A DNA stretch of 64,000 bases, taken from NCBI GenBank assembly GCA_944322885.1, contig CALUQH010000031.1:62001-126000 (forward strand). The letters are read 5' to 3'. The notes under the pieces are model-generated. The model saw only the letters and a program-made list of their open reading frames with translations. It was not told where the DNA came from and ran no database searches. Below, in pieces: positions 1-64,000 of this stretch. A program made the translations under genes and the position numbers. Each line of letters opens with the position of its first letter. Within the stretch, counting starts at the first letter, position 1. Origin of the DNA: Candidatus Gastranaerophilales bacterium (GTDB lineage: Bacteria > Cyanobacteriota > Vampirovibrionia > Gastranaerophilales > Gastranaerophilaceae).

Positions 1-1262
1 ATTTGTTCCAGCGGATTGTATTTAAGATTAGAACACGCTTCAAGAAGTTCAGGGAGAACAAAAAGAGAAACCTTTAAACTTAAAAAATCTTTCGGGTTTG
101 CAGAGCTGTTTGACATTCTTGTAGCCAATCTTTGAATATCATAAATTTTTTCAAGAATGTTACTTAAATTTATTCTTTCGTCACTTTTTTCAACAAGTTC
201 CGATATGCAATTTTGACGCTCAATAATGTCATCCGCATTTTTTAACGGCTGGCAAATCCAATTTTTTAACAGCCTTGCCCCCATATTGGTTTTTGTTTTG
301 TCAATGGCCCATAAAAGTGAGCCGAATTTATTTTTATCTCTTAAAGTTTCTGTTAATTCAAGATTTTTTCTTGTACTTCCGTCCAAAATCATAAATTCGG
401 AAAGTTCGTAAGGTTCAATTCTTTCAAATTTCGGGACATTTTCCATCATGTTTTCCCAAACATAGGCAAGTAATGCTCCTGCGGCTCTGAAACCGAGTTT
501 ATACTGATTATAGCCGAAAGCATCAAGACTTTCGGTTTTAAATACTGCTTTCAGATTATTTGCAGAAAAGTTTTCTTCAAATACTGATGTTGGAATTTTA
601 GAACAGTTATAAATTGCTGTAATTTTTTCCGGGAGATTTATTTTTTCATCTGGAACAATCTGGAAAGGCATAATTTTCCCTCTTACAGAAGGCCCGATTA
701 CCTCTGTAGGAGTTATTCTTGCAAGCTCATCCATAATAAGATCCAAAGGAGCCTGCGTAACTTTAAATTCTCCCGTGGAAATATCTGCGTATGAAAAACC
801 GTATAAATCGCTTTTTTCATCTTTAAAAAGCGCACAAATGTAGTTATTGGAATTTTGTTTTAAGAAGTTGCTTTCAGTGAGTGTTCCTGATGTAATAATT
901 CTTGTAACCCCGCGTTTTACAATTCCTTTAGCAAACTTCGGGTCTTCAAGCTGATCGCAAATTATTACTTTGTAGTTTTTTTGAACAAGTTTTTCAAGAT
1001 ATGAATTAACTGCTTTAGCCGGAATTCCTGCAAGCGGTATTCTTCCGAATTTTCCCTGTTCTCTGCCTGTAAGGGTTAATTCTAATTCCTTCGACATTGT
1101 AACTGCATCTTCAAAAAAAGTTTCATAAAAATCACCGAGTCTGTAAAGCAGAATTTTATCCGGATGCTGGTGCTTGATTTTTAAATATTCCTGCATCGCC
1201 GGAGTTAAATCTTCCACCTTAATGTCAGCAGTATTGATATAATTGATTTCCGGTTTTTTCAT
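1..1262 (-). CDS. mutS: DNA mismatch repair protein MutS (N-terminal part, cut by window edge)
   Basis: The frame stays open from the ATG at 1262 to the left edge, giving about 420 residues of a protein that normally has 850-900. MutS binds mispaired bases and recruits MutL. The N-terminal mismatch-reading domain is visible: residues 43-49 read GDFYETF, containing the Phe-x-Glu pair (F45, E47) that contacts the mismatch. Connector and lever regions follow; the ATPase domain lies outside the window. The gene is divergent from the small hypothetical gene at 1300. MutS activity normally limits slippage at homopolymers, which matters for the G10/C10 tracts elsewhere in this window. Identity is near certain. 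Confidence 0.95.
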   Translation of the reverse strand, partial: MKKPEINYINTADIKVEDLTPAMQEYLKIKHQHPDKILLYRLGDFYETFFEDAVTMSKELELTLTGREQGKFGRIPLAGIPAKAVNSYLEKLVQKNYKVIICDQLEDPKFAKGIVKRGVTRIITSGTLTESNFLKQNSNNYICALFKDEKSDLYGFSYADISTGEFKVTQAPLDLIMDELARITPTEVIGPSVRGKIMPFQIVPDEKINLPEKITAIYNCSKIPTSVFEENFSANNLKAVFKTESLDAFGYNQYKLGFRAAGALLAYVWENMMENVPKFERIEPYELSEFMILDGSTRKNLELTETLRDKNKFGSLLWAIDKTKTNMGARLLKNWICQPLKNADDIIERQNCISELVEKSDERINLSNILEKIYDIQRLATRMSNSSANPKDFLSLKVSLFVLPELLEACSNLKYNPLEQ

Positions 1263-1299
1263 AGTTATAATAATAGTATAACATGACAAGGATTTCAAT

Positions 1300-1899
1300 A
1301 TGGGTTGTTTAAAAAATATATTAAGAGCAATAATTCTTACCCTTGCTGTGATTGGTTTTATGTCGCTGGGGGGAAAAGAATTGGTTTTAAGTTTGGTTAA
1401 TAATTATATACATCCGTCAAAAGATACTTTGATGGAGCGCGCTCAAAAAGTCGGTGATTTTTCGCAGATTAATGATGAATTTGAAATAGAAAAAGCCGCA
1501 GGTATAATGGGTTATAATGCCGTAGTTGCTGAGCACAAGGCTTCGGGTCAGAAAATGTTTGTTGTTGAATCGGGAAATAAGGCAATACTTACGGAAGATG
1601 ATATCAAATCTGCTGATGTTGAAGATAAATTAAAGAAAGCAATGAGTAAGGTTAAATATCAGGCGATATCGGTGGATGAACTAAAAGTAACAAAGCACGG
1701 CACAATGAATTCATACGGGAAAGATGTCCCGTTTGTGAAATTTGAAGCAAAAGTAAAAAAGCTCCCGATAGGTGATGTCGGCGGGATTATCTCTGTCGCG
1801 CAGACAAAAGACGGAGAACCAAGACTTTTAATATCTGCAAATGAAAAAAATAAATATTCCCAGTTGATTTCTGATGAATTTTTCAGAAAAATAAAATAA
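1300..1899 (+). CDS. hypothetical membrane-anchored protein, 199 aa
   Basis: I do not recognise the family. Residues 1-23 form a hydrophobic stretch after a short basic start (MGCLKNILRAIILTLAVIGF), so the protein is probably anchored in or exported across the inner membrane. The remainder is charged and lysine-rich with no cysteine cluster or catalytic motif I can name. A weak AAGGA ribosome site lies about 8 bases before the ATG. It is transcribed divergently from mutS with only 37 bases between the starts, so the promoters overlap. An AT-rich hairpin about 95 bases downstream may end the transcript. Coding is likely because the frame is long and has ordinary codon use. Confidence 0.7.
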   Translation: MGCLKNILRAIILTLAVIGFMSLGGKELVLSLVNNYIHPSKDTLMERAQKVGDFSQINDEFEIEKAAGIMGYNAVVAEHKASGQKMFVVESGNKAILTEDDIKSADVEDKLKKAMSKVKYQAISVDELKVTKHGTMNSYGKDVPFVKFEAKVKKLPIGDVGGIISVAQTKDGEPRLLISANEKNKYSQLISDEFFRKIK

Positions 1900-1967
1900 T
1901 AACCCGATAAATATTCGTATGATATGGACATATTGTATTGTTTGTGTTATTTTTTTCTTATGGAATG

Positions 1968-2097
1968 TTTATGTCGAAGTGGCACTCTGCCGAAAAAAAA
2001 TGATTGATAATCATTTTTTGAGAGGGCGCGAAGCGCATCCGCCACAAACAATCTGACATGTACCGTAACAATTAAATAATATTTATGTCGAAGTGGC
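1968..2097. repeat. 16-bp direct repeat of the tRNA-Leu 5' end, enclosing hairpins
   Basis: The 16 bases TTTATGTCGAAGTGGC occur at 1968-1983 and again at 2082-2097, where they run into the first bases of tRNA-Leu. Between them lie an AT-rich hairpin (1995-2019), a GC-rich hairpin GCGC-GAA-GCGC (2026-2036), and GCCAC (2041-2045), which can pair with GTGGC (1979-1983). It may be a small palindromic insertion with a duplicated target or the scar of an integration event. Confidence 0.55.
1995..2019. terminator. AT-rich hairpin, possible terminator
   Basis: Perfect 11-bp arms (AAAAAATGATT and AATCATTTTTT) surround a 3-base loop and end in a T run. It lies about 95 bases after the gene at 1300 and could end that transcript, although it also sits inside the repeat next to tRNA-Leu. 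Confidence 0.45.
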
Positions 2098-2171
2098 GGA
2101 ATTGGTAGACGCGCACGATTCAGGTTCGTGTGGTTAACGCCTTGAGGGTTCGAGTCCCTTCTTCGACACCA
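2087..2171 (+). tRNA. tRNA-Leu (anticodon CAG)
   Basis: The acceptor arms GTCGAAG (2087-2093) and CTTCGAC (2161-2167) pair perfectly and are followed by discriminator A and an encoded CCA. The anticodon stem CACGA/TCGTG holds the 7-base loop TTCAGGT, giving anticodon CAG. The T arm contains GGTTCGAGTCC. The long variable arm of a class II tRNA is present. It reads CUG leucine codons. A short hairpin with a T tail follows immediately. Confidence 0.95.
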
Positions 2172-2176
2172 TATAA

Positions 2177-2202
2177 AAGGCTCTGAAAGGAGTCTTTTTT
2201 AA
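2177..2202 (+). terminator. intrinsic terminator after tRNA-Leu
   Basis: A 6-bp stem AGGCTC/GAGTCT with one G-U pair is followed by six T residues, five bases after the tRNA CCA end. Confidence 0.7.
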
Positions 2203-2204
2203 TA

Positions 2205-2624
2205 TTATTTTGCTAATCCCAGAGGTCTTAAAATTCCAATCATGCCCTCGGCGGCAATGTCATTTATTATTTTTCCGTTCTCATCAAAGTAGTAAAAATT
2301 CATAACAGTTGTTGAAATCTTTTTCCCTGTAGGTATAGCGCCAAGAAATTCACCATCATGTGTTCCTGTTAACGTCCAACGGACTGCTGCTTTGTTTTTA
2401 TTTACAATCATTTCTTCCAACTTCCATTGAACATCAGAAAATCCGCTCCGCATCCAATGTACAACAGATAAATAACCTTTACCGCCGTATAAAGGTTCCA
2501 GAGAGGCGGGAGTATAAAAAGATGCTGAATCTGATATAAGTTCTTCTGCAAGCTTTTCATCTGCTGTATTAATCATCTTTTCAAATTTTTTCATTATTTT
2601 TTCATTACGTTCAATTTTATCCAT
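2205..2624 (-). CDS. SnoaL-like / ester cyclase-type protein, 139 aa
   Basis: The length and pattern fit the SnoaL-like branch of the NTF2 fold: an N-terminal helix pair, a WTLTGTHDGEF strand near residue 105, then a KISTTVMNFYYFDENGKI segment and a C-terminal helix. Members act on small hydrophobic substrates, but many have no known reaction, so no substrate is assigned. The gene stands alone, with a near-perfect promoter upstream whose spacer contains a palindrome (separate entry), suggesting control by a dimeric repressor. AAGGGA precedes the ATG. Confidence 0.7.
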   Translation of the reverse strand: MDKIERNEKIMKKFEKMINTADEKLAEELISDSASFYTPASLEPLYGGKGYLSVVHWMRSGFSDVQWKLEEMIVNKNKAAVRWTLTGTHDGEFLGAIPTGKKISTTVMNFYYFDENGKIINDIAAEGMIGILRPLGLAK

Positions 2625-2653
2625 AATAATCCCTTAATAAACAATCCCAATTT

Positions 2654-2682
2654 ATTATAGTTAGATATCTAATAATTGTCAA
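2654..2682 (-). promoter_or_regulatory. sigma-70-type promoter with palindromic operator for the SnoaL-like gene
   Basis: On the minus strand TTGACA (2677-2682) and TATAAT (2654-2659) are separated by exactly 17 bases. The spacer contains the perfect 12-bp palindrome TTAGATATCTAA (2661-2672), placed where a bound dimer would block RNA polymerase. The regulator is not identifiable here. Confidence 0.75.
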
Positions 2683-2827
2683 GTATAGTTATAATAAAGT
2701 AAATTAACAATTTGTAATAGCTTTTTTTCTATTTTATTACAGTTAATCCTAATATATTGCGCCCTTTTTATAAATAATAGCCAAAAGCCTAGTATTTCAA
2801 AAAGTATCAAACTTATATTATATTTAT

Positions 2828-3154
2828 ATGGAAGTTGAGGGACAAACATTATTTGTTCTTAGTAAAGAAGCAGTTGAAAGTATTTTGACTATACGTGAAA
2901 AAGAGTATTTGTCTCTTGTTGCTATGGGATTTAAAAATCATGAAATCGCCGCAATATTATTTGTAAGCAAAAGTACTGTAAAAAAGGAACTGGAATCTAT
3001 ATTTAAAAAACTGCTAGCAAGAAATAGGGCCAGTGCAGTTACAATAGCTTTTGTACACCAGATTTTAGACAATGCTATATTGACTAAAGTGTTTCGTAAA
3101 TATAAGCTATATGAGCATGAACGTTTTAAAAATCAGGAAATAATTATGAACTAA
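2828..3154 (+). CDS. LuxR/GerE-type helix-turn-helix protein, 108 aa
   Basis: Residues 18-78 form a LuxR-type DNA-binding domain: LTIREKEYLSLVAMG, then a helix-turn-helix NHEIAAILFVSKSTVKKELESIFKKL and a closing helix. There is no receiver or ligand-binding domain, so it is a stand-alone DNA-binding protein. The ATG is preceded by TATTAT (2816-2821) with only six bases between, and no Shine-Dalgarno site, so the message may be leaderless. It lies 107 bases before prepilin gene F on the same strand and might regulate it, but that is only proximity. Confidence 0.75.
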   Translation: MEVEGQTLFVLSKEAVESILTIREKEYLSLVAMGFKNHEIAAILFVSKSTVKKELESIFKKLLARNRASAVTIAFVHQILDNAILTKVFRKYKLYEHERFKNQEIIMN

Positions 3155-3261
3155 ATACGTGATTCATTTATTAGTTGACTAAAATTAAAGTTGAAGTTTA
3201 ATGTTAAGGTATGTTATAATAAATTTATAAATATTTTGATAAATTTTATAGGAGCTAAAGT

Positions 3262-4119
3262 ATGAAAAAGTTTAATTTTTTACAATTTCGAGAGGAGGGC
3301 TCCGAGCTAAAAAATAGAGGTAAAAAGAGTAAGAAGGCTGTATATCATGCTGTTATTGAAGAACAAAATTTACTAAAAAGGAAATCAGCTTTTACATTAG
3401 CAGAAGTTTTAATCACTCTCGGTATTATTGGCTTTGTCGCGGCAATAACATTACCGGTTTTAATCTCAAAATACAATGAACAGGCTTGGTTAACAGCATT
3501 TAAAAAGTCTTATTCCGTTTTGTATCAGGCATATTTAATGGCCTATCAAGAGAATGGCATTGCAAGCACATGGTGTCCTGAAAAAAATACTGACTGTGCT
3601 AAAAAATATTTTGATATATTATCGCCTTATTTGAATGTTGTGCAAATCTGGGGATATGAACGTCCAGAAGCTATAAATAAAATATCTTATCATGATCTTG
3701 ATGGACGTAATATTGGTTCTAATAATATTTTTACAAGAAACCATTATAAATTTGTTTTGAATGCCGGTACAATTGTTTCCATACAGTATGAAACAGAGCT
3801 AAATATGCCATTATTACAAGTTGATACTAATGGATTAAAAGGACCTAACCAATTAGGAAAAGATATATTTTATTTCACTTTAAACAGTAGAGCAAATTAT
3901 CCGGTAATCTCCGGTTTTGCAAAATGGTGGATAGGTGCCAGCAATGGAACTTATTGTACAACAGAATCCCAAAGCGGTTGGTGGAGCGGCGGTGGATGTT
4001 CTTTATGGATAATTTCTAAGGGAAATATGGATTATTTGCATCGAATTCTAACTTCGGATGAATGGAAGAAGGCTATAAAAAATTTATTAGTGGATTTAAA
4101 TAAAGATTCATTGGACTAA
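3262..4119 (+). CDS. prepilin-like protein F, 285 aa, intact frame
   Basis: A prepilin signal begins at residue 44: cleavage would follow KRKSA, releasing a mature protein starting FTLAEVLITLGIIG with the usual glutamate at position 5 and a hydrophobic assembly helix. The leader of 43 residues is long for this family. The globular part has scattered Cys, Trp and Gly residues and a short VDTNGLKGPNQLGKDIF segment also found in prepilins D and E in variant form. The start has a good site (AGGAG) eight bases upstream. Bases 3289-3298 (GAGAGGAGGG between two C residues) sit where prepilins A-E carry a pure G10 tract; here the frame is open. It is exported and assembled only if a prepilin peptidase and pilus or type II machinery exist elsewhere. 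Confidence 0.85.
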   Translation: MKKFNFLQFREEGSELKNRGKKSKKAVYHAVIEEQNLLKRKSAFTLAEVLITLGIIGFVAAITLPVLISKYNEQAWLTAFKKSYSVLYQAYLMAYQENGIASTWCPEKNTDCAKKYFDILSPYLNVVQIWGYERPEAINKISYHDLDGRNIGSNNIFTRNHYKFVLNAGTIVSIQYETELNMPLLQVDTNGLKGPNQLGKDIFYFTLNSRANYPVISGFAKWWIGASNGTYCTTESQSGWWSGGGCSLWIISKGNMDYLHRILTSDEWKKAIKNLLVDLNKDSLD

Positions 4120-4121
4120 AC

Positions 4122-4170
4122 TGGGCTTTATATATAGCTTTACGTAAAATTGAACTTGTTTTAAAGCCCA
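4122..4170 (+). terminator. possible terminator hairpin after prepilin F
   Basis: Arms TGGGCTTTA (4122-4130) and TAAAGCCCA (4162-4170) pair over 9 bp but enclose a 31-base loop, and the tail (ATACTTTT) is a weak T run. It is placed correctly just after the stop of gene F. Confidence 0.4.
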
Positions 4171-4209
4171 ATACTTTTAAGAAGTAAATTCACCCATCTA
4201 AATGCTGTA

Positions 4210-4238
4210 TTGAAAGTTTGTTTAAAATATGATATAAT
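4210..4238 (+). promoter_or_regulatory. promoter giving a probably leaderless transcript
   Basis: TTGAAA (4210-4215) and TATAAT (4233-4238) are separated by 17 bases. The ATG of the next gene is only six bases after the -10 box, where transcription would start, and there is no Shine-Dalgarno site. Confidence 0.7.
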
Positions 4239-4244
4239 ATTTAT

Positions 4245-4481
4245 ATGAGTGATTATAATAAGCTAATAAGGATAGTTGACAAAGAAGTCGTTAGTATGAA
4301 AGAACTGCAGGATATTACTAATGATGAGCTTGTTGCGGAGATAAAAGAAACAGCTCCTGATAAAAAACATAAATTTATGATGAGATATGAAATTAAACTG
4401 ACTAATGGCGAAATTTATTATCTGTTTGTTAAAAAACCCTGGTATATGATTCTTTCAGAACTTTCCAACAAAAATAAGTAA
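4245..4481 (+). CDS. hypothetical small protein, 78 aa
   Basis: I do not recognise the family. The protein is soluble, acidic to neutral, with no signal peptide, cysteine cluster or clear helix-turn-helix. Support for coding comes from the strong promoter placed exactly for a leaderless start at the ATG and from the frame filling the space up to the convergent ricT, whose stop lies 4 bases away. Function unknown. Confidence 0.6.
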   Translation: MSDYNKLIRIVDKEVVSMKELQDITNDELVAEIKETAPDKKHKFMMRYEIKLTNGEIYYLFVKKPWYMILSELSNKNK

Positions 4482-4484
4482 AAT

Positions 4485-5408
4485 TTAAACATTACCTGTA
4501 GAGCTGTTTTTGTCATCTTCTAATTGTTTAATATCAATATTTTCGTTTTCATAATCATAGCTGTTTATAACAGGTATGTCTATTTCAACATTTACGTCAG
4601 CATCAACCATTTCAATATCTGTTTTGAAGAATTCTTTCACTTTACCATCTTCCATCTTTACAGCAACTTTTCCGCTCAAAAACTGGAGATAACAAACTTT
4701 ACCCAGACCGTCAGGAGTCATAACTGACGAACCAACAGGCGGCATACCTTTTGCTGCGTCGATATAGTGGGAATATTCATACGTTAAGCAGCACAATAGT
4801 CTTCCGCAGGTGCCGGAAATTTTTCCCGGAGCAATAGGCATTCCCTGGTCTTTTGCCAGTTTTACATTAATAGTTGCAAATTTTCTTAAAAAGCTGGAAC
4901 AGCAAAAAGGTCTTCCACAGATTCCCGTTCCTGTAATGATGGATGTTTCATCACGTACGCCGATATGTCTCAGGTCAATTCTTACACGGGTAAATACCTG
5001 TGTTAAATCTTTAAGTAAAGCCCTGAAATCAACTCTTTCAGGTGCCGTATAATAAAATGTTATTTTTCTCCTATCAAATGTAATTCTGCATTGGACAAGA
5101 TTCATATTTAGTTTATGCTGTTGCACAAGCGCCTGACATTTGAAAAAAGATTGAACTTCTTCTTTTTTTATTTCGTCAAGTGTTTGAAGATCACGTTGAG
5201 AAAGTGTCCTGATAACTTGCAAAGGTGCAGGTTTAGTATTGCTGTGCTCCCATATGTCAGCTACCGTCGAATTTACTATAAACGCTTTTAGGGCTTCTTC
5301 TCCTTTTTCTGTTCTGACAAGCACCATTTGTCCGTCTTCAAGTTTTATTGTATCAGGTACTTCCAACGGGTAAAAAGTATTCTTTAAGTATTTTACGGCA
5401 AATTTCAT
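4485..5408 (-). CDS. ricT: PSP1-domain protein, RicT/YaaT-like
   Basis: A PSP1 domain is recognisable from the cysteine signatures TGICGRPFCCSSFL (about 160-173) and GTCGRLLCCLTYE (about 197-209). In Bacillus RicT (YaaT) such cysteines hold Fe-S clusters, and the protein works with RicA and RicF to modulate RNase Y-dependent mRNA cleavage; that role is family knowledge, not visible here. The start codon overlaps the gpsA stop by one base, so the two are translationally coupled. An acidic, disordered tail of about 40 residues ends the protein. Start choice is secure because the ATG follows directly on gpsA. Confidence 0.85.
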   Translation of the reverse strand: MKFAVKYLKNTFYPLEVPDTIKLEDGQMVLVRTEKGEEALKAFIVNSTVADIWEHSNTKPAPLQVIRTLSQRDLQTLDEIKKEEVQSFFKCQALVQQHKLNMNLVQCRITFDRRKITFYYTAPERVDFRALLKDLTQVFTRVRIDLRHIGVRDETSIITGTGICGRPFCCSSFLRKFATINVKLAKDQGMPIAPGKISGTCGRLLCCLTYEYSHYIDAAKGMPPVGSSVMTPDGLGKVCYLQFLSGKVAVKMEDGKVKEFFKTDIEMVDADVNVEIDIPVINSYDYENENIDIKQLEDDKNSSTGNV

Positions 5409-6409
5409 TATACGTATCTTTCTTCTTCTTTCAGTTTTCTGTTCATTAATTTCTCTAATAGCGCCTGAGGGGTAATATCTGTGTATACTGCCTCATAAAT
5501 TGCATTTGATACAGGAACTTCAATATTTAATTTTTTTGCAAGCTCGCAGATTGCTTTTGAAGTTTTAACGCCTTCGGCAACAGACCCCAGTTCCGCAAGA
5601 ATATCATTAATCTTTTTCCCTTTAGCAAGCATTGAGCCTACTGTATAGTTCCTTGACATAGGGCTTGAGCATGTAGCAATTAAATCGCCCATTCCGGAAA
5701 GTCCGTAAAGAGTAGACGGGTTAGCTCCAAGGTTAATGCTTACTCTTACTATTTCCGCCATACCTCTTGTTAAAAGTGTTCCTGAGCAGTTATCGCCCAG
5801 ACCCATTGTGTGTGCAAAACCTGAAGCTATTGCAATAACGTTTTTTAGAGAACCGCCAAGTTCCACACCTATTACATCGGTATTTGTGTATAGCCTGAAT
5901 TTATTCGGAACATTTAAAGCTTTTTGGACAAATTCCGCTGTTTTTATGTCTTCACATGCAACGGTTGCTGCTGTCGGAAGCCCTGCAAGAACCTCTTTTG
6001 CAAGAGTAGGACCGGATAAAATCGCAAGATTTTGTTCAGGAAGCACGTCTTTGATAACTTCTGACATTCTCATCAAAGAAGGAAGTTCAATACCCTTGGA
6101 AGCGTTTACTAAAATCTGTTCGGACTTTATACCGGCTTCTTTAAGTTTTTCGCAAACATCACGTGTCCCTGATGTCGCCACAACAGAAAGTATTATATCG
6201 GCATCTGAGACTGCATCAGAAAGATTTGATGTTATCTCAATTTTATTATCCAATTGAACTTCTAACGGTTTTGAACAGTGTTTGTTTTGTCTTAAATCCT
6301 CTGACAAATCCTGTTCTCTGCCCCAAACTGTTATCCTGTCAAAATTATTTGTTAAAAGCCATGCGAGTGTTAATCCCCAGCATCCTGCTCCCAATACTGT
6401 TAATTTCAT
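5408..6409 (-). CDS. gpsA: glycerol-3-phosphate dehydrogenase [NAD(P)+]
   Basis: GpsA reduces dihydroxyacetone phosphate to sn-glycerol 3-phosphate for phospholipid synthesis in the cytosol. The nucleotide-binding loop is GAGCWG at residues 8-13. Further signatures are NASKGIE, SGPTLAKEV, and the catalytic-lysine segment GGSLKNVIAIASGFAHTMGLGDN. A length of 333 residues is normal. The stop overlaps the ricT start, and murQ ends 9 bases upstream, so the three form one operon. Identity is secure. Confidence 0.95.
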   Translation of the reverse strand: MKLTVLGAGCWGLTLAWLLTNNFDRITVWGREQDLSEDLRQNKHCSKPLEVQLDNKIEITSNLSDAVSDADIILSVVATSGTRDVCEKLKEAGIKSEQILVNASKGIELPSLMRMSEVIKDVLPEQNLAILSGPTLAKEVLAGLPTAATVACEDIKTAEFVQKALNVPNKFRLYTNTDVIGVELGGSLKNVIAIASGFAHTMGLGDNCSGTLLTRGMAEIVRVSINLGANPSTLYGLSGMGDLIATCSSPMSRNYTVGSMLAKGKKINDILAELGSVAEGVKTSKAICELAKKLNIEVPVSNAIYEAVYTDITPQALLEKLMNRKLKEEERYV

Positions 6410-6418
6410 TTTTTCTCC

Positions 6419-7312
6419 TTATACGGGCTGCCCTATATTTAGTAATTTTCTCAGCACGCCGCCATGTTTTTTTAATTCAGTTCTTGCATGCTCAACATCA
6501 ATTTTCATCATTATAGAAATTATGGATGTCTTTATTTCCCATCCGGATTTCAATAATGCTGCAAGCGCTTCGCTGTGTGTAACATTTGCAATTTGTGCCA
6601 CAATTCTGATTGCTCTGTCTTTTAATTTTTCGTTGACAGGCTGCAAGTCAATCATAAAGTTTTCGTAAGTTTTACCGATTTTAATCATTGCACCTGTTGA
6701 GAGCATATTTAAAATCATTTTCTGCGCAGTACCTGCTTTGAGTCGTGAAGAACCTGCAATAACTTCAGGACCTACTTCAGGACAGATTACAAGGCCTGCT
6801 TCTTCTGCAATTTTTCCTTTGGGGTTACAGGTAACACCGATTGTTTTACAGTTAACTTCTTCGGCTCTTTTTAAGACTCCGAGTAAATATTTCGGGTTTC
6901 CGCTAGCGGAAATTACAACAGCGACATCTTTATCTGTTAAAACTTTTGCATCGTCATAACCTAAATCGGGGTTGTCCTCAGCACCTTCAATTGAATGTCT
7001 TATAGCTTCATCACCGCCGGAAATAAAGCCCTGTACCATATCCCTTGGGACACTGAAAGTCGGAGGACACTCTGAAGCATCCAGAATTCCCAGTCTGCCG
7101 GATGTTCCTGCGCCGAAGTAATATAATTTACCGCCTTTTAAGAACTGTTTGGCAATCATATCTATTGCGGATGCAATATTTTCGCTTTCCTCTTCAACCG
7201 CAAGTGCAACGAGCTTGTCTTCTTCGTTCATTTTTCTGACAATTTCAATAGTGGGAAGAATATCAATATTTTTTGTATTCTCGTTTCTGTACTCCGTAAT
7301 AATGTCGCTCAT
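6419..7312 (-). CDS. murQ: N-acetylmuramic acid 6-phosphate etherase
   Basis: MurQ removes the lactyl ether from MurNAc-6-phosphate, giving GlcNAc-6-phosphate and D-lactate in peptidoglycan recycling. The sugar-isomerase (SIS) fold shows as YFGAGTSGRLGILDASECPPTF near residues 64-85, carrying the expected catalytic glutamate, and SASGNPKYLLGVL near 134. A C-terminal ubiquitin-associated-like helical segment follows. A length of 297 is normal. It is in the same operon as gpsA; with the lytic transglycosylase at 56.4 kb it suggests wall turnover and reuse. Confidence 0.93.
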   Translation of the reverse strand: MSDIITEYRNENTKNIDILPTIEIVRKMNEEDKLVALAVEEESENIASAIDMIAKQFLKGGKLYYFGAGTSGRLGILDASECPPTFSVPRDMVQGFISGGDEAIRHSIEGAEDNPDLGYDDAKVLTDKDVAVVISASGNPKYLLGVLKRAEEVNCKTIGVTCNPKGKIAEEAGLVICPEVGPEVIAGSSRLKAGTAQKMILNMLSTGAMIKIGKTYENFMIDLQPVNEKLKDRAIRIVAQIANVTHSEALAALLKSGWEIKTSIISIMMKIDVEHARTELKKHGGVLRKLLNIGQPV

Positions 7313-7343
7313 TTTCCGTTCCCCTTATATTTAATAATAAACA

Positions 7344-7805
7344 CTAAACTAATTTAAGCAGGTTTGCCATTTCAATAGCCGATTTGGCAGCTTCAGAACC
7401 TTTGTTTCCGGCTTTTGTTCCGGCTCTTTCTATGGCTTGTTCTATATTATCAGTTGTTAAAACTCCGAATATAACAGGAATACCGGTTTGAAGGCTTACC
7501 TGTGCTATTCCTTTGGAAACTTCTGCGCTTACGTAATCAAAATGAGCAGTAGCACCTCTGATTACTGCACCTAACGTAATAATTGCGTTGTACTTCCCTG
7601 ATTGTGCAAATTTTTGTGCTGTAACCGGAATTTCAAATGCCCCGGGGACTTTGACTATATCAATGTTTTCATCAGTTACTCCGTGACGTTTTAATTCATC
7701 AATTGCACCCTCAAGAAGTTTAGATCCGATGAAATCATTAAATCTTGATAGGATTATACAAAATTTTTCATTTCCTGCTACTAACTGACCTTCGTATATT
7801 TTCAT
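7344..7805 (-). CDS. ribH: 6,7-dimethyl-8-ribityllumazine synthase
   Basis: RibH condenses the ribityl-pyrimidine with dihydroxybutanone phosphate, the penultimate step of riboflavin synthesis. Signatures are [15 protein letters not shown] near residue 46 and [23 protein letters not shown] near 77, the latter with the active-site histidine. A length of 153 is standard. It lies 31 bases upstream of murQ on the same strand and is probably co-transcribed. Riboflavin supplies the FMN used by the flavodiiron protein at 26.5 kb. Confidence 0.95.
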
Positions 7806-7854
7806 TTTTTACTCTCCGTTGTCTATAGATACAATAATTTTAACGCATTTGTAT

Positions 7855-8559
7855 CTATTTTACAATAAGAGGTGCAAAAATCTTATAAAAAATATATATT
7901 GAAGCAATGACGAGTAAACCGCCGCTAATTTTCAAAAGCCAGTCTGAAAGTTTGTAAAACCATTTACTGTTTTTGAGGTGTGAGGTAATAAAGCCTGCCA
8001 GTATTAAAATCAACCCCTGACCTAACGAAAATAGAAACAGCATAATGAGTGCACTTGTAACACTTGCCGATAATGAAGCAAATGCCATTATCCCTGCTAA
8101 AATAGGTGTTGAGCAGGGAGTTCCTGCAAGAGCAAACACTCCGCCCAGAATTATCGGGTACAAATAAGTATTTGTATGTTCATTTTTTGGCATCTCCTTT
8201 ACTATTACGGGAAGTTCAAAATCAAGAACTCCCAATAGTTTTAACCCCATAACAAGAATTATTCCGGCAAGAACAATTCCGAAATATCCGCCTGCAAATG
8301 AGATAAATACTTTCCCCGTGATTGCGCATATTATACCTATGACAGAAAATACAATTGCTGTTCCGAATACAAAGAAAAGCATTTGAATAAATGTTTTTAA
8401 CGGTCTTGCATCAGAATATCCGCCGACATATCCTACAATAATCGGAAGCATTGCAAGCGAACAAGGTGAAATAGAGGCTATAAGCCCGCCTAAGAAAGAT
8501 AATGCAAATAATATCGGTAAACTTCCCTGTTGTGAGAAAAGATTAATGTACTGTTCCAT
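7855..8559 (-). CDS. ccdA: CcdA-type cytochrome c biogenesis / thiol-disulfide membrane protein
   Basis: Six hydrophobic segments in 234 residues match the DsbD beta-domain/CcdA family, which carries electrons from cytosolic thioredoxin to the outside of the membrane. The paired cysteines are visible: ASISPCSLAMLP near residue 33 and LAGTPCSTPILAG near 148. The start lies two bases after the stop of the thioredoxin-like gene at 8562-8948, so the pair is one transcript and probably one redox relay. No cytochrome c gene is in the window, so the target may be other periplasmic disulfides. Confidence 0.88.
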   Translation of the reverse strand: MEQYINLFSQQGSLPILFALSFLGGLIASISPCSLAMLPIIVGYVGGYSDARPLKTFIQMLFFVFGTAIVFSVIGIICAITGKVFISFAGGYFGIVLAGIILVMGLKLLGVLDFELPVIVKEMPKNEHTNTYLYPIILGGVFALAGTPCSTPILAGIMAFASLSASVTSALIMLFLFSLGQGLILILAGFITSHLKNSKWFYKLSDWLLKISGGLLVIASIYIFYKIFAPLIVK

Positions 8560-8561
8560 TA

Positions 8562-8948
8562 TTATTCAAGTCCCTTTAAACAATTGTTCATTTCTTCTTT
8601 TGAAACTGCTCCTTCAAATCTTTTTACCTGCTGTCCATGTGAATTTAATAGTATGATAGTAGGAACAAGTGTTACATTATATTTTTTGATTTGATTATCA
8701 TTAAAAGAGTTTTTATCCTGAACCTGAATTTCAGTCAGAATTATTTTTCCTTCATATTTTGGGAAAATTTCTTTAAATATTTTGTTCATTGTCTGGCAGT
8801 CAAGGCACATTGCTGATGTAAATTTTATAACCTGCGGTTTTCCTGTTTGTGCAGTTTGCGCAGTAGATTTATTTGAAGCTGTTAGAAGCATATATGCAAA
8901 TAATGGGATTGCAAATATCAGGGTAATAATAATGGCATTTTTTTTCAT
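8562..8948 (-). CDS. exported thioredoxin-fold protein
   Basis: Residues 6-25 form a membrane anchor or signal segment. The thioredoxin motif is CLDC at about residue 48-51 (TSAMCLDCQTMNKIF), followed by the cis-proline segment VTLVPTIILLNSHGQ near 95. A length of 128 is short but complete for a single thioredoxin fold. It is immediately upstream of ccdA, which would recharge it with electrons on the outer face of the membrane. It could serve cytochrome maturation or general disulfide reduction; the sequence does not tell which. Confidence 0.85.
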   Translation of the reverse strand: MKKNAIIITLIFAIPLFAYMLLTASNKSTAQTAQTGKPQVIKFTSAMCLDCQTMNKIFKEIFPKYEGKIILTEIQVQDKNSFNDNQIKKYNVTLVPTIILLNSHGQQVKRFEGAVSKEEMNNCLKGLE

Positions 8949-9008
8949 TAGAAAACTCCTTTCTGTTTTATTTTAGCATAAACTAAAAAGGAATTTTTAA
9001 AAACCACA

Positions 9009-9480
9009 GTCGGGTAGTTCTGTATAACTACATAAACTATGTTATAGCCTCCGGCGGGTCCTCCAGACAGGGGCACTTTTGGTGGCAAAAGTGCCTCAAA
9101 ACCATCGGCACGCTTCACTCACTAATAATTGCAGCGGCTCAGCCTTAAGGCGTGTAAACTCGCGGATGCTCAAACAATACACGCCTTTGAAATTTGCTTT
9201 GCCTGTAATTATTGCTCGTTACGCTATCGCCGCATTAGATTTTAACAATTACTGCTTAACGAAACAACAACAGAACGAGTGTTGTCTGAGCGGTAAAAAG
9301 ATTAAATGCTGAAACAAGTTTAGAATAACATATAGTGAGTTCACTCGTTTCTAGTTGAGTTTAGCAGTAATTAGACGGTCAGCGGGTTTCTCTTTCTTGT
9401 CCAGTATTCTTTCTCTTTGCATCGCAACAAAGAGAAAGAATACTAGGTGCGGGGTGCGGGGACGCACAGTTCCCGCATAA
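9009..9480. repeat. gene-poor block of nested palindromes
   Basis: The 594 bases between 8949 and 9542 hold no convincing gene. Perfect inverted repeats are dense: 10-bp arms GGCACTTTTG/CAAAAGTGCC (9072-9095), 10-bp arms AAGGCGTGTA/TACACGCCTT (9147-9187), and 17-bp arms AGTATTCTTTCTCTTTG/CAAAGAGAAAGAATACT with an 8-base loop (9403-9444). The GC-rich direct repeat GGTGCGGGGTGCGGGG follows at about 9446. The GC content is above that of the surroundings. It looks like one or more non-autonomous palindromic repeat elements; no transposase is present. Confidence 0.6.
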
Positions 9481-9542
9481 TAAAACCATCTCAATTTATC
9501 CCCCTTCCGAAAGAGGGAAACATTCCAATAACATAGTTTATT

Positions 9543-9704
9543 TTAATCTTCGGGTATATAGAAATCGGCTTTAGACAAAAGCTCTCTTGTGTGTTCGTAA
9601 CAGCAGGATTTATGACAAATCCTCTGATATTCCCTTACAATATTTAAAATATCATCAACTGACATTTTTATAATCCGTCTTTCTCCTTCAATAATTCTTG
9701 CCAT
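9543..9704 (-). CDS. small hypothetical protein, 53 aa
   Basis: An ATG at 9704 (preceded by GGAATTTTGAA) opens a 53-residue frame ending at 9543. It begins MARIIEGERRIIKMSVDDI, continues with a CHKSCC segment near residues 30-35, and ends FYIPED. The mix of basic start, amphipathic helix and acidic end is protein-like. I do not know a function. It lies between the palindromic block and the terminator of the rpoBC operon, on the same strand as rpoC2 but beyond that terminator. Confidence 0.55.
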   Translation of the reverse strand: MARIIEGERRIIKMSVDDILNIVREYQRICHKSCCYEHTRELLSKADFYIPED

Positions 9705-9798
9705 TTCAAAATTCCTTTCAAAATATTAAACGGAAGTTTCTGCTGAAACTTTTGTAAAATCATATTTAAGGTATAGGAATATTGATTTAAATAGGAAT

Positions 9799-9842
9799 AA
9801 AAAAAAGACCTCTTTTTTCTTTTTAGAAGAGGTCTTTTTTTT
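9799..9842 (-). terminator. intrinsic terminator of the rpoB-rpoC1-rpoC2 operon
   Basis: Arms reading AAAAGACCTCTT and AAGAGGTCTTTT flank a short loop with A/T runs on both sides, so it can end transcription from either direction. It begins 19 bases after the rpoC2 stop. Confidence 0.85.
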
Positions 9843-9860
9843 AGATTATACGAATTATTT

Positions 9861-12800
9861 TTATTCTTCGTCTTCATTGCCCAATTGAAAGTCAGGAGCA
9901 CCGAACATACCCTCGATTTCTTCCAAAATCGCAGATGGTTTTCTTGCCTGATTTCTTTGAGCAACTGCACGTTTTCTTTCTTCGCGTTCTCTTTCTTCGT
10001 TAGCATTTGAAAGATGGTGGAAGCCTGTACCGGCAGGTATTAAACGACCGATGATAACGTTTTCTTTCAAACCTCTCAACATGTCTTTTTTACCTTCAAC
10101 AGCTGCTTCTGTAAGGATTCTTGTTGTTTCCTGGAATGAAGCTGCTGATATAAAGCTTTCCGTATTCAAAGAAGCTTTTGTGATACCTAACAGCATGTAT
10201 TCACAAGTTGCAGGTGTTCCGCCTTTTTCTTCAACTTCTTTGTTTTCTTTTTCAAATGTTTGCATTTCAATAAGCTCGCCTGGAAGTAATGTTGTATCAC
10301 CGGCATCGACAACTTTAACTTTCTTAGTCATTTGCCTTACGATAATTTCAACGTGTTTATCAGCAATTTCAACACCTTGAGAACGGTATACACGTTGTAC
10401 CTCGTCTACAAGATACTGTTGAGCTGCTTCCGGTCCGCAAAGTCTTATTACATCATGCGGGTTCAAAGGACCGCTTGTTAATGGCTGACCTTTTGTAATT
10501 TTCTGTTTGTTTTGAACAATGATATTTGCATCAATTGCGTATTTGATTTCAGTTCTACCGTTGTCGTTAACAATGTATAATCTTGGAAGATCTTCATCGG
10601 TAACGATTTCAGCTACACCGTCTTCTTCTGCCAAGATAGCGCAGTCTTTAGGTTTACGGCCTTCAAGAAGTTCTTCAACTCTCGGAAGACCTTGAACGAT
10701 GTCGCCTGTTTTTTGTCTTTCAAATACCAGTGTTGCAATGTTATCACCGCGAAGTACAAGGGCACCGGCTTCAACCTGTAACATTGTACCCGGGCTGATA
10801 AGGTAAGGACGACCGTTTCTGATAGAAATTCCGCCTTTGTTAACAGCTGTTACCATACCTGAAACAGATGATTTTTCTCCATTATCAGTTAAGATTGAAT
10901 CCAATCTTACAAAATCACCTTTTTTAACGGTTGCTTTACCCTTAACAGGTATAACTGTTTCGTAAGTATCACTTGTTAACAATAGTCTTCTTGCATCTTC
11001 TTTATCTGCTTTAATAGATGCAACACCGTCATTAATAGCAAGTACCTGAGTTTTTGCAACAGGTGTTTTGGGTTCAATAACTTCACCGTCTTTTACCAGT
11101 AATTCTGTCTGCAATGAAGACATTGCTTTTGCGTTGCCTTCAAACTCACGGCGAACAATTAAGTTTTCAAGAACAACAATTCTTAAATTAGATTTGTCAT
11201 CCAATTCAACCATACCTTTAAGGTGTGATAAATAACCCTGCATTTGAAGAACTAAACTTGTTCTGGTGATTGTTGAACCGTCTAAGTTTCTTACTCTTGC
11301 ACCGTCTTTGTACTGCAATTGTGTAACAGGAACGATATCAATTAAATTATCTGAAGTGTTGAATTTAATTGATACATCTTTTTGTTGTACATCCAGTACT
11401 TGTACCGGTCTTACAAGAATTTGTATTGGCTGGTTAGAAATATTATCTTCATCAAGAGATAAAGATGTATCAAGTTCTTCATCTAAATCATCTATATCAA
11501 GATCATCCAGTGATGAATCCATAATTGTTACGATAGAAGTTTCTTTAGCTTTTATACCGTCAGCAATTACAGTACCTTTTTTCACAACTTCGCCTTCATC
11601 AACTTTAAGTTCTGAGACGCTTGAAAGCTGGTGGATTTCTCCCGGACGGATTGTAATTTCATGGATTGTATCGTTGTATTCTTTGAATTCAACAATACCG
11701 TCAATGTGGCAGTATACGTCTTTTACAACTTCTGTGCCCGCAGTAACATGTGTTCCGTTTTCAACCATTTTTAAAGAAGAATCTTTATTAATCTGGTGAA
11801 TTTCTTCCGGAATAAATACAACGGAACCCGGTTTTGTAATAATCTGATTTTCGTCAACTTCAACATCAACGTATCTGATTTCACCGGATGAAGTTACAGC
11901 ACATTCATCGTCAATAAGTTCCGCGATAATCATACCGTTTTCAACAGTTGTATCAACAGGAGCTTTAACAATATATTTTTCGCCGGTTTTCTTCACTGTC
12001 CAGATTTGTTCTTTTTTAGTCTGTTCAAATGTTGCATTTTCAGGCATTAAAGAAGCAATGACAATTGTTAATTCTTTACCGTGAACAATTTTCTTGATTT
12101 TTTTGCCTTCAAATTTAACATCTTCAATAACCAAGTCTTCGCCGAAGCGAACTTCTCCGCCGTGTTCAGAAATCATTAATGTTTCGGCAAGTTTTTCCCC
12201 TTCTTTAATTGCCTGTCCGTCTTTTACAAGAACTTTAGAACCGCCCGGAAGGTTATAAACGTCGCCGCCAAGAACCCAGATAATACCTTGTTTATTTGTT
12301 GTTCTCGATATGTTGCCCTGTCTGTCTTTCTTTTCGTCAGCTACAAAGTCTTCATACAATACTTCACCGGAAAGATCTGATGTAATATCTTTTGTTGCTT
12401 TTTCTGTCAGACGTGAACCGCCTTGAGCAGCAGGTTCAAATTGAGCAAGTTTGAATCCTTTTTCTACTTTCATTCCGTTTGTAAAGAAGATTGTAGAACC
12501 TGCAGGAATATGATATTTTTCAGTTCTTTTAGCACCTTTTATTTCAATGTCTGTTTCATAATTAGAGATATTAACGACATCACCGTGGCGTGTTCTCAAT
12601 TCTCTTGTTTTAACATTTGAAACAACTTCGCCGTCTTGTTTTGCAATAACTTCTTTAATTGCATCTTTAACGCCTACAGCACCACCGGTGTGGAATGTTC
12701 TCATTGTAAGCTGCGTTCCGGGTTCACCAATTGACTGAGCTGCGATAATACCGATGGCTTCGCCAATGTCAACGAGTTTTTGGGTTGTCATTGCCCAGCC

Positions 12801-13718
12801 GTAACATTTTTGGCAGATACCATATTCAAGTCCGCAGGTTAAGCCTGAACGAACTTTTAATTCCTGAAGGTTCAAGTGCTTAACTTTTTGAACATCTTGT
12901 CTGTTCATTGTAGTTCCTGCTTTTACAAGAACTGTCCCGTCTGCGTCAACGATATCTTCAGCAATTGTTCTTCCAAGAAGTCTGTCAATTAGAGGGACAA
13001 TTACGTTATCACCATCTGTAATAGGCTTCATGTTAATTGATTTAGTAGTGTGGCAGTCGTCTGCACGAATGATTACATCCTGAGCAACGTCTACCAGACG
13101 TCTTGTCAAGTAACCTGAGTCAGCTGTTTTTAACGCTGTATCTACAAGCCCTTTTCTTGCACCGTAAGATGAAATGATGTATTCTGTAACGGATAAGCCT
13201 TCTTTAAAGTTTGATTTAATCGGCAAGTCGATGATTTGTCCCTGCGCGTCTGCCATCAAACCTCTCATACCGACTAACTGAGATACCTGTGAAAGGTTAC
13301 CTCTCGCACCGGAGAATGCCATCATATATACAGGGTTTAATTTATCAAAGTTTTCAACAACCTGTGATGTAAGTTTTGCGGTTGTTTCAGACCAGGTGTC
13401 GATAACCTTTGTATATCTTTCAACCTCTGTAATTTCACCTTTAAGGTATCTGTTTGTAGATTTTTCAATTTCCTTTTCGGCCTCTTGAAGCAGCTCTTTT
13501 TTTACTTCCGGAACCTGCAAGTCTGCAATAGAAATTGTTGTACCGGATTTTGTAGCATACTTATAGCCAAGGTTTTTAAGGCTGTTAGCCAATTCTGCGG
13601 TTTTAGCGCCGCCAAACTCAAGATACATTTGTGAAAGCAAATTGTTCAAACCTTTTTTGTCCATTTGCTTGTTAATGAAATCTATTGTTTTTTTACCATG
13701 TGTGTATGTTGTTTCCAT
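9861..13718 (-). CDS. rpoC2: RNA polymerase beta-prime subunit, C-terminal part (RpoC2)
   Basis: This 1285-residue protein is the C-terminal portion of beta-prime, encoded as a separate gene as in cyanobacteria and plastids. The second zinc site is C222, C295, C302 and C305, with LTCGLEYGICQKCYG around 293-307. The trigger-loop region reads GEAIGIIAAQSIGEPGTQL near 319-337, followed by FHTGGAVGV. The trigger loop is then interrupted by a very long insertion rich in beta-strand repeats, matching the lineage-specific SI3 insertion of cyanobacterial RpoC2, before the conserved C-terminal helices. It is the third gene of the operon, 47 bases after rpoC1. Confidence 0.97.
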   Translation of the reverse strand: METTYTHGKKTIDFINKQMDKKGLNNLLSQMYLEFGGAKTAELANSLKNLGYKYATKSGTTISIADLQVPEVKKELLQEAEKEIEKSTNRYLKGEITEVERYTKVIDTWSETTAKLTSQVVENFDKLNPVYMMAFSGARGNLSQVSQLVGMRGLMADAQGQIIDLPIKSNFKEGLSVTEYIISSYGARKGLVDTALKTADSGYLTRRLVDVAQDVIIRADDCHTTKSINMKPITDGDNVIVPLIDRLLGRTIAEDIVDADGTVLVKAGTTMNRQDVQKVKHLNLQELKVRSGLTCGLEYGICQKCYGWAMTTQKLVDIGEAIGIIAAQSIGEPGTQLTMRTFHTGGAVGVKDAIKEVIAKQDGEVVSNVKTRELRTRHGDVVNISNYETDIEIKGAKRTEKYHIPAGSTIFFTNGMKVEKGFKLAQFEPAAQGGSRLTEKATKDITSDLSGEVLYEDFVADEKKDRQGNISRTTNKQGIIWVLGGDVYNLPGGSKVLVKDGQAIKEGEKLAETLMISEHGGEVRFGEDLVIEDVKFEGKKIKKIVHGKELTIVIASLMPENATFEQTKKEQIWTVKKTGEKYIVKAPVDTTVENGMIIAELIDDECAVTSSGEIRYVDVEVDENQIITKPGSVVFIPEEIHQINKDSSLKMVENGTHVTAGTEVVKDVYCHIDGIVEFKEYNDTIHEITIRPGEIHQLSSVSELKVDEGEVVKKGTVIADGIKAKETSIVTIMDSSLDDLDIDDLDEELDTSLSLDEDNISNQPIQILVRPVQVLDVQQKDVSIKFNTSDNLIDIVPVTQLQYKDGARVRNLDGSTITRTSLVLQMQGYLSHLKGMVELDDKSNLRIVVLENLIVRREFEGNAKAMSSLQTELLVKDGEVIEPKTPVAKTQVLAINDGVASIKADKEDARRLLLTSDTYETVIPVKGKATVKKGDFVRLDSILTDNGEKSSVSGMVTAVNKGGISIRNGRPYLISPGTMLQVEAGALVLRGDNIATLVFERQKTGDIVQGLPRVEELLEGRKPKDCAILAEEDGVAEIVTDEDLPRLYIVNDNGRTEIKYAIDANIIVQNKQKITKGQPLTSGPLNPHDVIRLCGPEAAQQYLVDEVQRVYRSQGVEIADKHVEIIVRQMTKKVKVVDAGDTTLLPGELIEMQTFEKENKEVEEKGGTPATCEYMLLGITKASLNTESFISAASFQETTRILTEAAVEGKKDMLRGLKENVIIGRLIPAGTGFHHLSNANEEREREERKRAVAQRNQARKPSAILEEIEGMFGAPDFQLGNEDEE

Positions 13719-13765
13719 TTTATTTATATCCTTTTTCTTTTATTGTCTCAAGTCAATTTTTTGAT

Positions 13766-15475
13766 TTAAGCCAAAGCATTTCTTACAGCTTCATTGAAGA
13801 TAATTCTTCCTGCAGTTGTTTCAATTCTTTCGCCGTGTTCATCTCTTACAACGATTTTGTCGTGTAGTTCGATTACACCTACTTCTAGAGCAGAAATTGC
13901 ATCTTGGAAGTTGTAGAAATATCCTTTAGGTTCCATTTCAGGATTTTTCAGGATTGTTAAATAGTACATACCCAATACCATATCCTGTGTAGGAGTGATA
14001 ATAGGTTTCCCTGTAGCTGGAGCTAAGATGTTGTTAGTTGCTAACATTAACATCCTAGCTTCTGTTTGAGCTTCAATTGATAATGGGACGTGAACAGCCA
14101 TTTGGTCACCGTCGAAGTCAGCGTTAAATGCTGTACATACGAGCGGATGTAATTGAATTGCACGACCTTCTACCAATTTCGGCTCAAATGCCTGAATACC
14201 TAATCTGTGAAGAGTCGGGGCACGGTTTAATAAAACCGGATGTCCGTCGATAACCTCTTCTAATATATCCCATACAATTGCTTCGGAACGTTCAATTTTC
14301 TTTTTAGCTGATTTAATGTTTTGAACGTATCCTCTTTCAATCAATTTATTAACAACAAATGGTTTGAACAATTCAATTGCCATTTCTTTTGGCAAGCCGC
14401 ACTGATTTAATTTCAACTGAGGACCTACAACGATAACTGAACGGCCTGAGTAGTCAACACGTTTACCAAGTAAGTTTTGACGGAAACGACCCTGTTTACC
14501 TTCAATAATATTAGATAATGATTTTAAGGCTCTGTTGTTAGGCCCGACAACTGTTCTTCCGCGTCTGCCGTTATCAATCAAAGCATCAACAGCTTCCTGA
14601 AGCATACGTTTTTCGTTTCTTACGATAATTTCAGGTGCGCCCATTTCCAAAAGTCTTTGTAAACGGTTGTTTCTGTTGATTACACGTCTGTATAAGTCGT
14701 TTAAGTCAGATGTTGCGAAACGTCCGCCATCCAATTGAACCATCGGTCTTAAATCCGGAGGAGTTACAGGAAGTACATCCATAATCATCCAGGTCGGATC
14801 TGTTTCTGATGAAATCAAAGAATCAAGCAGTCTTAAGCGTTTAATAAGTTTGCTTTTCTTTTGAACAGAGTTTACAGAGCCTGCAAGTTCTGTTCTGATT
14901 TCTTCAGCAAGTTCTTTTGTATTGATTTCAGAAAGAAGTTCTTTAATAGCTTCTGCACCGATACCGACTTTCAGTTCGGAATCTTCATGTTCTGCCATAT
15001 AGTCTTCGTATTCTTCTTCTGACAATAATTGTAATTTTTTGAATTCACTGTCGGCAGGATCAAGAACAACATAATTATTGAAATAGATTACCTGTTCAAG
15101 ATCTTTCAAAGTCATATCTAAAAGCAAGCCAAGGTATGATGGGATACCTTTTAAGAACCAGATGTGAGAAACAGGTGCAGCAAGTTTGATGTGCCCCATT
15201 CTCTGGCGTCTTACTTTTGAATCAGTAACTTCAACGCCGCAACGTTCACAGATAATACCTTTATGTCTTACTCTTTTATATTTACCGCAATAGCATTCCC
15301 AGTCTTTAGAAGGTCCGAATATTCTTTCGCAGAAAAGGCCGTCTCTTTCCGGTTTTAATGTACGGTAGTTTATTGTTTCCGGTTTAGTAACTTCGCCGTA
15401 AGACCATTTGAGTATTCTTTCCGGTGAAGCGATACTAATTCGTATATAGTCAAAATAATCTATGCTTGTTGACAT
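13766..15475 (-). CDS. rpoC1: RNA polymerase gamma subunit, N-terminal part of beta-prime (RpoC1)
   Basis: This 569-residue protein holds the N-terminal zinc ribbon (C61, C63, C76, C79) and the catalytic NADFDGD motif at 451-457 whose three aspartates bind the active-site magnesium. The protein ends shortly after this, where a fused RpoC would continue, so the split with rpoC2 is at the cyanobacterial position. It lies downstream of rpoB with a 101-base spacer. Identity is secure. Confidence 0.97.
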
Positions 15476-15541
15476 TTATATCTCCTTTATAAATCTTGAG
15501 GATTAGAGGGTAGGAGGCTAAGAAGTTTGGCTGCTTTATAG

Positions 15542-15574
15542 CTTACCTTCTTACCTTCCTATCTCCTTACCTTC
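15542..15574. repeat. three copies of a 9-bp repeat between rpoB and rpoC1
   Basis: CTTACCTTC occurs at 15542-15550, 15550-15558 and 15566-15574 (GAAGGTAAG on the coding strand). The 101-base spacer is strongly purine-biased on the coding strand and contains several GGAGG-like stretches. It may affect translation between rpoB and rpoC1 or may be a neutral simple repeat. Confidence 0.5.
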
Positions 15575-15576
15575 TA

Positions 15577-18500
15577 TTATATATCTCCGAATGTAGTCGG
15601 TGTTTCAAAGAAATTGATATTTAACAGTTCTGAATCCATATCTGAAAGGACTCTTCTTGGAGCAGATTTTCTCAAATCATCCATATCTGTCATTAAATCA
15701 ACTTCTGTACCGTCTTTTTTCGCTACCGTAATATCCAAACCAATACTTTGTAATTCTCTTACAAGTACTTTGAATGATTCAGGAATACCCGGTCTTGGAA
15801 TATTGTCGCCTTTAACGATTGCTTCGTATGCTCTGTTACGTCCGTTAACATCATCTGATTTGATTGTTAACATTTCTTGCAGAGTATAAGCTGCACCGTA
15901 AGCTTCTAATGCCCAAACTTCCATCTCACCGAATCTTTGACCGCCGAATTGAGCTTTACCACCCAATGGCTGTTGTGTAACAAGTGAGTAAGGACCTGTA
16001 GAACGTGCGTGAATTTTGTCGTCTACAAGGTGGACAAGTTTAAGTATGTAAGAAAGACCGACAGCAACAGGTTCATCAAACGGTTCCCCTGTTCTTCCGT
16101 CGATAAGTCTTACTTTACCGTCTTCGTTAACCCAATCGCAACCTGATTCTTTTATACCTTTAAGCAATTCCGCTTTAGTTGCGATTTCTGATTGGTTATC
16201 GCCGTATCTTTCATCGAAAGACGGAGTTTCGTAGTAGTTTCCTGTTAAGTACGCTGCCAAACCTAATAATAATTCGTAAGTCTGCCCAACGTTCATACGA
16301 GAAGGTACACCAAGCGGATTTAATACGATATCAACAGGTGTTCCATCAGGCAGGAACGGCATATCTTCTTTAGGTAATATTCTTGATACGATACCTTTGT
16401 TACCGTGACGACCTGAGAGTTTATCACCTACAGAAACTTTACGTTTTTGAGCAATATAAACTCTGATTACGGTATTTGCACCAGGCGGTAATTCGTCGCC
16501 TTTTTCTCTGTCGAATACTTTAACGTCGAGTACGCGGCCGCCTTCACCGTGAGGAACTCTTAATGAGTTATCTTTTACATCTCTTGCTTTTTCAGCAAAG
16601 ATTGCTCTTAAAAGTTTTTCTTCAGGCGGATGTTCAGATTCGCCTTTCGGTGTAACTTTACCTACTAATATATCGTCAGCATAAACTCTGGCACCGATAC
16701 GAACAATTCCGCGTTCATCCAGATGTCTTAAAGCATCTTCTGATACATTCGGAATTTCACGTGTAATTTCTTCAGGTCCGAGTTTAGTCTGGCGGGCATC
16801 TATTTCTAATTTTTCAATGTGAACGGATGTGAAGATGTCATCGTGTACGCATCTTTCAGAAAGCAGGATAGCATCTTCGTAGTTGTAACCTTCCCAAGGC
16901 ATATACGCAACAATTACGTTTTTACCTAATGAAAGTTCTCCGCAGTTTGTAGAAGCACCGTCAGCGATTACATCGCCTGCCTGAACCTTATCACCTTCGT
17001 GTACCAATGGTTTCTGGTTGATACATGTGTCCTGGTTGCTTCTTACATATTTCATTAATTGATAAACATGCGGTTTATTTTGAATATCGCGGATTACAAT
17101 TTCTTCACCCACAACTCTTTCAACAACGCCGTCGACATCAGATACAATTACCATACCTGAATCTCTTGCAGCACGTTTTTCCATACCTGTACCGACAACC
17201 GGTCTTTGTGTAATCAAAAGAGGTACAGATTGACGCTGCATGTTAGAACCCATCAGGGCACGGTTAGCATCGTCGTGTTCAATGAACGGAATTAAAGATG
17301 TTGCAACAGAGATAATCTGAATTGGAGATACCCCAACAAAGTCAACTCTTTTTGACTGATCCATCGTGAATTCAGATCTGTAACGAACAGGTACATACTC
17401 ATCCTTGAATGTTTTATCAGGATTTAACTGAACATCTGCCGGAGCGCATCTGAATTCTTCGTCTTCGTCAGCTGTCATATAAACAACTTCATCCGTTACT
17501 TTTCCGTCTTTAACAACAAAGAACGGAGCTTCAATAAATCCGTAGTCATTAACTTTTGCGTGAGTAGCCAATGAACCGATAAGACCTGCGTTCGGACCTT
17601 CAGGAGTTTCAATAGGACAAATACGTCCGTAGTGTGAAGGGTGAATGTCGCGGACTGCGAAACCTGCACGTTCTCTCATCAAACCGCCCGGTCCTAAAGC
17701 TGAAATACGTCTTTTGTGTGTCAATTCAGCCAACGGGTTAATCTGATCCATGAACTGTGATAACTGTGAACTTCCGAAGAATTCTTTTAATGAAGCAACT
17801 AACGGTTTAGTGTTCAATAAGTTCAACGGAGTCAAAGTTTCAGAATCTTGCAGAGTCATTCTTTCTTTAACAATTCTTTCAATTCTTGAAAGACCGACTC
17901 TGAACTGGTTCTGAAGCAACTCGCCGACAGAACGTATTCTTCTGTTTCCTAAGTGGTCGATATCATCAACTGTTCCTTCATCATAAGTTAAGTTAATTAA
18001 GTATTCAATTGACGCAACTATATCCTGAACAGTTAATGTTCTCTGGTTTTTAGGAATGTTCAAATTTAATTTTTTATTTAATTTATAACGGCCTACACGT
18101 CCTATATCGTATTTCTTTTCATCAAAGAAACGAGCTTCCAGAATAGAACGTCCGCCTGCAGCTGATGCAGGATCGCCGGGTCTTAATTTTTTGTAAACTT
18201 CAATTAAAGCATCATCAGTAGTTTCTGTAGTATCTTTATCCAGAGTTTTCTTTAAGAATTCAAAGTGAGTGAATAAAGATTCCATTTCAGAAACTGTTAT
18301 ACCCATAGCTTTTAATAAAGTTGTAGCTAAAATTTTTCTGTTTTTATCGATTTTAACGTAAATAATATCATTTGCGTCTGTTTCAATTTTTAACCATGCT
18401 CCGCGATTAGGAATCATAGTTGCGTTATATAAACGTTTTCCGGCAGGGGATACTTCACGTTTGAAGTAAACGCCGGGAGAACGTACAATTTGAGAAACGA

Positions 18501-18894
18501 TAACACGTTCCGCACCGTTAACAATGAAAGTACCTTTGTCAGTCATTGTCGGAATATCGCCGATATATACTTCCTGTTCTTTAATTTCACCGCTGTCACG
18601 GTTAACCAGTCTTACCATAACGCGTAATTGTTTTGCGTAAGTAGCGTCATGAATTCTTGCTTCTTCAATTGTATACTTTGCATTATCGAAAGTATAGTTT
18701 GGTAAAAAGTGTAATTCTAATCTGCCTGTATAGTCTTTAATAGGAGAGAAAGAAAGTAATTCTTCCTTTAAACCTTCTTTTAAAAACCATTCAAACGATT
18801 TTTTCTGCACTTCAATAAGGTCCGGTAAATCATCCAAGCGAGTATGCGGTATACCCATTGGAGTTACTCTTTCTGCATATTTTGTGTTAGACAT
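15577..18894 (-). CDS. rpoB: RNA polymerase beta subunit
   Basis: The 1105-residue beta subunit has all main landmarks. The rifampicin-binding segment [20 protein letters not shown] is followed by [11 protein letters not shown], retaining the Asp, His and Ser residues associated with a sensitive pocket. [17 protein letters not shown] and the catalytic-centre segments [13 protein letters not shown] and [10 protein letters not shown] are present, as is the C-terminal [18 protein letters not shown]. The start follows a GAGGTG site. It is the first gene of the operon and is not preceded by rplJ/rplL, unlike most bacteria; a divergent hypothetical gene lies upstream. Confidence 0.97.
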
Positions 18895-19096
18895 TAATTC
18901 ACCTCGTCTATGTGTACTTACTATATAAAAAATTTTTTAATTTTTGAATTTATATCATGCTTTTCAGCATCTCTAAATGATTATCTAACTTGAGGCTGTA
19001 AACCTTTCATTTTACTGAATTTCAGCTTAATGAACTTTAATGTTTCAACTTAATTTTAGGCACAATACACCTAACTTAAATTTAACATGTTCTTAA

Positions 19097-19124
19097 ATCA
19101 TAATACATCAATTTTCATCGTCAA
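19097..19124 (-). promoter_or_regulatory. candidate promoter of the rpoB operon in a 390-base intergenic region
   Basis: On the minus strand TTGACG (19119-19124) and TATGAT (19097-19102) are 16 bases apart, leaving a leader of roughly 195 bases before the rpoB ATG. The rest of the 18895-19284 gap is AT-rich with no gene or stable hairpin that I can see. The long leader could hold control elements, but I recognise none. Confidence 0.5.
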
Positions 19125-19284
19125 GAAAATATACTTAATTTTAGAAAAATATGTTAAATTATTGTTACAAACTGTTAGATGCTTGATTTTAACGGACGGA
19201 AAGCTTGATTATATCTGACTTATAGTGTCAAGTCTGTACATACGGAGTTTACATAGTATTATAATATTTAAAGATGGGGGTTAT

Positions 19285-19938
19285 ATGAAAAAATTTGCGA
19301 TTTTATTACTTATATTAATGTTAGGGAAAGTTTCATTCTGCGCGGATGTCGCGCCTGTTGTACAGGAAAAAATTATTCAGGAAAATGTTCCGTCGGAAAT
19401 TGTACTGACAGGAAATCTTGTTTTCGACTGGCTTGATATTTCACAGGTCCAAAGAGATGCAGTTATTGAAAAGTATCAGAATGAACTTTTTACGGAAGAT
19501 ACTGTTTATAAGTATAAAAAGAAAGAATTCAGATCAGAGTACAGTGATTATTTAAAAGATAAGGATTACAAAAGACATTACAGACTGGTCAGCGAAGGTG
19601 TTAAAGAAACAGATACAGAAAACCTTTGCGGTTTCTATTATAAAGACAATTTACTTATAAGTTATGCCGTCCAATATAAAAATGATTTGCGGACTGTTTA
19701 TTACTATGACGCATTGGGAAAACTCAGATATATTGATAAATTCTCAGAAAATTATCCGAATTTTCCTTATATGTCAAAACAATACAGGGCAAACGGAACT
19801 TTAGTAAGCGCAATATATTTTATATCTCATGATATGCAGTATATGTACGAATCCGATAAAAAATTTATAGGTGCGTGGTATAAAGATAAAATGTATGACA
19901 GACATGCAAAGCAAACTTTGACCCGTACTAACTGGTAA
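19285..19938 (+). CDS. hypothetical secreted protein, 217 aa
   Basis: The best start is the ATG at 19285 behind GATGGGGG; the frame extends further upstream but without a ribosome site. Residues 1-21 form a signal peptide (MKKFAILLLILMLGKVSFCA), so the protein is exported. The body is Tyr-, Lys- and Asp-rich with a YYYDALGKLRYIDKF segment followed by QYRANGTLVSAIYFI, loosely resembling the short G-x-L repeats of MORN-type outer-surface proteins. That resemblance is weak and no function is assigned. It is divergent from rpoB. Confidence 0.7.
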   Translation: MKKFAILLLILMLGKVSFCADVAPVVQEKIIQENVPSEIVLTGNLVFDWLDISQVQRDAVIEKYQNELFTEDTVYKYKKKEFRSEYSDYLKDKDYKRHYRLVSEGVKETDTENLCGFYYKDNLLISYAVQYKNDLRTVYYYDALGKLRYIDKFSENYPNFPYMSKQYRANGTLVSAIYFISHDMQYMYESDKKFIGAWYKDKMYDRHAKQTLTRTNW

Positions 19939-20054
19939 TTCTCTAAACCGGTAAGATTCTTTTTTGTTTTTATTTGTAAATTTTTGTTAAACATGCTGGC
20001 AAAAAATTTTTTTAGTGTTTTTATATAATCTTGGGTAAAGAGAAAGGAGTTTAT

Positions 20055-20543
20055 ATGAGAGTAAACAGTGTTCAAAATTCTCAAAATTTTGGTATGGCTT
20101 TTAGATTAAATGGCGAAGGTGCAAAAAAACTCGCCGAAAAATTCCACAATTTCAGTGATCCGGGGATTGCTGAAAGTTACTTTGTTAAAAATTTTGTGAA
20201 ACCTGTTGAAAAATTTAAAAGTGAAGTTATCTATGACGGCAAAGATGTATTTGTAAGAGATCATCTGACAGCTGATATTTATCAGGTTGCAAATAAGAAA
20301 CCTTTGGTTGATGGTGCATCCGTTTTTTATTCCGTAAAAAACAAAGCTAAAAATGACATGTTATTCAAAGTTGACTATTGGACTAAGGAAGATGTTCCAA
20401 ACCTGAAAGAAATGTCCTCAACAAATGATATGGAAACCAGATTAAATTATGCGAAAGAAATCGTAAAAGAAATGGGTAAAAAAGAACATACAGTGGAAAC
20501 AACAGAAGAAACGGCCGAAAGATTAAATAAAATATACGGTTAA
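20055..20543 (+). CDS. hypothetical protein, 162 aa
   Basis: The ATG at 20055 has a strong AAAGGAG site nine bases upstream, which favours it over the in-frame upstream start at 20031. The protein begins MRVNSVQNSQNFGMAFRLNG, a short Asn/Gln-rich N-terminus with a NFGM motif, then a charged body with helices at both ends. No signal peptide, membrane segment or catalytic motif is evident. Function unknown. A strong hairpin ends the transcript. Confidence 0.7.
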   Translation: MRVNSVQNSQNFGMAFRLNGEGAKKLAEKFHNFSDPGIAESYFVKNFVKPVEKFKSEVIYDGKDVFVRDHLTADIYQVANKKPLVDGASVFYSVKNKAKNDMLFKVDYWTKEDVPNLKEMSSTNDMETRLNYAKEIVKEMGKKEHTVETTEETAERLNKIYG

Positions 20544-20556
20544 GTTTTTCTCGTAA

Positions 20557-20597
20557 ATAAAATACGGTCAACTTTATTTAAAGTTGACCGTATTTAT
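20557..20597. terminator. bidirectional terminator
   Basis: Perfect 14-bp arms ATACGGTCAACTTT and AAAGTTGACCGTAT with a 4-base loop lie between the convergent genes ending at 20543 and 20615, flanked by A and T runs. Confidence 0.85.
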
Positions 20598-20614
20598 ATA
20601 ATTTAGAATTCCCT

Positions 20615-23191
20615 TCAAGGTTTCACAATAGATAAAACATAATTGTTATTGAAATATTTATTTGCAACTTCTATAATGTCCGATTCTGTTACGCTGTTTA
20701 TAAGTTTTGCGTATTCTTCATCAAATTCATAGCCTCTGCCCGATGCTTCAAACCAGCCTAAAGTTGTAGCTTTGTCGAGGTTTGTTTCCTGACCTATTAT
20801 GTAGTGGCCGAGGAGTTTATCTTTTGCTTCCTGAAGTTCTTTTGTCCCTACAAATTCTGTTTTTAGTCTGAAAACTTCTTCCTGAAGTCTTTTGACGGCA
20901 TAGTCAAGGTTTTGCGGGTTTGTTCCTATGTAAACTATAAAAGAGCCTTTTAATACGTTGGACGAATACTGCGAACCAAGCTGATATGCGAGCCCGTCTT
21001 TATCTCTGAGGTTTTTAAATAAGCGTGAGCTCATTCCTGTTCCTAACAGAGAGTCAATAACTTCCAAAGTTGCATATTCTTTTTTGTTTAAAAGCCCCGA
21101 TGTCTGCCAGCCCATAAAAATCCAGTCTGTTTTAAGATTCTTTATGGAAGTTGAAACTTTTTTGCCTTCCTTTAGTGAAGGTATTGAATACTTGGCGTAG
21201 TCAAATTTTTCGCCTTTTTTATTATTGAAAATTTTGGTAAATTCGTCTATGGTTTTGTCTTTATCAATGTTTCCGTTAATAGATATTACTACATTTTGCG
21301 GATAGAACGCTTTTGCATAATAATTTTTTATATCTTCAACCTGAATTTGCGGGAGTGTTTTTTCAAGTTTTGAATTAGAAATTGAATACGGAGTATTTTC
21401 AAATATATAGTTTTTGAAATTATCTATGGCAATATTCAGCGGAATATCTTTACTCTTTTTTATTGCATTGAGTTTATCGGTTCTTGATTTTTCTATTTCG
21501 TAATCGTCCAGAGTTGCGTTGTTAATAACCTCGTTTAAAAGCTCAAGAGTTTTGTCGTATTCATTTTTAGTTGTAAGAACAGTTATCATAAAGCTGTCAG
21601 CTTTTACTGACGGAACAATTTTTATTCCGTTATCTTCAAGAGTTTGGGCAAATTCAAGGGATGAATATTTTTTTGTCCCTTTTGTCAAAACAGATGCTGT
21701 TAAATCTGCAGTTCCAGGAATCGTTTCTATAAATTCTCCGCCTTTTGAGAATATTGAAATTGCAATAATGTCATTTGCCTGATTTGGAGTAAGCAGAAGT
21801 GTTGTACCGTTTGAAAGTTGATATTTTTGAGTATTTTTATTTTCATTTATTAATTTGGCCGGAGAATTTTTTACTGCTGTGTTTGAAACTTTAACTTCTT
21901 TGCAGGTATTCGGGAGCAGAATTGAAACTGCGCTTTTTTCTTTACCTAAATATTTATCAGCGACTCTTTTTACGTCTTCGGCCGTAACTTTTTTGATATT
22001 GTCAAGATATGTTTCGTAGTATTTTATATCATCAGTGGTAACATAAGTGTAGCCGATTTCGCCTGCTATGTTTGAAATTGATTCTCTTGCATAATACGTA
22101 TCTCTTTCAATGATGTTTTTAGCAAGCCTCAACTGTTCCTGTGTCACTCCGTTTTTCTGAATATTTTTTATTTCGTCAAAAATTGTCTGCTCGAGTTTTG
22201 AACATTTTTCAGGGTTAAAAGTTGCTGATATATAAAAAATCCCGTCATCCCTAAAACCGCTGTTAGAGGCGCTTATAGAAGTTGCAAGCTGTTTTTGTTC
22301 TTTAATTGTTCTGTAAAAAACAGATGAGCGTCCGTCCCCGAGAATTGTTGAAAGTATGTCAAGTGCATAAGAATCTTTGTCATCAACTTTTGTTCCGCGG
22401 AAGCCTATGAGCATATACCCTGTTTGTGTATCAGAGTAAGCAATGTTTTTAGCTTGTGATGTAAGTATTTTTTCTTTCGGGAAAGTATTTTTTACCGGTT
22501 TTTTGTATTCTGAATTAAAATCCTGTTTCACTTTTTCAAGAGCCGATGCGGAATCTACATCACCTACTATTACCGTAACCATGTTTGACGGGGAATAGTG
22601 CTTATTATAGTAATCAAGGATTTGATCTCTGTGTATAGTGCTTATTATATCTGCTTTTCCAATAACCTTTCTTTTATAAGGGTGTGTTGTATAAAGCATA
22701 TTTACAAGATTATCGTAAACAAGGGTGTTCGGGGAATTTGCATCCTTCATAATTTCTTCAATAACTACTTTTCTTTCCTTTTCAAGTTCTTTTCTGGGGA
22801 TAAGCGGATGCAGAAGCATATCCGAGTGCATTTCAAGAGCCAGATTAAAATCTTTGGATGGAATTGTTATATAGTAGTGTGTAAAATCTTTGCTTGTTGC
22901 GGCGTTTGTAACGGCTCCTTTAGTTTCAAGGATTTTGTCAAATTCGCCCGGTCCATGGTTTGTAGAGCCTTTAAAAAATAAATGTTCCAAAAAGTGAGAA
23001 ACTCCGTTATTCTGGTCATCCTCGTTAATTGATCCAGTCTTTATCCAGGTGTCTATTGTTACAATCGGATTTGTTTTAACCTCTTTTATAACAACGGTCT
23101 GGCCGTTATCAAGTTTATAAACGTTAAAATCTGCCGCATTTACAATATTGGCAAATAATACGGTTATTAATAGAACAATAAGTTTTTTCAT
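20615..23191 (-). CDS. M16-family zinc peptidase with two fused halves, exported
   Basis: From the ATG at 23191 (behind AAGGGGAT) the protein has 858 residues and a signal peptide ending NAA near residue 20. The inverted zinc motif of the M16 family is HFLEH at 66-70, with the downstream metal-binding glutamate expected in ERKVVIEEIMKD. The second half, from about residue 440, repeats the M16 fold without an HxxEH motif, the usual inactive partner domain. Bacterial relatives (pitrilysin or PqqL-like) degrade small peptides in the periplasm. The in-frame upstream codon at 23218 lacks a signal-peptide-like start. Confidence 0.9.
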   Translation of the reverse strand: MKKLIVLLITVLFANIVNAADFNVYKLDNGQTVVIKEVKTNPIVTIDTWIKTGSINEDDQNNGVSHFLEHLFFKGSTNHGPGEFDKILETKGAVTNAATSKDFTHYYITIPSKDFNLALEMHSDMLLHPLIPRKELEKERKVVIEEIMKDANSPNTLVYDNLVNMLYTTHPYKRKVIGKADIISTIHRDQILDYYNKHYSPSNMVTVIVGDVDSASALEKVKQDFNSEYKKPVKNTFPKEKILTSQAKNIAYSDTQTGYMLIGFRGTKVDDKDSYALDILSTILGDGRSSVFYRTIKEQKQLATSISASNSGFRDDGIFYISATFNPEKCSKLEQTIFDEIKNIQKNGVTQEQLRLAKNIIERDTYYARESISNIAGEIGYTYVTTDDIKYYETYLDNIKKVTAEDVKRVADKYLGKEKSAVSILLPNTCKEVKVSNTAVKNSPAKLINENKNTQKYQLSNGTTLLLTPNQANDIIAISIFSKGGEFIETIPGTADLTASVLTKGTKKYSSLEFAQTLEDNGIKIVPSVKADSFMITVLTTKNEYDKTLELLNEVINNATLDDYEIEKSRTDKLNAIKKSKDIPLNIAIDNFKNYIFENTPYSISNSKLEKTLPQIQVEDIKNYYAKAFYPQNVVISINGNIDKDKTIDEFTKIFNNKKGEKFDYAKYSIPSLKEGKKVSTSIKNLKTDWIFMGWQTSGLLNKKEYATLEVIDSLLGTGMSSRLFKNLRDKDGLAYQLGSQYSSNVLKGSFIVYIGTNPQNLDYAVKRLQEEVFRLKTEFVGTKELQEAKDKLLGHYIIGQETNLDKATTLGWFEASGRGYEFDEEYAKLINSVTESDIIEVANKYFNNNYVLSIVKP

Positions 23192-23288
23192 TTTATCCCC
23201 TTCTCTTAAAATACACATAACCTATATTAAACATAATACAATAAATTTTTATATAGTAAACAGATTTATTTTTGTTAGAAAAGTTGAT

Positions 23289-23327
23289 AAAAAAAACGTC
23301 ATTTTATAGAAAATGACGTTTTTTTTA
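23289..23327. terminator. terminator after prepilin A
   Basis: Arms AACGTCATTTT and AAAATGACGTT with a 4-base loop are flanked by A and T runs. It begins directly after the prepilin A stop and lies upstream of the M16 gene on the same strand. Confidence 0.85.
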
Positions 23328-23328
23328 T

Positions 23329-24302
23329 TTAAAAACTGATTTTTCTAGGATAGTTTTTGGGCACTTTCCAGCCGTTTCTTTGTATTATTGCAGTGCAATA
23401 TACTCCGCTGCCTGCATTACAGCCTCTTGTACCATCTGTGTATAATGTATTTTCGTCTCCGTCCCACTTATATAATGTCGGTTCCATCCCTTTTTTATAT
23501 AAATATTTCCAATCAGCAGATTTACCGTCAATCGGATAAAACTCAAAAGCAAATCTGCAGCTTCCTGTAGATTTTTCCTTTTCAATACATTTTTCAGGAT
23601 TTTTAGGAATAAAGCCAATATCACGATTTTCGTGTTGTGCGAAATAAAAAGCACTTCCGTCGGCTAAAAAATAAAGAATAATTTTGTTTCCATTAGCATC
23701 TTTAGATTCTTTTTTTTGTGTAATTTTTAAATAAGGCGCCAGATACTTTTGAAAAGATTCATCATTTTTATCGGCTTGATTAACCAGATTACCTTCATCA
23801 TCTCTTGTATCATAGTTAAAGTAGCTCCAGGTTTCGACTTCTCCGTTATCGACAATAGATTGTAAAATAGCTTGATTCATAACAGAATAAAATTTTTTTA
23901 ATCTTGTTTCTGTTACGCTATGGTTGTAATTTTGAATTAAAGCCGGCATAGTTAATGCAGCAACGACACCTATAATTCCAAGTGTAATCAAAACTTCTGC
24001 TAAAGTAAATGCTGTTTTTTGTTTTAGTGAAATGTGAAATGTGAAACGTGAAATGATGTTATTTCCCTCCCTGATTAGGGAGGGACTAAGGGTGGGTAAC
24101 AATCTTCTATTGTTTGATCGATTAAAACCCATCCCATCCTTCCCTGTATAGGGAAGGAGCATATTTTTTTGAGAGCTTCGCTCACTGATAACAGCCTGCC
24201 ATCTTGCCTTCTTGCCCTCCAGTCTTCTAATTATAAATCTAAAAGGCCTCTCTATACTTGATTTTTCGGGGGGGGGGCGATTCTCAGCTCTTCTTTATTC
24301 AT
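23329..24302 (-). CDS. prepilin-like protein A, frame interrupted by a C10 tract
   Basis: A promoter, an AGGAGG site and an ATG at 24302 begin the frame MNKEELRI, which runs into ten C residues. As written, translation continues PPP-KNQV and stops at TAG after 16 codons. With 11 C the frame stays open into the prepilin: a 98-residue leader, then FTLAEVLITLGIIG and a globular domain ending WKVPKNYPRKISF (324 residues in all). The open part alone starts at 24162, where no ribosome site exists. The leader includes a block of three hairpins also present in prepilin C. The mature domain resembles B and C closely. It could be phase-off, expressed through slippage, or a length error in the sequence. 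Confidence 0.8.
24064..24185. repeat. three-hairpin palindromic element, copy 1, inside the prepilin A leader
   Basis: Three hairpins follow each other: TCCCTCCCT/AGGGAGGGA (24064-24085), TCCTTCCCT/AGGGAAGGA (24137-24158) and GAGC-TTC-GCTC (24173-24183). A second copy lies at 33977-34098 in the same place of prepilin C. Prepilins B, D and E lack it. It is translated in frame as leader sequence, like the palindromic elements known inside Rickettsia genes. Confidence 0.75.
24268..24277. repeat. G10 homopolymer (C10 in coding sense) in prepilin A
   Basis: Ten G on the + strand lie in codons 9-12 of prepilin A. The + strand context is TTTTTC-G10-CGATTCTCAGCT. Eleven, eight or fourteen bases would keep the frame open into the prepilin; ten closes it. 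Confidence 0.9.
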
Positions 24303-24333
24303 AATTTTGCCTCCTGATTTCTTATGTATTTAT

Positions 24334-24362
24334 ATTTTAACTTATAACACATAATATTTCAA
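24334..24362 (-). promoter_or_regulatory. promoter of prepilin A
   Basis: On the minus strand TTGAAA (24357-24362) and TAAAAT (24334-24339) are 17 bases apart, about 30 bases before the AGGAGG site and the ATG at 24302. Confidence 0.65.
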
Positions 24363-24369
24363 GTTCATA

Positions 24370-24642
24370 TTAACGTTTAAACAATTTTTTTAAAATCGGG
24401 AAAGATAGTGCTAATGCTCCGAGTCCGAGAAAAGCAAAAACGGATTTGGGAGTTTTTTTCTTGGTAATACTTTCGCTGTTTTGTATAGAAACATATACAT
24501 CTTGGTTCAATGCGCCTAATTCTTTCTCTGCTTGAAAAGGTGAATACAGCACCGGTTTGTAACATTTATCCGGCGGATTTATAATCCCCACAGTAAGCGG
24601 CGGATTTTTCATATTGGGATTTACACTAACACTTCCTGTCAT
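24370..24642 (-). CDS. hypothetical small protein with C-terminal hydrophobic helix, 90 aa
   Basis: I chose the ATG at 24642 because the longer frame begins with TTG at 24714 inside the promoter of the neighbouring perR gene. The protein begins MTGSVSVNPNMKNPPLTVG, has a polar middle, and ends with a hydrophobic helix followed by a basic tail (LSFPILKKLFKR), so it may be tail-anchored. No family is recognised. It is divergent from perR and upstream of prepilin A on the same strand. No strong ribosome site is visible, so the call is moderate. Confidence 0.5.
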   Translation of the reverse strand: MTGSVSVNPNMKNPPLTVGIINPPDKCYKPVLYSPFQAEKELGALNQDVYVSIQNSESITKKKTPKSVFAFLGLGALALSFPILKKLFKR

Positions 24643-24707
24643 AATTCTATAAAAACAAAAAATGTAAATAAATTGCGCCCTATGTGTATTTATATTAAGT
24701 TGTATTC

Positions 24708-24750
24708 TTGACAAAAATTTAAAAATTTTATAAAATGAGAATTATTATTA
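24708..24750 (+). promoter_or_regulatory. perR promoter with Fur/PerR-type operator
   Basis: TTGACA (24708-24713) and TAAAAT (24731-24736) are 17 bases apart. The 15 bases 24736-24750, TGAGAATTATTATTA, match the 7-1-7 Fur-family operator TGATAAT-N-ATTATCA at 12 of 14 defined positions and overlap the end of the -10 box. This placement suggests the regulator represses its own operon. Confidence 0.75.
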
Positions 24751-24765
24751 TTTTTGGAAGGAAAT

Positions 24766-25158
24766 ATGAATTATTCAAGACAAAGAGAAGTTATTTTACA
24801 AACATTAAAGTCAAATGTTGTTCATCCGACAGCGGAATATCTGTATGGAGTATTAAAAGAAAAAGAACCGAATATTAGTCTTGCAACTTTATACAGAAAC
24901 TTGAATCAACTTGCAGAAAATGATATAATAAAAAAAATTGACGGTCTGGAATCATCTTCGCATTATGACCATAATACGCATGAGCATTACCATTTTATAT
25001 GTGAAAAATGTAAGAGAGTTTATGATATAAGTGCGGATGTCGCTCCGGATGTTATCAGGAAAACCGAAGAAAGTACAGGATTTCTTGTAAAAAAACATGA
25101 TATTGTATTCAGCGGCTTATGCAAAGATTGTCTGGAACAAATAAAAGAGAGTAATTAG
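24766..25158 (+). CDS. perR: Fur-family peroxide-responsive repressor, PerR-like
   Basis: The ATG at 24766 follows GGAAGGA. The winged-helix part contains HPTAEYLYGVLKEKEPNISLATLYRNLNQL split around a central turn. The metal region SSHYDHNTHEHYHFICEKC carries the Asp (as in PerR, where Fur has Glu) and the two His that PerR oxidises on peroxide exposure, and two CxxC pairs (CEKC, CKDC) form the structural zinc site. It probably represses this operon when iron- or manganese-loaded and releases it on peroxide. The genes downstream (rubredoxin, rubrerythrins, flavodiiron protein) fit a PerR regulon. Fur-like or Zur-like roles are less likely from residues and context. Confidence 0.85.
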   Translation: MNYSRQREVILQTLKSNVVHPTAEYLYGVLKEKEPNISLATLYRNLNQLAENDIIKKIDGLESSSHYDHNTHEHYHFICEKCKRVYDISADVAPDVIRKTEESTGFLVKKHDIVFSGLCKDCLEQIKESN

Positions 25159-25180
25159 GAAAAGTAAAGGAGAAATTTAA

Positions 25181-25318
25181 ATGGAAAAGTATGTTTGCAC
25201 AGTTTGCGGTTATGTTTATGATCCGGAAGAAAATGGCGGAGTAAAATTTGAAGATTTACCGGATGATTATGTATGCCCTTTATGCGGTGTGGGTAAAGAT
25301 TTATTTGAAAAACAATAA
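25181..25318 (+). CDS. rubredoxin, 45 aa
   Basis: A 45-residue protein beginning [20 protein letters not shown] and ending with [15 protein letters not shown] has the two CxxC pairs that hold the single iron of rubredoxin. The start has an AAAGGAG site nine bases upstream. It is a few residues shorter than the usual 52-54. It lies 22 bases after perR and probably donates electrons to the rubrerythrin and flavodiiron protein that follow. Confidence 0.93.
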
Positions 25319-25360
25319 TAGGATTTTTTGCTATTTAAATAATTTTAGAAAGGAAGTGTT

Positions 25361-25903
25361 ATGCCTGAATTAAAGGGAACAAAAACAGAACAAAACTTGT
25401 GGACGGCTTTTGCAGGCGAGTCGCAGGCAAGAAATAAGTATACTTATTATGCTTCTCAGGCTAAAAAAGAAGGTTTTGTTCAAATTAGCAGAATTTTTGA
25501 AGAAACTGCAAATAATGAAAAAGAACATGCAAAAATTTGGTTTAAAGCTTTGCATGGAGATAAAATTCCTGATACTTTGAAAAATCTTGAAGATGCAGCA
25601 GAAGGTGAAAATTACGAATGGACTGATATGTATGCAACTTTTGCAAGAGAAGCTAAAGAAGAAGGGTTTGACACTCTTTCTGCATTGTTTGAACTTGTCG
25701 GAAAGATTGAAAAAGAACATGAAGAAAGATATAGAGCTCTTTTAGAGGCTGTAAAAAACAGTACAGTTTTTGCAAAAAATGAGGTTGTAGTCTGGGAATG
25801 CGGAAACTGCGGTCATATCCATACCGGAGAAAAAGCTCCGCAGCTTTGCCCTGTTTGCAAACATCCTCAAGCCTATTTCTTTATGAAAGCTAAAAATTAT
25901 TAA
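25361..25903 (+). CDS. rbr: rubrerythrin
   Basis: Rubrerythrin reduces hydrogen peroxide to water in anaerobes. The N-terminal four-helix di-iron domain has the ligands in [31 protein letters not shown] and, in the second half, [10 protein letters not shown] and [10 protein letters not shown]. The C-terminal rubredoxin-type domain has [20 protein letters not shown] with two CxxC pairs. A length of 180 is typical. It is third in the perR operon and is followed by a terminator. Confidence 0.95.
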
Positions 25904-25908
25904 ACGAA

Positions 25909-25940
25909 AAAAAGGCTTTGTTTATAACAAAGCCTTTTTT
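25909..25940 (+). terminator. intrinsic terminator after rubrerythrin
   Basis: Arms AAAGGCTTTGT and ACAAAGCCTTT with a short loop end in six T residues, separating perR-rubredoxin-rubrerythrin from the second rubrerythrin-like gene. Confidence 0.85.
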
Positions 25941-25980
25941 ATGATAAAATATTAATGTGTATAAATAAGAGGGAAATTTT

Positions 25981-26523
25981 GTGGAACTAAGGGGAACAGA
26001 AACTGAAAATAATTTGATTAAAGCTTTCGAGATTAATGCAAAAAGACGCATGGAATACGATATTTACGCTTTAGTTGCTGAAAAATACGGATTTAATGAT
26101 GTCGCCCGCCTTTTAACCAGATTTGCAAACCACGAAAAGGAGCATGCAAAATTGTGGTATAAATGGTTAAAATGTGAGAGCGGAAGCCTTCCTAACCTGC
26201 TTGATTGTGTTAAAAATGCTCTTAGTCAGGAAAAGGATGAAATAGAAGGTTTATATGAAAATTTTGCCCGTAAAGCTAAAGAAGAAGGATTGGAGCATAT
26301 TGCGGGGCTTCTGGAAAACATTGAAAATATTGAAAAAATCCATTATGACAGGTTAAAAAAACTAATCTGGAAGCTGGAAGATTCTGTTGAACCTAACAGC
26401 GACGGAACATATAACTGGGTTTGCAGTACTTGCGGTGCGGTTTTTGTCCAGAAAGAGGAACCTGATTACTGCCCCTTATGCTTAAAAGAAGAAGTATTTT
26501 TTTATAAAAAGCCAAATAAATAG
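25981..26523 (+). CDS. divergent rubrerythrin-like protein
   Basis: Same length (180) and layout as the rubrerythrin before it: a ferritin-like domain and a C-terminal rubredoxin domain with VCSTCGAVF and YCPLC. Start is GTG behind GAGGG. Ligand residues are only partly kept: the first Glu (AFE), HEKEH and IEKIH remain, but the FEET segment of the canonical protein is replaced by LTRF, removing a usual iron-ligand glutamate. It may have a modified di-iron site and another substrate, or be a partner subunit. It forms an operon with the flavodiiron gene 18 bases downstream. Confidence 0.85.
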   Translation: MELRGTETENNLIKAFEINAKRRMEYDIYALVAEKYGFNDVARLLTRFANHEKEHAKLWYKWLKCESGSLPNLLDCVKNALSQEKDEIEGLYENFARKAKEEGLEHIAGLLENIENIEKIHYDRLKKLIWKLEDSVEPNSDGTYNWVCSTCGAVFVQKEEPDYCPLCLKEEVFFYKKPNK

Positions 26524-26541
26524 TAAAGGAGAAATATAAAT

Positions 26542-27726
26542 ATGAAATTTCAAGAAATTAAAAACAATATTTTTTATTGCGGATTAAATGACTGCGACAG
26601 AAGAATTTTTGATGAATTAATTCCTCTTGAGCACGGTACAAGCTACAACTCTTATCTGGTTAAGGGTTCTGAAAAGACCGCAATCATTGATACAATGTAC
26701 CCGCCTAAAACTAAAGAATATTTAAAAAGATTAGTTGAAAATCAAGTTGGTAAAGTTGATTATATTATCGCAAACCACGGAGAACAGGATCATTCAGGCT
26801 CTATTCCTGCTTTGTTGGAAAAATATCCGAATGCAATTGTTTTAACAAATCCTAAATGTGCTGAAAATATTAAATCAATGCTTCATGTTCCCGATGAAAA
26901 AATTAGAGTAATCGCTGATGGGGAAGAAGTTTCTCTTGGCGATAAAACTTTGAAATTTATTTTTGCGCCCGGTGTTCACTGTCCTGATAGAATGTTTACT
27001 TATATAAAAGAAGATAACGTAATTTGTACTTGTGACTTTTTAGGTGCACATTATACTTTTTCAGATGTTTTTGCGCAGGAAAGTGTTGAGCTTGAAAAAA
27101 GCGCTAAACGTTATTACGCCGAAATTATGATGCCTTTCAGAACAATGTGCAAAAAATATACTCAAATGATTAAAGATATGAAGGTTGATATGGTTTTACC
27201 GAGCCACGGCCCTGTTTATAAAAATCCTGATTTTATTCTTGATTTATATACAGATTGGGCTTCAGATACTCCGAAAAATCTTGTGGTTCTTCCTTATGTT
27301 TCAATGTATGAAAGTACAAAGGATATGATTGATTATCTGAGTGAAAAATTGGAAGCTAAAGGTGTTAAAACATTTAAATTTGATATTGTAGATGATGACT
27401 TGGGCGATTTGGCGATGGCTTTGGTAGATGCAGCTACAATTGTTATGGGAACTTCAATGGTTCTTGCAGGACCTCACCCTATGGCAGTAAATGTTGCATA
27501 CCTTGCAGCAGTTTTAAGACCGAAAGCTAAATTTGCATCACTTGTAGGTTCGTACGGCTGGGGCGGAAAACTTTTTGATTTAATAGCTCAAATTCTTGCG
27601 CCTTTGAAACTTGATTTGATTGAACCTTTACAGGTAAAGGGAAAACCTACAGAAGATGATTTTAAACATCTTGATGTAATGGCAGAAAGTATCTACGAAA
27701 AACATAAATCAATAGGGTTAGTATAA
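26542..27726 (+). CDS. fprA: flavodiiron protein (A-type flavoprotein, FprA-like)
   Basis: The 394-residue protein has a metallo-beta-lactamase-type di-iron domain with the ligand motif HGEQDH at 79-84, then GVHCPDRMF, CDFLGAHY and LPSHGP, followed from about residue 250 by a flavodoxin domain with the FMN-binding loop TSMVLAG and VGSYGWGG. Flavodiiron proteins reduce O2 or NO to harmless products using rubredoxin electrons, and this cluster supplies the rubredoxin. Cytosolic. A rho-independent hairpin follows. Confidence 0.95.
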   Translation: MKFQEIKNNIFYCGLNDCDRRIFDELIPLEHGTSYNSYLVKGSEKTAIIDTMYPPKTKEYLKRLVENQVGKVDYIIANHGEQDHSGSIPALLEKYPNAIVLTNPKCAENIKSMLHVPDEKIRVIADGEEVSLGDKTLKFIFAPGVHCPDRMFTYIKEDNVICTCDFLGAHYTFSDVFAQESVELEKSAKRYYAEIMMPFRTMCKKYTQMIKDMKVDMVLPSHGPVYKNPDFILDLYTDWASDTPKNLVVLPYVSMYESTKDMIDYLSEKLEAKGVKTFKFDIVDDDLGDLAMALVDAATIVMGTSMVLAGPHPMAVNVAYLAAVLRPKAKFASLVGSYGWGGKLFDLIAQILAPLKLDLIEPLQVKGKPTEDDFKHLDVMAESIYEKHKSIGLV

Positions 27727-27737
27727 AATTAAAATGC

Positions 27738-27770
27738 AGCGGCAGGTTATTTAGCCTGCCGCTTTATTTT
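27738..27770 (+). terminator. intrinsic terminator after fprA
   Basis: Arms AGCGGCAGG and CCTGCCGCT surround a short loop, with TTTATTTT after the stem; it also lies at the stop of the convergent prepilin B. Confidence 0.8.
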
Positions 27771-28544
27771 AAAAACTGATTTTTCTCGGATAATTTGTTG
27801 GCACTTTCCAGCCGTTTCTTTGAATTATTGCAGTGCAATATTGACCACCGGTATTAATATTACAGCCCCTTGTACCATCTGTGTATAACGTATTTTCATT
27901 ACCATCCCAAGCATATAAGGTTGGTTCCATACCTTTTTTATAAAGATATTTCCAATTAGGGGATTTACCGTCAATCGGATAAAATTCAAAAGAAAAATAA
28001 CATATCCCCCGTATTGAAGCCATGGCTCCATTAGCCTTTTCGATACATTTTTCGGGGTTTTTAGGGTAAAAAGTTATATCGCGATTTTCTAATGCATTAA
28101 AGGCAAAAGCACTCCCATCGGCTAAAAAATAAAGAATAATCTTGTTTCCATCAGCGTCTTTAGATTCTTTTTTATGGGTAATTTTTAAATATGGTGCAAG
28201 ATACTTTTGAAAAGATTTATCATTTTCATCTGCTTGATTAATGTAGTTCCCTTCATCATCTTGAATACCATTATTAAAGTAGCTCCAATTTTCAAATTCT
28301 CCGTTATCAACAACAGATTGTAAAATTGCTTGATTCATAACAGAATAAAACTTTTTTAATCTTGTTTCAGCTACGCTGTTTCTGTAATTTTGAATTAAAA
28401 CGGGTATAGTCATAGCAGCAACTACGCCTATAATTCCGAGAGTAATCAGAACTTCAGCCAGTGTAAACGCCAATAATATGTTAAAAATCCCTGTTTTGCT
28501 TATCTTTTCGGGGGGGGGGCGATTCTCAGCTCTTCTTTATTCAT
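27769..28544 (-). CDS. prepilin-like protein B, frame interrupted by a C10 tract
   Basis: The 5' end is nearly identical to prepilin A: AGGAGG, ATG at 28544 and MNKEELRI before ten C. As written the frame reads PPP-KR and stops at TAA after 14 codons. With 11 C it continues through a compact 26-residue leader into FTLAEVLITLGIIG (258 residues in total). The leader lacks the palindromic element of A and C, so B looks like the basic form. The mature domain keeps the same C-terminal block (GTRGCN, YCTAIIQRNGWKVP, NYPRKISF). It has its own promoter just after the thrS terminator and is convergent with fprA. Confidence 0.82.
28510..28519. repeat. G10 homopolymer (C10 in coding sense) in prepilin B
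   Basis: Ten G on the + strand in the context TCTTTTC-G10-CGATTCTCAGCT; the downstream 26 bases to the ATG are identical to prepilin A. One more base opens the prepilin frame. Confidence 0.9.
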
Positions 28545-28579
28545 AATTTTGCCTCCTAAAAATCGAAATTTATACTTTT

Positions 28580-28608
28580 ATTATTTCCGATTGTTTAATG
28601 TTTGTCAA
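28580..28608 (-). promoter_or_regulatory. promoter of prepilin B
   Basis: On the minus strand TTGACA (28603-28608) and AATAAT (28580-28585) are 17 bases apart. The -35 box starts four bases after the thrS terminator, so prepilin B is independently transcribed. Confidence 0.65.
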
Positions 28609-28612
28609 GATT

Positions 28613-28649
28613 AAAAAAAAAGGAACTTCACATTAAGAAGTTCCTTTTT
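28613..28649 (-). terminator. intrinsic terminator of thrS
   Basis: Arms AAAAGGAACTTC and GAAGTTCCTTTT with a 7-base loop; on the minus strand the stem is followed by a run of T. Confidence 0.85.
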
Positions 28650-28655
28650 AGTATT

Positions 28656-30461
28656 TTAAGCTTTTACAATCGATTTTGCAAATGAATCTGAACTTCTTGA
28701 ATGAATTTCATCTTCAATTTTTGCAATAAACTCATCAACATTCATTGTCCCTACTTGTCCGATGCCGCGCGCCCTTACGGCAACAGAGTCTGCTTCAATT
28801 TCTTTATCTCCGATTACGCATACATAAGGGATTTTCTTATCTTGAAGGCTTTCTCTGATTTTGTAGTTCATACTTTCTGAACGGTCATCAAGTTTAACTC
28901 TTATACCTGCATCGCGCATTTTTTTATAAACTTTTTCCGCAAAGTCAATATGTTTTTCATTTGAAATAGGAACGATTGCGACCTGTGTCGGGGCAAGCCA
29001 AGTCGGGAAAGCTCCTGCATAGTGTTCAATTAGGATACCATGGAAACGTTCCATTGACCCGAATATTACACGGTGAAGCATAACAGGTGTTTTCATTTGT
29101 CCGTCTTTATCCTGATATTTTATGTCGAATCTTTCAGGAAGGTTGAAGTCAAGCTGGATTGTTGCACATTGCCATGTTCTGCCTAACGCGTCTTTAACTT
29201 TAAAGTCAATTTTCGGGCCATAGAATGCTCCGTCGCCTTCGTTGATTTCGTATTTCATTCCGCGTCTGTCCATGGCTTCTTTTAAGCCGGCTTCGGCCCT
29301 GTTCCAGTTCTCAATTTCTCCGACATAACTTTCGGGACGGGTCGAAAGTTCAACTTCAAATGACATATTAAAGATTTTCATTGTATCAGCTACAAAGTCA
29401 ATAATTTCATTGATTTCATCAACTAATTGTTCAGGAGTGCAGAAAATATGTGCATCATCCTGTGTAAATCCCTGAACACGTGTTAGGCCTGATAAAGCTC
29501 CGGATTTTTCTTTTCTGTATACAGTTCCGAGTTCTGCCATTCTCAAAGGAAGTGAGCGGTATGAATACCTGTTTGCCTGATAAATAAGTATATGAAACGG
29601 ACAATTCATCGGCTTTAAGATAAATTGATCGTCGCTGTCTTCATCTTTTTGTATAAAGAACATATTTTCGCGGTAGTGATCGTAGTGCCCTGAAATTTCC
29701 CAGAGTTTTGATTTCGCAATATGAGGAGTATTTACAATAACATATCCGCGTTTTCGATGTTCTGTTCTCCAATAGTTTTCAATTTCTTCTCTTACGATTG
29801 CAAGATTAGGATGCCACAGAACAAGTCCTCCGCCTAATTCTTCTCTTGTTGAAAATAAATCAAGTTTAGCGCCTAATTTTCTGTGGTCACGTTTTTCTGC
29901 TTCTTCAAGGAAATGAAGATAGTCAGCTAAATCTTCTTTTGTCCAGAATGCTGTTGCATAAATTCTCTGGAGCATTTTATTTTTTTCGTTGCCTCTCCAG
30001 TATGCTCCTGCAACCTTTAATAATTTAAAAGCGTTTGCCTTTATATATGAGGTATTCGGAAGGTGAGGACCTGCACATAAATCGTTGAACAGAACGTTAC
30101 CGTCCTTATCTTTTGTTAAATATAAAGTCGGGTTGTCATTTCTATGTTCTTCCAACAATTCTGCTTTGTAAATTTCACCTTCTGCTTTAAATTCAGCAAT
30201 TTGTTTGTCCACATCAGGTATTACATATTTTTCAAATGTTAGATTTTGTTTAACGATGTTTTTCATTTCTTCTTCGATTTTTACAAGATCTTCCTGAGTA
30301 AAGGCATGACCATCAGTCAAATCAAAATCATAATAAAAACCGTTTTCAACAGCCGGTCCGATTGCTAACTTTGCAGACGGAAACAGCTTTTGAACAGCCT
30401 GAGCCATAATGTGTGATGTTGAGTGTCTTAAAACACTTAAAGTTTCGTTGTTTTTTTCCAT
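28656..30461 (-). CDS. thrS: threonyl-tRNA synthetase, lacking the N-terminal TGS domain
   Basis: A class II synthetase charging tRNA-Thr. It starts directly with the editing domain (LRHSTSHIMAQAVQKLFPSA, with the HxxxH-type pair of the SAD fold), then the catalytic core with motif 2 RKEKSGALSGLTRVQGFTQ and motif 3 HRVIFGSMERF. The zinc ligands are in MNCPFH, QDDAH and MLHR, and a C-terminal anticodon-binding domain follows from about residue 490. The usual N-terminal TGS domain of about 60 residues is absent, as in cyanobacterial enzymes. No T-box motif is visible in the leader. Identity is secure. Confidence 0.96.
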   Translation of the reverse strand: MEKNNETLSVLRHSTSHIMAQAVQKLFPSAKLAIGPAVENGFYYDFDLTDGHAFTQEDLVKIEEEMKNIVKQNLTFEKYVIPDVDKQIAEFKAEGEIYKAELLEEHRNDNPTLYLTKDKDGNVLFNDLCAGPHLPNTSYIKANAFKLLKVAGAYWRGNEKNKMLQRIYATAFWTKEDLADYLHFLEEAEKRDHRKLGAKLDLFSTREELGGGLVLWHPNLAIVREEIENYWRTEHRKRGYVIVNTPHIAKSKLWEISGHYDHYRENMFFIQKDEDSDDQFILKPMNCPFHILIYQANRYSYRSLPLRMAELGTVYRKEKSGALSGLTRVQGFTQDDAHIFCTPEQLVDEINEIIDFVADTMKIFNMSFEVELSTRPESYVGEIENWNRAEAGLKEAMDRRGMKYEINEGDGAFYGPKIDFKVKDALGRTWQCATIQLDFNLPERFDIKYQDKDGQMKTPVMLHRVIFGSMERFHGILIEHYAGAFPTWLAPTQVAIVPISNEKHIDFAEKVYKKMRDAGIRVKLDDRSESMNYKIRESLQDKKIPYVCVIGDKEIEADSVAVRARGIGQVGTMNVDEFIAKIEDEIHSRSSDSFAKSIVKA

Positions 30462-30634
30462 TTTTATCCTTTCGTACCCTGTTTGGGTTATGGCAAATTC
30501 GGTTTAAATAACAACTTTTTAAATAAACTTCCTTTACCCCCGGGGTGGATCCCCCTAACTAACTACAATTAAGGTTATACTACCAATATAATATAATTAC
30601 AAGCTTATCTCTTGTAACAAAAAGTTACATAATT

Positions 30635-30664
30635 TTGCCGGCATGAAATTATTTGTTGTAAAAT
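30635..30664 (+). promoter_or_regulatory. candidate ssb promoter in the thrS-ssb divergent region
   Basis: TTGCCG (30635-30640) and TAAAAT (30659-30664) are 18 bases apart, about 30 bases before the ssb ATG. The 232-base divergent region also has a GC-rich patch with GGGG-TGGAT-CCCC (about 30543-30555) and arms TTACAAG/CTTGTAA (30597-30617). Confidence 0.45.
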
Positions 30665-30693
30665 ATCTATTATTAAAGAAATGAGGTTAACTA

Positions 30694-31029
30694 ATGAATA
30701 CGGCTGTTTTAGTAGGCAGAGTCGGCAGAGATGCTGAAATAAGATATTTTGAATCAGGCAAGGTAAAGGCAAATTTTTCGATTGCTGTTAACCGCTGGGA
30801 TCCTAAGACAAAATCAGAAGTTGCAGATTGGTTTAATGTTGATGTCTGGGATAAATTGGCTGAATTTGCGGGTGAATATGTTAAAAAAGGTGTTCAGGTA
30901 GTTGTTGACGGCAGAATTGGACAGAACAAATGGACTGATAAAGTTACCGGAAATGACAGGGAGAACTTTTTAATTATAGCTAACAGCATAAGATTATTGG
31001 GTTCAAAAAGAGATGTTCAAGAAATATGA
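30694..31029 (+). CDS. ssb: single-stranded DNA-binding protein
   Basis: A single OB-fold of 111 residues begins MNTAVLVGRVGRDAEIRYFESG and includes FSIAVNRW and WFNVDVWDKLAEFAGEYVKKG. It lacks the long linker and acidic DDDxPF tail seen in many SSBs; the short form resembles cyanobacterial-type proteins. The ATG follows GAGGT. Its stop overlaps the start of the next gene by four bases (ATGA), so they are translationally coupled although functionally unrelated. Confidence 0.92.
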   Translation: MNTAVLVGRVGRDAEIRYFESGKVKANFSIAVNRWDPKTKSEVADWFNVDVWDKLAEFAGEYVKKGVQVVVDGRIGQNKWTDKVTGNDRENFLIIANSIRLLGSKRDVQEI

Positions 31030-32348
31030 TAATCAATTCTAATATTGTAGGTATAATTGCAGATGATTTAACCGGTGCAAATGATACAGCATTGCAGTTT
31101 CATTTGAAAGGAGCAAACACTCAAATTTTACTTTCTGATGAAATAGAACCTTTAAATATAAAAGGAACTCAAACATGGGCTATTTCAACAGAATCGCGGA
31201 ATGTGGAGCCGCAGATAGCTTACGAACATGTTGTCAGAGCTGCTAATATGCTGCGTGACAAAATAAATCCTGATTATTATTATAAAAAAATTGATTCAAC
31301 TGTCAGGGGTAATATTGCTGTTGAAGTCTTGGGTTTGATGCATGCGCTTGACTATGAGGCGGCAATTGTTCTGCCAGCTTTCCCCGCAGAGATAAGAACG
31401 ACTGTCGGAGGGTATCATTTACTTCGCGGTGTGCCTATTGAAAGAACAGAAATGGCGAGAGATCCTCATTCACCTATATTTGAATCTCATCTGCCTACAC
31501 TTTTAAAGTCGCAGATTTTGTCTGAATATCAGGATTTAGTCAGCCAGCTTGAACTTAAAACTGTTATGAAAGGTGCAGGTCCGATTTTACAAAAAATAAA
31601 CGAACTTGTAAATTCCGGCAAGAAACTTATAGTTGCGGATGCTGTATCTACTGTTGATATCGAGCAGATTGCCCTCGCTATAAAAAAGAGCGAACATAAA
31701 ATTCTTCCTGCCGGTACATCTGCTTTTGCACAGGCGTTAAGCGAGTTCTGGCTTGCCGATTTGGACAGTGAACATATAATAAAAACATTTCCGCGGCTTC
31801 CAAAATTTATTGTATCAGGCAGTGCTACACAAATTACCGCAAACCAGATCGATAAACTTGAAAAAAGTGATGAATTTGATGATATTCTCTCTATCAGTTT
31901 GGATTTAAAAACTGTTCTCGGCGGAGTTACGGATGAATTGGTTAACAGGGTTGTTTCAAATCTTCGCTTTGATAATACCGTGATTGTTCATACTTCAAAT
32001 TTAATAAAAGAATTTGACGGATTTTCTGAAGACTCTTTGAATGCAGAGTTAACTAAAGCTAATTTAGCATCTGTAATTACGGATTTTCTTGCAGAGCTTA
32101 CAAGACGTGTAACAAAGGAAAAAGAAACTATTTTAATAACTTTAGGCGGTGAAACATCTTTCAAATGCTGTAATGCAATAGATGCCTGTCAGCTTCAGCT
32201 GATTGATGAGGTCGCTCCTGCAATTGCACTGTGTCTTGATCATAACGCGCAGTGGATTGTTACAAAGTCGGGAAATCTCGGTAATGCAAATACATTAGTG
32301 GATATTTTAAAATATTTTGATACTCATGGCGGTTTGCAGGATGTATAA
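31026..32348 (+). CDS. four-carbon acid sugar kinase family protein (DUF1537)
   Basis: The N-terminal motif VGIIADDLTGANDTALQF and the C-terminal GGETSFKC mark the family formerly called DUF1537, which phosphorylates D-threonate, D-erythronate or related acids. The 440-residue length covers both domains. Its partner in known pathways is a PdxA-like dehydrogenase, and a pdxA homologue follows directly with an eight-base overlap, which supports a sugar-acid kinase/dehydrogenase pair. Without an isomerase, aldolase or transporter nearby the substrate stays open. Confidence 0.85.
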   Translation: MIINSNIVGIIADDLTGANDTALQFHLKGANTQILLSDEIEPLNIKGTQTWAISTESRNVEPQIAYEHVVRAANMLRDKINPDYYYKKIDSTVRGNIAVEVLGLMHALDYEAAIVLPAFPAEIRTTVGGYHLLRGVPIERTEMARDPHSPIFESHLPTLLKSQILSEYQDLVSQLELKTVMKGAGPILQKINELVNSGKKLIVADAVSTVDIEQIALAIKKSEHKILPAGTSAFAQALSEFWLADLDSEHIIKTFPRLPKFIVSGSATQITANQIDKLEKSDEFDDILSISLDLKTVLGGVTDELVNRVVSNLRFDNTVIVHTSNLIKEFDGFSEDSLNAELTKANLASVITDFLAELTRRVTKEKETILITLGGETSFKCCNAIDACQLQLIDEVAPAIALCLDHNAQWIVTKSGNLGNANTLVDILKYFDTHGGLQDV

Positions 32349-33234
32349 GATTGCAATTACAACCGGTGACCCTAACGGTATCGGGGCGGAGATTACTATA
32401 AAAGCTCTGAATAAACTTGATTTACCGGAGAATAGAGTTTTGCTTATATCTAATAAAAAAATACTTGATTTCTACGGCAAATTAAAACGCGATTACGATA
32501 TTATTGAAATTCCATATCATGCAGATATTTTGCCCGGTCAGGTAAGCAAAGATGCAGGTGAATTTTCGTTTCAATCGGTAAAAAAAACCTGTGAAATAAA
32601 ACCTCAGGCAATTGTTACGGCTCCTGTCGCCAAAAATGCTTTGTACCTTGCCGGACACAAATTTAACGGCCAGACGGAAATTTTGCAAAAATATCTTGCA
32701 CATGATAATCAGCTTGCGGAAATGCTTTTTGTTGCGGGAAAATTTAGAGTTTTGCTTTTAACTCGGCATGTTCCATTAAAAGATATTGTTCTTACCAAAG
32801 ATATGGTTGTGGAAAAAATTCTTAATTTAAAAGATTTTTTTGTAAAACATTTGGGAATTGCCGAGCCGAAATTTGCTCTGTGCGGTTTTAATCCTCATGC
32901 AGGAGAGGATGGAATTTTAGGTCGTGAAGAAATTGAAATCTTAATTCCGGCTGTTGAAGAATTACGCAGGAAAGGCGTAAATATTACAAATCCGCTTCCG
33001 GCAGATACTTTATTTATAAAAGCTTTGGACTATGATTGCTGTATTGCAAATTATCATGATCAGGGGTTAATCCCTATCAAGACAGTTGCAGGGGACAAAA
33101 CTGTTAATATGACAATAGGGCTTGATGTTATAAGAACATCGCCCGGACATGGCACGGCTTTTGATATTGCAGGTAAAAATATTGCGGATGAAACCGGCAT
33201 GATTGAAGCTATTAAAGCCGTTTTTAAAAACTGA
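32341..33234 (+). CDS. pdxA: 4-phosphohydroxy-L-threonine dehydrogenase family (PdxA or PdxA2)
   Basis: The ATG at 32341 begins MYKIAITTGDPNGIGAEI, the family signature, 297 residues from the stop. Metal-binding histidines lie in GHKFNGQTE, FNPHAGEDGILGREE and NYHDQGLIPIK. PdxA oxidises 4-phosphohydroxythreonine in vitamin B6 synthesis; PdxA2 relatives do the same chemistry on 4-phospho-D-threonate or erythronate. The overlap with the DUF1537 kinase favours PdxA2-type catabolism, but the sequence alone cannot separate the two. It overlaps the convergent prepilin C by 11 bases. Confidence 0.88.
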   Translation: MYKIAITTGDPNGIGAEITIKALNKLDLPENRVLLISNKKILDFYGKLKRDYDIIEIPYHADILPGQVSKDAGEFSFQSVKKTCEIKPQAIVTAPVAKNALYLAGHKFNGQTEILQKYLAHDNQLAEMLFVAGKFRVLLLTRHVPLKDIVLTKDMVVEKILNLKDFFVKHLGIAEPKFALCGFNPHAGEDGILGREEIEILIPAVEELRRKGVNITNPLPADTLFIKALDYDCCIANYHDQGLIPIKTVAGDKTVNMTIGLDVIRTSPGHGTAFDIAGKNIADETGMIEAIKAVFKN

Positions 33235-34221
33235 TTTTTCTCGGATAGTTTTTAGGAACTTTCCAGCCGTTTCTTTGAATTATTGCAGTACAATATGCTC
33301 CGCCATCTTCGTTATGAGATCCCGTGTTTTGATTACATCCTCTTGTACTGTCTGTGTATAATGTATTTTCATCACCATCCCAGTTATATAAACATGGTTC
33401 CATCCCCTTCTTATATAAATATTTCCAATAAGTAGCCTCATTTATTGGGTAAAACTCAAAAATAAATCTGCAAGTACCAATAGAATTCTGTTTTTGAATA
33501 CATTTTTCGGGATTTTTAGGTATAAAATATATGTCTCGATTTTCATGTTGTGCAAAATAAAAAGCACTTCCATCGACTAAAAAATAAAGAATAATTTTGT
33601 TTCCATCAGCATCTTTAGATTCCTTTTTATGTGTAATTTTCAAATAAGGCGCCAGATACTTTTGAAACGATTCATCATTTTTATCAGCCTGATTAACTCG
33701 ATTACCATCTTCATCTATTATATCGTTATTAAAATAGCTCCAGGTTTCGACATCTCCGTTATCAGCAACAGACTGTAAAATGGCTTGATTCATAATAGAA
33801 TAAAACTTTTTTAATCTTGTTTCGGCTACGCTATGGTTGTACTTTTGGCTTAAAACCGGTATAGTCATCGCCGCAACTACACCTATAATTCCAAGAGTTA
33901 TTAATACTTCTGCTAGTGTGAAGGCAACTTTAGATTTTAGTGAAGAGTGAAACATGAAGCGTGAAACGCGGTTATCTCCCTCCCTGATTAGGGAGGGATT
34001 AAGGGTGGGTATCAATTTTCTATTGTTTGATAGATTAAAACCCATCCCATCCTTCCCTATAAAGGGAAGGAGCATATTATTTCGTGAGCTTCGCTCACTG
34101 ATAACAGCCTGACCTCTTGCCTTTCTTCTCTCAGATTTTCTAATTTTTTTTAAACTATAAATCCTTACTACACTTGAGTTTTGCGGGGGGGGGGCACTCT
34201 TAAAGCTTCTCTATTAAACAT
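33224..34221 (-). CDS. prepilin-like protein C, frame interrupted by a C10 tract
   Basis: An AAAGGAG site precedes the ATG at 34221; MFNREALRV leads into ten C. As written the frame reads PPPRKTQV and stops at TAG after 17 codons. With 11 C it stays open through a 100-residue leader into FTLAEVLITLGIIG and a domain ending NYPRKISF (332 residues). The leader contains the same three-hairpin element as A. An internal ATG at 33955 would give a short leader (MFHSSLKSKVA) but has no ribosome site. The stop region overlaps pdxA. The promoter begins directly after the secF terminator. Confidence 0.8.
33977..34098. repeat. three-hairpin palindromic element, copy 2, inside the prepilin C leader
   Basis: Hairpins TCCCTCCCT/AGGGAGGGA (33977-33998), TCCTTCCCT/AGGGAAGGA (34050-34071) and GTGAGC-TTC-GCTCAC (34084-34098) match copy 1 in order and spacing. 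The arms of the first two are identical in both copies while the loop of the second differs (ATAA against GTAT), so the stems are what is conserved. Confidence 0.75.
34185..34194. repeat. G10 homopolymer (C10 in coding sense) in prepilin C
   Basis: Ten G on the + strand in the context GTTTTGC-G10-CACTCTTAAAGCT. One more base opens the prepilin frame. Confidence 0.9.
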
Positions 34222-34254
34222 TTTTCAACTCCTTTTATGCTTCCATCATTTTTT

Positions 34255-34283
34255 ATTATTTACTATTTTGGCCATTTTGTCAA
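34255..34283 (-). promoter_or_regulatory. promoter of prepilin C
   Basis: On the minus strand TTGACA (34278-34283) and AATAAT (34255-34260) are 17 bases apart, the same hexamers and spacing as for prepilin B, directly after the secF terminator. Confidence 0.65.
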
Positions 34284-34319
34284 TAAAAAATCCGGAACTA
34301 AATGTTCCGGACTTTTTTA
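34284..34319 (-). terminator. intrinsic terminator of secD-secF
   Basis: Arms AGTCCGGAAC and GTTCCGGA-type complement surround the loop ATTTA, with a T run after the stem on the minus strand, overlapping the secF stop. Confidence 0.8.
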
Positions 34320-35300
34320 AGCTTTGGCTGTTACTTTTGTTTTTTTATCGTTCCAGAAATCAACAAGCATTGAACAGAAGAATATACTTGAATATGTTCC
34401 GATTGCAATACCGAGTATCATACAAAGAACGAAATCTTTTGTTGTAACCCCGCCGAAGAAGTATAATGCAAGCAATGTTATTAACGTTGTTAAAGATGTA
34501 TTAATACTTCTTGTTAATGTTTGATTAACGGATGCGTCAACAATTTCTCCGAATGACATTTTCTTTGAGTAATATCTGAGGTTTTCTCTTATTCTGTCAA
34601 ATACAACGATTGTATCGTGAACAGAAAAGCCTATAACTGTTAATACCGCAGTGATAAACAAACCGTCAATCTGTACGTTATACAATAGTCCTAGTATTGA
34701 GAAAATACCACATACAAAAAGCACATCATGTAATACGCCTAATATAGCAGCCATTGCGTAATCAAATCTGAATCTGAAAGAAAGATACGCAACAATTCCT
34801 AAGAATGCAAGAGTTACTGCAAGTAATGAATTTTTGAATAATTCCTTACCCATTGTCGGGCCTACGGAGCTAACTGAAATCAATTCAGGATTTGTGTAAT
34901 CTTTTTGAAGCTGTTCAGTGATAACTTCTGTTGTGTTAGAATTTTTGTCAATAAATTTTGTTCTTATTGAAATAATAGAATTTATATTTGATTTTGTATT
35001 TTTCTGCTGTTCGCTGTTCACATTCAAAATTTGAATGTAAGGATTTTCTATCCCTGCTTTTTCAAGATCTTCTCTTGTTCTTGCAACATCACTGTTTGAA
35101 AGTTTCTGTTCAAGCCCGTATTGTAAAATTGTTCCGCCTGTGTAGTCAATACCGACTTTCATAGGTGCATGGTTAGGATATGTTACCGAAGAATAAATCA
35201 TTGCAATAATTCCCGGTACAAGAAGCAGACATGTTAATGCCATCCACCACCATCTGTATTTGACTATATGAACTAAATGTTTTCTTCCTGTATTAATCAT
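34317..35300 (-). CDS. secF: protein translocase subunit SecF
   Basis: SecF joins SecD to use the proton gradient to pull exported proteins from the SecYEG channel. Membrane helix 1 lies at about residues 18-37, followed by a large periplasmic loop and five more helices from about 155. Signatures are GIDYTGGT near 49, ISSVGPTMGKELFKNS near 148 and the conserved VIGFSVHDTIVVFDRIREN near 220. A length of 327 is normal. It follows secD with a 45-base gap. Confidence 0.95.
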   Translation of the reverse strand: MINTGRKHLVHIVKYRWWWMALTCLLLVPGIIAMIYSSVTYPNHAPMKVGIDYTGGTILQYGLEQKLSNSDVARTREDLEKAGIENPYIQILNVNSEQQKNTKSNINSIISIRTKFIDKNSNTTEVITEQLQKDYTNPELISVSSVGPTMGKELFKNSLLAVTLAFLGIVAYLSFRFRFDYAMAAILGVLHDVLFVCGIFSILGLLYNVQIDGLFITAVLTVIGFSVHDTIVVFDRIRENLRYYSKKMSFGEIVDASVNQTLTRSINTSLTTLITLLALYFFGGVTTKDFVLCMILGIAIGTYSSIFFCSMLVDFWNDKKTKVTAKA

Positions 35301-35345
35301 TTTTTTATCCTTTCTGACAATTTAAGTCAGTACTTTTTAGTTTTA

Positions 35346-36653
35346 TTAATCCAAAATTCCGAAACGAGCTTTTTCACGTTTAGTTTCGGTTGCTTCATAG
35401 CTTTGTCCGATTTCATCTTTCCTCAAACCGAACAAGCCGGGATGTTTAAGTTCTCCCGTTCCGAATATTAAGTGCATAAAGTTTTTAGTAACAGTAATTG
35501 CACTGAACATTGAAACAAGAACACCGATAGCCAGTGTCAAGGCAAAACCTTTAACAACACTTGTTCCTAAAAGATAAAGTATTGTACATGTAATAATTGT
35601 TGTCATATTTGAGTCAAAGATACTTGTAAATGCTCTGTCAAAGCCTGAATTGATAGCAGTGAAGAGGTTTCTTCCCGCCCGTAATTCTTCTTTGGTTCTT
35701 TCGAAGATAAGTATATTGGCATCAACAGCCATACCGATTGAAAGAATGAACCCTGCTATACCTGCAAGTGTTAGAGTTACCGGTATTGTTTTAAACAAAG
35801 CAAACAAAATTAAGCTGTAAATTATAAGAGCAATGTCTGCAATTAAACCGGGTACATGGTAGAAGGCAATCATAAATATCATAACTGCAGAAAGACCGAT
35901 GATACCTGCTTTTTTAGATTTAGCAATACTGTCTGCACCAAGTGTCGGTCCTACAGTATTTTCTTCAACAATTTTAGCAGGAACCGGCAGTGCACCTGCA
36001 TTAAGAAGGTTTACCATACGTTCTGCTTCATCGTAAGCAAATCCGCTTTCTCCTCCTGAAATTTGAGCTTTACCGCCGTAGATTGCTTCGTTAACTCTTG
36101 GTGCGGACTGTAATTCTCCGTCAAAGAAAATAGCCATCTGCTGACCGACAAGAGCTTTTGTCAAATCTGCGAATTTTTTAGCACCTTCTCCGTTAAATTC
36201 CAGAGATACAACCCATTGGCCTGTGGCATCTGTGCTTAATGTCGACTTTGCAAGGTCTTGACCTGTCAGACCTGTTGAAACCCAAATAGGTGTTCCGTCT
36301 TCTGCTTTTCCTTCTTTTTTAAACTCCAGCTGTGCAGTTTCACCTATAAAAGCTTTTGCTTCTTTTAAATCGGTTACGTTTGGAATTTCTACCATTAATC
36401 TTTTGTCGCCAACCTGTTGAACAACAGTTTCTGCAACACCGAGTTTGTTAACACGCTGTTCAATCGCAAATTGTAATCTACTCATAACATCAGGTGTAAT
36501 TTTTGCGATACTGTCGGTTGTTTCAGCTTCAAGAACAAGTCTTGATCCGCCGACAAGATCCAGCCCTAATTTGGTCGGTTTAACGAAGATAAGTATTGTT
36601 GACACAATTACTATTGCTACGATAAACCAGAACATTAAAATTTTGTTTTTCAT
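35346..36653 (-). CDS. secD: protein translocase subunit SecD
   Basis: One N-terminal helix (about 5-25), the D1 motif LGLDLVGGSRLVLEAE near 29, a periplasmic region and a C-terminal five-helix block. GFILSIGMAVDANILIFERTKEEL near 295 is the conserved helix segment. A length of 435 is on the short side for SecD because the periplasmic head is compact. Encoded separately from secF as in many Gram-negative bacteria. Identity is secure. Confidence 0.95.
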   Translation of the reverse strand: MKNKILMFWFIVAIVIVSTILIFVKPTKLGLDLVGGSRLVLEAETTDSIAKITPDVMSRLQFAIEQRVNKLGVAETVVQQVGDKRLMVEIPNVTDLKEAKAFIGETAQLEFKKEGKAEDGTPIWVSTGLTGQDLAKSTLSTDATGQWVVSLEFNGEGAKKFADLTKALVGQQMAIFFDGELQSAPRVNEAIYGGKAQISGGESGFAYDEAERMVNLLNAGALPVPAKIVEENTVGPTLGADSIAKSKKAGIIGLSAVMIFMIAFYHVPGLIADIALIIYSLILFALFKTIPVTLTLAGIAGFILSIGMAVDANILIFERTKEELRAGRNLFTAINSGFDRAFTSIFDSNMTTIITCTILYLLGTSVVKGFALTLAIGVLVSMFSAITVTKNFMHLIFGTGELKHPGLFGLRKDEIGQSYEATETKREKARFGILD

Positions 36654-36728
36654 TTTTTTATAACCTCTTTATTGTATTTTTTTATATTATTTTAATAAAA
36701 ATCAGAAATTTGTTATAACCCTTTCAGG

Positions 36729-37622
36729 CTAATCTTCATTGATTTCATCAAGAACCATAAATAATTCTTTTTTTTCGATAGAAGAAAGCTCTACAAGCGG
36801 CCGTCTGACATAATCTTCAATCAAACCTTTATGAGCAAGAGCTGCTTTAACAGGTACCGGATTCGGAGCCATAAACAGTTTTCTGAATGCCGGATACAAT
36901 TTTTTGTGCATATTAACGGCGGCCACAAATTCTCCGGTTTTGTAGTTTCTTATCATAGATTTGATTTCCGAGCCGAATATGTGTGATGCGACAGAAACAA
37001 CCCCTCTTGCGCCGAGTGACATCATCGGAAGTGTTAAACTGTCATCGCCCGAATAAATTGAAAAATCTGAAGGACAGCAGATTTTCATTTCCGTGATTGC
37101 ATCCATATCACCGAAACTTTGTTTAATAGCAACAATATTTTGATATTTTTCTGCAAGAGCGGCAACCGTTTCCGGAAGCATGTTAACTCCTGTTCTACCT
37201 GGGATATTATAAATAATTACCGGAATATCAACGCTTTCCGCAACGGCTGAAAAGTGTTCAATCATTCCCTGCTGTGAAGGTTTATTATAATACGGTACAA
37301 CGGAAAGTATTGCATCAACGTTTTCTTTTTGAGCCCATTTTGCAGCCATTACGGCTGTTTCTGTACTATTTGAACCCGCATTCATAATAACCTTAGCCTT
37401 ATTTACGGCAGCTCTTTTTACGGTGCTCAAAAGTTCAAATTCTTCTTCATGTGTTAATGTCGGCCCTTCACCTGTTGTTCCGGCGACAAGAATGGCATCG
37501 CTTCCGTGAGTAATAAGATATTTTGTTAATTGTTCGGCTTTGTCATAATCAATTTCTCTTTTACTGTTAAAAGGTGTAACCATCGCAGTTATGACTTCAC
37601 CAGCATCGTATCTTAACGCCAT
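36729..37622 (-). CDS. dapA: 4-hydroxy-tetrahydrodipicolinate synthase
   Basis: DapA condenses pyruvate with aspartate semialdehyde, the first committed step to lysine and diaminopimelate. The ATG at 37622 (MALRYDAGEVITAMVTPF), behind AAAGAGG, is preferred over the longer frame from 37694. Key segments are GTTGEGPTLTHEEE, VPYYNKPSQQG with the proton-relay Tyr, YNIPGRTGVN, and VAIKQSFGDMD with the Schiff-base Lys. A length of 297 is normal. It stands alone, divergent from prepilin D. Confidence 0.95.
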   Translation of the reverse strand: MALRYDAGEVITAMVTPFNSKREIDYDKAEQLTKYLITHGSDAILVAGTTGEGPTLTHEEEFELLSTVKRAAVNKAKVIMNAGSNSTETAVMAAKWAQKENVDAILSVVPYYNKPSQQGMIEHFSAVAESVDIPVIIYNIPGRTGVNMLPETVAALAEKYQNIVAIKQSFGDMDAITEMKICCPSDFSIYSGDDSLTLPMMSLGARGVVSVASHIFGSEIKSMIRNYKTGEFVAAVNMHKKLYPAFRKLFMAPNPVPVKAALAHKGLIEDYVRRPLVELSSIEKKELFMVLDEINED

Positions 37623-37774
37623 AAAAACCTCTTTCCCTAATCTTTTGTCTATCCCTGTTGAAAAAATTATAAAACAAACCAAATGAAAAAGCATAAAATA
37701 TTAAGTTATTTATTGCAAATATATCAAAGTTATGTACTAATTCTAGTATGATAAAAATATGAAAGGAGTTTGAA

Positions 37775-38514
37775 ATGAAATTTTTAAACAGCAATCTATC
37801 CTTCGGGGGGGGGGCACTTTAAGCTCCTTTAAAGGGTTTACGCTTGCGGAAGTATTAATTACTCTGGGAATAATCGGCGTTGTTGCCGCAATGACTTTAC
37901 CTTCACTGCTGACAAATTATCAAAAGAATCAAACTGTGGCTCAGCTAAAAAAGGCATATTCAACATTTGCTCAGGCACTTGTAACTTCTCAATATGAAAA
38001 CGGCAATTCTTCCGAGTGGAATGTTACAGAACTGGGAAGTTCTTATGATGATAATTTAAAATATTTTGAAACATACTGGAAGCCTTATTTAAGGGTTATA
38101 AAAGTTTGTAAAACAATGGCAGAATGCGGGTACAATATAACAGGATATGCAAGTGTTTCAGACCGAAACAATTATAAATATTACGGACAGGTATCTAATG
38201 TTCCGGGATTTATATACGGTGATGGAACTTATGCTTATATCAGACCATATAGTTATAATCCGGACACTCCGGGGCTTGAATATTTTCAATTATTGTCAAT
38301 AGATGTTAATGGCGCAAAAGGGCCTAATGTTATTGGTCGTGATGTATTTCAGTTTGAAATAAACACTTCGCGTAGTGTTATATCAGGATATACCCATTCT
38401 TTACCGGATTATTGCACAAAGGAAAAGATAAATAATAATACAGAATATGCACGTGCCTGCGGTGCTAAAATTATGGCTGACGGCTGGGAGATAAAAGACG
38501 ATTATCCATGGTAA
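37775..38514 (+). CDS. prepilin-like protein D, frame interrupted by a G10 tract
   Basis: GAAAGGAG precedes the ATG at 37775; MKFLNSNLSF leads into ten G. As written the frame reads GGGAL and stops at TAA after 15 codons. With 11 G it becomes GGGGTLSSFKG and then FTLAEVLITLGIIG, a 21-residue leader ending in the classic Gly before Phe, giving 246 residues in total. Without the upstream start, the first in-frame ATG (37891) lies inside the assembly helix, so no functional prepilin could start there. This is the clearest evidence that the tract must be read with one more base. The mature domain contains VNGAKGPNVIGRDVFQFEI as in F. Confidence 0.85.
37805..37814. repeat. G10 homopolymer (coding sense) in prepilin D
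   Basis: Ten G on the + strand in the context ATCCTTC-G10-CACTTTAAGCT. Here the coding strand itself carries G, unlike A-C. One more base opens the frame. Confidence 0.9.
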
Positions 38515-38571
38515 TTCATATAAATTAAACTTTTGGCTTGCAAACTTGTTTTCATGCTAAAATTTTTATAT

Positions 38572-39174
38572 ATGGACTTTTTAGAAAAAATAAAAAATCT
38601 CAGCAAAAAACAGAAAGCTTATATTGGAGCTCTGGCTGCAATAATAGGTCTTTTAATCTGGGCTTTTATTTCAGCGGGAGTTATTACGCATAACTTCAAC
38701 AGAAGTCAGCTGCAAACCGATCAGGACAGGCAGGAAGCTTTAATTCACGGTATTATTCTTACAGAAACAAAAGATGAAAAAAAATACTGGGAAATATACG
38801 GTGAAACAGGCAATTATGACAGTAAAAACGGAGTTGCCATGCTTGATAATGTAATCGGAAATTTTTATGACGACGATAATCAGGTTTCTATGAGCTTTGA
38901 ATCTTCAAAAGGAACGTATAATGAAAATAAAAAACAAATAATACTTTATGAAGATACGTTTATAGTATTAAAGGATTTAACAACTCTTCGAGCTAATAAA
39001 CTTGTTTGGTCAGGCCGTGATGTACCTGTTATTGCTGAGGGGAATGTCAGAATTACAAGAACTGATGAATTTCTTGCAACTGCTTCTAAAGTTGAAATCA
39101 GTCCTGATTATGATAAATTTAAGATTACGGGGAATACAGTTTCCAAAATGTATGATAATAAGGAGAAAAAGTGA
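38572..39174 (+). CDS. lptC: LptC-like lipopolysaccharide transport protein
   Basis: The 200-residue protein has a single N-terminal membrane helix (about 17-37) and a periplasmic jelly-roll-like domain, as LptC. It precedes a longer OstA-type protein with a four-base overlap (GTGA), the usual lptC-lptA order. LptC would pass lipopolysaccharide from the LptBFG extractor to LptA. The start is the ATG at 38572; a TAAAAT box lies nine bases before it and no Shine-Dalgarno site is visible, so the transcript may be leaderless. LptB, F and G are not in the window. Confidence 0.75.
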   Translation: MDFLEKIKNLSKKQKAYIGALAAIIGLLIWAFISAGVITHNFNRSQLQTDQDRQEALIHGIILTETKDEKKYWEIYGETGNYDSKNGVAMLDNVIGNFYDDDNQVSMSFESSKGTYNENKKQIILYEDTFIVLKDLTTLRANKLVWSGRDVPVIAEGNVRITRTDEFLATASKVEISPDYDKFKITGNTVSKMYDNKEKK

Positions 39175-40157
39175 AAAAGATTTTTATAGCTTTAATGATA
39201 TCTTTGTTAACGGCGGGGCTTGTTGTTCAGGCTTCGGATTTAATTATTGAATCTAAGACACAGAGTTACGAGGAACAAGAAAACAAAATAAAATTTGAAG
39301 GGGATGTAAAAGTTTCCGTTGATGATTTACGGGTTGTCGGTGATAAGGCGGATGTGAGCATGGATGATAATCAAAAACTTGATACGGCAACTTTTTATGA
39401 CAAACCTTATGCCTATGAAATCAAAAAAAATAAAAAACGTGAAGTTAAAGCAAATATCTTGAAACTCTCACTTATTACAAAAGTTGTTAAAGCACAGGGG
39501 GATACTCAATCCATTGTATTTGACGGAAAAGTTCCGGTGGTTGTAATTAACGCCGATGAACAGGAATATGACACTAAATCCGGTATTATGACTGCAACAG
39601 GAGCTGTTACTATAAAATATAAAGATTTGGATACTTTTTCAAATAAGGCAAAAATTAAAACCGATAAAAACGGAGATTTAAAAGACATTGAGCTAATCGG
39701 AGACGCAAGGGTAAAACAGCAGGGCAGTGAGTCGCTGGCAGATAATTTTTATTATAATGCGGGTACAAAAGTTATTACTGCTGTTGGCAACACAACAACA
39801 AATGCCTTGATGGAAGACGGTACAAAACTTGTATTGAAGTCAAACCGTCAGGAGTATGCGCAGGATAAGAATGTGTTTAACGCCTCGGGCAATGTTCGTG
39901 TCTGGTATCAGGATTATTATGCTGCAGGTCCGAAAATAGCTATTTATCCAAATAAAGAGGGTAAGCCGAACGACGTATATTTCGTCGGGCGTTCAAGCAT
40001 TACTCAGGGTGTCAGAACAATTTATGCAGACCGGATTAAAATGACTATGAACCCGAAAGATTTTCATGCGGACGGCAACACCAGAACAGTAATTAAAAAT
40101 ATCGGCTCAGGAGATAACGGCGGAAATTCTGAAGGTGGAATAGGGTTAGGATTATAA
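39171..40157 (+). CDS. LptA/OstA-like periplasmic protein
   Basis: GTG start behind AAGGAG, signal peptide MKKIFIALMISLLTAGLVVQA, then about three tandem OstA-type modules made of short alternating strands (FEGDVKVSVDDLRVVGDKA, ATGAVTIKYKDLDTFSNKA and ASGNVRVWYQDYYAAGPKI). With 328 residues it is about twice an E. coli LptA, so it may form a longer bridge across the periplasm. A glycine-rich tail ends the protein. It is coupled to lptC upstream and followed two bases later by the TPR gene. Confidence 0.8.
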   Translation: MKKIFIALMISLLTAGLVVQASDLIIESKTQSYEEQENKIKFEGDVKVSVDDLRVVGDKADVSMDDNQKLDTATFYDKPYAYEIKKNKKREVKANILKLSLITKVVKAQGDTQSIVFDGKVPVVVINADEQEYDTKSGIMTATGAVTIKYKDLDTFSNKAKIKTDKNGDLKDIELIGDARVKQQGSESLADNFYYNAGTKVITAVGNTTTNALMEDGTKLVLKSNRQEYAQDKNVFNASGNVRVWYQDYYAAGPKIAIYPNKEGKPNDVYFVGRSSITQGVRTIYADRIKMTMNPKDFHADGNTRTVIKNIGSGDNGGNSEGGIGLGL

Positions 40158-40159
40158 TT

Positions 40160-40933
40160 ATGAGTGAAAAAGAAAAAGTTGATAAAGCAATAGAGTTGTA
40201 CCAGAAGGGAAATTATAAAAAGGCAATAGATGCTTTCAGTTCAGTGCTTGAAACCTGTCAGGATAATGCGGAACTTTATAACAATATTGCTCTTTGTTAT
40301 GCAAATTTAGGTGACTACGACAAGGCTGAAAGACATTATTTAAAGGCTCTGCATTTAAATCCGAAACTGCCTCAGGTTTATATAAATCTTGCCGACATTT
40401 ATTATCGCAGAAAAGATATGGGAAGCGGTATTGAGCTTGTTACTCAGGGAATTTATGAAATCCCTGACAATCTTGTTCTCAGACATTATCTTGCAAGATT
40501 TTATATGGAAGATGCAAAGCTTGATCTTGCAATAGATGAACTTGAACATATTTTAGAAAAACAGCCCGATAATTATGATGTTTATTATGACCTTGGAAAA
40601 GTGCATTTTGAACTAGGGAATTATGAATGTGCTATAGAAAATTTTGAGAATGTTCTTCAATACAAGAGTGAAAATCCCTGGATATATTATTATCTCGGGG
40701 AAGCATACGAAGCAAATGATGAGATAGATAAAGCGCTTTCAAACTACTTAAAAGCTATAGCACACAATGATATGTTTTCTCCGGCTTACAAAAAAGCGGG
40801 AATTCTTTTCCTTGCCCGCGGGGATTATGAGGATGCAATAGAATATTTTGAGGATTATACAAAGCTTGATATCCCCGAAGAAGAAGCAGGCAAAATAAGA
40901 GAGCTGATAGAAAGAATTAGAAAGAAACAATGA
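40160..40933 (+). CDS. tetratricopeptide-repeat protein, 257 aa
   Basis: Six or seven TPR units of 34 residues cover the protein, for example AELYNNIALCYANLGDYDKA and PWIYYYLGEAYEANDEIDKA. No signal peptide is present, so it is probably cytosolic. TPR arrays bind partner proteins and the partner cannot be inferred. It sits two bases after the LptA-like gene and overlaps dprA by four bases (ATGA), within one transcript. Confidence 0.9.
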   Translation: MSEKEKVDKAIELYQKGNYKKAIDAFSSVLETCQDNAELYNNIALCYANLGDYDKAERHYLKALHLNPKLPQVYINLADIYYRRKDMGSGIELVTQGIYEIPDNLVLRHYLARFYMEDAKLDLAIDELEHILEKQPDNYDVYYDLGKVHFELGNYECAIENFENVLQYKSENPWIYYYLGEAYEANDEIDKALSNYLKAIAHNDMFSPAYKKAGILFLARGDYEDAIEYFEDYTKLDIPEEEAGKIRELIERIRKKQ

Positions 40934-42018
40934 CATCAGATAAATACTGGATAGCTTTATCATCAATAGAGGAAATTGACAGCCGTTTTATTCAGAGGCT
41001 GTACAATTATTTCGGCGATATTGAAAAAGCTTTTAATGCAAATGATTTGTCTTCAATTGATGGTTTGAGCGTTAAAAAAGCCGAAAAATTTTTAAGACTG
41101 CGTGATAAAGTAAATCCTGATAAAGCTTTGCAGGAAGTTGCAGATAAGGGTATAAGCTACCTTACTTTTGACAGCGAAAAATATCCTTATATGCTTAAAA
41201 ATATTGATAATCCGCCTTCCGTACTTTATTATAAAGGTGACTTATTATCCTGTAATCTTGAAAGAACTCTTGCTGTTGTCGGCTCAAGGCGTGCAACTTC
41301 TTACGCTAAAGAGGCATTATCAAAGATTATATCGGAACTTGGCGGAACTGATATTTGTATTGTATCAGGACTTGCATCGGGAATTGATACGACGGCGCAT
41401 GTTTCTGCAATTGAAAACAATTTAAAAACAATCGGTGTAATTGCAAGCGGTTTTGATTATACATATCCCGCTGCAAACAAGGAGCTTTACGAGAAAATTG
41501 AAAACGGTTTAGGTGCTGTAGTGACAGAATACTACCCGACTTTTGAGCCTTTAAAATTCAGATTCCCTCAGAGAAACAGAATTGTATCGGGTTTGTCTTT
41601 CGGAACGCTTGTTGCGGAAGCATCTTTGAAAAGCGGTGCATTGATTACATCAAATTTAACACTTGAGCAGGGACGTGAATTAATGTGTATCCCCGGGCTT
41701 ATAACAAATCCAAATACCGAGGGTATTTATAAACTCCTGAAAAACGGTGCTACACTTGTTACCTGTGCCGATGATATTCTGGAAGCTCTCGGATGGGAAA
41801 TTAAAACGGAACAGAAAAATTTATTTAATCTTCCTGAATTAAACGAAGATGAAAAATCAATCTATGAAGCACTTGAAATTGAAGAAAAAAGTGTTGATGA
41901 ACTGCAGGCATTTACAAAATTGAGTATTGAAAATCTGCTGATGTACTTGACAACCATGGAGCTTAAAGGCATAATTAAACAAGTCGACGGGGACAGGTAT
42001 AAAAGAGTTGTTTCTTAA
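40930..42018 (+). CDS. dprA: DNA-processing protein DprA
   Basis: DprA binds incoming single strands in natural transformation and loads RecA. The Rossmann-like core is clear: AVVGSRRATSYAKEALSKII near 113, CIVSGLASGIDTTAHVSAIE near 138, IASGFDYTYPAANKELYEKI, FRFPQRNRIVSGLSFGTLVA and SGALITSNLTLEQGRELMCI. The C-terminal winged-helix domain (about 295-362) is present. The full length of 362 residues suggests a working protein. With several prepilin-like proteins in the window, DNA uptake is possible, though no ComEC or PilQ is seen here. Confidence 0.94.
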   Translation: MTSDKYWIALSSIEEIDSRFIQRLYNYFGDIEKAFNANDLSSIDGLSVKKAEKFLRLRDKVNPDKALQEVADKGISYLTFDSEKYPYMLKNIDNPPSVLYYKGDLLSCNLERTLAVVGSRRATSYAKEALSKIISELGGTDICIVSGLASGIDTTAHVSAIENNLKTIGVIASGFDYTYPAANKELYEKIENGLGAVVTEYYPTFEPLKFRFPQRNRIVSGLSFGTLVAEASLKSGALITSNLTLEQGRELMCIPGLITNPNTEGIYKLLKNGATLVTCADDILEALGWEIKTEQKNLFNLPELNEDEKSIYEALEIEEKSVDELQAFTKLSIENLLMYLTTMELKGIIKQVDGDRYKRVVS

Positions 42019-42054
42019 TCATTCTTGGAGTACTTAGAGGATATATAGTATAAA

Positions 42055-44364
42055 ATGGCAAAAACAGCTGAAAAAAAAGAAAAAGCATTAGTAATAGTTG
42101 AGTCGCCGGCAAAATCAAAAACAATCAGAAAAATTCTGGGCGACAGTTATCAGATTGAAGCAAGTTTCGGACATGTCAGAAATTTGCCCACAAAAGATCC
42201 TTCAACTGAAAATTTAGGATTTGATATAAATAACCATTTTCAACCAAAGTTTGAAGTAATTCCCGGAAAACAGGCGGTTGTTAAAAAATTGAATGATCTG
42301 GCTAAAAAGGCTGATAAAATCTATCTTGCTTCCGACCCCGACCGCGAAGGAGAAGCTATAGCCTGGCATGTAAGACAGATTTTAAAAGTGCCTGATGATA
42401 AGATTTTGAGAATTGTATTCAACGAAATTACCCCGAAAGCTGTTAAACATTCGGTTGAAAATCCACGCGCTATTGATATGGATATGGTTCAGGCACAGCA
42501 GACAAGACAAATTCTGGATAAACTCGTAGGTTACAAATTGAGTCCTGTGCTCTGGAAACAAATAGGTAACAGAAACCTTTCTGCGGGACGTGTTCAATCT
42601 GTTGCGCTTAGGATGATATGCGAACGCGAGGAAGAAATTGAAGCGTTTGTACCGCAGGAATACTGGTCAATCCATACGGATTTGGAAAAAGACGGAAAAA
42701 CTTTTGAAGCTGAACTTTCTAAAATTAAAGATAAAGCAGTTGAAAAAAATATTAAGAATCAGGAAGAAGCTCAAAAAATAGTAGACTATCTTCAAAACCC
42801 CTCAAGAGAGTTTGAGGTTTCCAAAGTCACTAAAAAGACAATGAAACGTAAACCGACCGCACCTTTTATAACTTCTACCATGCAAAGAGCTGCAAGCTCA
42901 AAACTCGGTTTCGGGGTTCAAAAGACAATGCAGGTTGCTCAAAAACTCTATGAAGGTATTGAAATTGACGGAACTCCTGTCGGTTTGATTACTTATATGA
43001 GAACGGACAGTGTAAGGGTGTCAGACGATGCTCAAGCGATGGCCAAAGATTTTATTTTTGCAAATTACGGAGAAAAGTATTATCCCGAAACGCCGAATAT
43101 TTATGCTAAAGGAAAACAAAATGTTCAGGACGCACACGAAGCTATCAGACCTTCTTACCCTGAAAGAACTCCTGAAAGTATTAAAAAATATCTAGACAGC
43201 GACCAGTATAAACTTTATAAACTTATCTGGGATAAGTTTATGTCCTCACAGATGGCAAACGCTGAAATCGCAAATAAATCAATTGAAATTAAAGCGGGCG
43301 ATTACACTTTGAAAGCAGGCACAAGTAAAGTTACATTTGACGGCTTTTTGAAGCTTTATAATGACGCAGATGAAGAAGAAAAAGATGCGGGTGCTAAAAT
43401 TCCTGATTTGGAAAAAGGTGATAAGGTTAACTGTAAAAAAGTTAATCCTAAACAGCATTTTACACAGCCTCCGCCGAGATATAACGAGGCTTCGCTTGTT
43501 AAAGCTCTGGAAGAATACGGTATAGGACGTCCATCTACTTATGCAACTATTATTACGGTTATTCAAACCCGTAAATATGTTGAAAAGAAAGACAAGGCGC
43601 TTCATCCGACCCTTTTGGGCCGAACTGTTTCAAAACAGCTTGTACAGCAGTTTGCAGATATTATGGATTATAAATTTACTGCGGGCATGGAAACAAAACT
43701 TGATAAAATTGCCGAAAAAAAAGCCGTTTGGAACGATGTTTTACAGGAGTTTTATACTCCGTTCATTGAAGAAGTTAATAAGGCGCTTCAAAATAATGAA
43801 CGTGTTAAAATTGAAAGTAAAATTAAATGTCCGAACTGCGGAAAACCTATGGTATTAAGAATAGGCAAAAACGGCTCTCAGTTTTTGGGCTGTTCGGGTT
43901 ATCCGGAATGCAAAACAATGATGTCTTTAAATGCGCTTTCCGAACAATCCGATGATGAACAGGCAGGAGAACCTGAGGTTTGTGAAGAAAAATGTGAAAA
44001 ATGCGGTTCTGATATGATATTTAAAACTGGGCCCTACGGCAAGTATATGGAATGTACAAACGAAAACTGCAAACACAGAAAGCCTTACAGAAAATCAACC
44101 GGCGTAAAATGTCCTAAATGCGGAGAGGGTACTATTGTTGAGAGAAAATCAAAACGCGGGACGGTATTTTTCGGCTGTGATAAATATCCTGACTGTGATT
44201 TTGTCCTCTGGAACGAGCCTACCGGCGAAAAATGCCCTGAATGCGGTTCGCTTCTTGTAAAAAAAGTTTTGAAAAAAGGCGATGTAATTACATGTTCCAA
44301 TATTAAATGTCATTATAAAAAAGAAGTAACAGGAGAAAGTGCTGATGAATCCGGAACTTTATGA
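42055..44364 (+). CDS. topA: DNA topoisomerase I
   Basis: Type IA topoisomerase relaxing negative supercoils. The TOPRIM domain opens with ALVIVESPAKSKTIRKILG and contains LASDPDREGEAIAWH; the active-site tyrosine is in GLITYMRTDSVRVS near residue 314. Four C4 zinc ribbons fill the C-terminus from about 590, each of the form CPxCG...C...C, ending in CPECGSLLVKK and TCSNIKC. A length of 769 is normal. The stop overlaps the aroE start by 20 bases. Confidence 0.96.
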   Translation: MAKTAEKKEKALVIVESPAKSKTIRKILGDSYQIEASFGHVRNLPTKDPSTENLGFDINNHFQPKFEVIPGKQAVVKKLNDLAKKADKIYLASDPDREGEAIAWHVRQILKVPDDKILRIVFNEITPKAVKHSVENPRAIDMDMVQAQQTRQILDKLVGYKLSPVLWKQIGNRNLSAGRVQSVALRMICEREEEIEAFVPQEYWSIHTDLEKDGKTFEAELSKIKDKAVEKNIKNQEEAQKIVDYLQNPSREFEVSKVTKKTMKRKPTAPFITSTMQRAASSKLGFGVQKTMQVAQKLYEGIEIDGTPVGLITYMRTDSVRVSDDAQAMAKDFIFANYGEKYYPETPNIYAKGKQNVQDAHEAIRPSYPERTPESIKKYLDSDQYKLYKLIWDKFMSSQMANAEIANKSIEIKAGDYTLKAGTSKVTFDGFLKLYNDADEEEKDAGAKIPDLEKGDKVNCKKVNPKQHFTQPPPRYNEASLVKALEEYGIGRPSTYATIITVIQTRKYVEKKDKALHPTLLGRTVSKQLVQQFADIMDYKFTAGMETKLDKIAEKKAVWNDVLQEFYTPFIEEVNKALQNNERVKIESKIKCPNCGKPMVLRIGKNGSQFLGCSGYPECKTMMSLNALSEQSDDEQAGEPEVCEEKCEKCGSDMIFKTGPYGKYMECTNENCKHRKPYRKSTGVKCPKCGEGTIVERKSKRGTVFFGCDKYPDCDFVLWNEPTGEKCPECGSLLVKKVLKKGDVITCSNIKCHYKKEVTGESADESGTL

Positions 44365-45583
44365 ACGTTATCTTGCCAAAAAGGCTAAAAAATTAGGAAT
44401 TACAGTAGAAGAATTAAAGGCACAAGGGACTTCTTCTCCTGTGACAGAAGAAAAAACTGTCGTTCAAACGCCTGTTCAACCGCAGGAAGAATCTGCAGTT
44501 CAGCTTAACAATATTCCGCCGGCTCAGCCTCAATATGTTCAGAGAACGATTCAGGAAGAATTAAATAATGAACAGAATCAGGAAAATATTCATCAGCCTT
44601 TCAGCGGTATGCAGCCGGAAACTGTTAGGACAGAAGTTCCGTCATATATTTTCGGTCCTTCAAGGATGGATGAAACGCCAAAATATAACAGCAATCCTAT
44701 AAATGAACCGGTAAAACCGGAAATCAAGGATACCAGAGAGAATAAATTCGGACTTATCGGATATCCTCTCGGGCATTCGCTTTCAAAAATTATACATGAA
44801 GCAGGGTTTAAAAGCCTTGGGATTAGTGCAACTTATGATATATTAGAAACACCGCCGGACAGCCTAGTGGATAGAATTAAATGGCTGAAATCGAACGGTT
44901 ATAAAGGATTTAATGTTACAATACCTTTAAAACTCCCGATTTCTCTCTTTGTAAATGAAGTTGATAAATATGCCGATCTTGCCCGCGCAGTTAATACTGT
45001 TTATATCGGCGCGGATAAATCTTTAAAGGCTTATAATACCGATGTTATTGGCTTTAAAAGAGCAATTCCTTCAGATATCAATTTACGCGGTAAAAAAGTT
45101 GCAATCCTTGGAACCGGCGGGGCTGCGCATGCTGCCTGCGTTGCACTTACTGAATGCGGAGTTGAGGAGATTGCGTTTTTTACCCGTAATATTCCGAATT
45201 CTATTGAGTTGATGAATTATGTAAGACGGAAATTCCCTTCTGTAAATTTCAATGTTTATCAGATAGAAAATATAAGACACTTAGGTGAATATTCAATGCT
45301 TGTCAATACAACACCAATCGGAATGCTCGGGAAAGCAGGAGATATGATGCCTGTTGAGGAGTCAGCGCTGAAAACATTAAATTCTGAAGCTGTTGTATAC
45401 GATGTTATTTATAATCCTAAAAAAACTGTTTTGATAAAAGCTGCTGAACAGTTAAATTTAAGAACTATAACAGGTCTGGACATGCTTATTTTTCAAGCGG
45501 TTGCGGCTCAGGAAATCTGGTTTGGCCCAGGCAGAACTCCGGATTGGAAAGATATGAAGATTGCTGCTCTGGAAGCACTTTAG
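44345..45583 (+). CDS. aroE: shikimate dehydrogenase with a 130-residue disordered N-terminal extension
   Basis: The catalytic core begins near residue 134 (KFGLIGYPLGHSLSKIIHE) and contains FNVTIPLKLPI with the catalytic Lys, AYNTDVIGFKRA, the NADP loop ILGTGGAAHAA, and NTTPIGMLGKAGDMMP. It reduces 3-dehydroshikimate in aromatic amino-acid synthesis. Ahead of the core is an unusual stretch rich in Gln, Pro, Asn and Glu starting MNPELYERYLAKKAKKLGIT, with no homology I recognise. The ATG at 44345 lies within the end of topA; a start inside the extension cannot be ruled out, but the frame is continuous and codon use is normal. Confidence 0.9.
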   Translation: MNPELYERYLAKKAKKLGITVEELKAQGTSSPVTEEKTVVQTPVQPQEESAVQLNNIPPAQPQYVQRTIQEELNNEQNQENIHQPFSGMQPETVRTEVPSYIFGPSRMDETPKYNSNPINEPVKPEIKDTRENKFGLIGYPLGHSLSKIIHEAGFKSLGISATYDILETPPDSLVDRIKWLKSNGYKGFNVTIPLKLPISLFVNEVDKYADLARAVNTVYIGADKSLKAYNTDVIGFKRAIPSDINLRGKKVAILGTGGAAHAACVALTECGVEEIAFFTRNIPNSIELMNYVRRKFPSVNFNVYQIENIRHLGEYSMLVNTTPIGMLGKAGDMMPVEESALKTLNSEAVVYDVIYNPKKTVLIKAAEQLNLRTITGLDMLIFQAVAAQEIWFGPGRTPDWKDMKIAALEAL

Positions 45584-45584
45584 G

Positions 45585-45612
45585 TTGAAAAATTCATAAA
45601 ATATGTTATAAT
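45585..45612 (+). promoter_or_regulatory. promoter of prepilin E
   Basis: TTGAAA (45585-45590) and TATAAT (45607-45612) are 16 bases apart, immediately after the aroE stop. GAAGGAG and the ATG at 45648 follow. Confidence 0.7.
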
Positions 45613-45647
45613 TTATTATAGAGTTAAGTTTAAAAGAAGGAGTTGTA

Positions 45648-46492
45648 ATGAAAAGATTATTAAGTCATGAGCTTCGGGGGGGGGGCATTCCCGGCTAGTT
45701 TCAACAATTTCAGCGGTTGAAAAAAATATAAAGATCTGTTATTATAGTGATGGTTTACATCACATAATGAGAGGTTTATTCATGAAAAGAGCATTTACAC
45801 TCGCCGAGGTTTTGGTAACTCTTGGTATTATTGGTGTTGTTGCAGCAATGACTTTGCCTGCGCTTATACAAAATTATCAGCATAAGGTTTTGGAAACTCA
45901 ATTTAAAAAGGCTTATTCCATACTTTATCAGCTTGTTTTGGATGTTCAAAACGATACAGGTATGCCGTTGAATGTAAAAGATTATGCTTATGAGTATACC
46001 GGCGATAATTGGAAATTATATAATGCGTTAAAACCTTATATTATTGCTAATTTTTGTACAACAAGCGGATGTATAGACAGAATTAAAGTTGATGAGAACG
46101 ATGATAGACCTACAGCTATTCAAAATATGAAAGAATATAAAACTTATAACAATAAAGTGAATACAAGTTCTTATTATATGGAAGGCGGAGGTTTTATTTT
46201 GCCTGATAGTATGTCAATTTATATAGAAAATTATAATCAAAAGAATTTAATGCTGTCTGTAGATGTAAATGGAGTTGGAAAGCGCCCAAATCGCTGGGGA
46301 CACGACTTATTTACATTTTCAATAGATAATGAAACCGGAAAATTGATTCCTAACGGCGTTAAAGGAGCGCAATTTGATGATACTAAAAGAGAGATGTATT
46401 GTTCTCTGACATCTATCGCTAAAGATAACGGAATTACCTGTTCTTATTACGCATTAACTGATCCGGATTATTTTAAAAAACTGCCTAAATAG
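45648..46492 (+). CDS. prepilin-like protein E, frame interrupted by a G10 tract
   Basis: AGAAGGAG precedes the ATG at 45648; MKRLLSHELR leads into the tract. As written the frame reads GGGIPG and stops at TAG after 16 codons. With 11 G it stays open into a 49-residue leader and FTLAEVLVTLGIIG (281 residues in total). Unlike D, an internal ATG at 45782 has its own AGAGG site and would give a minimal leader MKRA before FTLAEV, so E may be translated whatever the tract length. The mature domain shares DVNGVGKRPNRWGHDLFTFS with D and F in variant form. Its stop is one base from that of the convergent permease gene. Confidence 0.8.
45676..45685. repeat. G10 homopolymer (coding sense) in prepilin E
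   Basis: Ten G on the + strand in the context GAGCTTC-G10-CATTCCCGGCT. One more base opens the frame. Confidence 0.9.
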
Positions 46493-46493
46493 G

Positions 46494-47720
46494 TTATTCG
46501 TATCTCAGTGCATCAATCGGATTTAAAAGAGACGCTTTGTAAGCCGGGTAATAACCGAACAATACACCTATTGCACCGGAAAAGCCAAGCGACAGTAATA
46601 TCGAAAAAAGTGATATTGAAACAGTCATAACTCCGGATACCTGGACAATTTGTGCGCCTATTATCCCGACAGCGACCCCGATTAGCCCGCCGATGACGGA
46701 TAATAAAAATGATTCTATCAAAAATTGTATTCTTATATCAGATGGTTTGGCGCCTATTGCCATTCTTATCCCGATTTCTTTTGTACGTTCGGTTACGGAA
46801 ACAAGCATAATATTCATAATCCCAATACCTCCGACAAGTAGCGATACAGATGCGATTGAGGCAAGTAGAATTGCAAATGTCTGTACTGTTGATTTCATTT
46901 TTTCTTGAAATTCGGCAGAATTTCTGATTTCAAAATCGTTTTCCTGATTTTTGCCTATTCTGTGGCGAGCCACAAGAAGTTCTTCTATATCCTGTTGAGC
47001 AAGTGAAACATCGTCTGGATCAGAACCTTTGACAACTATCATTGATACAGTACCCGGAAATACTGTACCGAATACCTTTTTTTGTGCTGTAGTTATGGGA
47101 ATGAATATCAAATCATCCTGATCCATAGGGCCCATACTTCCCTTTGATTTAAGAGTCCCGATTACTTTGAAAGGAATTCCGCCGACTCTCATAATTCTTC
47201 CTATCGGGTCTAAATCCCCGAAAAGTTCTGCGGCTACCGTTGAACCTATAACCGTTACTTTGGCAGAGTTTTTAATATCTTCGGGAATAAAGCCTCTTCC
47301 TGAATTAACTTCGTAATTCTTTATGTAAAAATATTCAGGATCTGTTCCGTAAACAGTGCTTGCCCAGTTCTGGTTCCCATAGGTAAGCTGTTTTGACTCG
47401 GAACTTACTGAAGATACGGCTTCTACCCCTCTTGCATTTTTTTTTATCGCTTCTGCATCTTTAATTGTCAGAGTCGGACGGGTTCCCATACCCATTCTTA
47501 CACCGCCTGTTTTTGCGGAAGCTGAGCGGATAGTAAGGAGATTGCTCCCCATTGATTCCATATCTTTTTGAACTTTTTCGCGGGCGCCTGTACCTACAGC
47601 AAGCATTATGATTACAGCGCTGACACCTATGATTATACCGAGACTTGTCAGCATTGAGCGCATTTTATTTATTTTTAATGACACTACCGCCATTTTTACT
47701 AAAGATTTGAAATCTATCAT
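46494..47720 (-). CDS. macB: MacB-type ABC transporter permease
   Basis: A 408-residue MacB/FtsX-like permease: membrane helix at about 20-40 (SLGIIIGVSAVIIMLAVGTG), a periplasmic MacB core domain to about residue 270, and three C-terminal helices including GGIGIMNIMLVSVTERTKEIGIRMAIGA. In E. coli MacB the ATPase is fused to the permease; here it is a separate gene upstream. It should work with the ATPase, MacA-like adaptor and TolC-like channel of the same operon to export a drug, peptide or lipid-like substrate. A GACCTC/GAGGTC hairpin lies in the 47-base gap before it and may tune expression. Confidence 0.88.
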   Translation of the reverse strand: MIDFKSLVKMAVVSLKINKMRSMLTSLGIIIGVSAVIIMLAVGTGAREKVQKDMESMGSNLLTIRSASAKTGGVRMGMGTRPTLTIKDAEAIKKNARGVEAVSSVSSESKQLTYGNQNWASTVYGTDPEYFYIKNYEVNSGRGFIPEDIKNSAKVTVIGSTVAAELFGDLDPIGRIMRVGGIPFKVIGTLKSKGSMGPMDQDDLIFIPITTAQKKVFGTVFPGTVSMIVVKGSDPDDVSLAQQDIEELLVARHRIGKNQENDFEIRNSAEFQEKMKSTVQTFAILLASIASVSLLVGGIGIMNIMLVSVTERTKEIGIRMAIGAKPSDIRIQFLIESFLLSVIGGLIGVAVGIIGAQIVQVSGVMTVSISLFSILLSLGFSGAIGVLFGYYPAYKASLLNPIDALRYE

Positions 47721-47767
47721 TCTTACCCTTTCCCTAGACCTCCCATGCGAGAGGTCAGGTTTTATTT

Positions 47768-48472
47768 TTAGTATGGAATTGTCGTATGTTCATTTATTTC
47801 ATCAGATATTATATTGCCGTCTTTAAATCTGACAACGCGTTTGCAATACTGTGCAATATCAGGTTCGTGAGTTACAAGAACTATTGTTTTACCCATTTCT
47901 TTGTTAAGGTTAACAAAAAATTCCATAACTTCAATACTTGTTTTGGTATCAAGGTTTCCTGTAGGTTCGTCTGCAAGAATAAGCGGCGGGTCATTTACGA
48001 TAGCACGTGCTATTGCAACTCTCTGCTGCTGACCGCCCGACATCTGGTTTGGCATGTGGTCTTCTCTTTTTTCAAGCCCGACTATTTCTAAAGCTTTTTT
48101 AGCTCTTATAATTCGTTCTTCTTCAGGGATTCCTTTGTAAATCATAGGCAGTTCAACATTTTCCAGTGCGGTTGTTCTTGAAATAAGATTGAACCCCTGA
48201 AATACAAAACCCATTTTTTCATTTCGTACCATTGCAAGGTTATCAGTATCCAGAGAAAGCATGTCAATTCCGTCAAGGTGATAGCTTCCGGAATTAGGTT
48301 TGTCTAGTGTTCCGAGCATATTCATAAAAGTTGATTTGCCGGAGCCTGAGGCACCCATAATCGCGACAAATTCCCCTTTTTCAACGGACAATGATACACA
48401 GTTTAAGGCATTAAAGCTGTCTTCGCCTGTCTGGTATGTTTTTATTGCATCTTTGACTTCTATCAGACTCAT
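47768..48472 (-). CDS. MacB/LolD-type ABC transporter ATP-binding protein
   Basis: Walker A is GASGSGKSTF near residue 39, the signature NQMSGGQQQRVAIARAI near 141, and Walker B PLILADEPTGNLD near 162, with the switch histidine in VTHEPD. A length of 234 is typical for the FtsE/LolD/MacB-type ATPases. The start overlaps the end of the macA-like gene by one base. It powers the permease encoded next. Confidence 0.93.
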   Translation of the reverse strand: MSLIEVKDAIKTYQTGEDSFNALNCVSLSVEKGEFVAIMGASGSGKSTFMNMLGTLDKPNSGSYHLDGIDMLSLDTDNLAMVRNEKMGFVFQGFNLISRTTALENVELPMIYKGIPEEERIIRAKKALEIVGLEKREDHMPNQMSGGQQQRVAIARAIVNDPPLILADEPTGNLDTKTSIEVMEFFVNLNKEMGKTIVLVTHEPDIAQYCKRVVRFKDGNIISDEINEHTTIPY

Positions 48473-49659
48473 TATAACCTCGGGATACGCATTCTGCCGG
48501 AGTTTTCTGCTTTTTCGTTTTTACTTCTTATGCCGACAATAACCCGTGTACCCTCCTGGATTTTGTCGGAAATAATTTCTGTTGAACTGTCATTGTTTGC
48601 TCCGGTTTTTATCTCAACACGTTTTGGTTTGCCTTTTTCCAAAATCCAGATACCCTGATTTTTGTATTTTGGTCCGTTGATATCCGGTGTAAATTTTAAT
48701 GCCATATTTGGAACGCATTTTACGTTTTCACTTTTGTTTGTAATTATTGATACATTCGCGGTCATTCCGGGTTTAAGTTTCAAATCTTCGTTGTTAACAT
48801 CAACAATTACAGTATATGTTACAACATTGGACTCTGTTGTCGGGGAAAGTCTTACCTGTGTGACTTTTCCGTTAAAATTCATATCAGGATAGCCGTCAAT
48901 TGTGTATGTTACATCCTGTCCTTCTGCAACTTGCCCTATATCGGCTTCAGAAACACTTACTTCAATCTGCATGTTGGTTAAATCCTGAGCGATTGTAAAA
49001 AGTTCAGGAGCCTGAAAGCTTGCGGCAACAGGAGAACCAAGGTCAATTTCTCTAGAAATTACTGTACCGTCAACAGGAGCAATAATTTTTGTGTACCCCA
49101 AATTTGTCTGAGCTGTTTTTAGTGATGCCTGATATTGCGCAATCTGTGCTTTGGCTGCGTTAATTTGTGCTACGTCTGATTTGTAAGTGCTGTATTTTTC
49201 ATCAAGTTCGCTTTTAGCTACAAAGTTTTTGGCATAAAGATTTTTGTATCTTATATACTGTTGTCTGTCAAAATCGGCTACTGCCTGTAATCTTGCTACA
49301 TTTGCCTGTGCATTAGCTATCTGCGCCTGATTTTGCTGAACAGTTGCCTCAAAGTTTGCCGGGTCAATTTGTGCCAATATCTGGCCTTTTTTTACAACAT
49401 CGTTATAGTCAACATAAATTTCTTTAATAAGTCCTGATACTGTCGAACCTACACTTACCGTGTTTACCGGATTAATTGTCCCCGATGCCTCTACAACTTC
49501 TGTAATGGTGCATAGCTTAACCGCCCTTGTACGGTACTTTACTTTGTTAGCGGTAACAAAGCTTGCAGAACCGATTATTAAAACGGCTATTGCTCCGGAA
49601 ATAATTGCTATATGACGTTTTTTTATTTGTAATTGTTTAAATTTTTCAAAACTTATCAT
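48472..49659 (-). CDS. macA: MacA-type membrane fusion protein
   Basis: A membrane helix (about 17-36) precedes a lipoyl half-motif VVEASGTINPVNTVSVGSTV, a long coiled-coil hairpin of Gln/Ala-rich heptads (about 105-180), the second lipoyl half GYTKIIAPVDGTVISREIDL and beta-barrel domains. It links the inner-membrane transporter to the outer-membrane channel. Its start overlaps the TolC-like stop by four bases. Gene order tolC-macA-ATPase-permease supports a complete tripartite pump. Confidence 0.92.
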   Translation of the reverse strand: MISFEKFKQLQIKKRHIAIISGAIAVLIIGSASFVTANKVKYRTRAVKLCTITEVVEASGTINPVNTVSVGSTVSGLIKEIYVDYNDVVKKGQILAQIDPANFEATVQQNQAQIANAQANVARLQAVADFDRQQYIRYKNLYAKNFVAKSELDEKYSTYKSDVAQINAAKAQIAQYQASLKTAQTNLGYTKIIAPVDGTVISREIDLGSPVAASFQAPELFTIAQDLTNMQIEVSVSEADIGQVAEGQDVTYTIDGYPDMNFNGKVTQVRLSPTTESNVVTYTVIVDVNNEDLKLKPGMTANVSIITNKSENVKCVPNMALKFTPDINGPKYKNQGIWILEKGKPKRVEIKTGANNDSSTEIISDKIQEGTRVIVGIRSKNEKAENSGRMRIPRL

Positions 49660-51104
49660 TTATCATCCTCAATTGTAGTTGTTATGCTTTGCGGCAGCGC
49701 AATGGCTTTTTCAAGATTTGCTCTTGCAACATTATAGTTATAAACAGTTTGTACGTATGAAACCTGTGCATTATTGTAATTAACTTTTGCATCCTGAAGC
49801 TGAATATAGTCACCTAATCCTACTGCATATCTGCCATCTGCAAGTTCAAAGTTTTCTAAAGTTTGTTTTACTTTGACAGCAAGTAAAGGAATTTGTTTTT
49901 CTAATTGTATCATACTTATGTAGAGATTTTGCACCTCAAAATAAATATCCTGTTTTGCCTGATCAATTTCGGCTTCTGCCAGTTGAACCTGAAGCTTTGC
50001 ATTGTCTATTCTGTGTTTTTGCCCTTTAATATTAACGGAAGTACTTAAATTCACACCTACATTAAAAGAATTTGTATTATACTGGTCTCTGTAGCCGTAG
50101 CCTGCTGTTGCTGAAATTTCCGGAAGATATTCGCGTTTTGTATATTTCAATGCTTCTTTCATTGCATTTAAACTCGCATCATAAACCTTTAAATCCGGCC
50201 GGTTTTTATATGCAAGATTAACGGCTTCTTCAAAGGTGTAAGGGAAGGGGTCAAACTTATAATTATCAAGAATATTGATTTTTTCAACCTGTGAAGTTAA
50301 AAAAGCATCACTTACGTCTTTGGGCGGTTTGCTCAAATCTTTTTTTTCATCAATCTTTTCTAAATTTACAGGTACATAATTCGTTTGAAAGTTAAATGTT
50401 TCTGTATTTTCGATTTCATATTCAGGAGCAAAAGCTATGTACATTGAGTTATTAAGTTGAACAAGAGCATTTTTATATGCACGTTCTGATTCTACGAGAG
50501 TGACCTTTGAGTCACTTAGATTAACCTCTGCATTGACCAGATCAATTTTTGACCTTATACCTTCATCAAAATACGCTTTTGTTCGCTGGTAGTTACGTTC
50601 GTTAATTTGTACATTTGCCCTGTTTACATCAAGTGTGGCTTTTGCTGCGAGTACCCCGTAATAATTTGTTTTAACTCCAAAAATTGTTTCTAATACGGTA
50701 TCTTCAAATTCATAAAGAGCTGCAATTCTGTCAAAATTATACATTCTGATGTTAGCATTGGTTTTGCCAAAATTCCAAATAAGCTGGCTTATGCTTGCTT
50801 CTGCCGAATATATACTACTGTTAGTATTTCTTCTGTTATTTTTGTTATCCGTGAAGTTGTATCCGGTTCCAACGCCTAAAGTCGGGAAATAGTCCGATTT
50901 TGCGACTCCAAGATTCCCTTTTGCAATACCATAATTATATCTGGCTTTTTTGATAAGAGGACTGTTATTTAAGGCGATTTGAATACAGTCCTTAATATTT
51001 AAAACAGCATTTTTTTCAACACTCATTTGCTCTACAGCAAATGATGCGGGAATAAAGTAAAATAAACATATTACTACTAGCGCTGTTTTTATATAAAATT
51101 TCAA
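49656..51104 (-). CDS. TolC-family outer membrane efflux protein
   Basis: A signal peptide (about 1-23, ending SFA) is followed by two repeats typical of outer-membrane efflux channels: LNIKDCIQIALNNSPLIKKA near 36 and YTFEEAVNLAYKNRPDLKVY near 290, each with long helices. A length of 482 is normal. It is first in the efflux operon. Its presence implies an outer membrane. Confidence 0.92.
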   Translation of the reverse strand: MKFYIKTALVVICLFYFIPASFAVEQMSVEKNAVLNIKDCIQIALNNSPLIKKARYNYGIAKGNLGVAKSDYFPTLGVGTGYNFTDNKNNRRNTNSSIYSAEASISQLIWNFGKTNANIRMYNFDRIAALYEFEDTVLETIFGVKTNYYGVLAAKATLDVNRANVQINERNYQRTKAYFDEGIRSKIDLVNAEVNLSDSKVTLVESERAYKNALVQLNNSMYIAFAPEYEIENTETFNFQTNYVPVNLEKIDEKKDLSKPPKDVSDAFLTSQVEKINILDNYKFDPFPYTFEEAVNLAYKNRPDLKVYDASLNAMKEALKYTKREYLPEISATAGYGYRDQYNTNSFNVGVNLSTSVNIKGQKHRIDNAKLQVQLAEAEIDQAKQDIYFEVQNLYISMIQLEKQIPLLAVKVKQTLENFELADGRYAVGLGDYIQLQDAKVNYNNAQVSYVQTVYNYNVARANLEKAIALPQSITTTIEDDK

Positions 51105-51193
51105 GTTAAACCTCGTTACAATATAGTAACGATTAAAACATATATTTTGTTCATTTTAATCATTTATGGGGTGGAAATTTTGTAGATGTTTCT

Positions 51194-52663
51194 TTAATTA
51201 TCTTTCAAAGACCAGAAATCTTTTTGAAGCATTACAAGAAACGGTATCAATTCCAAGCGACCGATAAGCATGTTGAATATCATTATTGCCTTTGTAGAAA
51301 AATGTACCCCGTCAAAATTACCCATAGGTCCTGTTATTTTGGCAAATCCCGGTCCAATGTTACCGAGTGAAGTTATACCGCTGCTCAAACCAATTGTAGT
51401 ACTTTGTTCTATTATTGAAATAATTATTGAAGTTATCCCGAATATCAAAAAATAATAAAATGCAAAAACAACAATTTGTCTTGCAACATCACCTGATACT
51501 GTTTTATTATCAACTTTAATATTTATAATAGCATTGGGGTGAAGAATTTTTAAAAGTTCACTTTTCATTGCTTTAAAAATAATCATCCATCTGACCATTT
51601 TTAAGCCGCCGCCCGCAGAACTTGCACAGGAACCCATAAACATTACCATAAATAATAAAAGTTTAGATGTATAATCCCAGTTTATAAAATCTACACTGGC
51701 ACTTCCTGTTGATGTCGTAATACTGATGACCTGATATAAAGCATCTGTAAATCCTTGGAATATTGTTGAATGGCAATTTATAACAAGGGAAATTGTAATT
51801 AGTACTGCCATAAGCATAATCATTACGAAATATACTCTGAATTCTTCATTTTTGAATAATATGGAAGGCTTTTTCTGTATTAACGCCTGATATTGTATAT
51901 TAAAGCTTGCCCCTGCAAGGAACATAAAAATTAAAGTAATCCAGGTAATGTAATTTGAGTGATATCCCATTATACTTTCAGGATTTGGAGAAAATCCCCC
52001 TGCAGCTAAAGTTGCAAATGAATTACATATAGCATCAAAGCCGTTCATTCCAAACGCCATTAATAAAATTATCTGTAACATTGTCAAGCCTGCGTAAATT
52101 TTCCACAGAGCCGATGCAGTATTTCTTATTCTTGGCGTAAATTTATCTTCCGTAGGTCCCGGAGCCTCGGCAAAAAACATTTGACGTCCTGCAACCGCAA
52201 ATTGCGGAAGTATTGCTATAAATAAAACTATAATACCCAAACCTCCAAGCCAGTGTGTCAGTGAGCGCCAAAAAAAGAATGCATGCGGATAATCATAGGT
52301 AGTTAAAATTGTTGCACCTGTGGTTGTAATACCTGAAACTGCTTCAAATAAAGCGTTAATAGGAGAAATACCGTAAAAAAGATAAGGAATAGCAGATATT
52401 ATTCCGAAGATAATCCACGAGAAAGCGACAATAAATAATGCTTCTGCCTTTTTAATATCATTTAGATTTTCAAGTGTTGTGGCATTTGGAACAACTTTTC
52501 TGAAAATATAACCAAAACCTGCAGAGATAATTCCTGCCGTTAAAAATGGCAATATAGATGAATAATCGTGATAATAAATAGCAACTGCAATTGGTGCAAG
52601 TAGTACCAGACCTATATATATCATTGTTAAACCGATTGCGTTAGCTAAATAATTTAAGCGCAT
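51194..52663 (-). CDS. trkH: TrkH/KtrB-type potassium transport subunit
   Basis: Ten or more hydrophobic segments in 489 residues with the four pore-loop glycines of the Trk/Ktr family recognisable in GITTTGATILTTYD, LAAGGFSPNPESI, ITTSTGSASVDF and SLGNIGPGFAKI. It forms the K+ channel-like pore of the membrane complex. It begins one base after the trkA stop, so the two subunits are co-translated. Confidence 0.93.
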   Translation of the reverse strand: MRLNYLANAIGLTMIYIGLVLLAPIAVAIYYHDYSSILPFLTAGIISAGFGYIFRKVVPNATTLENLNDIKKAEALFIVAFSWIIFGIISAIPYLFYGISPINALFEAVSGITTTGATILTTYDYPHAFFFWRSLTHWLGGLGIIVLFIAILPQFAVAGRQMFFAEAPGPTEDKFTPRIRNTASALWKIYAGLTMLQIILLMAFGMNGFDAICNSFATLAAGGFSPNPESIMGYHSNYITWITLIFMFLAGASFNIQYQALIQKKPSILFKNEEFRVYFVMIMLMAVLITISLVINCHSTIFQGFTDALYQVISITTSTGSASVDFINWDYTSKLLLFMVMFMGSCASSAGGGLKMVRWMIIFKAMKSELLKILHPNAIINIKVDNKTVSGDVARQIVVFAFYYFLIFGITSIIISIIEQSTTIGLSSGITSLGNIGPGFAKITGPMGNFDGVHFSTKAIMIFNMLIGRLELIPFLVMLQKDFWSLKDN

Positions 52664-52664
52664 T

Positions 52665-54005
52665 TTACTTTACCTTAAAAAATTCCTTGATTATTGCAGC
52701 GTTTTCAGCTTTTGTAAAGATTATAAGTATATCATCTGTTTTGATTTCTGTTTCGCCGTAAGGAATTATAATATTATTTTTTCTCTGTACAACACCTATA
52801 ACCGCACGTTCAGGGAATTTTAATTCCATAATTTTTTTGTTATTGAATTCCGGTACTACATTAATTTCAAGGACTTCTCCCTGTCCCTGTTCAACTGTTG
52901 CAAGAATATCAACATCGTTTTCAAGCAGGTCATTTCTGACTTCGTTAATCGCAGAATTTTTCGGCGAAATTGCTATATCTATACCGACTTTTTCAAAAAG
53001 CGGAATATTTAAAACTTTCGAAACTCTGGCTATAACTCTTTTTATCCCGAGTTGTTTGACAAGCAGCGAGCATAAAAGATTTCTTTCATCATTATTTGTT
53101 ACACTTATTGCCACATTAGCAGATCCGATTTCTTCTTCATCAAGAAGCTTTAAATCTGTTCCGTCCCCGTTTATTACAAGAGTACTGGAAAGTTCCTCTG
53201 CAAGAAGCTGGCAGCGTTCATAATCTTTTTCAATAATTTTTGTTTTAATTTTTAATTTTTCAAGAGTTTTGGCAAGCATCATTCCCACATTGCCGCCGCC
53301 TATAATTGCAACTGATTTTACTATTTCTTTTTTATGGAAGAAAGTTCCGGCTAAGATGTCTAAGGAATGAGATGTCCCCATAAAAATAAGTTTGTCGCCT
53401 TCCATAATTTCAGTATCACCGTTTGGAATAAAAAGCTGTGAATCTCTTGTTAAGCCTACCATAAGGGTATCCTTAGTAAATCCGCAGTCTTTAACTTTTT
53501 TCCCGATAATATCAAGATAAGGTTGAACTTTGTATTCCAGTAACCTTGCTCTGCCGTCCGCAAAGTTTTCAACGTCAAGAGCATGTGCAACGGTTACAAT
53601 TCTGAAAATTTCTTGTGTAAGAAGTTCTTCAGGCCAAATTATATAGTCAATAAAAAAGTCACAGAAATTTTCGCTGTTTTTTTCAAAGTTCAGAGTCTTT
53701 TTGTATTCTTCTCTGCTTACGAAACAGATTGTTCTGACACCGCCGTATCTTTTTGCAGAAAGGCAGGCAACGATATTAGCTTCATCAATTCCGGTGCAGG
53801 CAATAAATATATCAGTATTTTTAATATCCGCACTTTTTAAGACATCAATATTAGATGCATTACCCTGAATAAAACTTATATCCAGCTTATTAAATTCATC
53901 CGTCCGGTTTTCTTCTTTGTCGATTATTGTTATGTCATGGTCTTCAAAAAATTCGGTAGCCAGAAGGCAGCCTATTTCCGTTGCACCGTATATTACAATT
54001 TTCAT
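52665..54005 (-). CDS. trkA: TrkA potassium transport regulatory subunit
   Basis: Two RCK modules in tandem: the first Rossmann domain begins MKIVIYGATEIGCLLATEFF, the second begins near residue 223 with VAIIGGGNVGMMLAKTLEKL, and each is followed by a TrkA-C domain. This is the classic two-RCK TrkA (446 residues) that binds NAD(H) or nucleotides and gates TrkH. First gene of the pair. Identity is secure. Confidence 0.94.
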   Translation of the reverse strand: MKIVIYGATEIGCLLATEFFEDHDITIIDKEENRTDEFNKLDISFIQGNASNIDVLKSADIKNTDIFIACTGIDEANIVACLSAKRYGGVRTICFVSREEYKKTLNFEKNSENFCDFFIDYIIWPEELLTQEIFRIVTVAHALDVENFADGRARLLEYKVQPYLDIIGKKVKDCGFTKDTLMVGLTRDSQLFIPNGDTEIMEGDKLIFMGTSHSLDILAGTFFHKKEIVKSVAIIGGGNVGMMLAKTLEKLKIKTKIIEKDYERCQLLAEELSSTLVINGDGTDLKLLDEEEIGSANVAISVTNNDERNLLCSLLVKQLGIKRVIARVSKVLNIPLFEKVGIDIAISPKNSAINEVRNDLLENDVDILATVEQGQGEVLEINVVPEFNNKKIMELKFPERAVIGVVQRKNNIIIPYGETEIKTDDILIIFTKAENAAIIKEFFKVK

Positions 54006-54089
54006 AATTTGAATTATATATTAAGTTAATTTTTTTTACAAGTATTGAATATTCGGGCAATTTTAATTTTCACGCAACTTATAAAAAAT

Positions 54090-55064
54090 ATGGCGATAAA
54101 GATAAATTTTACAGATTATGAAAAATGTTACCCCTCAAGACTTAAAAAATTTTTTAGGTCTAATTTTAATTATAAAACCTATGATGAATTTATTCCGAAT
54201 ATGAAAAATCAAATTGTAGGCAATTTCCCGCCAGAAATAATAAACCTTTTTGGCGTTAATAAATCGGAAAATATTAAACAGTTTCAGCAGGCAATGGGTG
54301 AATGTGTTCAATATCTCCGTCAATGCTATATTGAATTTAAAAAAAATAATATAATTCAATTTAACTTTACTGATATGGATAGCGAGGATTTGAAATTATT
54401 CGAAAAGAAATCATCAGAATTTTTAAACAGCATGTTAAAAAATATTGTTCCTAAAGGCATAAAGGCAAAGCTTGAATATGTCGGAAAAGGCGGATGGAAA
54501 AATGTTTTTAAATTTTCAATGTATGATTACGGCGAAAAAATTATGCATGATAAAGCTTTACAGATATTTTATAATATATCATGTCCTGTAAAATCTTTAA
54601 GAAACTCTCAGGGCATATATGCTGAAACAAATTTCTGGGTATATTTAAAAAATATTATCGGTCATAATATGGACAAAACTCAGTTTACAAAATATTATAT
54701 GTCTGATTTAAAAAACGGATATTCAATGACGGAATTTGCGGATTCTGATATTACGGTTACAAGTGCCCCCTTCGACTTTGAAAATATTGCCAGAATATTT
54801 TATACGGATACAACAAATGAACCTATAAACGGAAAAATATATGATGTAGGCGGATGTTTAAAATTCCCCGGATTTATAAAAGATAAAGTTGTTTTAAAGT
54901 ATTTTAAAAAACTTATGTACCGTACACCCGGTAAAGATTTAACGGATTATACAGAAAGATTAAAGCTACTTATTCAAAATCCCAAAACCCCGCATAGAGA
55001 TAAAATTAAACAGGCGCTGGAGTTATTTCAGAAGGAAAAGTCCATAGATAATTATGTAATTTAA
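54090..55064 (+). CDS. unknown protein with a possible kinase-like fold, 324 aa
   Basis: The ATG at 54090 is preferred; the longer frame from 54045 runs into the trkA promoter region. No family is recognised with confidence. Several segments are arranged as in protein-kinase-like folds: a glycine loop and strand VGKGGWKNVFKFSMYDYG, a possible strand lysine near KALQIFYN, an acidic helix AETNFWVYLKN, a hinge-like GYSMTEFAD, and YDVGGCLKFPGF where an activation motif would be. The usual HxD catalytic triad is not evident, so it could be a pseudokinase or something else. It overlaps the convergent yggT end by 42 bases. Confidence 0.65.
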   Translation: MAIKINFTDYEKCYPSRLKKFFRSNFNYKTYDEFIPNMKNQIVGNFPPEIINLFGVNKSENIKQFQQAMGECVQYLRQCYIEFKKNNIIQFNFTDMDSEDLKLFEKKSSEFLNSMLKNIVPKGIKAKLEYVGKGGWKNVFKFSMYDYGEKIMHDKALQIFYNISCPVKSLRNSQGIYAETNFWVYLKNIIGHNMDKTQFTKYYMSDLKNGYSMTEFADSDITVTSAPFDFENIARIFYTDTTNEPINGKIYDVGGCLKFPGFIKDKVVLKYFKKLMYRTPGKDLTDYTERLKLLIQNPKTPHRDKIKQALELFQKEKSIDNYVI

Positions 55065-55292
55065 TATTTGAAGAACAATTACTGCAACAATCGGGGAAAA
55101 ATCCAATCCACCGACCGGCGGAATAATTTTTCTGAATATATCAAGGTATAAATCTGTAACATCTCTTAAACCGGTAAAGGGTTGTTTGTACCAATCAATA
55201 TTTGGAATAAAGCTTAATAAGCATCTTACTAAGATTAACCAGAAATATATTTGAAAAAAACTGTTTACGACAAAAATTAGATTATTAATCAT
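55023..55292 (-). CDS. YggT-family membrane protein
   Basis: An 89-residue protein with two hydrophobic segments and the family pattern WLILVRCLLSFIPNIDW and RKIIPPVGGLDFSPIVAVIV. YggT proteins are linked to membrane or division-related functions (YlmG in cyanobacteria and plastids affects nucleoid and thylakoid distribution). Its 3' end overlaps the gene on the + strand by 42 bases. Confidence 0.85.
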   Translation of the reverse strand: MINNLIFVVNSFFQIYFWLILVRCLLSFIPNIDWYKQPFTGLRDVTDLYLDIFRKIIPPVGGLDFSPIVAVIVLQILNYIIIYGLFLLK

Positions 55293-55306
55293 TCTTTACC
55301 TTTTGC

Positions 55307-56110
55307 TTATAACTGTGATTTCTTTTTAGTATTTCCACATTCGCAGTTAACTCTTTCTGACGGAATGTTTTCAATCATTTTGAATAAAAGATTTTTTAGG
55401 TTTGCAACATTTGAATTGAAAACTTCAATAACTTCATGATGAGAAACCGGCGGAACATCGCCTACTAATCCTGCATCATAATCCGTAATTAAGGAAATAT
55501 TCAACGGACACATGTCCATTTCTTTTACCAGATATGCTTCAGGGAAAGCTGTCATATTTATGACTTCCCAACCCTGATTTGTGAAAAATTTAGATTCTGC
55601 CTTAGTTGAAAATCTCGGTCCGTTTATAACGATAACTGTTCCCGTTTCATGAACTGTAATGCCGAGATCTTTAGCAGTTTTTACCGCAAGTTGTCTGAGT
55701 TCGGGACAGTAAGTTTCAGCTGCAGAAGGGTGTGTAACAACAGGTCCTTCAAAGAAGGTTGACTTTCTGTCGTCAGTCCAGTCGACAAACTGATCACATA
55801 TTACAAAATCACCCGGTTTAACATGTTTTTGCAAGCTTCCTGCAGCGCATGGAGAAATAACTCTTTCGCAGCCGACGGATTTCATAGCCCAGACATTTGC
55901 TCTGTAATTAATTAAATGGGGAAGTATAGTATGGTTTCTTCCGTGTCTGGGCATAAATGCAACTTTATGTTCTCCGATTGTTCCGATAAATAAGTTATCA
56001 CTCGGCATTCCATAAGGTGTTTCAACTTTTACTTCTTCAATATTATCTAAAAATTTGTAAAATCCCGACCCCCCAAATACACCGATATCTGCTAATTTTT
56101 TATTTTCCAT
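55307..56110 (-). CDS. mtnP: S-methyl-5'-thioadenosine phosphorylase
   Basis: The ATG at 56110, behind AAGGAGAGG, starts MENKKLADIGVFGGSGFY. Phosphate and purine-binding segments are FMPRHGRNHTILPHLINYRA, CAAGSL, NGPRFSTKAES, NMTAFPEAYL and LITDYDAGL, the last with the Asp pair that recognises the adenine amino group in methylthioadenosine phosphorylases. A length of 267 is normal. It salvages methylthioadenosine from polyamine synthesis. A methylthioinosine or other purine phosphorylase is less likely given the DYD motif. Confidence 0.88.
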   Translation of the reverse strand: MENKKLADIGVFGGSGFYKFLDNIEEVKVETPYGMPSDNLFIGTIGEHKVAFMPRHGRNHTILPHLINYRANVWAMKSVGCERVISPCAAGSLQKHVKPGDFVICDQFVDWTDDRKSTFFEGPVVTHPSAAETYCPELRQLAVKTAKDLGITVHETGTVIVINGPRFSTKAESKFFTNQGWEVINMTAFPEAYLVKEMDMCPLNISLITDYDAGLVGDVPPVSHHEVIEVFNSNVANLKNLLFKMIENIPSERVNCECGNTKKKSQL

Positions 56111-56268
56111 ATTATACCTCTCCTTTTTAATAGATTTTATCATGAAAATAGTAAAATAGTAAAAAATAAAAAAAATATATGTGCTTAACAATTGTTACAA
56201 ATACACTTAAAAACCTGATATATCTTGATTTATGCGGGGTTTGCCAAACCAAATTTTAATCTTGGGGG

Positions 56269-56296
56269 TTGAAATTTTATTTTTTTGTTATATAGT
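56269..56296 (+). promoter_or_regulatory. promoter of the lytic transglycosylase gene
   Basis: TTGAAA (56269-56274) and TATAGT (56291-56296) are 16 bases apart. A small hairpin GGTTT-GCC-AAACC lies just upstream (about 56239-56251). Confidence 0.55.
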
Positions 56297-56395
56297 GTAA
56301 GTACAATTTCATTCTTAAAAGTTTTTGACTTGTTGAAGAAATGAGTCGTTATGGAATTTTTAAGGATTTCAATTTACAACGTAGAGGATTACATT

Positions 56396-57040
56396 TTGAG
56401 AAAATTATTACTGTTAACTTTTACACTGGTGTGTATGTTATTTTGCCATGCACAATGTCAGGCAGCTGACGTAAATTCTGTAAAAGCGACAATAGTAAAA
56501 CATGCTATTGAAATGGGAGTGGATCCTGCAATAGCGCTCAGTATAGCGCGCACAGAGTCAGGATTCAGACACGAAGCGAGAAGTTCTCACGGTGCGGTTG
56601 GCGTTTTCCAGCTTATGCCGTCAACGGCCAGAAGAATGGGTTACAATCCGTATCTTCTGAATGAAAATATTAAAGCCGGGATAACATATTATAAAAAAAT
56701 GTATAATATGTTTGGTTCTGTTGAATTAGCATTAGCTGCATATAATGCCGGTCCGGGAAATGTAAAAAAATACAATGCTATCCCTCCGTTCGGAGAAACA
56801 AGACGTTTCGTAAACAAAATTATGACTGATGTCAACAGACAAAAAACTAATCCGGATCCTGCTGTAGTTAATGCAAGAAAAGGTATTTATGCCGCTCAAA
56901 AACCAAAAACGGTTACTACTTCTAAACCTGTTGTACATACATCAACGGGGCAGGTTATGGATGCCAAGGAACTTCAAGTTGAAGTGTTGAATGAAAAACC
57001 GATACAGCTGAAGCTTGAAACTTTGACAGTCGCAATTTAA
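56396..57040 (+). CDS. lytic transglycosylase (SLT domain), exported
   Basis: I prefer a TTG start at 56396, seven bases after GAGGA, because it yields a classic signal peptide (MRKLLLLTFTLVCML, cleavage near CQA-AD). The in-frame ATG at 56351 would place 15 extra residues before it. The SLT fold follows: ALSIARTESGFRHEARSS with the catalytic Glu, HGAVGVFQLMPSTARRMG, and ALAAYNAGPGNVKKY. It cleaves peptidoglycan glycan strands with formation of anhydro-MurNAc, feeding recycling enzymes such as MurQ. A C-terminal tail of about 50 residues is low in complexity. Confidence 0.9.
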   Translation: MRKLLLLTFTLVCMLFCHAQCQAADVNSVKATIVKHAIEMGVDPAIALSIARTESGFRHEARSSHGAVGVFQLMPSTARRMGYNPYLLNENIKAGITYYKKMYNMFGSVELALAAYNAGPGNVKKYNAIPPFGETRRFVNKIMTDVNRQKTNPDPAVVNARKGIYAAQKPKTVTTSKPVVHTSTGQVMDAKELQVEVLNEKPIQLKLETLTVAI

Positions 57041-57052
57041 TTAGAAACAAAT

Positions 57053-57093
57053 GAAAAAAATACTCCTTCAAATCTTTGAAGGAGTATTTTTTT
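57053..57093. terminator. bidirectional terminator
   Basis: Arms AATACTCCTTCA and TGAAGGAGTATT with a 5-base loop and A/T runs on both sides lie between the convergent transglycosylase and relA/spoT genes. Confidence 0.88.
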
Positions 57094-57112
57094 ATAAGCT
57101 GAGTGAGAAAAA

Positions 57113-59323
57113 TTATTTATTTTTTTTGTTTTTATTATGTTTTTGTTTGCCATTATTTCGTCTTGGCATATTTGGGGCAGAATATGAGGTTTGTATACGT
57201 TTTACGCTGTAAACATCGGGTATTGCCTGTATACTTAAAATAACTTTTTTCAAAGTATCTATGTTGTCAAGTTCAATTCCGAGTTCTATAATACCGACTT
57301 TCCCGCTTTTGGATTTTACATTTGCATAGTTGATATTTGTGTTGTTATCCGAAACTGCAGCAATAATATCTTTTAAAAGCCCCATTTTTTCGGCTGTTTC
57401 AACCCTGATTGTAGTATTGTATGTTTTGTTAACGTTGTCCCCTGACCAGTTTATAGTCATTAATCTTTCTGGTTCAATGTGATCAAGCATCGGACAGTCC
57501 ATTCTGTGAACTGTTACGCCTTTTGCTCTGGTTACAACTCCTACAATGGGCTCGCCGGGGATTGGTGAACAACATTTTGCAATTGAATACATCAACCCTT
57601 CAAGCCCGATAATATCCTTTTCGGATTTTCTTTTTGTTCCGCCGTGGAAAGTACTTGCGGGCTGTCTTGGCTGTTCAGGTTTTTTGAGTTTGTTAACTAT
57701 TTTATTTACGGTTGTTTCGCCATAGCCAAGCGCAGCAAACAAATCTTCTGCTGTTAAATAATTCATCTGCTTGGCAACTTTTTCAAACTCGCCTGATTTT
57801 GTATATTCATCAAAAACAGCTTTTGTAAGCTCATGTTCAAGGTTGGTTTTCCCGAGTTCTATATGTTCTTCTCTGTTGTTTTTCTTAAACCACTGTTTAA
57901 TTTTAGAGGAAGCCTGTTTTGTAACGACAAAGTTAAGCCAGTCAAGACGCGGGGCAGGTGTTTTTGAAGTTAGAATTTCTACAATGTCGCCGTTATGCAG
58001 TTTTGTGTCAAGCTGTGCTATTCTGCCGTTTATAAGTGCTCCGACAGTTTTATTCCCGACTTCCGAATGAATTCTGTATGCAAAGTCAACCGGAGTAGCA
58101 TTAACAGGAAGATCAAATACATCTCCGTTAGGAGTAAATGCAAAAACCTGATCTGAAAATAAATCCAGTTTTACGGAATTCACAAAATCTTCGGCAGAGG
58201 CCATATCTTTATCATATTCAACCAGTTTTCTCATCCACGAAAACTGCATATCTGAAGGTGCATTGGCTTTTTGCGACCCTTTTTCTTTATATCTCCAGTG
58301 AGCGGCAATACCGTATTCCGCAACCTCGTGCATTTCCCAGGTTCTGATTTGAACTTCAAGAGGCTTTGAACGCGGCCCGATAACTGATGTATGCAGGGAC
58401 TGATACATGTTGCCTTTAGGCATTGCAATATAATCCTTAAATCTCCCAGGAATCGGCTTAAATTGGGAGTGAATAAGCCCTAAAACCTCATAGCATTCTT
58501 TTTCAGTATCGACTATTACACGGACTGCCGTTATATCGTAAAGGTCGTGGAATGCTATATTCAGACGTTTCATTTTGCTGTAAATACTGTAGTAATGCTT
58601 TGCTCTGCCCGTAATTTGAGCGTTAATACCTGCTTTTTTTACATCGGCTGTAATTTTGTCAATAAGGATTTTGACTGTAGCTTCTCTGTCTGCTTTTGTC
58701 TGAGATACAAGACGCGCTATTTCAAAATATTTATCGGGTTCAAGGTAACGGAGCGACAAGTCCTCAAGTTCTGCTTTTATTTTGTAAATCCCTAAACGGT
58801 TTGCAAGCGGAGCAAAAATATCAAGTGTTTCACGGGCAATCTTCTGCTGTTTGGCTGTTGTCATAAAATTAAGCGTGCGCATATTGTGCAGCCTGTCTGC
58901 AAGTTTTAAGAATACAATTCTAATATCTTTTGCCATAGCAATAAAAAGACGGCGGAAGTTTTCGGCCTGTCTTTCTTCTTTTGATTTAAATTGTAATTTC
59001 CCGAGTTTTGTAACCCCCTGAACAAGGGATAAAACGTCTTTACCGAAAAGATTTTCGATTTCTTCTGGCTGTGTATCTGTGTCTTCTAGAATGTCATGTA
59101 AAAACGCCGCTTCAAGCGTGTGAGAATCTACTTTTAACCCTACAAGTATTTTTGCAACTTCTACGGGATGAATAATATAAGGTTCTTCTGAAATTCTATA
59201 TTGACCTTCATGCAGACGTTTCGCAAACAGATAGGCCTTTTCGATTTCTTCAATTTCAGAAGGCTCTCTGTTTTGTGCAATAAGTTCTTTTTTTATATCG
59301 TCAAAAAGAGGTTTTTCACTCAT
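57113..59323 (-). CDS. spoT: bifunctional (p)ppGpp synthetase/hydrolase (RelA/SpoT)
   Basis: All four domains are visible. The HD hydrolase has FLHDILEDT with H76-D77; the synthetase has RFKDYIAMPKGNMYQSLHTS near 300 and AAHWRYKEKG; a TGS domain (VFAFTPNGDVFDLPVNATPV) lies near 400; and an ACT domain (TIRVETAEKMGLLKDIIAAV) lies near 640. With an intact HD motif it should both make and degrade the alarmone, as expected of the single Rel-type protein in many bacteria. The C-terminus is a basic Lys/Asn-rich tail. A length of 736 is normal. Confidence 0.96.
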   Translation of the reverse strand: MSEKPLFDDIKKELIAQNREPSEIEEIEKAYLFAKRLHEGQYRISEEPYIIHPVEVAKILVGLKVDSHTLEAAFLHDILEDTDTQPEEIENLFGKDVLSLVQGVTKLGKLQFKSKEERQAENFRRLFIAMAKDIRIVFLKLADRLHNMRTLNFMTTAKQQKIARETLDIFAPLANRLGIYKIKAELEDLSLRYLEPDKYFEIARLVSQTKADREATVKILIDKITADVKKAGINAQITGRAKHYYSIYSKMKRLNIAFHDLYDITAVRVIVDTEKECYEVLGLIHSQFKPIPGRFKDYIAMPKGNMYQSLHTSVIGPRSKPLEVQIRTWEMHEVAEYGIAAHWRYKEKGSQKANAPSDMQFSWMRKLVEYDKDMASAEDFVNSVKLDLFSDQVFAFTPNGDVFDLPVNATPVDFAYRIHSEVGNKTVGALINGRIAQLDTKLHNGDIVEILTSKTPAPRLDWLNFVVTKQASSKIKQWFKKNNREEHIELGKTNLEHELTKAVFDEYTKSGEFEKVAKQMNYLTAEDLFAALGYGETTVNKIVNKLKKPEQPRQPASTFHGGTKRKSEKDIIGLEGLMYSIAKCCSPIPGEPIVGVVTRAKGVTVHRMDCPMLDHIEPERLMTINWSGDNVNKTYNTTIRVETAEKMGLLKDIIAAVSDNNTNINYANVKSKSGKVGIIELGIELDNIDTLKKVILSIQAIPDVYSVKRIQTSYSAPNMPRRNNGKQKHNKNKKNK

Positions 59324-59397
59324 GATATAATCATAATACAGATTTTATTTGAATTTTTCAAGTAAATCGGAAAAATTCATTCATAAGGATTATAAAA

Positions 59398-59688
59398 ATG
59401 ATTAAAGAAGTTAAAAAAGGATTGCTCATTAATATTCGCGTGTCGCCTAACGCAAGCAAAAATGAAATAATAATTTCAGATGATATGATAAAGCTAAAAA
59501 TCACGACACAGCCGATTGAAGGCAAGGCAAATAAGGCCGTTATAGAGTTTTTATCAAAACAGTTAAAAGTCCCGAAATCAAATTTTGAAATAGCAAAAGG
59601 GCAGACTTCTAAAGATAAAACTATTCTTATAAAGCTGAACAGTTCTGATAAAATAACTGAAATAAAAAATTTTTTCGATAAAAATTAA
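59398..59688 (+). CDS. DUF167/YggU family protein
   Basis: A 96-residue protein with the family pattern LINIRVSPNASKNEIIISDD, PIEGKANKAVIEFLSKQL and IAKGQTSKDKTILI. Structures of relatives show a small alpha/beta fold; the molecular function is not established. A weak AAGGAT site precedes the ATG. It is divergent from relA/spoT. Confidence 0.88.
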   Translation: MIKEVKKGLLINIRVSPNASKNEIIISDDMIKLKITTQPIEGKANKAVIEFLSKQLKVPKSNFEIAKGQTSKDKTILIKLNSSDKITEIKNFFDKN

Positions 59689-59789
59689 TTAGCAAAAATA
59701 AATATTTACGAATTTTATTAAACTTTGTACAGGGTGGTATTGCAATATTAAATTTTTTGTATTATCGTGTACTAACAGGGAAATTAAAA

Positions 59790-59876
59790 ATGTTACAAAA
59801 TCAATCTTTAAAACTCCATCATATCCATCATCATAGCGACCTTGAAAGGCTATGGGATTGGTGGTGCACGCTTTAA
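59790..59876 (+). CDS. leader peptide rich in His and Trp, 28 aa (attenuator)
   Basis: An AGGGA site nine bases upstream and an ATG at 59790 open a 28-codon frame that begins MLQNQ and ends with HHIHHHSDLERLWDWWCTL. Five of six consecutive codons at 59817-59834 are His, and three Trp codons lie at 59853-59864. The composition is that of an amino-acid sensing leader, as in hisL and trpL. The peptide-coding region includes one arm of an antiterminator (next entry). It is not likely to be a functional protein. Confidence 0.75.
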   Translation: MLQNQSLKLHHIHHHSDLERLWDWWCTL

Positions 59877-59952
59877 AGATCTTTCTGATAAAACAATTCC
59901 GCTAAAAAATAGTCTTTCAAGGAGCAAGAGATGCGTGAGGGACTATTTTTTT
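59840..59952 (+). promoter_or_regulatory. transcription attenuator: mutually exclusive antiterminator and terminator stems
   Basis: Antiterminator: CCTTGAAAGGCTAT (59840-59853) can pair with ATAGTCTTTCAAGG (59909-59922), 14 bp with one G-U. Terminator: AAAAAATAGTCTTTCA (59904-59919) can pair with TGAGGGACTATTTTTT (about 59936-59951), ending in a T run. The two stems share 59909-59919, so only one can form. A ribosome stalled at the His codons leaves the first arm free, favouring readthrough; a ribosome moving on covers it, favouring termination. The next gene starts 29 bases after the terminator. Confidence 0.75.
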
Positions 59953-59980
59953 ACTTAAAGAATTGGAGAAAATAAAAAAA

Positions 59981-61264
59981 ATGACAATAGCAAACATAAT
60001 TTCGGCAATCGGCAACAATAACAGTGTTTACCCTTTAATCGTACGCGACTGCGGGATAGAGGTTCCGACAAAAATTGCTCTGACGTATGAGCAGAATAAA
60101 AAAGAATCAAAAGGGATCGCGTACCTTGCGGCAAGGGAACGTTTTTTGGATGAATATTCCGTATCTGCAGTGTGGCTCGGCGGTATTCCTTTGGTCGGCT
60201 GGCTGTGTGACAAGTATATAAAAGCAAAAGGTCTGAATCCTAAAGTTAATTTGAAATTGTTCAAGGAAGAAAACGGAATTCAGGGGATTGATTACAATAT
60301 CAAAAAATTCAAGGATATTGCTCCTGATGCGGTAAAAGACTTATTAAAAGTAAAACAAAATAAAAAAATGTATGAAAAATTGCTCGCTTCAAAATTTATT
60401 GCATCAACAACAATTCCTATTCTGTTTATGGGCTTTATTCTGCCGAAACTTATTTTTGCTTCATCAGCAAGAAAGATTGAAAATTTGAGAAAAAAAGAAG
60501 CACAGCAAAAATCTACTGATAAGATAAGTTTTTTACAAAAGGATAGATTTTATAAAAATAAGGATATTAGTTTTTCAGGAAACTGGGTTGCAAAGGTCGC
60601 AAATTTTTCCGCACAGGACAAGATGGCTGTAACAGACGGCGGGTATGCCATCGGACGTGTCGGAACTGCAAGAAATAAAAATGAGGCCTATGATATTTCT
60701 TTCAAAATGGCAGGCATGATGTTTTTAAATTTTGTTGCTCCCAAATGGATTGAAAAAGCTTTGAATAAAGCTACAGGGGTAGAGCTTGATCCTGTAATGC
60801 TTGCTGATAAAAAATTTATAGAGCAGGTAAAGGACGGAAGTATATTAAATAATCTTCCAAAATCCGATAAAGCTGAAGATTTGTTAAAATTCGTTGATAA
60901 TATATCAAATAAAGATACCCAGTTTATTAAGTTTGCAAAAAAATTCAATAAAATACAAACTTTAGATAATGGAGTCAGAGATCCGAGAGCTTATGTTGAT
61001 ATAAAAAATCTGGCAAAATTCCGTAATGATATACAATCTTTTGCAGAAAACGCTAAAAATTTATCGAATGATGCTTTTAAGGCCTTTGTAAAAAAATCGA
61101 AGTTTGCTAAATCCGCTAATATTTTAACGAATGTGGCTTTAAGCAGTTTTCTTCTTGCTTATGCCCTTCCAAAAGCACAGTTCAAATTCAGAAAATGGAT
61201 AACAGGTTCCGATCTAGAACCCGGTCTTGCTCCGGCCGAAAAAATTGTTGATAAAAAAGTCTAA
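59981..61264 (+). CDS. unknown protein under attenuator control, 427 aa
   Basis: The ATG at 59981 follows GGAGAA by ten bases; the frame also extends to a TTG at 59963. I do not recognise the family. The N-terminal third has a hydrophobic segment around VWLGGIPLVGWLCDKYIKA, a second strong one near IASTTIPILFMGFILPKLIF, and another near the C-terminus (NILTNVALSSFLLAYALP), so it is probably membrane-associated. The middle reads KDISFSGNWVAKVANF and AVTDGGYAIGRVGTARNKNE. No metabolic signature explains control by a His/Trp leader. Confidence 0.75.
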   Translation: MTIANIISAIGNNNSVYPLIVRDCGIEVPTKIALTYEQNKKESKGIAYLAARERFLDEYSVSAVWLGGIPLVGWLCDKYIKAKGLNPKVNLKLFKEENGIQGIDYNIKKFKDIAPDAVKDLLKVKQNKKMYEKLLASKFIASTTIPILFMGFILPKLIFASSARKIENLRKKEAQQKSTDKISFLQKDRFYKNKDISFSGNWVAKVANFSAQDKMAVTDGGYAIGRVGTARNKNEAYDISFKMAGMMFLNFVAPKWIEKALNKATGVELDPVMLADKKFIEQVKDGSILNNLPKSDKAEDLLKFVDNISNKDTQFIKFAKKFNKIQTLDNGVRDPRAYVDIKNLAKFRNDIQSFAENAKNLSNDAFKAFVKKSKFAKSANILTNVALSSFLLAYALPKAQFKFRKWITGSDLEPGLAPAEKIVDKKV

Positions 61265-61265
61265 A

Positions 61266-61304
61266 TAAAAAACGGCATTATTGTTTTTAGGATAATGCCG
61301 TTTT
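61266..61304. terminator. bidirectional terminator
   Basis: Arms AAACGGCATTAT and ATAATGCCGTTT with a short loop, flanked by A and T runs, lie between the convergent genes ending at 61264 and 61325. Confidence 0.85.
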
Positions 61305-61324
61305 ACTTATTTAAGTTTCATTAT

Positions 61325-62491
61325 TTATGAATTAAAAGCCCTGAATAATTCTTTTAATACTTCCTGACCTTTGAGCATTGATTTGTAATCCAGATATTCA
61401 TTTTTTGAGTGCATATTACAAACTGTTGCAAGACCCAGCAAATAAGGTACGAATTTATTGTTATTTGCGTTTGTTTCATTTGCGTAAATGTGGGTTTCCG
61501 CACCGGCATGGAATGATGTTATATCTGGTTTTACTCCGACTTTTTTTGCAACAGCTTCAAAAAGTATCGGGATATAATCATCGTCAACTTTTTCAAAAGG
61601 CGGAAGGTGTTCTTCAAACTCAATTGAAGCTTCTGCAATATCTTTATGCGCTGCATTAAATTCATCGACTGTTAATGTAATTTTATTTTTTAATTCTTCT
61701 TCTTTTTTACGGCTGGAGCTTCTGATTGAGTAACTTACTTCTGCATCAGTGTTAATGATATTCGTAACATTGATATCGCCTGCAGAAATTCCTCCTAGAT
61801 TGCAAGAAGTAATTACTGTCCCTTCTTCTTCATAGAAAACTCCCTGAGGAAGATTTGAGATTAAGTCGGCAATAAGTTTTGCAGCATTAGCTCTTGTTTT
61901 GTCGCCTATATCAATGCCCGAGTGTCCGCCTTTAAAGCTGTGAACTTTAATTTTGGCTAAAGTATAGCTTGCGCCTGATACTTCGCACTGCCCTAAAGTG
62001 TCGCTGTCAAGGACAAGAACGTATTTTGATTTGAAATTTTTTAAATTAGCGTTTCTGATACCAGACAGCCCGTTTTCCTCATCACGGGTAAACATAATTT
62101 CAAGACCGCCATGCATCATTGTTGATTTTGCAAGATTTTTTGCAAAATAAAGAGCATTTGCAACGCCGGCTTTGTCATCTCCGCCAAGAGTTCTTTCTAT
62201 TGCGTGTATGAAGCCATTTTCATCAACATAAGTTTTTACGGGGCTGCCATCTCCTATTACATCCATGTGGGCAGACAGCATTAGAGGTTCTTTAGAACTG
62301 TCTGTTGCCGGGATATTTATAATTACGTTTTTAAAATCATCAAATTTGCAATCTATTCCGTTTTTGTCGCAATAATTTTTAATCCATTCTGCAACTTTTT
62401 CTTCGTGCATAGAAGGTGATGGAACTTCCGCAAGACTGCAGAACAAATCAACAAGCTCATGTTCTTTTCTTATATCTTCAATCATTATCAT
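61325..62491 (-). CDS. M20-family metallopeptidase (PepT-like)
   Basis: The di-zinc peptidase pattern is clear: LSAHMDVIGDG near 75, RTLGGDDKAGVANAL near 97, MFTRDEENGLSG with the catalytic Glu near 133, and FHAGAETHIYANE near 335. A dimerisation insert with FKGGHSGIDIGDKTRANA follows the first half. The 388-residue length and motif context resemble tripeptidase T/YqjE-type cytosolic peptidases. The exact peptide specificity is not readable. Start ATG at 62491, with a second in-frame ATG two codons on. Confidence 0.9.
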   Translation of the reverse strand: MIMIEDIRKEHELVDLFCSLAEVPSPSMHEEKVAEWIKNYCDKNGIDCKFDDFKNVIINIPATDSSKEPLMLSAHMDVIGDGSPVKTYVDENGFIHAIERTLGGDDKAGVANALYFAKNLAKSTMMHGGLEIMFTRDEENGLSGIRNANLKNFKSKYVLVLDSDTLGQCEVSGASYTLAKIKVHSFKGGHSGIDIGDKTRANAAKLIADLISNLPQGVFYEEEGTVITSCNLGGISAGDINVTNIINTDAEVSYSIRSSSRKKEEELKNKITLTVDEFNAAHKDIAEASIEFEEHLPPFEKVDDDYIPILFEAVAKKVGVKPDITSFHAGAETHIYANETNANNNKFVPYLLGLATVCNMHSKNEYLDYKSMLKGQEVLKELFRAFNS

Positions 62492-62581
62492 AATTTTATC
62501 CTCTCTCTTACTGAATTTATTTTAGCATTTTTTTTGATTTTTACAATAAGTAATTTTCGGAGATTAGATTATGTTAATTAT

Positions 62582-63238
62582 TTAATAGATACTTTGTTTT
62601 ACTAAGGGGTATACATAGTCATTAAATTCCCAGTTACTAAGCTGCAAAACCCTTGAACAGTATTTAGGAGCAGTTGTACACTTTGTTATGGCTTCTTCTT
62701 TATCTAATGTTGAATTATACGAGTTAAAGGCAGGTTTATTATTTGGGCAAATTAAAAATACAAATTTATCATACCCCAAAAAATTAGGTTTTTTGTCGCC
62801 GTTTGTATCAACCATCAAATCTATACAGCCTCCGTTTCCAATTATGACAGATATTCCGTCCGGCAAATATATTTGAAATAATTTTCGACCGTTTATGGTA
62901 GTATACCCGCGCTTTATAACTTTCATGTAATTCACAAGATACTTATCAAAGAATTCTTCTGCAATTATATTGTTTGCCGCTTGATCAAAGCCTCCATTTT
63001 CATTTGTGGCCATAGAGCCTTTTTCCCAATATTCAATCGGTCCGTTATCAATTTCCGAAAGTAAAATAGCTTGTGACATTATACTGTAAAATTTTTTTAA
63101 TCTTGCTGATGTTTCCTGCTCTTTGTAGCGGGATATAACTGCAGGCAGTGTCAATGATGCCACTACTCCTATAACCCCCAGGGTAATCAGTACTTCGGCC
63201 AATGTAAATCCGGTTTTGTCAGTATAAATTATATTCAT
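62582..63238 (-). CDS. prepilin-like protein G, intact frame, 218 aa
   Basis: The ATG at 63238, nine bases after GGAG, gives a short standard leader (MNIIYTDKTG) before FTLAEVLITLGVIG with Gly at -1 and Glu at +5. The GTG at 63253 in the same frame is less likely. The mature domain keeps RLKKFYSIMSQAILLSEIDN, closely matching A-C, but ends differently with several Cys residues. No homopolymer or palindromic element is present, making it the simple, constitutive member of the set. It stands alone next to the XRE regulator. Confidence 0.88.
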   Translation of the reverse strand: MNIIYTDKTGFTLAEVLITLGVIGVVASLTLPAVISRYKEQETSARLKKFYSIMSQAILLSEIDNGPIEYWEKGSMATNENGGFDQAANNIIAEEFFDKYLVNYMKVIKRGYTTINGRKLFQIYLPDGISVIIGNGGCIDLMVDTNGDKKPNFLGYDKFVFLICPNNKPAFNSYNSTLDKEEAITKCTTAPKYCSRVLQLSNWEFNDYVYPLVKQSIY

Positions 63239-63340
63239 AGAAAGAGTCTCCACAATTGATAAAAAATTACTGATTTATAAATCAGTATAGTTAAATTATA
63301 AATCATTTTGTAAAAAAGTCAAGCAGGATAAACTATTTTT

Positions 63341-63571
63341 ATGGATAGGCAGGAAATCATAAAACTTTTTTCAGAAAATGTAAGAGCAGAGAGAGCAAGA
63401 AAGAAATATTCACAGGAAAAATTGGCAGAGATGGCGGATATTACACCTGAATATCTTGCAAGGATTGAAAAAGAAAAATACAGTCCATCTCTGGTTGTAA
63501 TTGTAAATATTGCAATTGCTTTAAATGTTCCTGTTGATAGGTTAATTCCTCTGGATAAATATTTACGTTAA
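63341..63571 (+). CDS. XRE-family helix-turn-helix regulator, 76 aa
   Basis: A Cro/CI-type DNA-binding domain fills the protein: VRAERARKKYSQEKLAEMAD, then ITPEYLARIEKEKYSPSL as the recognition helix region and IAIALNVPVDRLI. There is no ligand domain. TAAACT (63329-63334) lies six bases before the ATG and there is no Shine-Dalgarno site, so the transcript may be leaderless. It is divergent from prepilin G with 102 bases between starts and might regulate it; this is inference from position. It overlaps mutS2 by four bases at the 3' end. Confidence 0.85.
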   Translation: MDRQEIIKLFSENVRAERARKKYSQEKLAEMADITPEYLARIEKEKYSPSLVVIVNIAIALNVPVDRLIPLDKYLR

Positions 63572-64000
63572 TTAATATCTACCACACTAACTCCGTCGCC
63601 GCCTTCAGCGTCTTCTCCGGGACGGAATTTTGCAACATAAGGTGATGTTGATAAAAAGTCTCTTACGGCAGATTTTAAAGCACCAGTTCCATGTCCATGA
63701 ATAATTGTTACACAGGCAAGGTTTGCAAGGCTTGCTTTATCAAGGTAAAATTCAAGACTGTCGAGAGCATCTTCCACTTTGTAACCGCGCAGGTCAAGCG
63801 TACTTGAGATATTTGTTCTTCTTAATTCAAATTTTTCAAGAGAACTCGGGCGGTAAACATTTTCTTTCTTTTCATAAGCCGAATCGTAAGGTGCGAGTTT
63901 GTCGCATTTGATTTTTGTTTTAAAGTTGCCCATTTGAACAGATACATTTTCGTTTTTGTCCGGCAGTTCAAGAACCGTTACGGGCTGATGAAGCTCTTTC
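63568..64000 (-). CDS. mutS2: MutS2 C-terminal part with Smr domain (cut by window edge)
   Basis: The frame is open to the right edge. The last 85 residues form an Smr endonuclease domain: STLDLRGYKVEDALDSLEFY, then TIIHGHGTGALKSAVRDFL with the catalytic-type HGHG, and a short tail. Upstream of it is the small barrel-like linker region (VSVQMGNFKTKI) typical of MutS2. MutS2 resolves branched DNA or splits collided ribosomes in various bacteria. A free-standing Smr protein is unlikely because the frame continues beyond the first internal Met. Confidence 0.88.
   Translation of the reverse strand, partial: KELHQPVTVLELPDKNENVSVQMGNFKTKIKCDKLAPYDSAYEKKENVYRPSSLEKFELRRTNISSTLDLRGYKVEDALDSLEFYLDKASLANLACVTIIHGHGTGALKSAVRDFLSTSPYVAKFRPGEDAEGGDGVSVVDIN

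What the first reader, a model, noticed from the sequence alone, without database searches (positions are those of the whole stretch)
59790..59980. A His/Trp leader-peptide attenuator controls a membrane protein of unknown function
A 28-codon leader with HHIHHH and WDWW precedes a strong terminator, and a 14-bp antiterminator stem uses part of the leader coding sequence and part of the terminator stem. The pairing geometry is self-consistent and mutually exclusive. Leader-peptide attenuators normally sit before amino-acid biosynthesis genes; here the next gene (59981-61264) has several hydrophobic segments and no recognised metabolic domain. It may be a transporter-like or stress protein regulated by histidine (or charged tRNA-His) supply, or the leader may sense slow translation in general. 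Stalling at His would favour readthrough, stalling at Trp would favour termination.
Basis: partly seen in the sequence, partly recalled or inferred. Interest (0 to 1): 0.82.

Follow-up and report, generated by a model that had tools for sequence, protein, structure and literature searches.

The report
Histidine-sensing switch before unknown membrane protein
In a large group of gut bacteria (Gastranaerophilales), a short histidine-rich leader peptide and a two-state RNA fold sit in front of an unrecognised membrane-protein gene that is found almost only in species unable to make histidine, so the gene probably helps the cell obtain histidine and is switched on when histidine runs short.

Summary
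A 28-codon leader (59790-59876, MLQNQSLKLHHIHHHSDLERLWDWWCTL) lies before a 427-aa gene, with a 14-bp antiterminator that excludes the terminator. Relatives settle its reality. All 81 aligned orthologues and 20 further loci across Ca. Gastranaerophilales have a His-rich leader here (0 of 282 control genes). Both competing folds covary strongly in 71 sequences. The Trp half is not conserved. Key new evidence: hisD and this gene almost exclude each other (both in 6 of 383 genomes, about 60 expected), also within genera; the window's genus lacks hisD and hisF. Best reading: a histidine-starvation attenuator controlling a histidine-acquisition protein, probably an importer, without Pfam, NCBIfam or PDB relatives. 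The attenuator is well supported; the importer role is inference. A paralogous gene has an unrelated conserved leader ending NL(I/V)WGL-stop, an arrest-peptide candidate.

The parts
59740..59768 (+). Candidate promoter (TTGCAA - 17 nt - TATCGT)
   Evidence: Read by eye; TTGCAA with an AT-rich -10 recurs in many orthologues. The consensus scan found no site here, so weak.
59777..59782 (+). Shine-Dalgarno of the leader ORF (AGGGAA)
   Evidence: Sequence; GGAAA-type site before the ATG in many relatives.
59790..59876 (+). Leader ORF MLQNQSLKLHHIHHHSDLERLWDWWCTL*
   Evidence: His-rich leader ORF at this place in all 81 aligned loci and 20 of 20 further loci.
59817..59834 (+). Sensor His codons (CAT CAT ATC CAT CAT CAT)
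   Evidence: 3-7 His per leader in relatives, CAT 342 and CAC 20; last His codon ends exactly 5 nt before the antiterminator arm in 71 of 71.
59840..59853 (+). Antiterminator 5' arm (region 2)
   Evidence: 14 pairs with 59909-59922; 92.0% of cells paired over 71 sequences, 9 of 14 pairs with changes on both sides.
59855..59860 (+). Antiterminator extension GGATTG (GAATTG in relatives), pairs with 59894-59899
   Evidence: 94.3% of cells paired.
59894..59899 (+). Shared arm CAATTC: pairs with the leader end (ON) or with the SD-proximal GAATTG (OFF)
   Evidence: compensatory CGATTC:GAATCG in L118 and L132.
59908..59922 (+). Region 3: antiterminator 3' arm (59909-59922) and terminator 5' arm (59908-59918)
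59937..59952 (+). Terminator 3' arm (59937-59947) and U-run
   Evidence: 86.3% of cells paired, 9 of 11 pairs with changes on both sides; absent from some clades.
59960..59968 (+). GAATTG plus gene Shine-Dalgarno GGAG (59965-59968)
   Evidence: SD-proximal helix 96.7% of cells paired, changes on both sides in 3 of 6 pairs.
59981..61264 (+). Regulated gene: 427-aa membrane-associated protein, predicted histidine-acquisition protein
   Evidence: near-exclusion with hisD.

Best explanation
The region is a histidine-responsive leader-peptide attenuator of Ca. Gastranaerophilales. When charged tRNA-His is scarce the ribosome stalls on the His codons, the arm just downstream (59840-59860) stays free and pairs with 59894-59922, so the terminator and the SD-proximal helix cannot form and the gene is expressed. 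When histidine is ample the ribosome runs on to the leader stop, which in most species lies at the end of that arm; the arm is covered, and the terminator plus the CAATTC:GAATTG helix form, giving premature termination and probably a less accessible start site. The regulated gene encodes a helical, membrane-associated protein of a family confined to this order and its near kin. Because it occurs almost only in genomes without histidine biosynthesis, it most likely serves histidine acquisition, probably as an importer or importer subunit. Shown here: conserved leader, His codons, spacing, two covarying exclusive folds, phyletic exclusion with hisD. Inferred: ribosome stalling, direction of control, transport function.
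For: His-rich leader in all 81 aligned loci and 20 of 20 more, while downstream sequence and even the whole RNA architecture change (L194, L195, L198; L122 group). Covariation: antiterminator 92.7% of cells paired, 146 cells changed on both sides against 60 in shuffles; OFF structure 89.9% and 118 against 37; slid controls fall to 30-56%. Last His codon exactly 5 nt from the arm in 71 of 71; constrained folding gives mean antiterminator probability 0.38 with the ribosome at the middle His codon and 0.02 at the leader stop, higher in 70 of 71. hisD in 101, the gene in 227, both in 6 of 383 genomes; Fisher odds ratio 0.017, p 6e-40; holds within genera g6, g21, g41 and among argG-negative genomes. 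The genus has no hisD and no hisF above cut-off, but hisS is present in 32 of 33.
Against: No expression data. In the window's own species the leader ends 21 nt past the arm, and equilibrium folding with a ribosome at that stop, or with no ribosome, still gives the antiterminator (0.98 and 0.92), so its OFF state needs co-transcriptional effects or control is looser there. The protein has only two clear hydrophobic segments by Kyte-Doolittle (135-163, 378-399), no transporter fold match and no obvious partner genes. 61 genomes have neither hisD nor the gene, so other routes to histidine exist. The Fisher tests are not fully corrected for shared ancestry. The SD-proximal helix covers only the first G of GGAG.
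Confidence: 0.7

Rival explanations
1. The attenuator senses histidine as described, but the protein is not a transporter: it is another product needed in His-auxotrophs, such as an envelope, protease or peptide-scavenging factor, or a starvation protein.
For: No transporter fold, no Pfam, NCBIfam or PDB relative; few clear membrane segments; neighbourhood with a relA/spoT-type gene in 50 of 80 loci.
Against: Near-exclusion with hisD fits direct nutrient acquisition most simply; the association persists in argG-negative genomes.
Confidence: 0.2
2. The leader acts as a nascent-peptide or metal-binding sensor (His-rich peptide), not as a codon-based sensor of charged tRNA-His.
For: His clusters bind metal ions in general; the clade shows at least one peptide-type leader, upstream of the paralogue.
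Against: Residues other than His are poorly conserved, His number and spacing vary (3-7), and the position of the run relative to the arm is fixed, as expected of codon-based stalling; the target tracks hisD loss.
Confidence: 0.06
3. One reading: His stalling favours read-through, Trp stalling favours termination.
For: The geometry in the window allows it: a ribosome on the first Trp codons would cover the arm.
Against: Trp runs exist only in the closest relatives (L062-L065, with single or paired W in a few others); most leaders stop before that point.
Confidence: 0.04

Closest known systems
his operon leader of enterobacteria (Rfam RF00514) and the His-leader attenuators of some Firmicutes (PMC9413887)
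   Same: Short leader with a His run, mutually exclusive antiterminator and terminator; three to five His codons in a row in the Firmicutes cases (PMC9413887).
   Different: Different lineage and sequence, no Rfam match; target is a single uncharacterised membrane protein, not a his operon; extra SD-proximal helix; some clades without a terminator.
Attenuators that sequester the ribosome-binding site (noted in PMC9413887; SD-sequestering T-boxes in PMC1262725)
   Same: An alternative fold competes with access to the start site.
   Different: Here transcriptional and translational versions appear as variants of one orthologous element within one bacterial order.
T-box control of histidine transporters (hisXYZ, yuiF) in Firmicutes, including His-auxotrophs (PMC9413887)
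   Same: tRNA-His-responsive control of histidine acquisition.
   Different: Translated leader instead of direct tRNA binding; target protein unrelated to known transporters.

Membership tests
Leader-peptide attenuator of the his-leader type | Short translated leader with clustered His codons | tested here: met
   (translation itself inferred from SD, frame and conservation).
Leader-peptide attenuator of the his-leader type | Mutually exclusive antiterminator and terminator or sequestor | tested here: met
   Both helices covary and share an arm.
Leader-peptide attenuator of the his-leader type | His stalling favours, leader completion disfavours the ON fold | tested here: met
   Constrained folding, 70 of 71 sequences in the expected direction; in the window's own species the difference is negligible because its stop is distal.
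Leader-peptide attenuator of the his-leader type | Target gene makes or imports histidine | tested here: inconclusive
   Target is not a his gene; near-exclusion with hisD supports acquisition.
Leader-peptide attenuator of the his-leader type | Response to histidyl-tRNA level | not testable with these tools
   Needs reporter or transcript-end data.
Rfam RF00514 His leader | Match to the covariance model | tested here: not met
   No match in the window or in L001, L122, L194 at E up to 0.5.
T-box riboswitch | Match to the T-box model | tested here: not met
Trp attenuator | Conserved tandem Trp codons | tested here: not met
   24 Trp against 362 His codons over 81 leaders, tandem Trp only in the window's nearest relatives.
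Known transporter families | Profile or fold match | tested here: not met
   Pfam, NCBIfam, PDB by sequence and by fold.

The most novel reading that the evidence does not exclude
The 427-aa protein founds a new family of histidine importers (or importer subunits) with an undescribed fold, which took the place of histidine biosynthesis repeatedly in Gastranaerophilales; its paralogues serve other substrates, and two of the subfamilies carry their own leader-encoded sensor (a His codon run in one, a conserved C-terminal NL(I/V)WGL arrest-type peptide in another).
Probability: 0.35. Interest if true: 0.8.

Novelty: new variant of a known kind. Interest (0 to 1): 0.62.

Why it matters
It gives a testable function to a gene family with no known relative in a widespread but little-studied gut lineage, links it to repeated absence of histidine biosynthesis, and offers a natural series in which one orthologous leader element appears to have moved between transcriptional and translational control while keeping its His sensor.

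Tried and rejected
Rfam, T-box and RF00514 matches: none. Trp sensing: not conserved. Other His leaders in the same genome: pattern CAYCAYNNNCAYCAY gave 13 places, and inspection of the others showed no convincing short leader. His leader before hisD in six hisD-bearing genomes: none recognised. Protein identity by Pfam, NCBIfam, PDB sequence and fold, viral folds: nothing significant. Two AlphaFold2 models (mean pLDDT 77 and 80) show a mostly helical protein. The probability that GGAG itself is unpaired was a poor read-out of the switch (weak, mixed) because the helix only abuts the SD; helix probabilities were used instead. A region 1:2 hairpin of the last His codon with the arm is longer than after letter shuffles but shows no covariation. 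A further helix CACGC (59867-59871):GCGTG (59933-59937), possibly a pseudoknot, has moderate support (68.6% of cells paired, 36 double changes against 20 in shuffles) and is absent from the short leaders.

Full report
1. The sequence. The window lies in a 1.86-Mb genome (G000, 97.7% complete). Relatives of the regulated gene in named genomes are mostly deposited as Candidatus Gastranaerophilales (taxonomy). The leader ORF 59790-59876 reads MLQNQSLKLHHIHHHSDLERLWDWWCTL and is followed by the 427-aa ORF 59981-61264, which has no Pfam domain.

2. Conservation. Twenty-eight of 33 genomes of the genus have a close orthologue (68-100% identity), and the same leader precedes it. In a scan of GTDB species 194 loci encode relatives; of the 80 kept plus the window, all 81 have a short His-rich ORF directly upstream, as do 20 further loci chosen across genera. 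With a strict ATG rule 80 of 81 pass, against 3 of 1620 random windows and 0 of 282 upstream regions of other genes in the same loci. His codons are both CAT (342) and CAC (20). Residues before and after the His run vary; WDWW appears only in the nearest relatives.

3. The switch. On 71 aligned leaders (A4) the antiterminator, with its extension onto CAATTC, has 92.7% of cells paired and 146 cells changed on both sides (shuffled mean 60; slid controls 33-56% paired). The alternative, terminator plus CAATTC:GAATTG, has 89.9% and 118 (shuffled mean 37; slid 30-53%). The two share the arm 59894-59922 and cannot coexist. The last His codon ends 5 nt before the antiterminator arm in all 71, and the leader stop most often begins at the arm's last base (38 of 71). 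Masking a ribosome footprint at the first or middle His codon gives mean antiterminator probabilities of 0.39 and 0.38; at the leader stop 0.02; with no ribosome 0.07. This is the classical attenuation logic: stalled on His, ON; completed leader or no translation, OFF.

4. A second level of control. CAATTC also pairs with the GAATTG that runs into the gene's GGAG. In some clades (L122, L126, L128, L131, L134; L094, L095) no U-run terminator is seen and a longer helix of this kind remains; in L194 and L195 the whole architecture differs, with complementary runs that reach into the SD itself, yet the His leader persists. This suggests that the same His sensor works through termination, translation initiation, or both, depending on lineage. 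This step rests on complementarity read from the sequences and the covariation, not on experiment.

5. The target. The family is confined to the order and its near kin: in a class-wide sample, strong matches lie in family f1, one in a sister family (f2) and weak ones in f10. AlphaFold2 gives a mostly helical model (pLDDT 80) with no significant match among solved or viral structures. hisD (TIGR00069) is present in 101 of 383 genomes of the family, the target in 227, both in only 6 (odds ratio 0.017, p 6e-40). The exclusion is seen inside genera g21 (1 both, 13 and 13), g41 (0 both, 31 and 7) and g6 (3 both, 8 and 11), counted from listed genomes, and holds among argG-negative genomes (5 of 79 against 221 of 281). 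Two of the six exceptions (G193, G311) carry the two highest-scoring hisD copies, in his clusters, which may be later acquisitions. The window's genus has no hisD and no hisF above cut-off in 33 genomes, but hisS above cut-off in 32 of 33: these bacteria probably need external histidine. A His-starvation attenuator before a membrane-associated protein that replaces His biosynthesis is most simply a histidine-acquisition system.

6. Limits. The window's species is not the best model of its own family: its leader runs 21 nt past the arm, and equilibrium folding leaves the antiterminator formed at that stop, so control may be leaky or rely on co-transcriptional folding. The importer role is an inference from phyletic pattern and regulation. 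Fisher tests treat genomes as independent apart from the within-genus tables, in which genomes with neither gene were counted only where their genus label was printed. The protein has few clear membrane segments.

7. Known relatives. His-leader attenuators are known before his operons of Proteobacteria and of some Firmicutes, and T-boxes control His transporters in Firmicutes; replacement of the terminator by RBS sequestration is also described (PMC9413887), as are incomplete or SD-sequestering elements in Actinobacteria (PMC1262725). My paper searches turned up no such element described for Gastranaerophilales or Melainabacteria. Hence: a new variant of a known kind, with a new target family.

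Noticed in passing
G000:C39 (L142, gene from about base 628) and orthologous upstream regions in L143-L161, L233-L258: A paralogue of the window protein (about 29% identity) is preceded by an unrelated short ORF with a conserved C-terminus directly before the stop...KLMNLIWGL*, MNLVWGL*, VANLLWGL*; found in 41 of 46 upstream regions including a sister family. N, L, W, G and L are kept while their codons (except TGG) and the stop codons vary, as expected of an arrest-type leader peptide.
   Followed up: partly
L162-L177 (upstream of the ~530-aa third paralogue): The third paralogue shows no conserved leader ORF, so leader control is seen in two of the three subfamilies.
   Followed up: partly
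window 57113-59323 (-), 59398-59688 (+): A relA/spoT-type gene and a DUF167 (YggU) gene lie upstream; found upstream in 50 and 54 of 80 relatives' loci.
   Followed up: partly
family f1 genomes: argG above cut-off in only 22 of 383 genomes: most of the family probably needs external arginine or citrulline as well.
   Followed up: no
genomes listed as 'neither' (e.g. G025, G026): 61 genomes have neither hisD nor the window protein; how they obtain histidine is unexplained.
   Followed up: no
window 59867-59871 and 59933-59937: CACGC:GCGTG complementarity with compensatory changes in relatives, possibly a pseudoknot of the antiterminator loop with the terminator loop.
   Followed up: partly
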